Shown: positions 1 through 36,583 of the stretch, piece after piece
Layout of the letters: every line of letters starts with the position of its first letter
How positions within the stretch are numbered: position 1 is the first letter of the stretch
Virus record (IMG/VR): IMGVR_UViG_3300042894_001844
Span: 1-36,583 of that record
Length of the DNA stretch: 36,583 nt
From: a virus
Direction: 5' to 3' (one strand)
Made by a program: the position numbers and the translations under genes
Notes under the pieces: generated by a model
Database searches by the model: none
The model's input: the letters and a program-made list of their open reading frames with translations, nothing else
What the model was told of the DNA's origin: nothing

Positions 1-2
1 CT

Positions 3-239
3 AGAAAAATAGTAGCTTTTATTATTGTCCTTTTGGTTGTTATTATTCATGTAAAATGGTTAACACTAGGTAATCTAACACAATTAGAAATGGTTTTAAC
101 AATTGATTATAGTTTTATAGCTGCATTATTTGGTATGACAACTTATCATGCGATTAAAAACAAAAACTCAAAAGAAATACCACCAAAACAAGAACCTACG
201 ATTGAAGAAACACCAGACGAACCTAGTGAACAAAACTAA
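3..239 (+). CDS. Small membrane protein, 5'-truncated by window edge
   Basis: The frame is open from the first bases of the window, so the true start lies upstream; 78 residues are visible. The N-terminal part is a hydrophobic helix rich in I/V/L, a second hydrophobic stretch (FIAALFGM) follows about 25 residues later, and the last 30 residues are polar and acidic with several prolines. This is a two-helix membrane protein with a soluble tail. Size and layout fit a holin-like or small inner-membrane phage protein, but no family is recognised. It ends just before a strong terminator hairpin. Confidence 0.6.
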   Translation, partial: RKIVAFIIVLLVVIIHVKWLTLGNLTQLEMVLTIDYSFIAALFGMTTYHAIKNKNSKEIPPKQEPTIEETPDEPSEQN

Positions 240-245
240 AAATAA

Positions 246-274
246 AAGAGGACCTATAATGGGTCCTCTTTAGT
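246..274 (+). terminator. Terminator hairpin after the first gene
   Basis: A 9-bp perfect stem, AAGAGGACC with GGTCCTCTT, is separated by a 7-nt loop and followed by T residues. It lies 7 nt after the stop codon. On the opposite strand it also lies beyond the end of the minus-strand mini-gene at 292-360 and could terminate that transcript. Confidence 0.75.
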
Positions 275-291
275 GTCTACAACTATCAAGC

Positions 292-360
292 TTATCTGCT
301 TGGTGGTGGTGGTGGTGGTGGTGGTGTAGTACCTTTTGGTTTTCCGCATCCGCATCCCAT
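292..360 (-). CDS. 22-residue Cys/Gly and poly-proline mini-protein (candidate)
   Basis: On the minus strand a 22-codon frame reads MGCGCGKPKGTT, then eight consecutive Pro codons (all CCA), then SR and TAA. Its GCGCG start and pure Pro8 tail are too ordered to look like a chance frame. It diverges from the gene at 439, and the palindromic ATAAATATATTTAT at 422-435 between them offers the same promoter-like motif to both strands. Function is unknown: the two Cys could bind metal, and the Pro8 stretch would be expected to slow ribosomes without EF-P. A simple CCA/TGG repeat is the alternative. Confidence 0.4.
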   Translation of the reverse strand: MGCGCGKPKGTTPPPPPPPPSR

Positions 361-421
361 GTTTTCTAAGAATTAAAAGTATGTTATTATTTATCTATAA
401 ATACTTTACTATAACAAAATA

Positions 422-435
422 ATAAATATATTTAT
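422..435. promoter_or_regulatory. Palindromic TATATTTAT motif between divergent genes
   Basis: ATAAATATATTTAT is a perfect palindrome that presents TATATTTAT on both strands. On the + strand it ends 4 nt before the ATG at 439; on the minus strand it faces the mini-gene at 292-360. The same TATATTTAT word precedes several other genes in the window (see 3135, 4056, 12917, 16223, 17600), usually without a TTG element 20 nt upstream. Promoter function is inferred from position only. Confidence 0.45.
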
Positions 436-438
436 ACT

Positions 439-669
439 ATGTTCAAACTTAAATATACTATATCAATATTAGATAGTAAATGGCAACCAATAAAAAGGAA
501 CCTAAAATTATCTATTATCCCTAGAATTAATGAATACATTTTTCTAAATGACCAATACCATAAAGTAATCAATGTGGTACATACATTCAATAAGACTCAA
601 GATGTGTTCTTGATTATTGAAGAAATAGTACAAGAAATTAGTGTTGATAATCAACAAGTTACAGAATAA
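439..669 (+). CDS. Unknown small protein, 76 aa
   Basis: A complete 76-codon frame that begins 4 nt after a TATATTTAT motif, so its mRNA may be almost leaderless. The product is soluble, with alternating hydrophobic residues and an acidic C-terminus suggesting a small mostly-beta fold. No family is recognised. After its stop comes a long non-coding stretch holding a promoter and an RNA-like structure, so it appears to end its own transcript. Confidence 0.6.
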   Translation: MFKLKYTISILDSKWQPIKRNLKLSIIPRINEYIFLNDQYHKVINVVHTFNKTQDVFLIIEEIVQEISVDNQQVTE

Positions 670-692
670 ATTAAAAATAAATTAAAAATTAC

Positions 693-723
693 TTGACACG
701 GGTGTGTTTTTGTTGTATATTTG
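693..723 (+). promoter_or_regulatory. Bacteroidetes-type promoter for the ncRNA/tRNA block
   Basis: TTG at 693-695 and TATATTTG at 716-723 are separated by exactly 20 nt, the Bacteroidetes sigma-ABfr form (TTTG/TTG about 20 nt before TAnnTTTG). The next protein gene is over 500 nt away, so the promoter most likely drives the structured RNA at 773-958 and the tRNAs behind it. Confidence 0.7.
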
Positions 724-772
724 CATATATATTAAAACAAACGTTCTTTACTTATTATAAAAATTATCTAAA

Positions 773-958
773 AAGGTGTGTTCAGCAAACGAACAAAAAC
801 TACAAATTCTAAGATGGAAGAGTCCAGTCTCTATACACAAAAAAGCAGTCACTTAGGTGTGGTTGTTCGTTGAATAAAACTGAACATGTTGTGAGGGCAT
901 GTAAAATCTACTACCATGTACACGTTAGTCATGTAAAATAAAAACGAACTTACACCTT
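773..958 (+). ncRNA. Candidate structured non-coding RNA, about 186 nt
   Basis: No frame of useful length covers this stretch, yet nested complementary arms do: AAGGTGT (773-779) with ACACCTT (952-958); GTTCAG (780-785) with CTGAAC (880-885); AACGAACAA (788-796) with TTGTTCGTT (863-871). Local hairpins include AGAG/CTCT near 820-833 and ACATG (884-888)/CATGT (898-902). The closing stem around a branched interior and the strong promoter 50 nt upstream suggest a stable RNA. I could not match it to tmRNA, RNase P RNA, 6S RNA or a hammerhead by their signature motifs. It could instead be a leader that shapes processing of the downstream tRNAs. Confidence 0.45.
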
Positions 959-1038
959 GAGATAAGATATTGACAAAAGAATCATTACAGCAATTAAACT
1001 CTACTATATAAAGAAAAAAAATTGATTCTGGTCAAACT

Positions 1039-1110
1039 CGGTTAGTAGTATTAGGGAAATACATCGTCCATGGAGGACGAAGAAAAATGGTTCGAATCCA
1101 TTATAACCGA
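1039..1110 (+). tRNA. tRNA-Pro(TGG), atypical position 33
   Basis: Acceptor CGGTTAG/ATAACCG (six pairs, last mismatched), D stem GTAT/ATAC, anticodon stem TCGTC/GACGA, T arm AATGG-TTCGAAT-CCATT, A73. The loop CATGGAG puts TGG at 34-36. C1:G72 is typical of tRNA-Pro and supports the call. Position 33 is A instead of the near-universal U. No CCA is encoded. Confidence 0.65.
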
Positions 1111-1115
1111 CATAT

Positions 1116-1188
1116 TGCGACATGGAGCAGTGGTCAGCTCGCAAGGCTCATAACCTTGAGGTCGGGGGTTCGAATCCTTCTGTCGCTA
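1116..1188 (+). tRNA. tRNA-Met(CAT)
   Basis: D stem GAGC/GCTC, anticodon stem CAAGG/CCTTG with loop CTCATAA, T arm with TTCGAAT, A73. Acceptor pairs 2-7 (GCGACA/TGTCGC) are good while 1-72 is T-T. The anticodon stem lacks the three G-C pairs of an initiator, so this is elongator Met or, if lysidine-modified, Ile(CAT). No CCA is encoded. It starts 6 nt after the tRNA-Pro. Confidence 0.85.
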
Positions 1189-1267
1189 GATAATCGTATT
1201 AACTCACTTGCACGTAGTGATTATTGCACACCTAATGTTGGGTGACTAAGAAGTTAATAAAAAAAAA

Positions 1268-1762
1268 ATGACTAAACAAGAGATGATTACTAGAAATAGT
1301 AATGAAAGAGGTTATGTTGTTGATGAAAACGGTATTGTTACAAATAACAACGGTAAATCAATATCATTGAGTAAAACTAAAAAGGGTTACTTATCTTTTA
1401 ATATTAGATTAGAGAAGGGGTTAAACCCAACTAGGTCTTTTGTTCATAAACTTCAAGCTTTTCAAAAATTTGGTGATATTATTTTTGGCGAAGATATGGT
1501 AGTTAGACATTTAAACGGGGTATCAACGGATAACTCATATGAAAATATCGGGATTGGAACTCAAAGTGAAAACATGTTAGATATACCTAAAGAAAAAAGG
1601 GTGTATACTGCTAGTAAAGCTAATTTGAAATACAATCATCATGATATTATTAATGATAGAAATAACGGTTTTAGTTTCACTGAACTAATGGTTAAATATG
1701 ACATATCTTCAAAAGGTACTATATCATATATAATTAAAAAATCATTGGAATCAACCAAATAA
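1268..1762 (+). CDS. HNH_3-type homing endonuclease in the tRNA cluster
   Basis: 164 residues. The central block VRHLNGVSTDNSYENI followed by GTQSEN (about residues 78-103) matches the HNH_3 pattern RHLDGNxxNNxxxNLxxGTxxEN, with His and Asn as catalytic/metal residues. An earlier FVHKL supplies the first His of the beta-beta-alpha-metal fold. The C-terminal part (HHDIINDRNNGFSFTEL onward) resembles a short helix-turn-helix specificity module. Expected activity is nicking or cutting DNA at a homing site. It sits between two tRNA-Met-type genes with no other gene, typical of a selfish insertion into a tRNA array. Confidence 0.75.
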   Translation: MTKQEMITRNSNERGYVVDENGIVTNNNGKSISLSKTKKGYLSFNIRLEKGLNPTRSFVHKLQAFQKFGDIIFGEDMVVRHLNGVSTDNSYENIGIGTQSENMLDIPKEKRVYTASKANLKYNHHDIINDRNNGFSFTELMVKYDISSKGTISYIIKKSLESTK

Positions 1763-1768
1763 AATATT

Positions 1769-1838
1769 GTGATATGGTGTAAGTGGTTGCATAATGGGCT
1801 CATAACCCGAAGGGCTGGTTCGACTCCAGATTCGCTAC
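1769..1838 (+). tRNA. Degenerate tRNA-Met(CAT)-like gene
   Basis: Anticodon loop CTCATAA on a GGG/CCC-containing stem and a T arm CTGG-TTCGACT-CCAG are clear. The acceptor (GTGATAT against GATTCGC) pairs only partly, with an apparent extra T on the 3' side. The three G-C pairs next to the loop are an initiator-tRNA trait. It resembles the better formed tRNA-Met at 17172 in its 5' part. Functional state is uncertain. Confidence 0.55.
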
Positions 1839-1843
1839 TAAAA

Positions 1844-1925
1844 AGAATAGATTCAGCAAACACAAGGTTAAATTAAAATTTGCATAAATTTAAATGAAAG
1901 GGTTCAATTCCCAAATTCTATTCTG
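1844..1925 (+). other. tRNA-like element with perfect 7-bp acceptor
   Basis: AGAATAG (1844-1850) pairs perfectly with CTATTCT (1918-1924), followed by G and a terminator. Inside are a GGG-TTCAATT-CCC T-loop-like hairpin and an AAATT/AATTT hairpin around TGCATA. Five extra bases lie between the T hairpin and the acceptor, so it does not fold as a standard tRNA. It also shares the word TTCAGCAAAC with the ncRNA candidate at 781-790. It may be a decayed tRNA or a tRNA-like 3' end. Confidence 0.35.
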
Positions 1926-1932
1926 AAACATT

Positions 1933-1962
1933 AAAAACTCATCATTATGGTGGGTTTTTTTT
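1933..1962 (+). terminator. Terminator of the first tRNA block
   Basis: AAACTCA and TGGGTTT form a 7-bp stem (one G-U pair) leading into a run of eight T. It separates the tRNA/ncRNA block from the promoter at 1974. Confidence 0.7.
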
Positions 1963-1973
1963 ATTTATAAAAC

Positions 1974-2004
1974 TTGCATAATCAAAATAATTTTTGTATA
2001 TTTG
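1974..2004 (+). promoter_or_regulatory. Promoter TTG-N20-TATATTTG
   Basis: TTG at 1974-1976 and TATATTTG at 1997-2004, spacing 20. The ATG of the next gene (2008) starts only 3 nt after the -7 element, so transcript start and start codon nearly coincide, implying a leaderless mRNA or use of a later start. Confidence 0.7.
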
Positions 2005-2007
2005 TAT

Positions 2008-2181
2008 ATGGAAAAATTATTAAATAGTCAAATAGCAAAATACGTCTTATATTTTATTATGTTTAAGATATGGGCTTATTTTCTTGGTTTTGAGACAATC
2101 ATGTTGATGATTGGTGCTTATATTCTTGTAGATATTGAATTTTACGACAAAAATAAGGATAAAGATGGAAAAGTTAACTAG
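2008..2181 (+). CDS. Small membrane protein, 57 aa, ends TAG TGA
   Basis: The frame starts directly behind a strong promoter and encodes 57 residues. Residues 12-45 are two hydrophobic segments (KYVLYFIMFKIWAYFLGF and TIMLMIGAYILV), and the tail is charged (DKNKDKDGK). This is a small inner-membrane protein of unknown function. It overlaps the next gene by 17 nt. Its stop is TAG followed at once by TGA, relevant because the window encodes an amber-reading tRNA. Confidence 0.6.
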   Translation: MEKLLNSQIAKYVLYFIMFKIWAYFLGFETIMLMIGAYILVDIEFYDKNKDKDGKVN

Positions 2182-2422
2182 TGAAAATGTTGAGTCGTTT
2201 ATTTACGACTACCCAACCAAACATATGCAAGGATTCTTGGGTAGTGAGATAATGACTATCTTAGAAAAACATGAGATTGATAAAGATAAGTTCTTTACAG
2301 CTTTGGGTGTGAACACAGTGATGGTGATTGATGGTAAATTTGTTACATATCATTGTGATATACTAAAAGGGTTACGTTGTGTAATCGAGAATAGAGAACA
2401 AACTTTTGAAGAGTGGGATTAA
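2165..2422 (+). CDS. Unknown protein, 85 aa
   Basis: I chose the ATG at 2165 over a TTG 30 nt upstream because it gives a natural start (MEKLTSENVESF) and the usual short overlap with the preceding gene. The product is soluble and acidic, with no recognised motif beyond an alternating helix/strand pattern. It is followed 18 nt later by the P-loop kinase, so the three genes from 2008 to 2986 probably form one transcript. Confidence 0.6.
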   Translation: MEKLTSENVESFIYDYPTKHMQGFLGSEIMTILEKHEIDKDKFFTALGVNTVMVIDGKFVTYHCDILKGLRCVIENREQTFEEWD

Positions 2423-2440
2423 ATTTAAAAATGTAATAAG

Positions 2441-2986
2441 ATGGAATTAGGAGAAAAATTATTTAAACAATTTTTAGGTATAGAAATAAAACCTAAGTTG
2501 CTCATTATCGGGCATATGAGACATGGAAAAGATAGTCTAGCTGAATTATTGAATATTGAATTCGGTTATACATTTGAATCTTCTTCTCAATCAGCAGCAA
2601 ACATATTCTTATATGACTTGTTGAAAGATAAGTACGGATACTCAACACCAGAGGAATGTTTTGAGGACCGAGTAAATCATAGAGAAGAGTGGTATAAAGC
2701 TATTTGTGATTACAATAAAGATGATAGAGCAAGATTAGCCAAAGGTATCTTAGAACGTTCTGATTGTTATGTAGGGATGCGTGATAGAGAAGAGATTGAA
2801 GAATGTTTGAAACAAGGTATTTTTGATTTGGTGGTTTGGGTTGATGCTTCAGATAGATTACCAGCAGAGGATGCTAGTTCATTCAATATTGATAAATCAT
2901 GTGCTGATATCATAATTGAAAACAATGGTACTCTTGAAGAGTTTAAAGCCAAGGTATCTAGATTTGGGAAAACTTTATTAAAATAA
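2441..2986 (+). CDS. P-loop (deoxy)nucleoside monophosphate kinase-like
   Basis: 181 residues. After a short N-terminal helix, LLIIGHMRHGKDS (about residues 20-32) is a Walker A variant (GxxxxGKDS) of the kind in phage dNMP kinases and distant adenylate-kinase relatives. Later blocks IFDLVVWVDASDR and SCADIIIENNGTLEEF match the core strand and the C-terminal strand-helix of this fold. The expected role is phosphorylating a nucleotide for phage DNA synthesis, like T4 gene 1, though the substrate cannot be read from sequence. Last gene before the promoter of the suppressor tRNA. Confidence 0.6.
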   Translation: MELGEKLFKQFLGIEIKPKLLIIGHMRHGKDSLAELLNIEFGYTFESSSQSAANIFLYDLLKDKYGYSTPEECFEDRVNHREEWYKAICDYNKDDRARLAKGILERSDCYVGMRDREEIEECLKQGIFDLVVWVDASDRLPAEDASSFNIDKSCADIIIENNGTLEEFKAKVSRFGKTLLK

Positions 2987-2988
2987 AC

Positions 2989-3019
2989 TTGCATAATTAA
3001 AAAACTTATAGTATATTTG
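2989..3019 (+). promoter_or_regulatory. Promoter of the suppressor tRNA
   Basis: TTG at 2989-2991 and TATATTTG at 3012-3019, spacing 20. The tRNA begins 13 nt downstream and is closed by its own terminator, so it appears to be an independent single-tRNA transcription unit. Confidence 0.75.
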
Positions 3020-3032
3020 TATTATAAGATTT

Positions 3033-3103
3033 GATTCTATGATGTAACGGCAGCGTAACGGTCTCTAAAACCGAGTGTGAGGGTTCGATTCCCTCTAGAA
3101 TCA
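3033..3103 (+). tRNA. Amber suppressor tRNA, anticodon CTA
   Basis: Acceptor GATTCTA/TAGAATC is perfect; T arm GAGGG-TTCGATT-CCCTC is perfect; D stem ATGT/GCGT has G-U pairs; anticodon stem ACGGT/ACCGA has four pairs; variable loop of 4 nt; A73. The loop CTCTAAA has U33 and A37 and puts CTA (3065-3067) at 34-36, which reads UAG. This loop is the same as in classical amber suppressors. The short variable loop excludes Ser, Leu and Tyr class-II forms; the charged amino acid cannot be read from sequence (Gln is usual for phage CTA tRNAs). No CCA is encoded. It lies 55 nt upstream of a gene with TAG as codon 4. Confidence 0.85.
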
Positions 3104-3126
3104 CAAAAAGGATTTACCTTTTTTAA
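3104..3126 (+). terminator. Terminator of the suppressor tRNA
   Basis: AAAAAGG and CCTTTTT form a 7-bp stem with loop ATTTA, ending in a T run. It starts right after the tRNA 3' end and separates it from the amber-containing gene. Confidence 0.7.
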
Positions 3127-3134
3127 AAAAGTAA

Positions 3135-3143
3135 TATATTTAT
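3135..3143 (+). promoter_or_regulatory. TATATTTAT motif before the amber-interrupted gene
   Basis: TATATTTAT ends 15 nt before the ATG at 3159; no TTG is found 20 nt upstream. The tRNA upstream uses the TATATTTG class, so the tRNA and the gene that needs it seem to have different promoters. Confidence 0.45.
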
Positions 3144-3158
3144 ATAAAAACAAACAAG

Positions 3159-3503
3159 ATGAACAATTAGGTTTCAAAATTAAGAGTAGTCTCTAGAAGA
3201 GATTTATCATTAGGTACCCAAGCCTTACAATCTGGTCATGCTGCTATTGATTTCCAATATCAATACCCAAACATAGGGTCAGAGTGGCAAAACAAATCAA
3301 ATTATTTGGTGTTTTTAACTGTAGCCAACGAACAAGAGCTATATAAGTTAATCGACAAGGCTGATTCTAGAGGAATCAAGTACACTATCTTTCGTGAACC
3401 AGATATCCATAATGAAATTACCGCAATAGCTTTTGAACCATCTGATGCTAGTAAGAAAATTACTAGTTCATGTCCTCTATTGGGTAAAAATAACAACAAT
3501 TAA
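3159..3503 (+). CDS. PTH2-like peptidyl-tRNA hydrolase with in-frame amber at codon 4
   Basis: ATG AAC AAT TAG opens a 115-codon frame ending in TAA. If TAG is read through, the 114-residue product continues VSKLRVVSRRDL, then ALQSGHAAIDF (His27), KSNYLVFLTVANEQEL and FREPDIHNEITAIAFEP. This is the PTH2 pattern of a basic first strand, QxxHAA helix, a strand-helix unit and a C-terminal D...TAIA block. No ATG, GTG or TTG occurs in frame between the TAG and TTG 3306, so the conserved N-terminal third can only come from the ATG before the amber. The adjacent CTA tRNA would supply read-through. PTH2 enzymes free tRNA from peptidyl-tRNA. A dead gene is possible, but the rest of the frame is intact. 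Confidence 0.75.
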
Positions 3504-3624
3504 AACATATAAATTATGAATTAGATTAAAGCACCGCCTTAAGTTTATATCAACATAGACACTTACATAGTCAACTTGGCTATGTCTACGAAAATTATAA
3601 AATAAACTTAAAAACATAGACAAA
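3504..3624 (+). other. Short intergenic region with ATG-AAT-TAG mini-frame and hairpin
   Basis: At 3515 a second start with an early amber occurs: ATG AAT TAG, then six sense codons (IKAPP after the amber) and TAA. Beyond it ACATAG (3565-3570) pairs with CTATGT (3580-3585) in a hairpin, and the words TAAACTTA and ACATAGACA flank the next start codon. It may be a leader of the gene at 3625; the frame is too short to call a gene. Confidence 0.3.
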
Positions 3625-4005
3625 ATGAAAACTCAAGAACAAAAAGAACAAGAAGTATTGAATTACTTCGATAAAACATCACAACACTTATTTGTAACTA
3701 ATGATGGTGTTATATTTAAAATAATAACGTTTAAACACGAGGATAAAACTTATTACTCTAAGTTGGTAATAAACAAAGGTAAAGCTACTATAACAACCAG
3801 ACAACCATTTCAATGGGGTATGGGTCTTAAGCAATCATGGAAGCATACATTCTTCCCAGACTATTTAGAGATAAAAGCCATAAAGCACTTTAATAAGTTC
3901 AGAACAATTGAATTTAACTTGTTTTTTAGATTATCACCAGACAATGAAAAGAATCAAGATAGTCTAGATAAATTGATTGAAATGTATAAGTTTTTTGAAG
4001 AATAA
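3625..4005 (+). CDS. Unknown protein, 126 aa
   Basis: A complete frame starting in an A-rich leader and ending 12 nt before a strong terminator. The N-terminus is a charged helix (KTQEQKEQEVLNYFDK); the middle alternates strands with many Tyr, Phe and Lys; the C-terminus is a helix ending in FFEE. Compact and soluble, with no recognised family. With the amber-containing gene before it, it may share the transcript closed by the terminator at 4018. Confidence 0.6.
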   Translation: MKTQEQKEQEVLNYFDKTSQHLFVTNDGVIFKIITFKHEDKTYYSKLVINKGKATITTRQPFQWGMGLKQSWKHTFFPDYLEIKAIKHFNKFRTIEFNLFFRLSPDNEKNQDSLDKLIEMYKFFEE

Positions 4006-4017
4006 ACAAAATAATGG

Positions 4018-4044
4018 AAAAGAGAGGATATACCTCTCTTTTTT
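4018..4044 (+). terminator. Terminator hairpin
   Basis: AAAGAGAGG pairs with CCTCTCTTT around a 5-nt loop (ATATA), followed by further T. It closes the unit containing the PTH2-like gene. Confidence 0.8.
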
Positions 4045-4055
4045 GTTTTATATAG

Positions 4056-4064
4056 TATATTTAT
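4056..4064 (+). promoter_or_regulatory. TATATTTAT motif before the protease gene
   Basis: The motif overlaps an ATG at 4063 and ends 4 nt before the ATG at 4069. This overlap is one reason to prefer 4069 as the start. Confidence 0.45.
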
Positions 4065-4068
4065 GAGT

Positions 4069-4836
4069 ATGAAGAATTACATAAAACAGTTATTAAGAGA
4101 AAACCTATTAAGTGAGAAATTAACTGATGTTGATACTGATGTTGATATGTTATATAATAGTTTTTTTAAAGATGATGTTGAAGAATTTAAAAACACTGGT
4201 ATTTTCACTAGAAAAATGTTTGATTATAACGAAACAACCACATTTATATTACAGAGTCAAGAAGCTAAACAAGCACATCTTTTAAATCCATGTAAAATAA
4301 TAATTAATAACGGTAAAAATTTTTATGACCCTAATAAAAAGATAATTGGTGTTGGTGTTAATGATAGTGCGGTTAATTATATATTAAATAATCATGAAGG
4401 TGATTTTAAAGCAGCTGTTGATTCTCTATATGATGTCCCATCACAACAAAACAATTTAACTAAAGAATTTAATGAGGAAAAATTAAAAGGTTCAATACAC
4501 CACGAATTAGCTCATTGGATTGATGACACAATGAATAACCAACACCTTAATAAAAGGGTTAATAAACAAATAGCCTTAAAAAGGAGTGATTTAGGTGGTA
4601 TTCCAGTCAACGCATCAAAAATGGAGATTCAAGGTCAAATTCACAATGTAAAACAATTACATAATAAATATAAAGACATGTGGGATGAAATTACTTTTCA
4701 TAAACTCTTATCACTTTCAATATCACTAAATACAGTATATAAAGAACTATCTGGTGATGTTAGGAAACAATGGGTTAGAGACCTTAAAACAAGAATGGCT
4801 AGAGAAGGCTTATTAGGTAAAAAAATGTATTATTAA
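4069..4836 (+). CDS. HExxH metalloprotease-like protein with MKNYIKQLLRE tag
   Basis: 255 residues from the ATG at 4069, chosen because the next gene begins with the same tag and the upstream ATG (4063) lies inside the promoter-like motif. The tag MKNYIKQLLRENLLSEK is an amphipathic basic helix. Residues 145-149 are HELAH in SIHHELAHWIDD, the HExxH zinc site of zincin proteases, followed by Asp residues; the rest is largely helical. The expected activity is zinc-dependent proteolysis of an unknown target. The shared tag resembles in principle the capsid-targeting leaders of T4 internal proteins, so it may be packaged and injected; that is inference. Confidence 0.65.
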   Translation: MKNYIKQLLRENLLSEKLTDVDTDVDMLYNSFFKDDVEEFKNTGIFTRKMFDYNETTTFILQSQEAKQAHLLNPCKIIINNGKNFYDPNKKIIGVGVNDSAVNYILNNHEGDFKAAVDSLYDVPSQQNNLTKEFNEEKLKGSIHHELAHWIDDTMNNQHLNKRVNKQIALKRSDLGGIPVNASKMEIQGQIHNVKQLHNKYKDMWDEITFHKLLSLSISLNTVYKELSGDVRKQWVRDLKTRMAREGLLGKKMYY

Positions 4837-4837
4837 T

Positions 4838-5644
4838 ATGAAGAATTATATAAAACAATTATTAAGAGAGTCATTAATTAATGAAGAATATTCTAATGGT
4901 ATGTTATATGGGTATCACGTAACATCTTTAAAAAATTGGGAAAACATAAAAAATAATGGACTTGTAGTTGGTGGTAGAGCTATGCAAGGTAAAGGTCTTT
5001 ATGGTTTTTATGATTATAATCATGCTATTAGATATGGTATGAAAGGTGAGATTTCAGAACCTATTATCATCAAGTTTGAGATAACAAACCCATCTAGATT
5101 TATCATATTAAATATGGGTATTGCTAAAGAAGTTTTTGGGTCAGATGAATATCATTTATATAATCAAATAGAACAATATTTTTATGGTGGTTTTGAAACT
5201 TTTTATGAAGAAGTTAAGAAAGCAAACCCAAGCATGAGTATTGATGAATTAAAGAATATTTTAAATCAAATAGAAACAGATAATTCTGAAATGAAACAAA
5301 GAACTTTTGTTTTTTCTTTAATTCCTAGTACTTTGAATGATAAATTAAATATCATTTGGGATGGTAATTATGGGTTAGAATTCAGAATAAATAGAGTTGA
5401 ATTAGCTAAAGTTGTTGGTTATAAAACACTAACTGATGATTCAGAAGTTAATATTAATATATTTGATAAAATTCCAGATACTGAAGAATTTAAACCATTG
5501 ATTGATTTATTAAAATCAAACACTAATTTGGATACGATTGGTAAAGCTTATAAATTTGCAAACGAAAAGTATGATTCTGTTAGGGATATTAAAGAGTGGG
5601 AATTTTATGAGAAAATAATAAATCTAATAAATAAATTAAAATAA
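4838..5644 (+). CDS. ADP-ribosyltransferase-like protein with MKNYIKQLLRE tag
   Basis: 268 residues, one base after the stop of the protease. The first 11 residues repeat the protease tag exactly. Then GYHVTSLKNWENIKNNGL (His27) and GKGLYGFYDYNHAIRYG (about 51-67) follow the pattern of the ADP-ribosyltransferase/KptA/PARP fold: HxTS, a helix to NGL, then GxGLY with the NAD-contacting Tyr and a helix ending in YG. The third catalytic Glu is not certain. If correct it uses NAD to modify a host protein or nucleic acid. Its tag-sharing neighbour and the NAD-salvage operon directly downstream fit an effector role. Family assignment is by motif only. Confidence 0.5.
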   Translation: MKNYIKQLLRESLINEEYSNGMLYGYHVTSLKNWENIKNNGLVVGGRAMQGKGLYGFYDYNHAIRYGMKGEISEPIIIKFEITNPSRFIILNMGIAKEVFGSDEYHLYNQIEQYFYGGFETFYEEVKKANPSMSIDELKNILNQIETDNSEMKQRTFVFSLIPSTLNDKLNIIWDGNYGLEFRINRVELAKVVGYKTLTDDSEVNINIFDKIPDTEEFKPLIDLLKSNTNLDTIGKAYKFANEKYDSVRDIKEWEFYEKIINLINKLK

Positions 5645-5656
5645 CCATTAAAAAAT

Positions 5657-5687
5657 TTGCATATATGTAATTTGTTTTATATCTTTG
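5657..5687 (+). promoter_or_regulatory. Promoter of the NAD-salvage operon
   Basis: TTG at 5657-5659 and TATCTTTG at 5680-5687, spacing 20. The ATG of the receptor follows 21 nt later. A small TTTGTT/AACAAA hairpin overlaps the leader. No thiamine or nicotinamide riboswitch-like structure fits in this short leader. Confidence 0.75.
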
Positions 5688-5708
5688 TTGAAACAAATTT
5701 AGAAATAT

Positions 5709-7667
5709 ATGAAAAAGTTAGCTTTATTATTGTTATCAACAATAACATTATCAGTATCTGCACAAGATACATTAGTATCAAATTCAGACTCATTAAAAAC
5801 ACGTGAATTATATCACGTAACTATCACTGGTGTTAGACCCATTTCTAAAACACCAATATCTCAAAAAACACTTACAAAAGATGACATAACCAAAACCTAT
5901 CAAGGTCAAGAGATGTCATATATCATAACCAATACACCATCAATAATAACACAATCAGATGGTGGTCAACCTAATGGATATACAACATTCAGACTTCGTG
6001 GTATTGACCAAACTCGTATCAATATGACACTTAATGGTGTTCCATTGAACGAACCAGAAGACCAAGGTGTTTATTTTAGTAACTACCCTAACTTTGCATT
6101 GAATATTAAATCATTACAAATACAACGTGGTGTTGGTACATCATCTAATGGTACTGCCTCATATGGTGGTAGCATCAACTTTGAATCACAAAATGGTTTA
6201 CAAAAACAAACCATGGCTCAAATTGGTTACGGGTCATTCAACACTCAAAGAGCCAACGCAACATATTCTAGTGGATTATCAAAACGAAAATTAGCGTTGT
6301 TTACTAGCTTATCTGGATATAAATCAGATGGTTATAAGTATAACTCTGGTGGTAGTGGTTATTCTGGGTTCTTATCTGGTGGATACTATGGAGATAAAAA
6401 CGTAATTAAGTTTACTGGTTTTAGTGGTCGTTCATTAAACCAAATGGCTTGGTTAGCTGTATCTGAATCAGACATTAAATTAGACCCTAGAACGAACTAT
6501 AATGCCAAAGGTGAAGATGATGACTTCACACAAAGCTTTGGTCAATTACAATACATTAGAAGCATATCAAATAAGTCTAGTTTAACAACGACTGCATACT
6601 ATAATAGACTTGATGGTTTATGGGGTATGTTTGTTGACCCAACAACACTTATGAAGTTTAAACTAGCATCTAACTTATATGGGGTAATGTCTAACTATAA
6701 CTACACCACCAATAAGTTATCTTTTAACATGGGTGTGCATGCTAACACATATGATAGAACACATGGGGGTGTTATAGGGGGTAGTACTCTATATACCAAT
6801 ACTGGTACCAAGGTAGAATACAGTGGGTATACCAAATTAGCCTATACCTATGGGAAATATACACTATATGGTGATATACAAGCTAGACATGTAGGTTTTT
6901 CTTATGTAGGTGATGTATCCATGACACCATTACAGTGGTTTTTCATAAATCCTAAAGGGGGTGTTACTTATACTAAGTCAAATAAGGTAAATTATTATGT
7001 ATCTATAGGTAAAAGTCATCGTGAACCAACAAGAACAGACATGTTTGGTGGAAATGACAACCTAGGAACACTTAATATCATCACACCAGAGCAAGTTTTG
7101 GATTATGAATTAGGTTCTAACGTTAAATTAGGTAAATTATCATTACAATATAATGGATATGTTATGGATTTTAAGAATGAAATCACTTTATTAGGTGCTT
7201 TGGGTGGAAATGGATTACCACTTATGACAAATGTTAGTAAAAGTTTTCGTTCTGGGATAGAAATTGACTTAAATTATCACTTAACCAAAGAAATTTCACT
7301 TACAAATTCATCAAATTACTCTTATTGTCGTATAAAAAATGGTTCAGAGACGTACCAACCACTATATACTCCTAGTTTAATTGTGAATCAAGGTATAACT
7401 TATAGTAAAAAAGGTTTTATTATAGGGATACAAGGTAAATATGCTACTAAATCATACATAACATCTGATAATAGTATGACTATACCACAGTATTTAACCA
7501 TAAACGCTAACCTAGGGTATACCTATAAGAACTATAATGTGTCTATACAAGGTATAAACCTTACCAACAAGAACTATTACACTAGTGGGTATGGTATAGG
7601 TGGTGATAGATACCTATATGTTAATGCACCATCATCATTTTATATAACAATAAAAGCAACACTATAA
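5709..7667 (+). CDS. TonB-dependent outer-membrane receptor
   Basis: 652 residues, a normal receptor size. Residues 1-19 are a signal peptide (KKLALLLLSTITLSVSAQ). HVTITGVRP around residue 36 is TonB-box-like. The plug follows with typical blocks TPSIITQSDGGQPNGYTTFR, LRGIDQTRINMTLNGVPLN and IQRGVGTSSNGTASYGGSINF, then a barrel rich in alternating Tyr/aromatic strands. It would move a scarce solute across the outer membrane using TonB. Its stop overlaps the pnuC start by one base, and pnuC overlaps nadR, so the likely substrate is nicotinamide riboside or a related NAD precursor. No N-terminal carboxypeptidase-like extension is present. A TonB receptor is a rare cargo for a phage. Confidence 0.9.
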   Translation: MKKLALLLLSTITLSVSAQDTLVSNSDSLKTRELYHVTITGVRPISKTPISQKTLTKDDITKTYQGQEMSYIITNTPSIITQSDGGQPNGYTTFRLRGIDQTRINMTLNGVPLNEPEDQGVYFSNYPNFALNIKSLQIQRGVGTSSNGTASYGGSINFESQNGLQKQTMAQIGYGSFNTQRANATYSSGLSKRKLALFTSLSGYKSDGYKYNSGGSGYSGFLSGGYYGDKNVIKFTGFSGRSLNQMAWLAVSESDIKLDPRTNYNAKGEDDDFTQSFGQLQYIRSISNKSSLTTTAYYNRLDGLWGMFVDPTTLMKFKLASNLYGVMSNYNYTTNKLSFNMGVHANTYDRTHGGVIGGSTLYTNTGTKVEYSGYTKLAYTYGKYTLYGDIQARHVGFSYVGDVSMTPLQWFFINPKGGVTYTKSNKVNYYVSIGKSHREPTRTDMFGGNDNLGTLNIITPEQVLDYELGSNVKLGKLSLQYNGYVMDFKNEITLLGALGGNGLPLMTNVSKSFRSGIEIDLNYHLTKEISLTNSSNYSYCRIKNGSETYQPLYTPSLIVNQGITYSKKGFIIGIQGKYATKSYITSDNSMTIPQYLTINANLGYTYKNYNVSIQGINLTNKNYYTSGYGIGGDRYLYVNAPSSFYITIKATL

Positions 7668-8224
7668 TGAATCCATTAGAAATAATAGCAACCATAGCAA
7701 CAATCATAGGTGTATTGTTGACTACAAAACAAAATGTATTGGTTTGGCCAATAAGTATCGTTAGTGTAGTATCATTAATACTCTTATATATACAGAATGG
7801 TATATATGCACAAGTATTCTTGCAAAGCATATGTTTAATACCATGTATAGTAGGTTGGATTAACTGGGGTAAGGAGGAAGTAGTACCTATAAAGGTGTTA
7901 TCTAGAGATAAGATACTATATGATGTATCAATCTTTATACTACTAGGGTTATTATTCGGATATAGTGTGTTGGTAGTAGGTACTACTATACACCCTATTG
8001 TAGTATTGTTAGATGGGGTTACTGCATTCATCGGATTGTTAGCTAATTGGTATTTAACCAAGAAAATACTACAAGTGTGGAAAGTTTTCATGGTATATAA
8101 TGTGTTTATCATGATGCTTATGTATTCACAAGGGTTATATTTGATAGTAGGGTTGAATATAACATTATTTTTATTATCAATTAACGGTTATAAAACATGG
8201 AAAAGAGATTTAACAAAGGTTTAG
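7667..8224 (+). CDS. pnuC: PnuC-family nicotinamide riboside transporter
   Basis: 185 residues with about seven hydrophobic helices. The stretch VWPISIVSVVSLILLYIQNG, the block GWINWGKEE, and the later LLANWYLTKKILQVWKVFMVYNV are characteristic of PnuC (WxxG/W and N-W motifs lining the substrate site). PnuC proteins are facilitators for NR, sometimes thiamine; cytoplasmic phosphorylation traps the substrate. The gene lies between a TonB receptor and NadR, whose ribosylnicotinamide-kinase domain would provide that trapping. It ends in TAG and overlaps nadR by 28 nt. Confidence 0.88.
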   Translation: MNPLEIIATIATIIGVLLTTKQNVLVWPISIVSVVSLILLYIQNGIYAQVFLQSICLIPCIVGWINWGKEEVVPIKVLSRDKILYDVSIFILLGLLFGYSVLVVGTTIHPIVVLLDGVTAFIGLLANWYLTKKILQVWKVFMVYNVFIMMLMYSQGLYLIVGLNITLFLLSINGYKTWKRDLTKV

Positions 8225-9201
8225 TACTAGGAAAGTTCATGCCAGTACACAATGGTCATCTACATTTGATAGATACAGCTATTGAACAGTGTGAAATTGT
8301 TTATGTAATGGTTTGTTCATTGGAATCAGAACCAATAAACGGAAAATTACGTTGGTCATGGTTACAAATGATATACCAAGGATATAAAAACGTTAAAATT
8401 ATACATTGTGAAGATGAAAATCCACAAAAACCAGAAGAATGTTCTTCAGTTGATGAATTTTATCATGAATATTGGTTACCAAGTGTGTTTAATCGGATAA
8501 ATTCTTTAGATGTGGTGTTCACATCAGAAGAATATGGTGAAGAATTTGCTGAATATTTAGGTGTTGAACATATTTTGGTTGATTTGGAACGAAAAAAACA
8601 TCCAGTATCTGGTACTTTAGTAAGAAATGATGCATTTGCTATGTGGGAACACATTCCAGATGTGGTAAAATCATTCTTTACTAAGAGAATAGTGGTAGTA
8701 GGACCAGAATCAACTGGTAAAAGCACCCTATTAAAGAACTTGGCTACCCATTATACATCTACTTATGTAGCTGAGTATGGTAGAACGTATACAGAATCGT
8801 TTAAACCATCTATGGAACTAGGTATAGATGACTTCTATGAGATAGCTGGACAGCATAATGATATACTACTAGAAACACATATGAACATTGAAAGTAAGTA
8901 TCTGTTTGTAGATACAGATGCTATAACAACAAAGTTGTTTGGTGAGATGTATATTGATGGATATAAAGACCCTAGGGTTGATAGAATCATAGACCATCAA
9001 TGGTTCGATTTATACTTGCTTATGGATATTGATGTTCCATGGGTAGATGATGGTACTAGAGATTTCCCTAATGATAGACAACGACACTTCAATAAGATTA
9101 AAGCTGAATTGGATAGATTAGGTAAAAAGTATGTGTTGGTTAGTGGAGATTACGATGAAAGATTCGAAAAAGCAAAAAAAGAAATAGAAAAATTAGGATA
9201 A
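8197..9201 (+). CDS. nadR: Bifunctional NMN adenylyltransferase / nicotinamide riboside kinase
   Basis: 334 residues with two domains. The N-terminal nucleotidylyltransferase has GKFMPVHNGH (residues 12-21, the HxGH site) and SGTLVR (about 138-143, the ISGTxxR site), giving NMN + ATP to NAD. The C-terminal kinase has GPESTGKST (about 169-177, Walker A) and later DTDAITT and DFPNDRQRHF, phosphorylating NR to NMN. The helix-turn-helix repressor domain of the enterobacterial protein is absent. With PnuC it completes a two-step NR-to-NAD route. In a phage this may maintain NAD for replication or offset NAD-depleting defences. Confidence 0.92.
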   Translation: MEKRFNKGLVLGKFMPVHNGHLHLIDTAIEQCEIVYVMVCSLESEPINGKLRWSWLQMIYQGYKNVKIIHCEDENPQKPEECSSVDEFYHEYWLPSVFNRINSLDVVFTSEEYGEEFAEYLGVEHILVDLERKKHPVSGTLVRNDAFAMWEHIPDVVKSFFTKRIVVVGPESTGKSTLLKNLATHYTSTYVAEYGRTYTESFKPSMELGIDDFYEIAGQHNDILLETHMNIESKYLFVDTDAITTKLFGEMYIDGYKDPRVDRIIDHQWFDLYLLMDIDVPWVDDGTRDFPNDRQRHFNKIKAELDRLGKKYVLVSGDYDERFEKAKKEIEKLG

Positions 9202-9216
9202 TCCAAAAAGACGTTG

Positions 9217-9224
9217 TACCTTTG
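9217..9224 (+). promoter_or_regulatory. TACCTTTG -7 element before the CCA enzyme
   Basis: TACCTTTG ends 4 nt before the ATG at 9229, so the mRNA would be nearly leaderless. The position 20 nt upstream reads TTA instead of TTG, so this is a weaker match than the others. Confidence 0.5.
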
Positions 9225-9228
9225 TATT

Positions 9229-10392
9229 ATGGAAAGAATAAAATTTAACTTAGAAATACCTCAAGATATTAAACTGATTCATAAAATCTTTAAAGATAAT
9301 GGATTTAAATTATTTATCGTTGGTGGTAGTATTAGAGATGCTTTATTGGGTAAAACACCTAAAGATTGGGATTTAGCTACTGATGCTATCCCAGATAAGG
9401 TTGAATCAATGATGGGAGAAAATGGTCTTAGAACCATAGCTACTGGTAAAGCATTCGGTGTCATCAACGTATTTACTGATACAGATGAATTTGAAATAGC
9501 CACTTTTCGTACAGATGTTGGTTCTGGTAGAAGACCAGATTCAGTTATTTTTACAACAATAGAAGGTGATGTTTTAAGACGAGACCTTACAATTAACGCA
9601 TTATTTTTTGATTTAGATACATCTGAGGTAGTTGACCTTGTTGGTGGTATTGAGGACCTTAAAAACGGTATAATCCGTACTGTTGGTAACGCTGAAGATA
9701 GATTCAATGAAGACCGTTTGCGTATTCTTAGAGCGATACGATTTGCTGCTAGATTTAGCAACGGATTACATTCTGGAATTATAGATGCATTAAACAAGGA
9801 TTCTAGATTAGGTGGTTTTCCGATTACAACACATTTCGATGGTTCTACAAGTTCTAACAATATATCAGCTGAAAGAATTCGTGATGAATTCCTTAAAGGA
9901 CTTAAATCAGCCAATTCAACAATTTTCTTTTTAGAAATGCTGGATAGCTTTAACTTGTTTGATTGGATATTACCTAACATGGTAGTTAATAAAAAATTCA
10001 TCGAAGACAAAGACCCAATCATTCAATTGGCTACATTATTGAAAAATCATAAATGGGGTAGTCTTATTAAAGATTTGAATAAACTAACATTCACATCCGT
10101 TGAGATAAAAGCTATAGAGTTTTTAACCGCACTACATAAATTAGATGTGGAATCAGCTGTAATTTTCAAACGTATATTTAAATTTTCTGGTGTGTCAAGT
10201 GACCAATTACGTAACTTCGGTAGTCGTGAGGGTATTTCATCTCAGTTGTTGGATGCGTTTGAAGAATTTGAATTAACTGTTAATGGTGATGAAGTGATGA
10301 AAGAATTCAATCTTAAACCTAGCAAAGAGTTGGGTGATAAGATTAGAGAATTAGAAACCAATAACTTTAAAAAACTTTTGGGTATATCTTGA
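9229..10392 (+). CDS. cca: CCA-adding tRNA nucleotidyltransferase
   Basis: 387 residues from the ATG at 9229; a TTG 15 nt upstream lies inside the promoter element and is rejected. Class-II polymerase-beta motifs are clear: VGGSIRDALLG (about 31-41), DWDLAT with the two metal Asp, RRDLTINAL, and EDRLRILRAIRFAARF, the nucleotide-selecting helix. It adds or repairs the 3' CCA of tRNAs. Only one tRNA in this window (17172) has an encoded CCA, so the phage tRNAs, including the suppressor, depend on such activity. Ends in TGA. Confidence 0.92.
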   Translation: MERIKFNLEIPQDIKLIHKIFKDNGFKLFIVGGSIRDALLGKTPKDWDLATDAIPDKVESMMGENGLRTIATGKAFGVINVFTDTDEFEIATFRTDVGSGRRPDSVIFTTIEGDVLRRDLTINALFFDLDTSEVVDLVGGIEDLKNGIIRTVGNAEDRFNEDRLRILRAIRFAARFSNGLHSGIIDALNKDSRLGGFPITTHFDGSTSSNNISAERIRDEFLKGLKSANSTIFFLEMLDSFNLFDWILPNMVVNKKFIEDKDPIIQLATLLKNHKWGSLIKDLNKLTFTSVEIKAIEFLTALHKLDVESAVIFKRIFKFSGVSSDQLRNFGSREGISSQLLDAFEEFELTVNGDEVMKEFNLKPSKELGDKIRELETNNFKKLLGIS

Positions 10393-10419
10393 TTTATACC
10401 CGAAGGTTTAGTATATTTG
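10389..10419 (+). promoter_or_regulatory. Promoter TTG-N20-TATATTTG
   Basis: TTG at 10389-10391 overlaps the stop codon of cca; TATATTTG lies at 10412-10419, spacing 20. It serves the DUF6915-like gene at 10445. Confidence 0.75.
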
Positions 10420-10444
10420 TATAATAATAATTAAAACATAAATA

Positions 10445-11029
10445 ATGGCAAAACCTTATTTTCACGCTCAAAGTTCCGCAAAGAAATACGGAGGTATTTG
10501 GGAAGATTACATGGAAATTCATGAATTCATGGATAGTTCTAAAGCAGCATTCCCAGATAATAGACATCGTGCTTTGACACATAACTCTTGGTTTATTGGT
10601 GTTGTGTTACCTAGAGTATTTGGTGAAACATTTAGAAGAAAATCTGACAACAAAATCGTATGTACTAGAGACATTGGTGAACAACATTGCTTGGAAGACT
10701 TTAAATTTAAGTTTATCCCATCAGCACAAGATTTCCTTCAAGAAATGGATTTTTTGCCATGGATGCAGAATGGAATGGGTGAACCACCAATAAGTCATAA
10801 GAAATTAACTGGTGATGAACCACTTAAAAAGAAAAAGACTCTATTGGTTGAGGATGAAGCACCTAGTATCAAACCTTCAACACCAGAACAAATAGAATTG
10901 GTAAATAAAGTCTTATCTGAACGTAAGATTGATAACGATAAATTGGATATTAAAACCATCACCTATGATGGTAATATACGACCTAACGGATTTGGTTTGG
11001 ATAATGGTCAATCTATGATTGTAGATTAG
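10445..11029 (+). CDS. DUF6915-like protein, 194 aa
   Basis: The first 110 residues (MAKPYFHAQSSAKKYGG, DYMEIHEFMDSSK, RHRALTHNSWF, GEQHCLEDF, PSAQDFLQ) match a family of unknown function found in phages and bacteria, which I recall as DUF6915. The many conserved His (PYFHA, IHEF, RHRALTH, GEQH) suggest a metal site. The last 80 residues are charged and look like a flexible extension. The stop is TAG immediately followed by TAA. No biochemical role is known to me. Confidence 0.6.
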   Translation: MAKPYFHAQSSAKKYGGIWEDYMEIHEFMDSSKAAFPDNRHRALTHNSWFIGVVLPRVFGETFRRKSDNKIVCTRDIGEQHCLEDFKFKFIPSAQDFLQEMDFLPWMQNGMGEPPISHKKLTGDEPLKKKKTLLVEDEAPSIKPSTPEQIELVNKVLSERKIDNDKLDIKTITYDGNIRPNGFGLDNGQSMIVD

Positions 11030-11051
11030 TAATAAATTTAAAAACAAATAT

Positions 11052-11552
11052 ATGAGAAGCGAAAAATCAAAAGAGCTATTTGAACAAATAGCAAAAGGTA
11101 AAGAAGAAATCAGCAAGATTAAAGCTGAGTTGAGTACTAAAATAAAAGAAAATTTCCACGGTTTAGCTAAAGAATTGTTTCAAGGTTACCCAGAATTAAA
11201 ATCATTCGGATGGAAACAGTATACACCTTATTTTAATGATGGTGAAGCATGTGAGTTCGAATCATTACACAACTATCCAACAATCAACGGAAATGATGAG
11301 AACTATGGTGAATCAGAACAAGAAGAAGGTGTGTTGGATATCGTTTCTTTAGGTAGCGAGACAGTATACCAACGTAATCTTGGTAATGTACCTAATCCAG
11401 ATTTCAATCCTTACTACAAAGAGATTGTTGATACCGTAAAAGAATTCTTGAATCAGTTTGATGATGATGACATGGAAGATTTATTCGGTAATCACGTGGC
11501 AATCCATGTAACTGAAAATGGTATCGAAACGGAAGAATACGACCACGATTAA
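11052..11552 (+). CDS. Unknown acidic protein, 166 aa
   Basis: A complete frame 22 nt after the previous stop. Residues 1-45 form a charged helix likely to coil (KSKELFEQIAKGKEEISKIK). The middle holds FGWKQYTPYFNDGEACEF, a motif I associate with uncharacterised phage proteins, and the C-terminus is acidic (DDDDMEDLFGN, ENGIETEEYDHD). Followed by a strong terminator, so it ends the operon started at 10389. Function unknown. Confidence 0.6.
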   Translation: MRSEKSKELFEQIAKGKEEISKIKAELSTKIKENFHGLAKELFQGYPELKSFGWKQYTPYFNDGEACEFESLHNYPTINGNDENYGESEQEEGVLDIVSLGSETVYQRNLGNVPNPDFNPYYKEIVDTVKEFLNQFDDDDMEDLFGNHVAIHVTENGIETEEYDHD

Positions 11553-11563
11553 AAAATAATAAG

Positions 11564-11600
11564 AATATGGTGTTATCTAATGGTAACACCATATTTATTT
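11564..11600 (+). terminator. Strong terminator hairpin
   Basis: AATATGGTGTTA and TAACACCATATT form a perfect 12-bp stem with an 8-nt loop, followed by a T-rich tail. It separates the 10445-11552 unit from the gene at 11618. Confidence 0.85.
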
Positions 11601-11617
11601 TGTAAAAAACAAATACA

Positions 11618-11989
11618 ATGGCAAAAATACTAGCTATCTATAATGACTCAATCCAAGAGGTGGATATTCAAGTTGATATTCAAGGGTTTATTATAATGAC
11701 AAACAAACAAATGGAAGACTATGAAGAAATAGCTTCTAGTATAACATGGCCTTTTACCTATCAATTAGGTGAGTTAGAATTAGAATTCGGTAGTGGTGAT
11801 GATTTATTAACTAGAATCGATTTCAAAGAAATATCAAATGATGAAGCCAAAACATTCAAACGATTATTCAATGATGAATTTGGTACCTTCATAACTGAAG
11901 ATGAGTTACACAATATCATTGGTGATGAAGACTTGGATGATGAGTCTGATGATGATGATGATATATATGATGACGAAGATGATTTCTAA
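11618..11989 (+). CDS. Acidic protein with Asp/Glu tail ending in Phe, 123 aa
   Basis: The first 100 residues look folded (VQEVDIQV, PFTYQLGELELEFG, AKTFKRLFNDEFG). The last 22 are almost all Asp/Glu and finish with DDEDDF as the terminal residues. Acidic tails ending in Phe are typical of single-stranded DNA-binding proteins such as bacterial SSB and T7 gp2.5, where the tip recruits replication proteins; whether the N-terminal part is an OB fold cannot be told here. A DNA-mimic role is another option. It overlaps the next gene by 11 nt. Confidence 0.55.
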   Translation: MAKILAIYNDSIQEVDIQVDIQGFIIMTNKQMEDYEEIASSITWPFTYQLGELELEFGSGDDLLTRIDFKEISNDEAKTFKRLFNDEFGTFITEDELHNIIGDEDLDDESDDDDDIYDDEDDF

Positions 11990-12455
11990 TTTTTATTATC
12001 AACCATCTGGTAATCTATGTGGACCAACATGTATATTCATGGTTCACCAATTAAAACTTTACCCTAATGCAACAACATCTAAACCAGCAGCAGCAACAGT
12101 TGCTGAAGCTCAGCTTATAATTCCAGAAATTGGTGAGATTTGTGGAACTGATTGGATAGTTGGAACACCACCAGAAAGAATGGTAAAAGGAATGGGTTTT
12201 ATGCGTTTAAGATTCATAGAGTTTCAATGTATGCCTAGACCATATGAGTTATTAAAAGGAACACTAGATAAAGGTTGTTTTGCGATACTTAGAACAATAA
12301 CAAAAGGTGTTCCACATTGGATAGTTGTTGTTGGTTATACTGAATTAGAGTATATTGTATTTGACCCATGGTTAGGACCAATACAATACACTGAATCAGA
12401 ATTAGATTCTGTTTGGTCACCAAGAGAATATCAATATTATGAGATAGCAAAATGA
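11979..12455 (+). CDS. C39-like papain-fold cysteine peptidase
   Basis: 158 residues from the ATG at 11979; a longer frame upstream only mirrors the Asp-rich tail of the previous gene and is rejected. YQPSGNLCGPTC gives the catalytic Cys14 with the oxyanion Gln just before, HWIVVVGY (His about 113) and FDPW (Asp about 129) complete the Cys-His-Asp set of the Peptidase_C39-like fold. No ABC transporter or membrane domain is attached. Possible roles are processing a phage protein or cutting a host target. It sits between the acidic-tail protein and a GNAT-like gene, overlapping both. Confidence 0.7.
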   Translation: MISNFYYQPSGNLCGPTCIFMVHQLKLYPNATTSKPAAATVAEAQLIIPEIGEICGTDWIVGTPPERMVKGMGFMRLRFIEFQCMPRPYELLKGTLDKGCFAILRTITKGVPHWIVVVGYTELEYIVFDPWLGPIQYTESELDSVWSPREYQYYEIAK

Positions 12456-12907
12456 AAATAATAAATGGAATAAGAAATAATCAAATACCACTAGTCTTAA
12501 ATTGGTGGTCACATTTTTCTCATTTAATGAATGAAACTGATTTCATTTATTATATTGAACATAACACTAATTTTAATAAGTCTTTATTACTTTTAGATGA
12601 TAATGATAATGTTGTTGGTGGTTATTTATTAGGTGATAATCAAATAAATGGATATGTATCAGATAATTCTGATTTTATTGGTTTACAAGGTATTGAAGGT
12701 GTGTTATTATTCATAGAAAAAGACCTTAGAGGGTTAGGATGGGGAGATAAATTAAAAAACCACCCAAAAACACTAATGGGAATGTTAGATATTGATTATA
12801 TTTGGGGACAACAATATAAAGGGTTAAATAATCTTAATGATTGGTTAAAACGTAGAAAATTAATCGATGAAACACAATTTATTTACATAACAGCTGAGAT
12901 TTTTTAA
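12452..12907 (+). CDS. GNAT-like acetyltransferase
   Basis: 151 residues, overlapping the peptidase stop by 4 nt (ATGA). LLLLDDNDNVVGGYLLGD is the beta2-beta3 hairpin, LLFIEKDLRGLGWGDKLKN (about 86-104) carries the Q/RxxGxG/A acetyl-CoA pyrophosphate motif as RGLGWG, and the C-terminal DYIWGQQYKGLNNLNDWLKRR fits the final helix-strand unit with an Asn. The substrate cannot be deduced. Phage GNATs are known to modify host RNA polymerase or defence proteins, so a host-modifying role is possible. Confidence 0.6.
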   Translation: MKIINGIRNNQIPLVLNWWSHFSHLMNETDFIYYIEHNTNFNKSLLLLDDNDNVVGGYLLGDNQINGYVSDNSDFIGLQGIEGVLLFIEKDLRGLGWGDKLKNHPKTLMGMLDIDYIWGQQYKGLNNLNDWLKRRKLIDETQFIYITAEIF

Positions 12908-12916
12908 TTATTTTGG

Positions 12917-12925
12917 TATATTTAT
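12917..12925 (+). promoter_or_regulatory. TATATTTAT motif
   Basis: TATATTTAT lies 15 nt before the ATG at 12941 and 10 nt after the preceding stop; no TTG lies 20 nt upstream. It belongs to the second promoter-like class in this window. Confidence 0.45.
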
Positions 12926-12940
12926 AGATAAAACTAAAAT

Positions 12941-13798
12941 ATGCGTAGAATAGATAAAAAACTTAACTTAGCTAAAGCTAATTTACTATCAGAACAAAGA
13001 TACCTAGCTAGTAAAGGTATTATTAAAGAAGAATTGGAATTAGTGTCTTCACCAGAATTTACTGATTTAATTATTGTAAGAACCGACACTGAATTCATAC
13101 TTGTTAATAAACAAGATAACACTATTGAGGCTCAGTTAGGTAAAATTGGTGCTTTTAAATCAAAAGAACATTTATGTGATGCAGCATTAAGACTTCATGG
13201 TGAACTATTTGAAGGTTTTGATAATGTATACCGTGGTGGTGGTGATATTATAGGACCATTATCAGCTTGTCAAAAAGGTGGTTTGGAAGAAAATGAAATG
13301 GGTGGTGAACAACCAGAAGATAAAGAAGTTCATGACGCTGCTGTAACTGGTTTTAAAGAATTAAAAAATAACGTTGGTGAGTTTTCAAAATCAATTGATA
13401 ATGTATCACCAGAAGAAATTGAAAAATTAAAAAGCTTTTTATCACAAAAAACTGGTAAACCATTTGATACAATTAATTTATCGGATTTAGAAAATTTAGC
13501 TAAATCTGAAACTGAAACATTAGAAGAAGGTGTTATGGATTGGGTTAGAGGTATAGGTGTATCAATAGGTGCTTTAGGTATAGGTAGCTCTTTAGTTGGT
13601 AGTATTTATTCATTATACAATACTGTTGGTTTACCATTCATTAATAATTGGTTTGAAAATCAGCATGTATATGGTGATGACGCTAGTGGTAAAGCGTATT
13701 TAGCTACATTACTTTTTTATGCAACAACAGCACTTATATGTGGGCAAATACTATATAAAAGTGGGTATTCAAACACTAATGATGGAAAATCATTATAA
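12941..13798 (+). CDS. Putative virion-associated membrane protein, 285 aa
   Basis: The N-terminus (MRRIDKKLNLAKANLLSEQRYLASKGI) is an amphipathic basic helix with the words NLLSE and IIKEE, similar in character to the tag of the genes at 4069 and 4838. The middle is acidic and polar. From about residue 195 a Gly-rich helical part (GIGVSIGALGIGSSLVGSIY) and a hydrophobic helix (YLATLLFYATTALICGQILY) suggest membrane insertion. It uses the same TATATTTAT motif. An internal virion or membrane-penetrating protein would fit, but no family is recognised. Confidence 0.45.
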   Translation: MRRIDKKLNLAKANLLSEQRYLASKGIIKEELELVSSPEFTDLIIVRTDTEFILVNKQDNTIEAQLGKIGAFKSKEHLCDAALRLHGELFEGFDNVYRGGGDIIGPLSACQKGGLEENEMGGEQPEDKEVHDAAVTGFKELKNNVGEFSKSIDNVSPEEIEKLKSFLSQKTGKPFDTINLSDLENLAKSETETLEEGVMDWVRGIGVSIGALGIGSSLVGSIYSLYNTVGLPFINNWFENQHVYGDDASGKAYLATLLFYATTALICGQILYKSGYSNTNDGKSL

Positions 13799-13820
13799 TT
13801 AATAAAAAATAATTACAAAA

Positions 13821-13888
13821 AAGCTTGACAAATCAAAATAAAAGTAGTATCTTTGTATAACTTTTAAGAATAAGAGTATATTTATTAG
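13821..13888 (+). repeat. Promoter-leader repeat, copy 1
   Basis: This 68-nt stretch (AAGCTTGACAAATCAAAATA at its left end through TATATTTAT) is nearly identical to 35404-35470, and the genes behind both copies start ATGAGAACAATTAACAT. The duplicated unit therefore covers promoter, leader and the first six codons of two leader peptides. Confidence 0.85.
13825..13855 (+). promoter_or_regulatory. Promoter of leader peptide 1
   Basis: TTG at 13825-13827 and TATCTTTG at 13848-13855, spacing 20. A TATATTTAT motif (13877-13885) follows inside the leader, so both promoter classes could act here. Confidence 0.8.
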
Positions 13889-13915
13889 AAAAACAAAACA
13901 AAAAATAAAAACAAA

Positions 13916-14017
13916 ATGAGAACAATTAACATACATATGATTTCGATTTCGAATTGGAGACGCAATAGTCACCAACTTGAGTCAGCTATGGCTGTTAATT
14001 TCTTCGATGATATTTAA
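13916..14017 (+). CDS. Leader peptide 1, MRTINI type, 33 aa
   Basis: A 33-codon frame behind a strong promoter: MRTINIHMISISNW, then RRNSHQLESAMAVN and FFDDI. It is followed 22 nt later by a rho-independent terminator, the arrangement of a transcription attenuator. Codons of the LES segment contain TTGAGTC (13977-13983), complementary to GACTCAG (14044-14050) in the terminator 5' arm, so a competing antiterminator is possible. Four Ile and two His codons are present; the controlling amino acid is not obvious. The first six residues are identical to leader 2 at 35504. Downstream lie a small gene and tRNA-His. Confidence 0.6.
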   Translation: MRTINIHMISISNWRRNSHQLESAMAVNFFDDI

Positions 14018-14039
14018 TCATATAAGTAATAACATTCAG

Positions 14040-14068
14040 AACCGACTCAGAGAAATCTAAGTCGGTTT
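14040..14068 (+). terminator. Attenuator-type terminator 1
   Basis: AACCGACT and AGTCGGTT form an 8-bp stem with a 12-nt loop, followed by a T run. It lies between leader peptide 1 and the gene at 14085. GACTCAG of its 5' side can pair instead with TTGAGTC inside the leader frame. Confidence 0.8.
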
Positions 14069-14084
14069 TTTTATACCTAATAAT

Positions 14085-14252
14085 ATGGAAACAAGATATA
14101 GGACATTAGGACGAGAAAAAGAAAAAAAGTTTGATAAAGACTTCGACTTGATGCTAGACAAGTATAAAAAGAAAGCAAAAGACTTGGGTTACAACGGTGA
14201 CCTTAAATTTAAAAAAGAACGAGGCAACATCGTAATATTAGTTGTGATTTGA
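14085..14252 (+). CDS. Small basic protein, 55 aa
   Basis: A 55-codon frame (METRYRTLGREKEKKFDKDF at its start) that is Lys-rich and helical, ending in a hydrophobic strand (GNIVILVVI) and TGA. It begins 17 nt after the attenuator-type terminator and ends 5 nt before tRNA-His, so both would be controlled by read-through of the terminator. The pattern of a long charged helix followed by KFKKERGNIVI suggests a small nucleic-acid or RNA-binding peptide, but no family is recognised. Confidence 0.55.
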   Translation: METRYRTLGREKEKKFDKDFDLMLDKYKKKAKDLGYNGDLKFKKERGNIVILVVI

Positions 14253-14256
14253 TTAT

Positions 14257-14328
14257 GGTGTTTCAAGCTTTAAGGTGAAGTGACAGACTGTGAATCTGTA
14301 GAACTCGGTTCGATACCGTGGTTACACC
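14257..14328 (+). tRNA. tRNA-His(GTG)
   Basis: Anticodon arm ACAGA-CTGTGAA-TCTGT, D stem GCTT/AAGT and T loop TTCGATA are clear. The acceptor carries the His hallmarks: an extra G at -1 (14257) opposite C73 (14328). Two T-T mismatches weaken the acceptor at positions 5 and 6. No complete CCA is encoded. Confidence 0.85.
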
Positions 14329-14367
14329 CATAATAAATGCTCTTTGACGTATTGGTTATTAAAAATG

Positions 14368-14421
14368 AAGTCTCCAAAATTATCATATTGATAATAAATT
14401 TATTTGGTGTTTTGGAGACTT
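14368..14421 (+). terminator. 12-bp inverted repeat behind tRNA-His
   Basis: AAGTCTCCAAAA and TTTTGGAGACTT are perfectly complementary and enclose a smaller TTATCA/TGATAA hairpin. It probably ends the leader 1/tRNA-His transcript, although the T tract is short. Just upstream, CTCTTTGACGTATTGG resembles the sequences found ahead of stable-RNA genes in Flavobacteria. Confidence 0.55.
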
Positions 14422-14435
14422 TTATGTTTTTATGT

Positions 14436-14444
14436 GATATTTAT
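14436..14444 (+). promoter_or_regulatory. GATATTTAT motif before HNH gene
   Basis: A one-base variant of TATATTTAT, 14 nt before the ATG at 14459. Listed because the same word precedes the HNH gene at 16246. Confidence 0.35.
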
Positions 14445-14458
14445 AATAAAAGAATATT

Positions 14459-15145
14459 ATGTGTGAAACAAAAAAATGTAGTAAATGTTTAGAGGTTAAA
14501 CTTTTAAACGAATTTAATAAAAATAAAAATAAAAAAAATGGTGTTGCTAGTATATGTAAATTATGTCATAGTAAATATAGGAAAGAACACTATTTAAAAA
14601 ATAAAGATAATGTATTAAAACAAGTTAATGTTTATAGGGTTAATAACCCAGACAAAATAACAAAAAACACAATGAATAGATATTCAAAAAAAGCTGGTAG
14701 GGTGATACCAGTTAAATGTGTAAAATGTGATAATATAATTTATCAAAATAATACTGATTTTTTGAATAATAAAAAATCATACTGTTCAATAGAATGTAAA
14801 AAGATTGATTATAAAAGTGATTATCATCATTACTTATTGCAAGTTAAAAAAAGAGCTAATAAAATTAATAAAGAGTTTGATTTAGATGAAGAATTCCTTA
14901 AAAATTTACTAGAACAAAAACAAAATAATAAATGTAATATCTCAAATATTGATATTAAGATATACCCATATAAAACTGAAAAAAGTATATCTAACACGGC
15001 TTCTCTAGATAGAATCGACTCAAAAAAAGGTTATACTAGAGACAATGTACAATGGGTGTGTTTAGGTATAAATTATATGAAACTAGATTTTAGTAATGAT
15101 GAATTACATAAATTATTAAAATTAATTAAAGAGAATTATGTTTAA
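14459..15145 (+). CDS. Zinc-finger HNH endonuclease, 228 aa
   Basis: N-terminal CSKCLEVKLLNEFNKNKNKK followed by SICKLCHSKYRKEHY is a Cys4-type finger common in phage HNH proteins (residues 7-45). A second Cys set, VKCVKCDN and SYCSIECKK, lies about 80-115. The C-terminal block ASLDRIDSKKGYTRDNVQWV and NYMKLDFSNDEL is the HNH core, with DRIDS in the place of the catalytic DH. It is probably a free-standing homing nuclease. It sits between tRNA-His and tRNA-Trp, ending 4 nt before the latter. Confidence 0.75.
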   Translation: MCETKKCSKCLEVKLLNEFNKNKNKKNGVASICKLCHSKYRKEHYLKNKDNVLKQVNVYRVNNPDKITKNTMNRYSKKAGRVIPVKCVKCDNIIYQNNTDFLNNKKSYCSIECKKIDYKSDYHHYLLQVKKRANKINKEFDLDEEFLKNLLEQKQNNKCNISNIDIKIYPYKTEKSISNTASLDRIDSKKGYTRDNVQWVCLGINYMKLDFSNDELHKLLKLIKENYV

Positions 15146-15149
15146 ATAC

Positions 15150-15221
15150 ATGTCTATGGTGTAATGGCTAACATCTTCGGTTCCAACCCGAAGGATTAGG
15201 GTTCGAGTCCTTATAGGCATG
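15150..15221 (+). tRNA. tRNA-Trp(CCA)
   Basis: Acceptor ATGTCTA/TAGGCAT, anticodon arm TTCGG-TTCCAAC-CCGAA with anticodon CCA, T arm with TTCGAGT, G73 as expected for Trp. Its 3' end coincides with the 5' end of the next tRNA. Confidence 0.88.
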
Positions 15222-15308
15222 CAGAAGCAGTTGGCTGAGTGGCTGAAAGCACCTATGTGAAAATGGGAGTCCCGTGGAGGGACCATGGGTTCGAATCCCA
15301 TACTGCAA
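15220..15308 (+). tRNA. Class-II tRNA, probably Ser(TGA)-like, overlapping tRNA-Trp
   Basis: A long variable arm (GAGTCCC/GGGACC), T arm ATGGG-TTCGAAT-CCCAT and D-arm sequence TGAGTGGCTGAA are those of tRNA-Ser. The anticodon stem CCTAT/ATGGG leaves a six-base loop GTGAAA, or an eight-base loop with one pair fewer; TGA is the likeliest anticodon but lacks U33. The acceptor TGCAG/CTGCA requires bases 15220-15221, which are also positions 72-73 of tRNA-Trp. Both tRNAs cannot be made from one precursor without repair. Confidence 0.55.
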
Positions 15309-15316
15309 TCTATTAC

Positions 15317-15399
15317 GGAAGGAGCCCGAATGGACGAGGACACCGCCTTGAAAGCGGCTGGGTGTAAAAGCTTTGGGGGTTCGATTCCCTCTTCTTCCG
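15317..15399 (+). tRNA. tRNA-Ser(TGA)
   Basis: Acceptor GGAAGGA/TTCTTCC, anticodon loop CTTGAAA on CCGC/GCGG, long variable arm, T arm ending TTCGATT-CCCTC, G73. A well formed class-II tRNA, unlike its upstream neighbour with the same likely anticodon. Confidence 0.9.
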
Positions 15400-15414
15400 C
15401 AAAAATATAAAATT

Positions 15415-15723
15415 ATGGAAATTAAGAATAATTGGGCTAAGGATAATCTAACAATACCTAATGATAAAGTATTTTGTGAGAATGCAAGTATCGCAAGGCA
15501 TCATGTTAAGAAAAAAGTAATACAACAAAATTTGATTGAGTACGAGTGTGGTATCTGTAAAAATAATGGTTATTGGATGGGTAAAAAATTAGTTCTAATC
15601 TTAGACCATATTAACGGTGTTAATAATGATAATAGATTAGAAAATTTAAGATTTGTTTGTAGTAACTGCGACTCACAATTACCGACATATAAAAATAGAC
15701 GAGGAAATAATAACAAAAAATAA
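15415..15723 (+). CDS. HNH endonuclease, 102 aa
   Basis: Start at the ATG 15415 (MEIKNNWAKDN); an upstream in-frame ATG lies within the tRNA-Ser and is rejected. CGICKNNGYW (zinc Cys pair), VLILDHINGVNNDNRLENLR (the DH...N...N core) and FVCSNCDSQLPTY (second Cys pair) make a compact HNH domain of the kind I associate with phage seed proteins. It lies between two tRNA genes with no space for other functions, consistent with a mobile endonuclease. Codon use is as AT-rich as its neighbours. Confidence 0.8.
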   Translation: MEIKNNWAKDNLTIPNDKVFCENASIARHHVKKKVIQQNLIEYECGICKNNGYWMGKKLVLILDHINGVNNDNRLENLRFVCSNCDSQLPTYKNRRGNNNKK

Positions 15724-15730
15724 AAATAAT

Positions 15731-15801
15731 TACAGTGTATGTTGTGTAGCTACATGGAAACGGGGACCATAAAGCCAGAGGTTCGAACCCTCACACTGTA
15801 A
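15731..15801 (+). tRNA. tRNA-like gene, anticodon unclear
   Basis: Acceptor TACAGTG/CACTGTA is a perfect 7-bp stem, the T arm GAGG-TTCGAAC-CCTC is good and A73 follows. The anticodon arm is abnormal: ATGG/CCAT encloses a nine-base loop AAACGGGGA with no U33; CGG or GGG (Pro) are possible readings. The D arm is weak. It may be a diverged tRNA or one that needs editing. Confidence 0.5.
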
Positions 15802-15803
15802 CA

Positions 15804-15850
15804 ATTATTAGGTCTAGACCTAATAATGATATAATATAAGGTTATAACCT
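15804..15850. repeat. Two adjacent perfect palindromes
   Basis: A 24-bp perfect palindrome (15804-15827, ATTATTAGGTCT and its mirror) is followed 11 nt later by a 12-bp palindrome AGGTTATAACCT (15839-15850); both right halves continue into CCTAATAAT. Neither has a T tract. They could be operator sites for a dimeric regulator, or hairpins that mark tRNA 3' processing. Confidence 0.6.
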
Positions 15851-15919
15851 AATAATTTAAAACTATGAAAAAGAAATTTGATATGTTGTAAGGTCTGCTA
15901 TTCACAGACTCACAACATT

Positions 15920-16108
15920 ATGAGCATTAACATTAACAGAGCAAAACTGAACAAAGCACAAAATGGTAGACAATACCGAATCATGTTAATCAATGATTTC
16001 TACCCAATTTATTGGGATGAAGGTATTACTTACTATGGAAACAAAATGAGTTATCAAGTTAGAATGTATAAAACTTGGAAACACTACAGAAAAACAAGAT
16101 GGAAGTAA
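15920..16108 (+). CDS. Small basic protein, 62 aa
   Basis: I use the ATG at 15920 (MSININRAKLNKAQNGRQYR); a TTG-started extension upstream runs through a region that begins with a separate 8-codon frame (MKKKFDML). The product is Lys/Arg/Tyr-rich with YPIYWDEGITYYGNKMSYQV in the middle, suggesting a small beta-barrel or SH3-like nucleic-acid-binding fold. No family is recognised. Its context, between palindromic sites and tRNA-Ile, hints at but does not prove a regulatory role. Confidence 0.5.
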   Translation: MSININRAKLNKAQNGRQYRIMLINDFYPIYWDEGITYYGNKMSYQVRMYKTWKHYRKTRWK

Positions 16109-16119
16109 TTCCATCATCT

Positions 16120-16191
16120 TGTCTCGTGGTGAAATGGTTATCACGATGCTCTGATACGGCATTATTCCCAGTTCGAGTCTGGGCGAGACAA
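16120..16191 (+). tRNA. tRNA-Ile(GAT)
   Basis: Acceptor TGTCTCG/CGAGACA perfect, D stem GTGA/TCAC, anticodon arm ATGCT-CTGATAC-GGCAT giving GAT, T arm CCCAG-TTCGAGT-CTGGG, A73. No CCA is encoded. Confidence 0.88.
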
Positions 16192-16199
16192 CAAATAAC

Positions 16200-16231
16200 T
16201 TGACTTTTTTTAGAACTTGTAGTATATTTAT
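16200..16231 (+). promoter_or_regulatory. Promoter with TTG and TATATTTAT
   Basis: TTG at 16200-16202 and TATATTTAT at 16223-16231 are 20 nt apart, so this site joins the -33 element of the TATATTTG class to the second -7 word. It precedes the HNH gene at 16246; the ATG at 16241 is followed by a stop after one codon. Confidence 0.55.
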
Positions 16232-16245
16232 AAAAAAAAAATGAT

Positions 16246-16833
16246 ATGACTATAACTACGAGTTTAAAAGAAAAAATATTATCGTTGAGAAACGAGGGTA
16301 AAACATATGATGAAATAACTAAAGTATTGGGTTGTACCAAAAGTACAGTTTCATTTCATTGTAATAATAATAACATTGGTGGGAACTTTATTAGTAAACA
16401 AAGAGCTAAGTTAACAGAGATTGAAATAGAAGAATTGAATAATTTCTATAAAGACCATACCATTGAAGAATGTATGTCTAAGTTTAATCTTGGTAAGTCA
16501 ACAGTAATTAAACATACTGAAAATAAGTATATTAAATTAAGTGATAAAGAGTTAAAAATAAGAAACTACCAAAAAGTTAAAAACTTCCGTCAAAAGTTAA
16601 AAGAAAAAGCTATTGAATATAAAGGAGGTTGTTGTGAAAAATGTGGATATGATAGATGTGATTCGGCCTTAGAATTTCATCATTTAGACCCAAAAGAAAA
16701 AGATTTTGGTATAGGTTCATATTCTGTGTTATCATGGGAAAAGGTTAAAGTAGAATTAGATAAATGTATTATGGTGTGTGCAAATTGTCATAGAGAAATA
16801 CATTCTAACGAAAATAATTTATATGAAATATAA
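16246..16833 (+). CDS. HTH-HNH homing endonuclease, 195 aa
   Basis: The N-terminal half contains two helix-turn-helix units: LRNEGKTYDEITKVLGCTKS TVSFHC around residues 14-38 and a second (TIEECMSKFNLGKSTVIKH) around 66-84. The C-terminal half is an HNH domain with two zinc Cys pairs and the core: CCEKCGYDRCD, LEFHHLDPKEKDFGIG, and MVCANCHREIH. This is a common architecture of phage mobile endonucleases. It lies between tRNA-Ile and tRNA-Met and has its own promoter-like motif. Confidence 0.85.
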   Translation: MTITTSLKEKILSLRNEGKTYDEITKVLGCTKSTVSFHCNNNNIGGNFISKQRAKLTEIEIEELNNFYKDHTIEECMSKFNLGKSTVIKHTENKYIKLSDKELKIRNYQKVKNFRQKLKEKAIEYKGGCCEKCGYDRCDSALEFHHLDPKEKDFGIGSYSVLSWEKVKVELDKCIMVCANCHREIHSNENNLYEI

Positions 16834-16842
16834 TAACAATTT

Positions 16843-16916
16843 GGTCCTTTAGCTCAGTTGGTTAGAGCAGCTCGCTCATAACGAGAAGGTCGTAGGTTCG
16901 AATCCTACATGGACCA
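16843..16916 (+). tRNA. tRNA-Met(CAT), well formed
   Basis: Acceptor GGTCCTT/ATGGACC, D stem GCTC/GAGC, anticodon arm with CTCG-CTCATAA-CGAG, T arm with TTCGAAT, A73. The best of four CAT tRNAs in the window; with CAT it could be Met or lysidine-Ile. Confidence 0.92.
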
Positions 16917-16926
16917 CTTTATATAT

Positions 16927-17000
16927 TCACCCATAGCTCAGTTGGTTAGAGCATCGCACTGTTAATGCGAGGGTCCAAGGTTCGAGTCCTTGTGGGTGAG
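16927..17000 (+). tRNA. tRNA-Asn(GTT)
   Basis: Acceptor TCACCCA/TGGGTGA, D stem GCTC/GAGC, anticodon arm TCGCA-CTGTTAA-TGCGA, T arm CAAGG-TTCGAGT-CCTTG, G73. Confidence 0.92.
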
Positions 17001-17010
17001 CAACAAATAT

Positions 17011-17082
17011 TCTTCGGTAGCTCAGAGGCAGAGCACTCCGCTGTTAACGGATAGGTCGGGATTTCGATATTCCCCCGAAGAG
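17011..17082 (+). tRNA. second tRNA-Asn(GTT)
   Basis: Acceptor TCTTCGG/CCGAAGA perfect, D stem GCTC/GAGC, anticodon stem TCCG/CGGA with loop CTGTTAA. The T stem has one weak pair beside the loop (GGGAT/TTCCC). It differs in sequence from the tRNA-Asn 10 nt upstream, so it is not a recent duplicate. Confidence 0.85.
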
Positions 17083-17084
17083 CA

Positions 17085-17165
17085 AATTAGATAGCTTATG
17101 TAGTAAAGCGTTATGGTGTTAATCATAAAAAAGAGACGTATGTTGGTGCAAGTCCCTCTCTAATT
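17085..17165 (+). tRNA. Atypical tRNA-like gene, possible GTT anticodon
   Basis: AATTAGA and TCTAATT form a perfect 7-bp acceptor. The middle arm TTATG/CATAA encloses GTGTTAAT, in which GTT follows a U. The region before the 3' end is enlarged, and the T-loop word TGCAAGT replaces the usual TTCAAGT with poor stem pairing. It could be a third, decayed tRNA-Asn. Confidence 0.4.
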
Positions 17166-17171
17166 TCAAAT

Positions 17172-17246
17172 GGCGATATGGTATAATGGTTATTACACTC
17201 GGCTCATATCCGTGGGAAGAAGGCTCGTTTCCTTCTATCGCTACCA
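17172..17246 (+). tRNA. tRNA-Met(CAT) with encoded CCA
   Basis: Acceptor GGCGATA/TATCGCT, anticodon arm CTCGG-CTCATAT-CCGTG, T stem GAAGG/CCTTC with the unusual loop CTCGTTT, A73, followed by CCA (17244-17246). It is the only complete tRNA here with an encoded CCA. Confidence 0.75.
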
Positions 17247-17249
17247 AAT

Positions 17250-17322
17250 GGTTCTATGGTGTAACGGATTAGCACCCAGCTCTACGAAAGCTGAAGTTTA
17301 GGTTCGAATCCTAATAGAACTA
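17250..17322 (+). tRNA. tRNA-Arg(ACG)
   Basis: Acceptor GGTTCTA/TAGAACT, anticodon arm CAGCT-CTACGAA-AGCTG, T arm TTAGG-TTCGAAT-CCTAA, A73. Anticodon A34 would need TadA editing to inosine by the host. Confidence 0.9.
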
Positions 17323-17331
17323 CAATAATAT

Positions 17332-17404
17332 GGCCCTATCGTCCAACTGGATAGGACACGCCCCTTCTAAGGGTGGAATCCAAGTTCGATTCTTGGTGGG
17401 GTCA
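17332..17404 (+). tRNA. tRNA-Arg(TCT)
   Basis: Acceptor GGCCCTA/TGGGGTC, anticodon arm CGCCC-CTTCTAA-GGGTG, T stem CCAAG/CTTGG with loop TTCGATT, A73. It reads AGA/AGG; AGA is used very often in this window, so the tRNA matches phage codon demand. Confidence 0.9.
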
Positions 17405-17408
17405 CAAT

Positions 17409-17494
17409 GGAAGATGAACTCATCGGGGTATGAGCGTTGATTGCTAATCAATTGGTACGGGAAACCGTATTGGGTTCGAGACCTACTTTTTCCG
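17409..17494 (+). tRNA. tRNA-Ser(GCT)
   Basis: Class-II tRNA: acceptor GGAAGAT/TTTTTCC, anticodon loop TTGCTAA on GTTGA/TCAAT, long variable arm TACGG/CCGTA, T loop TTCGAGA, G73. Last tRNA of the main cluster. Confidence 0.88.
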
Positions 17495-17496
17495 CT

Positions 17497-17584
17497 AAAA
17501 TAACCAATACGTTTTTTTAAGTATTTAGTACTAAAACGGTTAAGTAAAAAAAAAATCATATTTATTTGTTTTATTGGTTATTTT
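17497..17584 (+). repeat. 13-bp inverted repeat closing the tRNA cluster
   Basis: AAAATAACCAATA (17497-17509) is the exact reverse complement of TATTGGTTATTTT (17572-17584); between them lie T7, a small AGTA/TACT hairpin and A10. It may be the terminator of the tRNA cluster or a looped barrier before the next gene. Confidence 0.5.
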
Positions 17585-17599
17585 TTCGTAAATTTGATT

Positions 17600-17608
17600 T
17601 ATATTTAT
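17600..17608 (+). promoter_or_regulatory. TATATTTAT motif before the T9SS protein
   Basis: TATATTTAT lies 15 nt before the ATG at 17624, the same spacing as at 3135 and 12917. No TTG at 20 nt. Confidence 0.5.
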
Positions 17609-17623
17609 AATAAACAATAAGTT

Positions 17624-20600
17624 ATGAAAAATAAAATTATATTATCGTTAGTATTTTTAATAGGGATTATAACCTATAATTATTCACAAGTTTCTAATTA
17701 TACATTTTCAGAAACTACTGGAACCTACACATCAATTACTTCTGGGACACAGTTGGTAACAACAACCGCTGGTGCTACTTTATATGATACTGATGGTAGT
17801 TATTTTACCTTAGCTGCTGGTAATCAATTTTCCTTCAATTCAACAACAATTACTTCGGTAATAATGCAAGCTGATGGTTCATTATGGTTAAACCCAACAA
17901 CATCAACAACTGGAAATGGTGTTACTGGCCCACTTGCTTCAACAGCGGTTGCTAGTGGTATTATAAGTGCTTTGGGTATGGATTTAAGAAGTACTTCAGT
18001 TGCAGCAACCGTATATGAAAGAAGATGGCATGATGATGGAACGGAAGATATTTTTCAATGGCAAAATTGTGCTAGAAATGGTCAAGCCACTGAGAAAATA
18101 TCATTCCAAATCCGTATAAATAAATCTACTGGTGTTGTACGTATTGTATATGGTGGTATGACCGTAACAACTACTTTAGGTCAGCCAATGGTTGGATTGA
18201 GAGGTTCTACAAATGCTGATTATAATAATAGAAGATTAACTAATAGTGTACCCGATGCGACCCCAGGATGGGCTGGTGCTGCTGGAACTGCTGTTGGAAC
18301 ATCAAATGCTCATACATGTAGATTTCTTAGTACAGCTTCATGTTTTCCAGCATCTGGTTTAATATTTATTTGGACCCCACTATCACCTTGTACAGCACCA
18401 ACTACACAAGCAACTAGTTATGTTAATAGTGGTATTACATCAACATCTATAACATCTTCATTTACTGCTGCATCACCAGCACCTACTGGTTATTTGGTGG
18501 TTAGAAGTTCTGGAAGTTTAAACACAAACCCAGTTAATGGTACTACTTACTCTGCTGGTGGTACGTTGGGTAATGGTACTATAGTTCAAGTTGGTGTATC
18601 AACATCAATATCTGCAACATCATTAACTGCTAATACAGCATATACTTTCACTATATTCACATATAAGACTGGTTCTTGTACTGGTCCAACATACTACACT
18701 ACAAGTCCATTGGTTGGCACAACTACAACTTGTTTAGCTACACCAACTTCTAGTGCTGGTTCATCAATATCCGCAACTAGTTTCAGTGCTAATTGGAGTT
18801 CAGTAACTGGTGCTACTGGATATATTTTAGATGTTGCAACGGATAATGCCTTTACATCAATGGTTTCTGGGTATAGTGGATTAGCTATTGGTAATGTTAT
18901 AACTTATTCTGTAACTGGATTATCTTCAGCTACAATATATTATTATAGAGTTAGAGCAACTGGTACTGCTTGTACTAGTACAAATAGTTTAACTCAAACA
19001 ATAACAACATCATGTGGGACTTATCCATTAACCTTCACTCAATTATTTAATGCTAGTACTACACCATTATGTTGGTCAACGTCTATCGCTGCTGTTCAAA
19101 CTGGAACTAAAATATCTTATGTTACATCTTCCACAAATACAACAGCATCACCCCAAGAAGGTATTTATTTTGTTAAATATGGTTCATTTGTCAACACAAA
19201 TGGTGGAGTTGGTTCTGAAGAAAGATTGATATCACCAGCTATTGTTACAACTGGAACTTCAAGTGTTGATGTTGAATTTTATTGGTATCAAAATAATGGA
19301 AGTATTTATAATTCTGGTGCTTATTTAAATGAAGGTGTTACTGTTGAATGGTCAACAAATGGAACAACATGGACATCATCAACATTTTATCCAAGACAAG
19401 TAAGTACAGCATTATCTACTGGTGAATGGTCTAAAAAAACAATTACACTACCTTCTGGTGCTGGTAATATTGGTACATTATATGTGGCATTTAAATTCCA
19501 TTCAGAATATGGTTATAATTTATACTTGGACAATGTTGTGATTAAACCAACACCAAGTTGTTTTGAACCAACATTATTAACGTCATCATCAATAACTAGC
19601 ACTGGTGGTAGTATATCTTGGACAGCTTCATCTTCGGCACCATCAAGTGGTTATGATTATTATTTATCTACATCATCAACAGCACCAATATCAAGTACAA
19701 TAGCAACTGGTTCTGTTAGTGCTGGTGTGACGAGCGTTAGTTTAACTGGTTTATCTAATCCAACACAATATTATTTTTGGGTTCGTTCAAATTGTGGTAG
19801 TTCTAGTTATTCCACATGGGCTGGTTCAGCTACATTTACAACATTATTAATAAATGATAATAGTGGTGGTGCAATTGCGTTGACAATTAATTCTAGTACA
19901 ACATGTACAACAACAACAACTGGGACTAGTATTGGTGCAACACAAACACTTGCAGCACAAAGTGGTTATGGTACTGCTGATGATGATGTTTGGTACAAAT
20001 TTACAGCAACAGAAGTTAGTTTGGATATGACAGTATCTAGAGTTACTATGGGTGATTTAGTTGTTGAAGGATTTACAAGTTCATTAGTATCAATTGGTGT
20101 AATAGATAATTATTCAACATCTCCAGAAACTGTTTCATTTACAAATTTAACTATTGGGGATGTGTATTACGTTAGAGTTTACAGTTATGGTTCAACTCTT
20201 GGTGTTAGAGGTACATTTACTATTTGTATGACTACACCTACACAACCACCAGTTAATGATAATGCTTCTGGTGCTATAACATTGATAGTTAATGACCCAT
20301 ATATAACTGGAACAAACGATGGTGCTACATCATCAACTACAGCTCCAACACCAACTGGTCCATCTTATTATGGTGGTGATATTTGGTATAAAGTTGTTGT
20401 ACCTTCTGGAGGTAAAGTTCAAATAAGAACAGCTGCATTGGTTTTAACAGATGTTGTTGTTGAAGTTTATTCTGGAACAGCATCGGCATTGACATATATT
20501 ACATACAATGATGATAGTTCAAGTGTTAACCCAATGTCTTATATATCATTAATTAGTAGAACACAAGATGAAACAATTTGGATTCGAGTTTGGGATTATA

Positions 20601-21070
20601 GTGGTGATGGTATTGGTACATTCAAAATTAGAGCAACAACACCAATAGCATTACCTATAGAACTTTTAACTTTTGACGGTGTATCAAACAATGGGTATAA
20701 TTCATTATGTTGGTCAACAAGTAGCGAAACAAACAATGATTACTTTAGTATTGAAAAAACACTTGATGGTAATACATATAATGTTGTTGGAATTGTTAAT
20801 GGGTCTGGTAATTCACAAATTTTAAATAAGTATGAATTAAAAGATTTTAATGTTGAAAAAGTAATTAATTACTATAGATTAAAACAAACAGATTTTGATG
20901 GTAATTATAAATATAGTGATTTAATATCAATCGATAATCGTGGTAATTCAACACCAACACTTATTAAAGTTGTTAATACGTTGGGTCAAGAAGTTGATGA
21001 ATATACCAATGGTGTTTATATGTTTTATTATGATGATGGTAGTGTTATAAAACGATACTTTAATAAATAA
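17624..21070 (+). CDS. Large secreted repeat protein with T9SS sorting domain
   Basis: 1148 residues. A signal peptide (residues 1-21, IILSLVFLIGIITYNYS) is followed by a Thr/Ser-rich beta domain, fibronectin-III-like repeats (about 250-460 and 640-740, with TAYTFTIFTYKT, ATIYYYRVRAT and QYYFWVRSNCG), a MAM/jelly-roll-like part (about 465-640), and two PPC-like domains (about 745-1000, with DDDVWYKFTAT and GDIWYKVVVP). The end has PIELLTFDG, NYYRLKQTDFDGNYKYSD and a last block with NTLGQEVDEYTNGVYMFYY and KRYFNK, the pattern of Bacteroidetes type IX secretion C-terminal domains. The product would be exported by the host T9SS to the cell surface. Possible roles are masking receptors, adhesion, or binding other cells or phages. 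Confidence 0.85.
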   Translation: MKNKIILSLVFLIGIITYNYSQVSNYTFSETTGTYTSITSGTQLVTTTAGATLYDTDGSYFTLAAGNQFSFNSTTITSVIMQADGSLWLNPTTSTTGNGVTGPLASTAVASGIISALGMDLRSTSVAATVYERRWHDDGTEDIFQWQNCARNGQATEKISFQIRINKSTGVVRIVYGGMTVTTTLGQPMVGLRGSTNADYNNRRLTNSVPDATPGWAGAAGTAVGTSNAHTCRFLSTASCFPASGLIFIWTPLSPCTAPTTQATSYVNSGITSTSITSSFTAASPAPTGYLVVRSSGSLNTNPVNGTTYSAGGTLGNGTIVQVGVSTSISATSLTANTAYTFTIFTYKTGSCTGPTYYTTSPLVGTTTTCLATPTSSAGSSISATSFSANWSSVTGATGYILDVATDNAFTSMVSGYSGLAIGNVITYSVTGLSSATIYYYRVRATGTACTSTNSLTQTITTSCGTYPLTFTQLFNASTTPLCWSTSIAAVQTGTKISYVTSSTNTTASPQEGIYFVKYGSFVNTNGGVGSEERLISPAIVTTGTSSVDVEFYWYQNNGSIYNSGAYLNEGVTVEWSTNGTTWTSSTFYPRQVSTALSTGEWSKKTITLPSGAGNIGTLYVAFKFHSEYGYNLYLDNVVIKPTPSCFEPTLLTSSSITSTGGSISWTASSSAPSSGYDYYLSTSSTAPISSTIATGSVSAGVTSVSLTGLSNPTQYYFWVRSNCGSSSYSTWAGSATFTTLLINDNSGGAIALTINSSTTCTTTTTGTSIGATQTLAAQSGYGTADDDVWYKFTATEVSLDMTVSRVTMGDLVVEGFTSSLVSIGVIDNYSTSPETVSFTNLTIGDVYYVRVYSYGSTLGVRGTFTICMTTPTQPPVNDNASGAITLIVNDPYITGTNDGATSSTTAPTPTGPSYYGGDIWYKVVVPSGGKVQIRTAALVLTDVVVEVYSGTASALTYITYNDDSSSVNPMSYISLISRTQDETIWIRVWDYSGDGIGTFKIRATTPIALPIELLTFDGVSNNGYNSLCWSTSSETNNDYFSIEKTLDGNTYNVVGIVNGSGNSQILNKYELKDFNVEKVINYYRLKQTDFDGNYKYSDLISIDNRGNSTPTLIKVVNTLGQEVDEYTNGVYMFYYDDGSVIKRYFNK

Positions 21071-21081
21071 GTCAAATTAAT

Positions 21082-21112
21082 TTGTTTTATTAAAATTAAT
21101 TTCGTACTTTTG
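21082..21112 (+). promoter_or_regulatory. Promoter TTG-N20-TACTTTTG
   Basis: TTG at 21082-21084 and TACTTTTG at 21105-21112, spacing 20; the ATG at 21117 follows after 4 nt, a leaderless layout. An AAATTAAT/ATTAATTT inverted repeat overlaps the spacer. It starts the long repair operon. Confidence 0.7.
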
Positions 21113-21116
21113 TAGT

Positions 21117-22019
21117 ATGAGAAAAAATGTTTTAAATATCGATATAACAAAACCAACACAACAATTGTCTGTGCTTAGAGGGATACCAGGTGCTGGTAAA
21201 TCTACAATGGCCAAGTCTATTGTGTTAGATGGTGTTATTCATTCAACTGATGACCTTATAACTGCTACTGGTGATTACAGAGCATTCTTCACTAGATTAA
21301 TAGAGTCTGGTGATTTCACAGACTTATCTAGAATGCACTCTAAGAACTTATCTAATGCAATTAAATCGATGAAAGATGGTATTTCACCAGTTGTAATAGA
21401 TAATACCAATATCAAAGCCAATGAAGCAAAAGCATACGTTGTTGCAGCGTTGGAAATGGGGTTCGATGAAAACAACATCCAAATACATGATGTTGGTACT
21501 CGTGGTTTGTCTGCTGAGCAATTGGCTGAATCAAATACTCATGGTGTTCCATTAGATAAAATAAAAATGATGATGCAATCACATAAATCAGTTGGTCCAT
21601 TGACCGTAAAGAAAATACTTGAGTCTAAAGATATGTACAAACAATCTAATGTCTTATACTCTTGCGTATTGTTGAATGGACAAGCAAAAGGTACATTGTT
21701 GGATAGACTTGGGTTATGGATACCACAAGATTGGATAGTAATAACTCATCATATGACAATAAACTTGGGTGAGTTAAAAGACAAATCTGAGATGGGTAAA
21801 GAAGTTGTTCTTACAGTGACTAGATTAGGATTGTCTGATATGGCTATGGCTGTACAAGTTGAAGGGTTTGGTTCTAAGAATGAAATACCACATATTACTA
21901 TTGCGATAAATCCAGAAGGTGGAAAGCCAGCAATGAGTAAAAATATAACAAAGTGGCAAGATATCAAATCATTTATGATAAAAGGTGTTGTTACTGAGAT
22001 TACTAATACTAATAAGTAA
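21117..22019 (+). CDS. Polynucleotide kinase fused to 2H phosphodiesterase (RNA end-healing)
   Basis: 300 residues. Residues 22-29 are GIPGAGKS (Walker A), and VVIDNTNIKANEA (about 91-103) is the polynucleotide-kinase/NEDD4BP2 signature, with a lid Arg region after. The C-terminal part has two HxT motifs, HHMTINLG (about 212) and PHITIAIN (about 258), 46 residues apart: the 2H phosphoesterase pattern. Kinase plus cyclic phosphodiesterase is the set of healing activities in the C-terminal half of fungal and plant tRNA ligases; it would open 2',3'-cyclic phosphate and phosphorylate 5'-OH ends before sealing. RNA ligases are encoded at 23623 and 29649. Confidence 0.75.
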   Translation: MRKNVLNIDITKPTQQLSVLRGIPGAGKSTMAKSIVLDGVIHSTDDLITATGDYRAFFTRLIESGDFTDLSRMHSKNLSNAIKSMKDGISPVVIDNTNIKANEAKAYVVAALEMGFDENNIQIHDVGTRGLSAEQLAESNTHGVPLDKIKMMMQSHKSVGPLTVKKILESKDMYKQSNVLYSCVLLNGQAKGTLLDRLGLWIPQDWIVITHHMTINLGELKDKSEMGKEVVLTVTRLGLSDMAMAVQVEGFGSKNEIPHITIAINPEGGKPAMSKNITKWQDIKSFMIKGVVTEITNTNK

Positions 22020-22237
22020 TGAAACAAGATGTAAAATTAAAATTAAAACACTATGGTTTTTGCCAGTGTGAAATACTTTGGGTTGAAGGTCCATTGTATA
22101 AGATAAGATTCTTTTATTACACTGGTGAGACTTTTCCATTGGAAGGTATTGAAGTATTTCACGAAAAAGAAATACTTAATTTAAGTGAAGTATTTATTGA
22201 TGAGGATTTAAATATATCAAAGTATGAAGAAGATTAA
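22019..22237 (+). CDS. Unknown small protein, 72 aa
   Basis: Its ATG shares one base with the stop of the kinase gene and its end overlaps the next gene by 14 nt, so it is translated as part of the operon. It has a beta-rich pattern (GFCQCEILWVEGPLYKIRFF) and an acidic C-terminus. No family is recognised. Confidence 0.55.
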   Translation: MKQDVKLKLKHYGFCQCEILWVEGPLYKIRFFYYTGETFPLEGIEVFHEKEILNLSEVFIDEDLNISKYEED

Positions 22238-22436
22238 ATTAACTACATGTATGTGTCACATGATTAGACAAATGGGTGACTGTAGGTTATCTGAGGTGGT
22301 TAAACAAGTTAGAGAAAATGAAATGCTTACTTGTGCACCACCACAAGGGTATAGGGTTAGTTTAATATTTGGTAGTAAACCTCAAGGTATTGAACCATTA
22401 TATTCACCTTATGTAAGGAAAATTAAAAGATATTAA
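22224..22436 (+). CDS. Unknown small basic protein, 70 aa
   Basis: Overlaps the previous gene by 14 nt and ends 3 nt before the receiver-domain gene. It is basic, with three Cys and a His near the start (TTCMCHMIRQMGDC), which could hold a metal, and a Pro/Gly-rich second half (CAPPQGYRVSLIFG). No family is recognised. Confidence 0.5.
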   Translation: MKKIKLTTCMCHMIRQMGDCRLSEVVKQVRENEMLTCAPPQGYRVSLIFGSKPQGIEPLYSPYVRKIKRY

Positions 22437-22439
22437 GAC

Positions 22440-22802
22440 ATGGGAAAGAAAATGCTTATTGTTGATGATGAAGAAGATATATTAATATTCTTATCATATC
22501 ACTTTAATAAAAATGGTTTCATTGTAACTACAGCTTCTGATGGTGTTATGGGTTTATTAGAATTTGGACGAGAAACATTCGATATTGTTATAACAGATAT
22601 ACGTATGCCAAATATGGATGGTATAGAAATGTGTAATGAAATTAAAAAACAAAACACAACAACACCAATTGTATTCTTAACGGCAGTTACTGATGATTAT
22701 AAAATATTACATGCAATGCGAACTGGTGCGAGTCAATTTGTTGATAAACCAATTAAGTTAGATGTACTAACTGACATTATTAAAGGATTAATTAAAAATT
22801 AA
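22440..22802 (+). CDS. CheY-like single-domain response regulator
   Basis: 120 residues, the length of one receiver domain and nothing more. The acidic pair D9/D10 (LIVDDEED), phospho-acceptor D53 (VITDIRMPNMDG), conserved Thr near 80 (VFLTAV) and Lys near 102 (FVDKPI) are all present, so it should accept a phosphoryl group. No output domain and no kinase gene is nearby. It may tap or divert a host two-component system, for example as a phosphate sink or by binding host partners. Confidence 0.85.
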   Translation: MGKKMLIVDDEEDILIFLSYHFNKNGFIVTTASDGVMGLLEFGRETFDIVITDIRMPNMDGIEMCNEIKKQNTTTPIVFLTAVTDDYKILHAMRTGASQFVDKPIKLDVLTDIIKGLIKN

Positions 22803-22828
22803 AAAAAAAAAGAAAAATAAAACAAATT

Positions 22829-23236
22829 ATGGTAACAGCACAAGTAGTACTTATAAACGATGAAGGTTTGGTCCTTGGAGTATCAAGAAAACATGACCAT
22901 AACGATATGGGTCTTATCGGAGGTAAACAAGACCCAGAAGACATGGGTGACCCAATGGTAACTGCAATTAGAGAATGCAAGGAAGAAACTGGATTGGATA
23001 TTACCGATTTAAAACTTATCTTTGCTATTCATAAAGGTGGGAATATGGGTTTCACATACTTAGCTAAGTATACTGGTGAGATAAATCACAATGAACCACA
23101 CTTGGTAGCTTGGGTGCCATTTCAAACACTAGTAAGAGGTAGTTTTGGTAGATATAATCAATTGGTTGCGGAATCATTGGATGATATGGATATTGATTAT
23201 GTTTATAAATTATACAAAGGTAATAAAACCAAATAG
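22829..23236 (+). CDS. Nudix hydrolase
   Basis: 135 residues with one Nudix box at about 31-53: GGKQDPEDMGDPMVTAIREC followed by KEETGLDI, matching GX5EX7REUXEEXGU. The preceding strand segment (AQVVLINDEGLVLGVSRK) is typical of mutT-like enzymes. It would hydrolyse a nucleoside diphosphate linked to another group; substrates such as NAD, (p)ppGpp, oxidised dNTPs or RNA caps cannot be told apart. Ends in TAG two nucleotides before the next ATG. Confidence 0.85.
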   Translation: MVTAQVVLINDEGLVLGVSRKHDHNDMGLIGGKQDPEDMGDPMVTAIRECKEETGLDITDLKLIFAIHKGGNMGFTYLAKYTGEINHNEPHLVAWVPFQTLVRGSFGRYNQLVAESLDDMDIDYVYKLYKGNKTK

Positions 23237-23238
23237 TT

Positions 23239-23580
23239 ATGGGTAATAAGATTGAAAGACGTTTAGATATAAGTGCAAAATTGATTAATATGGGTCAATC
23301 ATTAATGAATGAAGGTAAAGACGAAAAAGACTTTGCTATTTCACAAACTGGTTCATTCATGGTGTTGATTGGTAGTTTATTATTTGATGAAAAGGATATA
23401 TATGTATTTGGTGAACTATGTGCAATGTACTCAGCTAAAAAAATACTAGAAAACCTAGAAAATACAATACCTAATTTAAGTAGTTTGATTAAAGAAAAAG
23501 GTGATGATGAATCTTATGATGAAATAATCAAAAGAATAAATAAGTTACGTGGTGATTTAGGAAACTCACCAACAGAATAG
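23239..23580 (+). CDS. Unknown protein, 113 aa
   Basis: Starts 2 nt after the Nudix gene. It is helical throughout (RRLDISAKLINMGQSLMNEG, KKILENLENTIPNLSSLIKE) with a hydrophobic centre (GSFMVLIGSLLF) too short and mixed to be a sure membrane helix. The stop TAG is followed by AAA TAA, a back-up stop. No family is recognised. Confidence 0.55.
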   Translation: MGNKIERRLDISAKLINMGQSLMNEGKDEKDFAISQTGSFMVLIGSLLFDEKDIYVFGELCAMYSAKKILENLENTIPNLSSLIKEKGDDESYDEIIKRINKLRGDLGNSPTE

Positions 23581-23622
23581 AAATAAAAAAGAAGATTTCA
23601 GATTATCATAAAAACAAAAAAA

Positions 23623-24759
23623 ATGGAAAAAAAGGAACTATCGATAGTTAAGTATATTAAAAAATACGGTTTGGAAAAAGCTATAAATGATTTTAGCTTA
23701 ATTTGTAAACATTACCCATCAAAAATTTTACTAAAATATAACCAATTAGTCTCACCAACTCTTATGGCTTTGCCAGAGATGCAAGATTGTCGTGGAATAA
23801 TACTTGAAAAAAATACTTGGAACGTAATGTCGTTGGCATTCCGTAAATTCTTCAATTCTGAAGAAGGAAACGCTGCAAAGATAGATTGGAATACTGCACA
23901 TGTACTTGAGAAATTGGATGGTACTATGATACAAACCTATTGGGATTGGTATGAAGAAAAATGGTTTGCAGCAACTACTGGTACTGCTGAAGGTGAAGGT
24001 GAAGTGAACAACAAAAACGGAACAACATTTAATGACTTGTTTTGGGAAACTGTAAATAACAAATATACATTCAATGAATGTTTACTGAACAAAGACCTTA
24101 TATACGTATTTGAGTTGACTACACCATACAACATAGTGGTAAAACCACATGGTGAATCATCAGCAACACTATTGACTGTGAGAGACAGAGAAACACTAGT
24201 TGAGTTTTCTGGAAAAGACTTAGAAATGGCTGCAATATCAATAGGTATACCATTGGTAAAATCATTTGATATAAACGCATCAAATGTTGGTCACTTGTTG
24301 AAAACATTTGAAAACATGCCATGGTCTGAAGAAGGATATGTTGTTCGTGATGGTAATGACAATCGTGTGAAGGTGAAAAACCCAGCATATGTGCAAGCCC
24401 ACCACTTAAAAGGTAAAACTGCTGAACACAACATTTTGACTATCGTAAAAACCAACGAGATAGAAGAGTTTGCTGCTACTTTCCCAGAAAGAACAGAAGA
24501 ACTATATCGTCTTAAAGAAGGATACGATGAGTTGGTTGGTAAGTTGAACGTTATTTGGGTTGAGTTACAATTGCTTAGACCAAAAAACATCACAAAAGAA
24601 GAACAAAAAAAGTATGCAGCTGCTGTATTTGAAGTATGTGCTAAGCATGAAGTAACACAATTCACTGGATTGTATTTCGGATTGGCACAATACAAAGTTA
24701 ACAGCGTTGAAGACTTCATGTTTGAATATGATGATAAGTTATTATACAAAATGTTGTAA
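23623..24759 (+). CDS. T4 Rnl1-type RNA ligase
   Basis: 378 residues, close to T4 RnlA. Motif I EKLDGTM has the AMP-accepting Lys97; CRGIILEK is the upstream motif; VFELTTPYNIVV is motif IIIa; EEGYVVRD (about 236) is motif IV; RVKVKNPAY (about 248-256) is motif V with its two Lys. The C-terminal 120 residues are a helical domain like the tRNA-specificity domain of Rnl1. It seals 5'-phosphate and 3'-OH RNA ends, typically repairing tRNAs cut in the anticodon loop by host ribonucleases. Confidence 0.9.
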   Translation: MEKKELSIVKYIKKYGLEKAINDFSLICKHYPSKILLKYNQLVSPTLMALPEMQDCRGIILEKNTWNVMSLAFRKFFNSEEGNAAKIDWNTAHVLEKLDGTMIQTYWDWYEEKWFAATTGTAEGEGEVNNKNGTTFNDLFWETVNNKYTFNECLLNKDLIYVFELTTPYNIVVKPHGESSATLLTVRDRETLVEFSGKDLEMAAISIGIPLVKSFDINASNVGHLLKTFENMPWSEEGYVVRDGNDNRVKVKNPAYVQAHHLKGKTAEHNILTIVKTNEIEEFAATFPERTEELYRLKEGYDELVGKLNVIWVELQLLRPKNITKEEQKKYAAAVFEVCAKHEVTQFTGLYFGLAQYKVNSVEDFMFEYDDKLLYKML

Positions 24760-24760
24760 G

Positions 24761-24985
24761 ATGGATAAAAAAGAACTAATAAAAGAGGTAATGGGTAAGG
24801 TTATTAAGAAAACTTACCCACCAGAAGTAAAAGGTGGACAACATTGTGGTGTTAGTCATGGTGTTACCTTATATTGTGAAGAATTTGAAATCGAAATTAG
24901 TCTTTACGCTCATCGCTCTCAATACAAGAACCTACTATTAGCCACTACACTTATGGAGTTGGCTTTGGATGATTTAATCAAATAA
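24761..24985 (+). CDS. Unknown small protein, 74 aa
   Basis: ATG at 24761, one base after the ligase stop; a longer frame overlapping the ligase is rejected. Residues VKGGQHCGVSHGVTLYC contain two Cys and two His and may form a small metal site; the C-terminus is a helix (LLLATTLMELALDDLIK). No family is recognised. It is co-transcribed with the RNA ligase. Confidence 0.55.
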   Translation: MDKKELIKEVMGKVIKKTYPPEVKGGQHCGVSHGVTLYCEEFEIEISLYAHRSQYKNLLLATTLMELALDDLIK

Positions 24986-24989
24986 GATT

Positions 24990-25370
24990 ATGAAAAGAGA
25001 AGAATTTGAAGAGTATTTAATATCCATTGATGGTGTTTATGATTGGAAAAGTCTTACCTCTACCAATCCATCTATGTTTGGTGTTGGTGAAGGTTGGTTT
25101 GAGTTGCTAAAGAACCTTATAGATGAACTTATATCGTTGGGTTGGGATAGACATATGATTCAATCAAAAGAGAAGTTTGGTGGTCTTAATTTCTATATAA
25201 AAGAACCTAGTCAAGAGATGAGAGAAGTCATATTAACATATGAACAAATATCATATACAGTTTGTGAGGATTGTGGTGAAGAAGGTAGTAGAAGAGGTGA
25301 TGGTTGGATAAAAACACTGTGTGATAAACATGCAGAAGAAATAGAAAATAAATTAAAAACGAAAGAATAA
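24990..25370 (+). CDS. Conserved phage protein with C-terminal zinc ribbon, 126 aa
   Basis: The pattern GVGEGWFELLKNLIDEL, LGWDRHMIQSKEKFGGLNFY, then CEDCGEEGSRRGDGWIKTLC with a following His is one I know from many phage hypothetical proteins: a helical N-terminal part with the invariant KEKFGGL core and a CxxC...C..H zinc site at the end. Function is unknown. It overlaps the next start by one base. Confidence 0.65.
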   Translation: MKREEFEEYLISIDGVYDWKSLTSTNPSMFGVGEGWFELLKNLIDELISLGWDRHMIQSKEKFGGLNFYIKEPSQEMREVILTYEQISYTVCEDCGEEGSRRGDGWIKTLCDKHAEEIENKLKTKE

Positions 25371-25828
25371 TGGAAGTAGAAATTAAGAACAGAGTAGAAG
25401 TAATTGGTGATGGTGAAAAAGACTTTGTAATGGTTGATTTAATTATCGATGATAAAATCATTGATTCGGGTAATAACCCAATATCATCATATTCTTTTTG
25501 GGAAGACATTGAACAAGTATCACAAAGAGCATTGTATAGAATAAAGAATCAGAACCCTAAAATGCGGTTTGATTTCAACTTATCAACACTAGGTATGAGT
25601 GAAGATGATAAAGAAGCTAGATTTGTTGCTTATTTAAAGAATCAAAAACCAGAGTTAGATGTTGATATGGTTATGAGTGTAATCAATAAAGAGTTATCTG
25701 AAATTAAAAAAGTTGGACCAGATGATAACCATCCAAATCCATTTATGAAATTTCCAATCGATAGTCAAATGGTGAAAGCTTTTATATTAAACATTATTGA
25801 GCAAGTATTAATCGAAAAAACAAAATAG
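25370..25828 (+). CDS. Unknown acidic protein, 152 aa
   Basis: Starts on the last base of the previous gene. The N-terminal third is beta-rich (VEVIGDGEKDFVMVDLIIDD), the rest helical and acidic. Stop is TAG, followed two codons later by TGA. The next gene starts 2 nt after the TAG. No family is recognised. Confidence 0.55.
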   Translation: MEVEIKNRVEVIGDGEKDFVMVDLIIDDKIIDSGNNPISSYSFWEDIEQVSQRALYRIKNQNPKMRFDFNLSTLGMSEDDKEARFVAYLKNQKPELDVDMVMSVINKELSEIKKVGPDDNHPNPFMKFPIDSQMVKAFILNIIEQVLIEKTK

Positions 25829-25830
25829 TT

Positions 25831-26340
25831 ATGACATACACAGAGAAAGATTACAGAGAAGCAAGAATGGTTGCTGTTAAGTTACACGCATCACAATCAT
25901 ATGATGAAATATTCCCATATGAAAAACACTTAGATGATGTTGTTGAAGTATTAAAAAGATTTGGATTTTCTGGAAAGTTCATCATCGCTGGATATCTACA
26001 TGATTCCATTGAAGATGGTGCCATTTCATTTAACAAGATAAAAAGACACTTTGGTCTAGAAATAGCTGAAATGGTTTATTGCGTTACTGATGAGTTGGGT
26101 AGAGATAGAAAAGAGAAGAAAGCCAAGACTCTCCCAAAGACTGCTGGTAACCCAGATGCTATCATTTTGAAGTTGGGTGATAGAATTGCTAACATTGAGC
26201 ATGGTGGTAAAATCGATATGTATGCTAATGAATATGAGCAATTTAAAGGTGCTTTGTATTTGAATACTCCAGAAGACGGTAAGAAAATGTGGAATTATTT
26301 AGAAAGTTTATTGAAAATTAATTTGGTGGAATCAAATTAA
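25831..26340 (+). CDS. HD-domain hydrolase, SpoT/MESH1-like
   Basis: 169 residues, one HD domain. HLDDV (about 33), AGYLHDSIEDG (His57, Asp58, Glu61, Asp62) and LKLGDRIANIEHG (Asp about 117) reproduce the metal and substrate motifs of the (p)ppGpp hydrolase domain of RelA/SpoT and small alarmone hydrolases. There is no synthetase domain. If it acts on alarmones, it would cancel a host stringent response or a toxic-alarmone defence; other nucleotide substrates are possible for this fold. Confidence 0.75.
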   Translation: MTYTEKDYREARMVAVKLHASQSYDEIFPYEKHLDDVVEVLKRFGFSGKFIIAGYLHDSIEDGAISFNKIKRHFGLEIAEMVYCVTDELGRDRKEKKAKTLPKTAGNPDAIILKLGDRIANIEHGGKIDMYANEYEQFKGALYLNTPEDGKKMWNYLESLLKINLVESN

Positions 26341-26353
26341 TTTTGTACATTTG
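26323..26353 (+). promoter_or_regulatory. Promoter TTG-N20-TACATTTG
   Basis: TTG at 26323-26325, inside the end of the HD gene, and TACATTTG at 26346-26353, spacing 20. The next ATG (26376) follows after 22 nt. It starts the unit with the DNA ligase. Confidence 0.7.
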
Positions 26354-26375
26354 TAATATCAAATTATAAAAATAT

Positions 26376-26723
26376 ATGGAAGCTAAAGAACTTTGCGAAA
26401 AGATTAGAGAATTTGAAACTAATGCTGGTGAATCATTTACTGATTACTACATGCATGACAATGTAAAAGATGCATCATGGGCCTTTTGGTTGTTAGGTAA
26501 AGGTTTTACTGAACATGCAAATATTATCATAGATGAAATACTTGCTGGTGAAACATGTATCGACCAAGAAACATTGTATGAGATATACCCAGAATATGAA
26601 GGTGAAAAATGGTTTGAAGAAAGCTACGATAAAAATGCCTTGATATGGGCTGAATTTTTGGTAGCAACACCTTATTACTTGAATAGTGTTTTAGAATTTT
26701 TAAAAAACGAAGAAAATGATTAA
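26376..26723 (+). CDS. Unknown acidic protein, 115 aa
   Basis: Helical and acidic, rich in Glu, Trp and aromatic residues (WAFWLLGKGFTEHANIIIDE, EKWFEESYDKNALIWAEF). Its end overlaps the DNA ligase start by 8 nt, so the two are probably made together. No family is recognised. Confidence 0.55.
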   Translation: MEAKELCEKIREFETNAGESFTDYYMHDNVKDASWAFWLLGKGFTEHANIIIDEILAGETCIDQETLYEIYPEYEGEKWFEESYDKNALIWAEFLVATPYYLNSVLEFLKNEEND

Positions 26724-28125
26724 GCAGATTTTTGATGATATTACCGCTACTGGTGGTGATAAAGCTAAGATGGAAATCTTAAGCAAGTATAAAGACAATG
26801 AATTGTTAAAGCGTGTGCTTTATTTATCTAAGTCTAAACGTGTAAAGTTCTACATCAAACAGATACCAGAATATACTACATTAACTAGTGATTTCATTTC
26901 ATTGGATGACGCTATTGAAAGGTTAAGTAATATTAGTGGTAGATTTGTTACTGGTAATGAAGCATTAAATTTTCTTTCTGATATTTTAAGTAATTTAGAA
27001 CCAGATGATGCTTATATCATTGAGCGTATAATTGATAAAGACCCTAAAATTGGAATGGGAACTACTTTCATCAACAAGGTGTTTAAAGACCTTATAGAAG
27101 ACACCCCATATATGGGTGCTGTATCATTTGATGAGAAAAAAGCTCGTAAAATCTTTGACAAGGGTGGTAGAGGATTCTCTCAAATCAAAATGGATGGTCG
27201 TTATGCCAACACAATCGTTAGAAATGGTGATGTTGAATTAGAATCAAGACAAGGTGAACCAACAATTCTTACTGGTGCCAAGTTCTTGGAGGAACTAACT
27301 AAGTTTGAGGATTGTGTACTGAATGGTGAGTTAACAATAGATGGTGTTCCTCGTTATGAGTCGAATGGTATCATTGCATCACTTATCGATATCTGTGGTA
27401 AAAAAGAAACGAGAAGTAATGCTGAGACAAACAGAAAGATAATCAATTTCGAAGATAAGCATGGTAGTTTTACTGGAGCATTGGAAAGTATCAGATATAC
27501 TGTTTGGGATGCTATATCAATAGATGAATACTTTGCAAAAGCATCAAAAACACCATATTATGAAAGATTAGCATTTGTTGCATCTTACATATCTAATGCT
27601 GATGTGACGATGATTAAACCAATTGAATCAAAAGAGGTTGAAACATATGGTGAGGCTATGGAACACTTTCAAGAAGTCTTATCAACTGAAGTTGATGGTG
27701 TGCCACAAGAGGGAACTATTTTAAAAGCTTATAATGGTTTATGGAAAGATGGTAAACCAACATGGCAAATCAAGATGAAGTTGGAAATGGATGTTGATTT
27801 ACGTATCACTGGATTCAACATGGGAACCAAAGGTACCAAGAATGAGTTTGTTGTGTCTAGTTTCAATGTTGAATCATCTGATGGTCTGGTTAAAACAAGA
27901 CCACAAGGGTTAAAAGAGGATATGATGAAATTCATCACAGAAAACCAAGAGAATCTATTGGGTAAAGTCATTCAAGTTAAGTGCAACGGATTATCTAATG
28001 ATAGGGATGGAAAGTTCTCTTTGTTATACCCATCATTTGTTATGGTACGTGATGATAAAGATACTTGTGATTCGTTGGAATCAATAAGAGAAATTGAGAA
28101 TATGGTAAAATTATTAACAAATTAA
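26716..28125 (+). CDS. ATP-dependent DNA ligase
   Basis: 469 residues, similar in size to T4 gene 30 ligase. The helical N-terminal DNA-binding part has IIDKDPKIGMG, conserved in this family. Motif I is FSQIKMDGRYAN with Lys158; motif III VLNGELTIDG; motif IV near EVDGVPQEGTILK; motif V TWQIKMKL. The C-terminal OB domain holds VIQVKCNGL and SLLYPSFVMVRDD. It seals nicks in phage DNA during replication and repair and uses ATP, not NAD, so it does not depend on the NAD-salvage genes. Confidence 0.92.
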   Translation: MIKQIFDDITATGGDKAKMEILSKYKDNELLKRVLYLSKSKRVKFYIKQIPEYTTLTSDFISLDDAIERLSNISGRFVTGNEALNFLSDILSNLEPDDAYIIERIIDKDPKIGMGTTFINKVFKDLIEDTPYMGAVSFDEKKARKIFDKGGRGFSQIKMDGRYANTIVRNGDVELESRQGEPTILTGAKFLEELTKFEDCVLNGELTIDGVPRYESNGIIASLIDICGKKETRSNAETNRKIINFEDKHGSFTGALESIRYTVWDAISIDEYFAKASKTPYYERLAFVASYISNADVTMIKPIESKEVETYGEAMEHFQEVLSTEVDGVPQEGTILKAYNGLWKDGKPTWQIKMKLEMDVDLRITGFNMGTKGTKNEFVVSSFNVESSDGLVKTRPQGLKEDMMKFITENQENLLGKVIQVKCNGLSNDRDGKFSLLYPSFVMVRDDKDTCDSLESIREIENMVKLLTN

Positions 28126-28135
28126 AATTAAGTTT

Positions 28136-28996
28136 ATGAGTGAAGTTAAAAAAACAAACACGACTGATTTAAAGTCGTTTAATTATCTAGAGAATGGTGA
28201 TATTTCATTTTCTATGTTGGACACAATCAAAACGGTTAAACAGTTGGATTCTGGTGTTTATCTACTTAATTATCTTGGTCATCCAGATTATAGGATTGAT
28301 TTGAAATTAACAACAGACCAAGAAAGTATTAAGATGTATGATTTTGATGAAAGACAAGTATTAGAAGACTTATTTAATGTGTTTTTTAATGAGGATGTTA
28401 TCAAAAAAATGGCTAGTCTAGGGTTTAACCATAAAGCTGGTATATTGCTATATGGTAAAGAAGGTACTGGTAAAACAACCATAATAAAGCATTATGCTAA
28501 TAAAGTAGTTGACGAACATAATGCTTTGGTATTCTATTTATCCAATGCTTCTTATTTAAAAGAATTATGGAGTTTTATCGTTAAGGTTAGAGCAATCCAA
28601 GACAATCCAATCGTTATTATTATGGAAGAAATGGATTCATTTATTCATGATAAAAAAGAAGGTTATTTAAAGGTTATGTTTGATGGTCATGAATCAATTG
28701 ATAATTGTTTATTTATGGGAACAACAAACTATATTGATAGTATCCCAGCAGCAATGAAAAATAGACCATCTAGGTTCAAATATGTTATGGAAATTGATGG
28801 CATCAATAAAGAAGATGTTATTTTCGATATTCTTACTAGTATGATTGGTGATATGTTTGAACCAACTGAAATAGTTGATTTCGCTAGAGAATTAAAAGGT
28901 TCTACCTTGGATTTCATCAAACAATTTGCGTTGGATAAGATTATGAACTTAGACTCATATAAAAAAAGTAAAAAAGCAATAGGTTTTACAGTATAG
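28136..28996 (+). CDS. AAA+ ATPase
   Basis: 286 residues. The first 100 are a substrate/adaptor domain; GILLYGKEGTGKTTI (Walker A, about 104-116), PIVIIMEEMDSF (Walker B, about 159-170) and MGTTNYIDSIPAAMKNRPSR (sensor 1 and Arg finger region) define a classic AAA module of the BCS1/FtsH/Rpt branch. The C-terminal helical lid ends in a Lys-rich tail. It may remodel a protein complex, perhaps in replication or virion assembly. Ends in TAG and the next gene starts after one base. Confidence 0.8.
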   Translation: MSEVKKTNTTDLKSFNYLENGDISFSMLDTIKTVKQLDSGVYLLNYLGHPDYRIDLKLTTDQESIKMYDFDERQVLEDLFNVFFNEDVIKKMASLGFNHKAGILLYGKEGTGKTTIIKHYANKVVDEHNALVFYLSNASYLKELWSFIVKVRAIQDNPIVIIMEEMDSFIHDKKEGYLKVMFDGHESIDNCLFMGTTNYIDSIPAAMKNRPSRFKYVMEIDGINKEDVIFDILTSMIGDMFEPTEIVDFARELKGSTLDFIKQFALDKIMNLDSYKKSKKAIGFTV

Positions 28997-28997
28997 T

Positions 28998-29189
28998 ATG
29001 TTAGGAGTATTAGTAGCGTTGGCGATTATATTAGGATTGATAGCAATCGCCATTCTATTTGTTGTGTATAAAGCAAATAGATTCAAAAATAAAGTAGAAG
29101 ATACAGTAATTGATGGTGTGAAACAAGTAATTGTTGAGCATGGTCCAGAAGCTGTTAAGTATGTAACAAACAAAATCGAAAAGAAATGA
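28998..29189 (+). CDS. Small single-pass membrane protein, 63 aa
   Basis: Residues 2-26 form one hydrophobic helix (LGVLVALAIILGLIAIAILF); the remainder is a charged helix (KVEDTVIDGVKQVIVEHG). It lies between the AAA gene and an outer-membrane-type protein, overlapping the latter by 4 nt. It could be a membrane anchor for one of them; no family is recognised. Confidence 0.6.
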   Translation: MLGVLVALAIILGLIAIAILFVVYKANRFKNKVEDTVIDGVKQVIVEHGPEAVKYVTNKIEKK

Positions 29190-29644
29190 GAAAATTATTA
29201 GTAGTATTGATGATTATGGTTTCAGTAATGTCATGGAGCCAATGCGGTGAAAACGCAATTAACAAGTATGTGTCTTGGGGTTTATCTCTATCAAACAACA
29301 CAAACTTTAACACTGGTTCATATAGTTCGTTTGAATTTGGTGTTATTTATAACGATGTTGCTGCGGCAATCGTATTGGGTCGTGGTAGTTTGGATGGTGT
29401 ATTCAGAAGTAATGATGTGTTAAGCAACTATTTCTATGAATTAAAAGTAGCACCATCATTTCCAATAGGTAAGATATATGGAAATATCATATTAGGTTAT
29501 GGTGGATACTTTAATACTCAACATAACTTTATTGAATATGGTGTGGGTGTTTCATATACACATAAAAAACTTGGATATGGTGTAGCATTTAGTAATTGGG
29601 ATGGTATAGACTATATTAGCCCTAGTATAACTTTTAATTTTTAA
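29186..29644 (+). CDS. Secreted or outer-membrane beta-barrel-like protein, 152 aa
   Basis: Residues 1-18 are a signal peptide (KLLVVLMIMVSVMSWS, then QCG; the Cys may be lipidated or paired). The mature part alternates hydrophobic and polar residues in about eight strands (GLSLSNNTNFNTGSY, AAAIVLGRG, IYGNIILGYGGYF) and ends in ITFNF, the C-terminal aromatic signature recognised by the BAM machinery. It fits a small eight-stranded outer-membrane barrel. A phage could use it to block receptors or exclude other phages. Confidence 0.6.
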   Translation: MRKLLVVLMIMVSVMSWSQCGENAINKYVSWGLSLSNNTNFNTGSYSSFEFGVIYNDVAAAIVLGRGSLDGVFRSNDVLSNYFYELKVAPSFPIGKIYGNIILGYGGYFNTQHNFIEYGVGVSYTHKKLGYGVAFSNWDGIDYISPSITFNF

Positions 29645-29648
29645 GGAT

Positions 29649-30713
29649 ATGAAAAAAATGATTAAATTCCCGTCTATTGAGCAATTTAGAACAGTTGTAT
29701 CTAACGTAAATAGACATTTTAACTTTGTTGGTATGGATGAAAATGGAGAAGCAATATTTGACCCATCTTTACCTAAACCAGTCATCACATTCAAAGGAAC
29801 TGTGAAATTACATGGAACAAACGCTGGTGTATCTTTCACTGCTGGTAAAGATGTTGGTGGTGGGTCTTATTGGGCTCAATCTCGTGAGAATATCATCACA
29901 CCAGAAAAGGACAACGCTGGTTTTGCATTTTTTGTTGAATCTAAGAAAGAGATGTTCAAAAAATTTGTTGACCAAATAAATGGAGCAAATCTTTTTGATT
30001 TATCTAACAACACAGTAACCATTTACGGTGAATGGTGTGGTGGTAATATTCAAAAAGGTGTTGGTATTTGCAACTTACCTAAATCTTTCTTTATCTTTGG
30101 TGTTAAGGTAAGTCCACATACATCTAGTGAAGAAGAATTGAAAGCTAATCCAGCATTTTGGATTCCTTCTCATTATTTGTCTAGTCCAGAAGATAATATC
30201 TATAACATTGAAGACTTTCCGACATATTCAATCGATATCGATTTCAATATGCCACAATTGGTACAAAACGAATTATCTGAGTTGACAATTGCTGTTGAAG
30301 AAGAATGTCCAGTTGCTAAAGTATTTGGTTTTTCTGGAATTGGTGAAGGTATCGTTTGGACTGCTGAGTTCAAAGGAAACGTACATAGATTCAAGGTGAA
30401 GGGCGAGAAGCATTCCAGTTCTAAGGTTAAAACACTCGCTAGTGTTGATGTTGAGAAGTTGGAAAGTATTCAAAAGTTTGTTGATTATGCTGTGACTGAA
30501 AGCCGCTTTAATCAAGCGATTGAGAACGTTTTTCCTAACGATGAACCCATTGATGTTAGAAAGATGGGTGATGTCATTAGATGGGTTGTAAATGATGTTA
30601 TCAAAGAAGAAATGGATACAATGGTTGAGAATAAAATAGAACCTAAAGAAGTTAATAAATACATCTCTAGCAAAGTGCGAGAAATGTTCTTTAAGCTAAC
30701 AGTAACAATTTAA
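29649..30713 (+). CDS. Rnl2-family RNA ligase
   Basis: 354 residues. TVKLHGTNAGV holds the nucleotidyl Lys53 in the KxHGTN form of motif I typical of T4 Rnl2 and RNA-editing ligases. WAQSREN, TIYGEWCGGNIQKGVGI (motif III region), FIFGVKV, GEGIVW (motif IV) and HRFKVKGEKHSSS (motif V) follow in order; the last 90 residues are a helical C-terminal domain. Rnl2 enzymes seal nicks in duplex RNA. Together with the Rnl1-type enzyme it gives the phage two sealing activities of different specificity. Confidence 0.88.
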   Translation: MKKMIKFPSIEQFRTVVSNVNRHFNFVGMDENGEAIFDPSLPKPVITFKGTVKLHGTNAGVSFTAGKDVGGGSYWAQSRENIITPEKDNAGFAFFVESKKEMFKKFVDQINGANLFDLSNNTVTIYGEWCGGNIQKGVGICNLPKSFFIFGVKVSPHTSSEEELKANPAFWIPSHYLSSPEDNIYNIEDFPTYSIDIDFNMPQLVQNELSELTIAVEEECPVAKVFGFSGIGEGIVWTAEFKGNVHRFKVKGEKHSSSKVKTLASVDVEKLESIQKFVDYAVTESRFNQAIENVFPNDEPIDVRKMGDVIRWVVNDVIKEEMDTMVENKIEPKEVNKYISSKVREMFFKLTVTI

Positions 30714-30724
30714 AATAAAACAAT

Positions 30725-30928
30725 ATGATAACAAACAGAGTATATAGACTTAAGTCAGATGCTGAAGTTGGCAAAGATATGCCATTACCAGCTGGACAAG
30801 AATTAGAAATTGTAACTGATGTTGTATATGTAAATGGATACATGGTACCACCAGATTTACAATCAACATTTTATAATTGGATAGTTAATAACCCTAACTT
30901 ATTTGATGATGCTACTAAAAACTGGTAA
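30725..30928 (+). CDS. Unknown small protein, 67 aa
   Basis: Complete frame 11 nt after the RNA ligase; beta-rich start (TNRVYRLKSDAEVGKDMPLP) that looks like a small barrel, acidic helix at the end. Overlaps the next gene by about 20 nt. No family is recognised. Confidence 0.5.
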   Translation: MITNRVYRLKSDAEVGKDMPLPAGQELEIVTDVVYVNGYMVPPDLQSTFYNWIVNNPNLFDDATKNW

Positions 30929-31355
30929 AGAGAAATGTGATTGTGGTAATATGGCCCAGTGGATATATATGCCAGGTTTTTCTGGTGGTGCTAGTCCATA
31001 TTTCTGTGATGATTGTGTTTCAAGCGTTGATGATATAGGTTGCTCATGTTGTTGGAATACTGCCTTGGAACAAGATGGTTTACCACAAGATTTACCAGAA
31101 GGTATTGAAGGTAAAGATTGGAGATGGGTTGAAAATGAAGCGAATGAATTCATGGGTGAGATAACCAAAGAAGATGGTTATTGGTTAAACTTAGATGAGC
31201 GTGGAAGACCTTATCCTTGTGTTGAATACGAATACGATGAAGATGGGTTCGATACGTACACATGGTTAGGTGGTAAGGTTGAGAGCTTTAAATGGAAATG
31301 GTTTTGGTTTAAAAGAAACACGTGGTTTAAGGTTAAAAAGATTTTTAAAAAATAA
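30906..31355 (+). CDS. Cys-rich, probable zinc-binding protein, 149 aa
   Basis: Residues from about 10 contain CDCGN, YFCDDCVSSVDD and GCSCCW, two to three Cys pairs typical of a treble-clef or zinc-ribbon pair. The middle is acidic, and the C-terminus is unusually rich in Trp, Phe and Lys (FKWKWFWFKRNTWFKVKKIF), which could bind membrane or RNA. Start taken at the first ATG (30906); 30909 is equally possible. Confidence 0.55.
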   Translation: MMLLKTGKEKCDCGNMAQWIYMPGFSGGASPYFCDDCVSSVDDIGCSCCWNTALEQDGLPQDLPEGIEGKDWRWVENEANEFMGEITKEDGYWLNLDERGRPYPCVEYEYDEDGFDTYTWLGGKVESFKWKWFWFKRNTWFKVKKIFKK

Positions 31356-31360
31356 AACAA

Positions 31361-32073
31361 TGGAAAAAATACTTAAAAGTGGTTATGAATGGTGTTTGGA
31401 TGGCAATATGAGGATATTAGATTTACCTTCATGGGACACACAAGAAGCATTCTATGAAGAATCATATTACAAAGAGAAGATTGATGTACAAGAATTCTAT
31501 AGACGTATTGCATTGTGTCGAGTTAAGACCAATTCTATGCCTCGTAAAACAGAAATGTTTTTGGAATACAGAATGTACGGTCTTGTTCCGTACAATTTGT
31601 CACCTATTCAACAAGGTATCCAATTTGGACATGCTGTAGTTGATTATGGTAGAACCGTTGAAGTTGTGGAATCATATGATGCAATATACAAAAAATATGC
31701 TGATGAGGATAAGACCTTTATCATTCTAAACGGTGGTACAACCAACGATAACCCAGAAAGACTAGGTAGTCTTAATCAACACATGAATATCATGCGTGAG
31801 AATGGTGTTTTGTTACAAGAATTTTACGAACCAGACTTGGGTGACCAATTAACTGCATTTGTATTCTTGGTTGATGAAAGAGTATTCAATAGAGACTTGT
31901 ACCCAGACTTTGTACCAGAAATACTTCCATGGTCTAAACAAAAACCATCGGAAAAAGCATTATCTCAATTAGCGGAGAAAAATGCTTCTAATTATAAACA
32001 TTGGGAAGAAAAGATTGGTGGACCAACCAATGCGTTTTTAAAAGGTTATTTAAAGAACCTTAGACTAGCATAA
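31361..32073 (+). CDS. Second PTH2-like protein, 237 aa
   Basis: Start at ATG 31361; a longer frame through the previous gene is rejected. Residues 1-65 are an extra N-terminal domain. Then YRMYGLVPYNLSPIQQGIQF and GHAVVDYGR mirror the first strand and QxxHA helix of PTH2; DKTFIILNGG, LNQHMNIMRENGVLLQEFYEPDLG and QLTAFVFLVDERV mirror the remaining strands and the EPD...TAFVF block of the smaller PTH2-like gene at 3159. The C-terminal 60 residues are helical. Peptidyl-tRNA hydrolysis is plausible; unlike its short relative it has no internal amber. Confidence 0.6.
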
Positions 32074-32113
32074 ACATAAATTATTGACTAAATAACTATT
32101 CACTTCTATGTTA

Positions 32114-32141
32114 AAAATCCATATATTTAAATATGGATTTT
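32114..32141 (+). promoter_or_regulatory. Hairpin that sequesters a start codon
   Basis: AAAATCCATAT (32114-32124) and ATATGGATTTT (32131-32141) form an 11-bp perfect stem with loop ATTTAA. The ATG of the next gene (32133) lies in the 3' arm. It could act as a translational lock, as a terminator for the previous unit, or both. Confidence 0.6.
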
Positions 32142-32714
32142 AATATAGAAAAAGAAGAGATAATAAAATATTTAGAGAAAAACTATACAGTATTTGAATA
32201 TGAATTTATAACTAGATTTGATAAGAATACTGAATGGGGTGATGATATTATATCTAGTCTATGTGTCATATTTAGTATTGAAAAAGAGTACAGCGATAAG
32301 ATATTTAATTATTGGGCTTTAGATAAGGGTTTAGATGATGAGCAATATAAAAAAGCTTTAAGACCTAGAACATTAAAAGCTTCGTTTAATCTAGAAATGG
32401 CTAATGACTTGGCTCAATATGGTTTGAATGTTGAAGAAAGTTTAATAACAATACTTTCATCAGAATTAGCCAAAGAAATTGATATGTCAATAATCAATGA
32501 ATTAAGACAATTAAATAAAATCACTAATACTGATGAAATGTTAAGTGTTGTTAAATGTCTTGGTTTTGAAGAAGGTGAAAGCGTTTATTATGACCCTATT
32601 ACACATACCCCTAAGAAAAAATTCTATAGTATAAAAAGAAAAGAAATTGAAAATGAACGACAGAATAATCCTATATGGCAATATTGGTTTCGAACCAGAA
32701 GACCATACTCGTAA
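32133..32714 (+). CDS. Unknown protein, 193 aa
   Basis: Complete frame with a mostly helical, acidic product (EKEEIIKYLEKNYTVFEYEF, LDKGLDDEQYKKALRPRTLK). The last 20 residues are basic and overlap the next gene by 62 nt, the longest same-strand overlap here, so that end may be under two coding constraints. Start lies within a hairpin. No family is recognised. Confidence 0.55.
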   Translation: MDFNIEKEEIIKYLEKNYTVFEYEFITRFDKNTEWGDDIISSLCVIFSIEKEYSDKIFNYWALDKGLDDEQYKKALRPRTLKASFNLEMANDLAQYGLNVEESLITILSSELAKEIDMSIINELRQLNKITNTDEMLSVVKCLGFEEGESVYYDPITHTPKKKFYSIKRKEIENERQNNPIWQYWFRTRRPYS

Positions 32715-33180
32715 GCATAAGGACCAAGCTGCTTGGAAAAAGATTGCTATGGTGTTCATTGATGGTGATATATGTGAGTATTATGCATGGTTTCTAAAAC
32801 GTAGATACAATATAGTACTTAATAAACCACTTAGAGGTGCACATATCTCATTTATCAATGATAGCATGCGTGACCTAACACAAAAAGGTCAGATATCAGA
32901 AGAATCAGCATTGGAACTTTGGGAAACATGTAAACAAAAATGGGATGGTAAAGAAATACAGATAGTGTTGGACCTAAACCCTAAAACAGATGACCGTTCA
33001 TGGTGGTTAAACATACCACAAGATGAAAGAGAGTTGCTGCATGAGATAAGAGCAGAGTTAGGTTTAGGTAGACCACACTTCGGATTACATATGTCTATGG
33101 GATATGCAAGACCTGGATTAAATGAAATACATTCAAAATATATACATGATTGTATAAAAAAAGGCTTCATTACAAATTAA
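32653..33180 (+). CDS. 2H phosphoesterase-like protein
   Basis: 175 residues from the ATG at 32653; a TTG 6 nt earlier is rejected. RGAHISFIND (about 58-67) and GLHMSMGYA (about 148-156) are two HxS motifs about 90 residues apart, the signature of the 2H superfamily (LigT, CPDase, AKAP7-like). VLDLNPKTDD and the surrounding strands fit the duplicated alpha-beta core. Members hydrolyse 2',3'-cyclic phosphates, 2'-5' linked oligonucleotides or ADP-ribose cyclic phosphate; an RNA-repair or anti-defence role is plausible beside the RNA ligases. Confidence 0.6.
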   Translation: MNDRIILYGNIGFEPEDHTRKHKDQAAWKKIAMVFIDGDICEYYAWFLKRRYNIVLNKPLRGAHISFINDSMRDLTQKGQISEESALELWETCKQKWDGKEIQIVLDLNPKTDDRSWWLNIPQDERELLHEIRAELGLGRPHFGLHMSMGYARPGLNEIHSKYIHDCIKKGFITN

Positions 33181-33205
33181 ATTAGGTTTATTGAAAAAGA
33201 TTTAT

Positions 33206-33213
33206 TATATTTG
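33206..33213 (+). promoter_or_regulatory. TATATTTG -7 element
   Basis: TATATTTG lies 19 nt before the ATG at 33233; the position 20 nt upstream reads TTA instead of TTG. Used to prefer the start at 33233 over an upstream TTG. Confidence 0.5.
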
Positions 33214-33232
33214 TAGTATAAACTTAAAAATA

Positions 33233-33409
33233 ATGAAGATAATAGCAAAATACTTGGTGATTAGACATTTCAATATAGTTGAAGTTGTGGAATTGGAAAA
33301 TGGTTGTTTCTATGAAATACAATATACCAAATTTGGAACACCAAACTATATTGAAATGACTAAAGATGACTTTTACGAACTTAGAGATTATTCAAAAGAT
33401 AGATTATAA
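33233..33409 (+). CDS. Unknown small protein, 58 aa
   Basis: Start at ATG 33233, after a -7 element. The product is a short beta-rich protein (IIAKYLVIRHFNIVEVVELE, CFYEIQYTKFGTPNYIEM) with an acidic end. No family is recognised. First of three tiny genes spaced by a few bases. Confidence 0.5.
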   Translation: MKIIAKYLVIRHFNIVEVVELENGCFYEIQYTKFGTPNYIEMTKDDFYELRDYSKDRL

Positions 33410-33412
33410 AAT

Positions 33413-33607
33413 ATGATGTTACAATTAAATCCAACGTTACCAATAGTGAGAGTTTCTGATAACATGAAAGGTTATGCCTTTTTAGTAATCGATTACTCTC
33501 AAGAACATGATTTAATGTTTACATGTGCCATGAACAATGGTGAAATATGGACACTTAAAAATAGTGAAATAAGACTAGAACAAAATATAACTTTAAATAG
33601 ATTATGA
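33413..33607 (+). CDS. Unknown small protein, 64 aa
   Basis: Begins 3 nt after the previous stop with ATG ATG. The pattern LPIVRVSDNMKGYAFLVIDY and MNNGEIWTLKNSEIRL looks like a small SH3-type barrel. Ends in TGA, overlapping the next start by 4 nt (ATGA). No family is recognised. Confidence 0.5.
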   Translation: MMLQLNPTLPIVRVSDNMKGYAFLVIDYSQEHDLMFTCAMNNGEIWTLKNSEIRLEQNITLNRL

Positions 33608-33828
33608 AAGTAACTGTAGAATGGGAAGAAGGTGATTTTGATTCACTACATGATACTATATTTGATTTAACAGATATGTCTTTGAATCATGAACAACTTT
33701 TAAAGATATTCAACATGTTACCACAGCATTTAAAAGATGATGCGATACGTTGGGGTGTTGATGATAGTGTTGTTAGAGATAACATATCTGAGCATTTACA
33801 AAAAGAAATGAAAGAATTCTTAGGATAA
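33604..33828 (+). CDS. Unknown small acidic protein, 74 aa
   Basis: Coupled to the previous gene by an ATGA overlap. Acidic and helical (SLHDTIFDLTDMSLNHEQLL, DDAIRWGVDDSVVRDNISEH). No family is recognised. Confidence 0.5.
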   Translation: MKVTVEWEEGDFDSLHDTIFDLTDMSLNHEQLLKIFNMLPQHLKDDAIRWGVDDSVVRDNISEHLQKEMKEFLG

Positions 33829-33843
33829 TTGAAATATTATACT

Positions 33844-33851
33844 TACCTTTG
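33844..33851 (+). promoter_or_regulatory. TACCTTTG -7 element before the RlaP-like gene
   Basis: TACCTTTG ends 19 nt before the ATG at 33871. A TTG occurs 12 nt upstream of it, not 20, so the promoter is a weaker match. Confidence 0.45.
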
Positions 33852-33870
33852 TTAAAAATATTAAATTATT

Positions 33871-35046
33871 ATGAAACAAATAACACACGAATACTTAGAA
33901 CAAAACGGGCTTATCCTATTTGAATGTATTGTTGGAAGTCAAGCTTATGCAACTAACGTTGAAACCAGTGACATTGACAAAAAATTCGTTTACATCTTAC
34001 CTATCGATAATATATTGGGTACTGGATATGTTGAGCAATTGAATGTTACAAAAGACATTACGGGTTGGGAACTTAAAAGGTTCTTAGAACTAATGGGAAG
34101 CTCAAACCCGACAGTTTTGGAGTTGTTAAATACACCAGAAGATTGTATCATTACAAAGCATCCATTGTTTCAATATGTGTTAGACCACAAGGCTGATTTT
34201 ATCACCAAAGGATGTAAGAACTCATTTGGTGGGTATGCTGTACAACAAATATCTAAAGCTAGAGGTCTTAACAAGAAACAAAACATTGAACAAGGTTCTG
34301 TTACTCGTAAAGATGTGTTGGATTTCTGCTATGTTATTCAAGGTGAACAATCAGTTCCATGGAAAAAATGGTGTGAAGGTCTGGGATATGAAGAAAAATT
34401 CTTAGGTATTACCAATGTTCCACACGCTAGGGATTTATATGCTGTTTTTTACGATAATATTGCGTCTGCTTGTTTTGGTGAGTTTTTTAGTGAAGAACAA
34501 AGAGAATTTATGAAGAATGAGTTAAAATCACAAGGTAAAGCGATGGGATTTGGTTATAAGGGTCTTGCTAAGGTTGGTGGTTCTGATAATGCTGCTGAAT
34601 CCAATCAATTACGTTTATCAAGTATTCCAAAGGGTGAAACACCTATCTGTAACATCATGTTTAATAAAGATGGGTATACAGCTCACTGCAAGGACTATAA
34701 AGAGTATATGGAATGGGTTGAGAATAGAAACACTGCTAGATACGTTGATACGGTTAAACATGGTCAACAAATTGATGGTAAGAATATGATGCATTGTATG
34801 AGACTTATTAGAATGTCACAAGAAATTGGACGTGGTGAAGGAATCATTGTAAGACGACCAGATAGAGAATATCTATTGTCTATTCGTAGAGGTGAAATTG
34901 ATTTAGATTCACTTATTGATACAGCAGAAGCTGAAATCAAAGAGATGGATAGGATTTTTGATGAATCTGATTTACCTAAAGGTATTGACCCAGAATTGGT
35001 TAACACACTATTGATTAAGATTAGAAGAGAATTCTATCACTTATAA
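33871..35046 (+). CDS. RlaP-like polymerase-beta-fold nucleotidyltransferase
   Basis: 391 residues. VGSQAYATNVETSDIDKKFV (about 21-40) is the polymerase-beta motif GSxxxG/A...SDxD with the metal-binding Asp34 and Asp36. SNPTVLELLNTPED, NSFGGYAVQQISKARG, NTARYVDTVKHGQQIDGKN and MHCMRLIRMSQEI follow the YcgL/RlaP family (RNA-ligase-associated nucleotidyltransferase). These proteins are linked by gene neighbourhood to RNA repair, though their exact reaction is not established as far as I know. Location in a window with two RNA ligases and a healing enzyme supports the assignment. Its 3' end overlaps the convergent gene by 10 nt. Confidence 0.75.
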   Translation: MKQITHEYLEQNGLILFECIVGSQAYATNVETSDIDKKFVYILPIDNILGTGYVEQLNVTKDITGWELKRFLELMGSSNPTVLELLNTPEDCIITKHPLFQYVLDHKADFITKGCKNSFGGYAVQQISKARGLNKKQNIEQGSVTRKDVLDFCYVIQGEQSVPWKKWCEGLGYEEKFLGITNVPHARDLYAVFYDNIASACFGEFFSEEQREFMKNELKSQGKAMGFGYKGLAKVGGSDNAAESNQLRLSSIPKGETPICNIMFNKDGYTAHCKDYKEYMEWVENRNTARYVDTVKHGQQIDGKNMMHCMRLIRMSQEIGRGEGIIVRRPDREYLLSIRRGEIDLDSLIDTAEAEIKEMDRIFDESDLPKGIDPELVNTLLIKIRREFYHL

Positions 35047-35363
35047 AAAGGATTGTTTTCAAGTAGGAAGCTGATGGTTTTATCAGCTTCTTTACAATCT
35101 TCTAAGAATGAGATAACATGCTCTGCCTCCAAAGAGAACCATTCATTGTTGGCTTCGGTCTTATAAGATGAATACTTAAGATGCATTGATTTCTCAACCT
35201 TGTTGAAGTTTTCTGATTTATAGTGTTTTAACAATTCAATTTTAGATGGGTTACCAGTAGATAATTGCTTGACACGTTTGATAGGGTCATTTTTGGTAAC
35301 ACCAATCTTATAACCCTCACTACCGTCTTTATTGACACAAAATAATAGATACACATAACCCAT
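35037..35363 (-). CDS. GIY-YIG/T5orf172-type nuclease-like protein
   Basis: 108 residues from the ATG at 35363; an upstream extension crosses the promoter and is rejected. MGYVYLLFCVNKDGSEGYKIGVTKNDPIKR is split by a Gly-rich turn as in the T5orf172/MUG113 branch of the GIY-YIG fold (YVYLL, YKIGVT, then RVKQLSTGNP); HLKYSSYKTEANNEWFSL provides the later catalytic Glu/Trp block. Probably a DNA-binding or cutting mobile element. It is one of two minus-strand genes and has its own promoter. Confidence 0.7.
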   Translation of the reverse strand: MGYVYLLFCVNKDGSEGYKIGVTKNDPIKRVKQLSTGNPSKIELLKHYKSENFNKVEKSMHLKYSSYKTEANNEWFSLEAEHVISFLEDCKEADKTISFLLENNPFYK

Positions 35364-35368
35364 AATAT

Positions 35369-35399
35369 CAAATATATGTATTTTTTTTAAAAAAGTCAA
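35369..35399 (-). promoter_or_regulatory. Minus-strand promoter TTG-N20-TATATTTG
   Basis: On the minus strand TTG (35399-35397) precedes TATATTTG (35376-35369) by exactly 20 nt; the ATG at 35363 follows 5 nt later. It is back-to-back with the plus-strand promoter at 35408. Confidence 0.75.
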
Positions 35400-35403
35400 A
35401 TAA

Positions 35404-35470
35404 AAGCTTGACAAATCAAAATAAATGTAGTATCTTTGTGTAACTTTTAGAAATAGGAGTATATTTATAA
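35404..35470 (+). repeat. Promoter-leader repeat, copy 2
   Basis: Nearly identical to 13821-13888 (AAGCTTGACAAATCAAAATA at the left, TATATTTAT at the right, few substitutions and a one-base length change). The two copies are 21.6 kb apart and stand before the two MRTINI leader peptides. Confidence 0.85.
35408..35438 (+). promoter_or_regulatory. Promoter of leader peptide 2
   Basis: TTG at 35408-35410 and TATCTTTG at 35431-35438, spacing 20, identical core to the promoter at 13825. TATATTTAT follows at 35460-35468. Confidence 0.8.
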
Positions 35471-35503
35471 ACAAAACTGGAGAAATCCGCAAAAAATAAG
35501 ATT

Positions 35504-35581
35504 ATGAGAACAATTAACATTTTACAAGTCCTTTTATTATGTTTACTAGTAGTAGTAGACAAGGTGGGTTATCTATGTTAA
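35504..35581 (+). CDS. Leader peptide 2, Leu/Val-rich attenuator type, 25 aa
   Basis: MRTINILQVLLLCLLVVVDK followed by VGYLC. Seven Leu and five Val in 25 residues, clustered at 7-18, resemble the ilv/leu leader peptides that sense branched-chain aminoacyl-tRNA. A strong terminator follows 27 nt after the stop, as in a transcription attenuator. The first six residues and the promoter are shared with leader 1. Behind the terminator lie tRNA-Cys and small genes, not amino-acid biosynthesis; the peptide has two Cys codons, one of them last. A short membrane peptide is the alternative reading. Confidence 0.6.
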   Translation: MRTINILQVLLLCLLVVVDKVGYLC

Positions 35582-35608
35582 GAGTTTAAGAAATAAACAA
35601 CACGTATG

Positions 35609-35641
35609 AAGCCTATCTAATATCTAGATAGGCTTTTTTTA
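35609..35641 (+). terminator. Attenuator-type terminator 2
   Basis: AAGCCTATCTA and TAGATAGGCTT form a perfect 11-bp stem with loop ATATC, continuing into a run of T. Very strong; lies between leader peptide 2 and tRNA-Cys. Confidence 0.88.
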
Positions 35642-35650
35642 TGTACATAT

Positions 35651-35723
35651 GCTGGGATGGTCGAGAGGCATTAGGCACTGGTCTGCAAAATCAGTTACGG
35701 GGGTTCGATTCCCTCTCCCAGCT
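35651..35723 (+). tRNA. tRNA-Cys(GCA)
   Basis: Acceptor GCTGGGA/TCCCAGC, anticodon arm CTGGT-CTGCAAA-ATCAG, T arm GGGGG-TTCGATT-CCCTC, and T73, the Cys identity base. It starts 10 nt after the terminator, so its expression depends on read-through or another promoter. Confidence 0.9.
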
Positions 35724-35739
35724 CTAAAAACAATAAGAA

Positions 35740-35886
35740 ATGAAAAAAGAAAGAAACGAAGAAGGGAAAAAAGTGTTCAGAGGAACATTTGAAGGAGGAA
35801 GAGAATTAGCAAGACCAAAACCAAAAGAATTGGGTATTGGAAAGTTGATAAAACAAATAATAAAAGGTAAAAAAACCGAGAAGTAA
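35740..35886 (+). CDS. Small basic protein, 48 aa
   Basis: A 48-codon frame 17 nt after tRNA-Cys, Lys/Arg/Gly-rich (MKKERNEEGKKVFRGTFEGG at its start, LIKQIIKGKKTEK at its end). Probably nucleic-acid-binding or disordered. Like the 55-aa gene near tRNA-His it is a tiny basic protein beside a tRNA behind an attenuator. No family is recognised. Confidence 0.5.
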   Translation: MKKERNEEGKKVFRGTFEGGRELARPKPKELGIGKLIKQIIKGKKTEK

Positions 35887-35897
35887 AAACAAGTGTT

Positions 35898-36236
35898 ATG
35901 ATTAGTAGTAAAGAGTTCTTAGTGAACAGAGATGAAACGGGTAGACTTATCGTCAAAATGCTTGACGGTACAAACAAACAATATTTTGTTGAGTTTATCG
36001 AACCTAAAGGTGGTATTAGAACAGATTGGGGTTCTTACAACCCTAGTACTGGAAACATCGAGAATAAAAAAGGTGCTGGAAAGTTTAATGGTGGTGTATC
36101 ATTAGAGGATTCAATGATTACAGTTAAAAATGGTTTTAGCCATGAAAATGCTAACACTATACACAAAGGAGCTTCTTTTGAATCTACTATAACAGAAATA
36201 CACACTAAATGGAGAAAAGAAAATGGTTACAATTAA
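35898..36236 (+). CDS. Unknown protein, 112 aa
   Basis: Complete frame 11 nt after the 48-aa gene. Beta-rich with Gly-containing turns (NRDETGRLIVKMLDGTNKQY, EPKGGIRTDWGSYNPSTG), then GFSHENANTIHKGASFESTI. The final bases overlap the next start by 14 nt. No family is recognised. Confidence 0.55.
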   Translation: MISSKEFLVNRDETGRLIVKMLDGTNKQYFVEFIEPKGGIRTDWGSYNPSTGNIENKKGAGKFNGGVSLEDSMITVKNGFSHENANTIHKGASFESTITEIHTKWRKENGYN

Positions 36237-36543
36237 CGAAACAGAAGTAAAGAAAGACTTATTTAGGTCTAAAGCAATGGCTAAGTTTAGTCATTACACA
36301 GCTGGTAATTTATATTATCAAGTTGAGTTGGTAGATGGAGTATATCAATTTCCAATATCAACTATTGATATAAATATGAGATACGAACTTGCAACTGATG
36401 GTGGTGATGAAATTGAATTTGAAGAAATTACCTTATCAGAAGACTTAGGAACAACAACATTTTCAGCTGAAATAAGAGGTTCTGAATTATCAAGATGGAT
36501 TTCTAAGGCTATTAAAGCTGAAACATTTATAAAGCTAGGGTAA
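36223..36543 (+). CDS. Unknown protein, 106 aa
   Basis: Overlaps the previous gene by 14 nt. The beta-rich core (SHYTAGNLYYQVELVDGVYQ, ISTIDINMRYELATDGGDEI) and helical end (SRWISKAIKAETFIKLG) suggest a compact alpha-beta fold. No family is recognised. It ends 12 nt before the next tRNA. Confidence 0.55.
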   Translation: MVTINETEVKKDLFRSKAMAKFSHYTAGNLYYQVELVDGVYQFPISTIDINMRYELATDGGDEIEFEEITLSEDLGTTTFSAEIRGSELSRWISKAIKAETFIKLG

Positions 36544-36555
36544 AACCTAGCATAT

Positions 36556-36583
36556 TGGGGTGTAGCTTAGCGGCTAAAGCACT
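36556..36583 (+). tRNA. tRNA, cut by window end, isotype unknown
   Basis: TGGGGTG as a 5' acceptor strand, TA at 8-9, D stem GCTT/AAGC with loop AGCGGCTA, then the window ends before the anticodon. The T1 start (TGGGGT) is common in tRNA-Gln but is not proof. Confidence 0.65.

Follow-up and report, generated by a model that had tools for sequence, protein, structure and literature searches.

The locus analyzed here raises the question of what a suppressor tRNA may read in a phage that keeps the standard genetic code. The window, that is, the whole stretch of DNA that was analyzed, is an IMG/VR viral record of 36,583 bases in which Bacteroidota-type promoters were read by eye. A first-pass annotation of the window had described a tRNA with anticodon CTA, bearing its own promoter and terminator, followed by a gene for a PTH2-like peptidyl-tRNA hydrolase that begins ATG AAC AAT TAG, stays open for 110 more codons, and has no in-frame ATG, GTG, or TTG until deep in the conserved domain. 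Our comparison with related phages makes it highly probable that this standard-code phage carries a suppressor-tRNA-gated regulon consisting of a direct gate and an attenuation leader.

The amber codon of the PTH2-like gene and the adjacent suppressor tRNA

The features of the locus are listed in Table 1. The tRNA was recovered by both ARAGORN and Rfam as a cloverleaf with a stop-complementary anticodon, with an RF00005 score of 57.1 bits against a cut-off of 29, and the promoter and terminator described for it were also recognized. The tRNA-Pyl label assigned by ARAGORN reflects the CTA anticodon only; when the suppressor tRNA bodies were compared with their nearest isotypes for the inserted amino acid, they showed likeness to several isotypes.

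Table 1. Positions of the features of the gated locus in the window
Feature	Position	Strand	Evidence
Bacteroidota-type promoter of the suppressor tRNA, TTG-N19-TATATTTG	2989..3018	+	Sequence; kept in L002 and L004
Suppressor tRNA, anticodon CTA	3033..3104	+	ARAGORN; Rfam RF00005; kept in L002, L004, and L005
Terminator-like hairpin 3' of the tRNA, AAAAAGG-ATTTA-CCTTTTTT	3104..3124	+	Read by eye from the sequence
Amber-gated PTH2-like gene, ATG AAC AAT TAG ... TAA	3159..3503	+	Pfam PTH2; homologues with the same early stop
Gating amber codon (codon 4) of the PTH2-like gene, next base G (purine)	3168..3170	+	Sequence
Amber-gated arrest-like leader ORF, ATG AAT TAG ATT AAA GCA CCG CCT TAA (M-N-amber-I-K-A-P-P-stop)	3516..3542	+	Same peptide in L002; counterparts elsewhere
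5' arm of the sequestering stem, located where the leader ORF ends	3539..3550	+	ViennaRNA fold; statistics over 17 loci
Inner hairpin between the arms	3565..3585	+	ViennaRNA fold
3' arm of the stem, 13 bases 5' of the next start codon	3600..3611	+	ViennaRNA fold
Putative leader-controlled small gene (group 1)	3625..4005	+	Aligned family A6; no Pfam, PHROG, or PDB-fold match

The reading frame of the PTH2-like gene was likewise as described. From the start at 3159 and the TAG at 3168-3170, the frame runs on for 110 codons to the TAA at 3501-3503. Downstream of the gating TAG, the frame contains no ATG, and TTG and GTG first occur 45 and 46 codons past the stop, respectively; thus, the PTH2-like domain could not be made without decoding of the stop codon.

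The assignment of the product as a PTH2-like peptidyl-tRNA hydrolase held for the fold and failed for the catalytic motif. While the profile comparisons gave a PTH2 fold (Pfam E value, 1.1e-9; PDB PTH2 chains, 5e-7), the alignment to solved PTH2 showed GT/GY in place of the catalytic lysine motif G-K-G-K. Since this motif is replaced, the protein may bind rather than hydrolyze peptidyl-tRNA, and its hydrolase activity is putative. No relative turned up when bacterial genome contigs were scanned with the PTH2-like profile for host homologues.

Recurrence of the early stop and its match with the suppressor tRNA

The PTH2-like profile search returned 58 viral loci. When these loci and the phage-collection records were counted together, 46 related phage genes, the window's included, had an in-frame stop downstream of an ATG and upstream of the conserved domain; they fall into 19 clusters at 60% identity. 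Counted from the outermost ATG found, 37 of the 46 genes have the stop at codon 3 or 4. Among close relatives, L002 (a 137-kb contig) has a CTA tRNA and a PTH2-like gene starting ATG AAG TAG ATT, and L004 and L005 have a suppressor tRNA and the start ATG AAA TAG GTT. The PTH2-like proteins of these three are 73 to 76% identical to that of the window, and the codons flanking the gate nonetheless differ. The gate is also found in several huge phages and in two cultured phages, Tenacibaculum phage pT24 (ATG AAA TAG ATA) and Acinetobacter phage ME3 (ATG ACT TAG ATT). In GenBank, the annotated PTH2-like genes of pT24 (L083, NC_049383 192637-195939) and ME3 (L089, NC_041884 165131-168403) begin within the domain, their true start being masked by the early TAG. 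The early stop is a trait of the divergent PTH2-like family and is missing from the canonical second PTH2 copies taken from eight of the same phages. The first-pass annotation had considered that homologues might have an ordinary sense codon at this place and no CTA tRNA; the opposite was found, as the close homologues keep both the amber codon and the tRNA. Sequencing error, decay, or chance at the gate was ruled out by the recurrence of the stop in 46 genes, two cultured phages among them, together with the conservation of the protein after the stop.

Some other features were noted around these genes. A second gated PTH2-like N terminus in L029 (2169-2970) runs for about 25 residues before diverging, as though an insertion had interrupted it. 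The PTH2-like domain, read by eye, is apparently fused to an HD-type domain in L056, L083, L086, and L087, with the partner at the C terminus in some of these phages and at the N terminus in others. An in-frame TGA lies inside the canonical PTH2 copy of L104 and early in the PTH2-like gene of L106/L061. Predicted tmRNA-like genes lie about 6 kb or less from the PTH2-like gene in L004, L030, L037, L041, L044, L048, L052, and L059, which suggests a ribosome-rescue neighborhood.

In most TAG-gated loci, a CTA tRNA lies within 3 kb of the gene; pT24 and ME3 have about four tRNA genes each, one of which is CTA. In the TAA-gated L062 and L066, a tRNA with anticodon TTA takes the place of CTA. The leader of L066 (see below) reads ATG ACG TAA GTA AAT AAA CCA CCG TAG, in which the gate is TAA and the terminal stop has moved to TAG. 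The PTH2-like gate, the leader gate, and the anticodon have therefore all switched together in L066, where the PTH2-like gene also appears, in this contig, to be frameshifted late in its sequence. Since both gates and the anticodon change together, suppression itself is probably the selected trait, and the co-switch would be hard to explain otherwise. No matching tRNA was seen in the examined stretches of L039, LR756504, and LR745206, the latter two being records whose tRNA genes number in the dozens and were typed only in part. In the distant relatives L067-L071, L076, L077, and L081, most of which have an ordinary or unclear PTH2-like start, the first tRNA gene past the PTH2-like gene is stop decoding (CTA; TCA in L076), hinting that the PTH2-like protein works with the suppressor tRNA.

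It could be argued that translation begins past the stop, at a rare start codon such as AUU or GUU, or reinitiates after a start-stop mini-ORF, leaving the suppressor tRNA incidental. The codon after the stop is indeed often ATT or GTT/GTA, but it is also AAT, AGA, GGC, GGA, AAC, or ATC. Where a Shine-Dalgarno motif is clear, it lies mostly 6 to 8 nt 5' of the pre-stop ATG, a spacing that fits the first ATG and places the predicted start of translation upstream of the gating stop. Only the mycobacteriophage group (ATG TAG GTG or GTG TAG GTG) departs from this, its motif fitting the post-stop GTG, as a downstream start would have it; this group was left out of the gated count despite the CTA tRNA nearby. 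Reinitiation, moreover, does not predict that the type of stop tracks the tRNA anticodon in both the PTH2-like gene and the leader. We consider a downstream start improbable. The mycobacteriophages with these starts and a nearby CTA tRNA are Cane17 (L092), Myrna (L085), and Phabba (L091), and their arrangement is possibly a relic of the gate.

The base following the gating stop (+4) was also compared with that of ordinary terminal stops in the genomes tallied. It is a purine at all 64 gating stops and at 48 of 102 ordinary terminal TAGs, with a P value of 1.8e-15 that is indicative only, as related sequences are not independent. A purine at +4 has been reported to aid amber suppression (PMC6266110). 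Because the +4 base is always a purine, the context of the gate is expected to favor suppression.

It may also be asked whether the ATG-NNN-stop prefixes work like bar minigenes and release short peptidyl-tRNAs, so that the synthesis of the PTH2-like protein would sense drop-off instead of the suppressor level. In the bar minigenes of phage lambda, high peptidyl-tRNA drop-off is expected at early codons. The gates, lying mostly at codons 3 and 4, are where drop-off should be high, and the gated protein has a PTH2 fold. However, minigenes predict neither the joint change of stop and anticodon nor the +4 purines, and the domain would still require decoding of the stop; drop-off sensing could act in addition. 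As a replacement for suppressor-operated gating, minigenes appear a shade less plausible than a downstream start.

TAG serves as an ordinary terminal stop in the window, where it ends 6 of the 38 genes of at least 100 aa (the first-pass annotation had given seven other TAG-ended genes). It also terminates a normal share of genes in G001, G003, G004, pT24, and ME3, including 29 of 255 in pT24 (235 kb) and 22 of 195 in the 155 kb of ME3 covered. In an early-TAG scan of the window and these five genomes, no further convincing early-TAG gene was found, the PTH2-like gene being the only one in pT24 and ME3; most of the other candidates lie across ordinary ORFs, and no other locus has a counterpart of any of them. 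G035 has a TAA gate even though TAA terminates 19 of 26 genes. Many in-frame TAGs with TAG unused as a terminator were thus not found, and the tallies rule out whole-genome recoding in these genomes, in line with the first-pass annotation. That the early stop is one recoded codon of many, under genome-wide reassignment as in code-15 phages, is the least credible explanation and very unlikely: some relatives are recoded, L008 and L047 having additional in-frame TAGs in the PTH2-like gene, but in the window, G001, G003, pT24, and ME3 in-frame TAGs are confined to the gates.

The proposal of a local suppressor-tRNA switch is strongly supported by the conserved early stop, the co-switch of stop and anticodon, the Shine-Dalgarno spacing, the +4 purine, and the standard code elsewhere. 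A stop-locked gene with its cognate suppressor tRNA in many large phages looks like a natural tRNA-operated genetic switch.

A second stop-gated element downstream of the PTH2-like gene

The earlier account of the locus as a single gated gene was incomplete, since it missed a second gated element, the stem that follows it, and the gene downstream. The leader mini-ORF lies directly 3' of the PTH2-like gene. L002 encodes the identical peptide with synonymous codon changes, the leader of L027 reads M-M-amber-IYRAPP, and that of L028 has ILRAPP; IRPP, KRGP, IRGPT, IRAPT, IKPP, VKPP, and IRSP are found in other loci. In total, 18 loci have a stop-gated RAPP-like leader upstream of a small gene. No convincing leader was found in pT24, ME3, G018, G022, or G028, and no other TAG mini-ORF with the motif [RK]-[AGS]-P-P/T was found in the window, G001, G003, or G004. 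The leader motifs resemble the RAPP/RGPP arrest sequences (PMC10951233, PMC12992588), and the proposed arrest is putative: the leaders are very short ORFs, few of them (L027 and L028) contain RAPP itself, and KAPP, RPP, RGPT, KPP, and RSP deviate from the tested consensus. In L050 (2600-2857), an 82-codon ORF starting ATG AGC TAG lies directly 3' of the CTA tRNA and is a possible further gated gene.

The bases after the motif pair with the start region of the small gene in nearly all of 17 loci, and the pairing persists while the arm sequences differ. Combined by Fisher's method, the leader stems gave P values of 4e-17 against shuffles and 2e-11 against other segments of these loci; these P values, like that for the +4 base, overstate the number of events, as sequences of one clade are not independent. 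The pairing between the arm and the ribosome-binding site in the window itself is only moderately significant (P = 0.014 against shuffled sequences and 0.12 against other segments). L047 has no clear stem, and the arm of L038 starts close to the motif, not past the stop codon. When a stalled ribosome was modelled, the start region became free in most loci. As in RAPP-type leaders, an mRNA structure that a stalled ribosome would open covers the downstream start, weakly in L047 and moderately in the window.

The small ORF lies 52 to 126 nt 3' of the leader and belongs to several families among which no relationship was detected in the comparisons made. For downstream gene groups 1 and 2, Pfam, PHROGs, and AlphaFold plus Foldseek gave nothing significant, and profile comparison found no relationship between groups 1 and 2 or between groups 2 and 3.

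Proposed circuit and related systems

The conserved gate, its matching anticodon, the favorable context, the start site, the leader motif, and the stem, all taken from sequence comparison, point to a mechanism in which read-through in cells would lead to arrest and derepression. The phage would make the UAG-decoding tRNA. Without the charged suppressor tRNA, the UAG-locked PTH2-like gene would yield a di- or tripeptide and then stop, and with it the full PTH2-like protein. The second UAG-locked mini-ORF would encode an arrest-like peptide (I-K-A-P-P in the window and R-A-P-P, R-G-P-T, or the like in other loci). A ribosome that reads the leader UAG would pause at the motif, cover the 5' arm, and free the start of the next gene, turning the gene on, while a ribosome terminating at the UAG would be too far upstream to cover the arm. 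The purpose may be that factors coping with suppression, by handling peptidyl-tRNA or stalled ribosomes, are made only once the suppressor works. The feedback loop suggested by the first-pass annotation, through the PTH2-like product acting on tRNA, is a guess. It is conceivable, though we lean against it, that the suppressor tRNA serves as sensor in a homeostatic circuit in which the PTH2-like and leader-controlled proteins act back on the suppressor or on disturbed ribosomes, the phage thus measuring and limiting its own stop suppression.

Each part of this circuit has known counterparts. In the code 15 crAss-like and Lak phages (PMC9523058, PMC11210395, PMC8346664), a phage-encoded CTA tRNA also reads UAG; there, in-frame TAGs occur in many genes, whereas here only one gene and one leader are gated and TAG is otherwise a stop. 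The RAPP/RGPP-type leaders of ApdA, ApdP, and SecM (PMC10951233, PMC12992588) are likewise short upstream ORFs with a RAPP-like end and an mRNA stem near the next start, but the peptide here is much shorter, entry is stop gated, the input would be a suppressor tRNA and not Sec/YidC, and the arrest is putative. The jumbo phages XacN1 and Atu_ph07 (PMC5852040, PMC6102473) have suppressor tRNAs and peptidyl-tRNA hydrolase genes under the standard code. The XacN1 authors looked for a target gene of the suppressor tRNA and found none (PMC5852040); in contrast to the gated genes, the PTH2-like ORF of XacN1 lacks both an early stop and a neighboring suppressor tRNA. With the query used, Atu_ph07 yielded no PTH2-like match. 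In a synthetic "leak dampener" feed-forward loop in E. coli (PMC7969014), amber codons are placed right after start codons and a suppressor tRNA is supplied. As proposed here, the protein needs the suppressor tRNA, and the loop also works with opal stops; unlike here, it is engineered, has arbitrary targets, and lacks an attenuation leader. The open literature searched contained no account of PTH2-like genes gated in this way or of arrest leaders gated by amber codons, subscription papers and preprints being outside the scope. The parts are known and the circuit appears not to be.

Suppressor tRNAs of non-recoding phages had no known target, and a specific, conserved candidate target can now be named that is present in cultured phages. 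The gates also expose genes that current annotation truncates or misses. The second gated element would make an attenuation switch responsive to stop-codon decoding, and the whole would be a natural counterpart of the engineered amber-gated feed-forward circuit.
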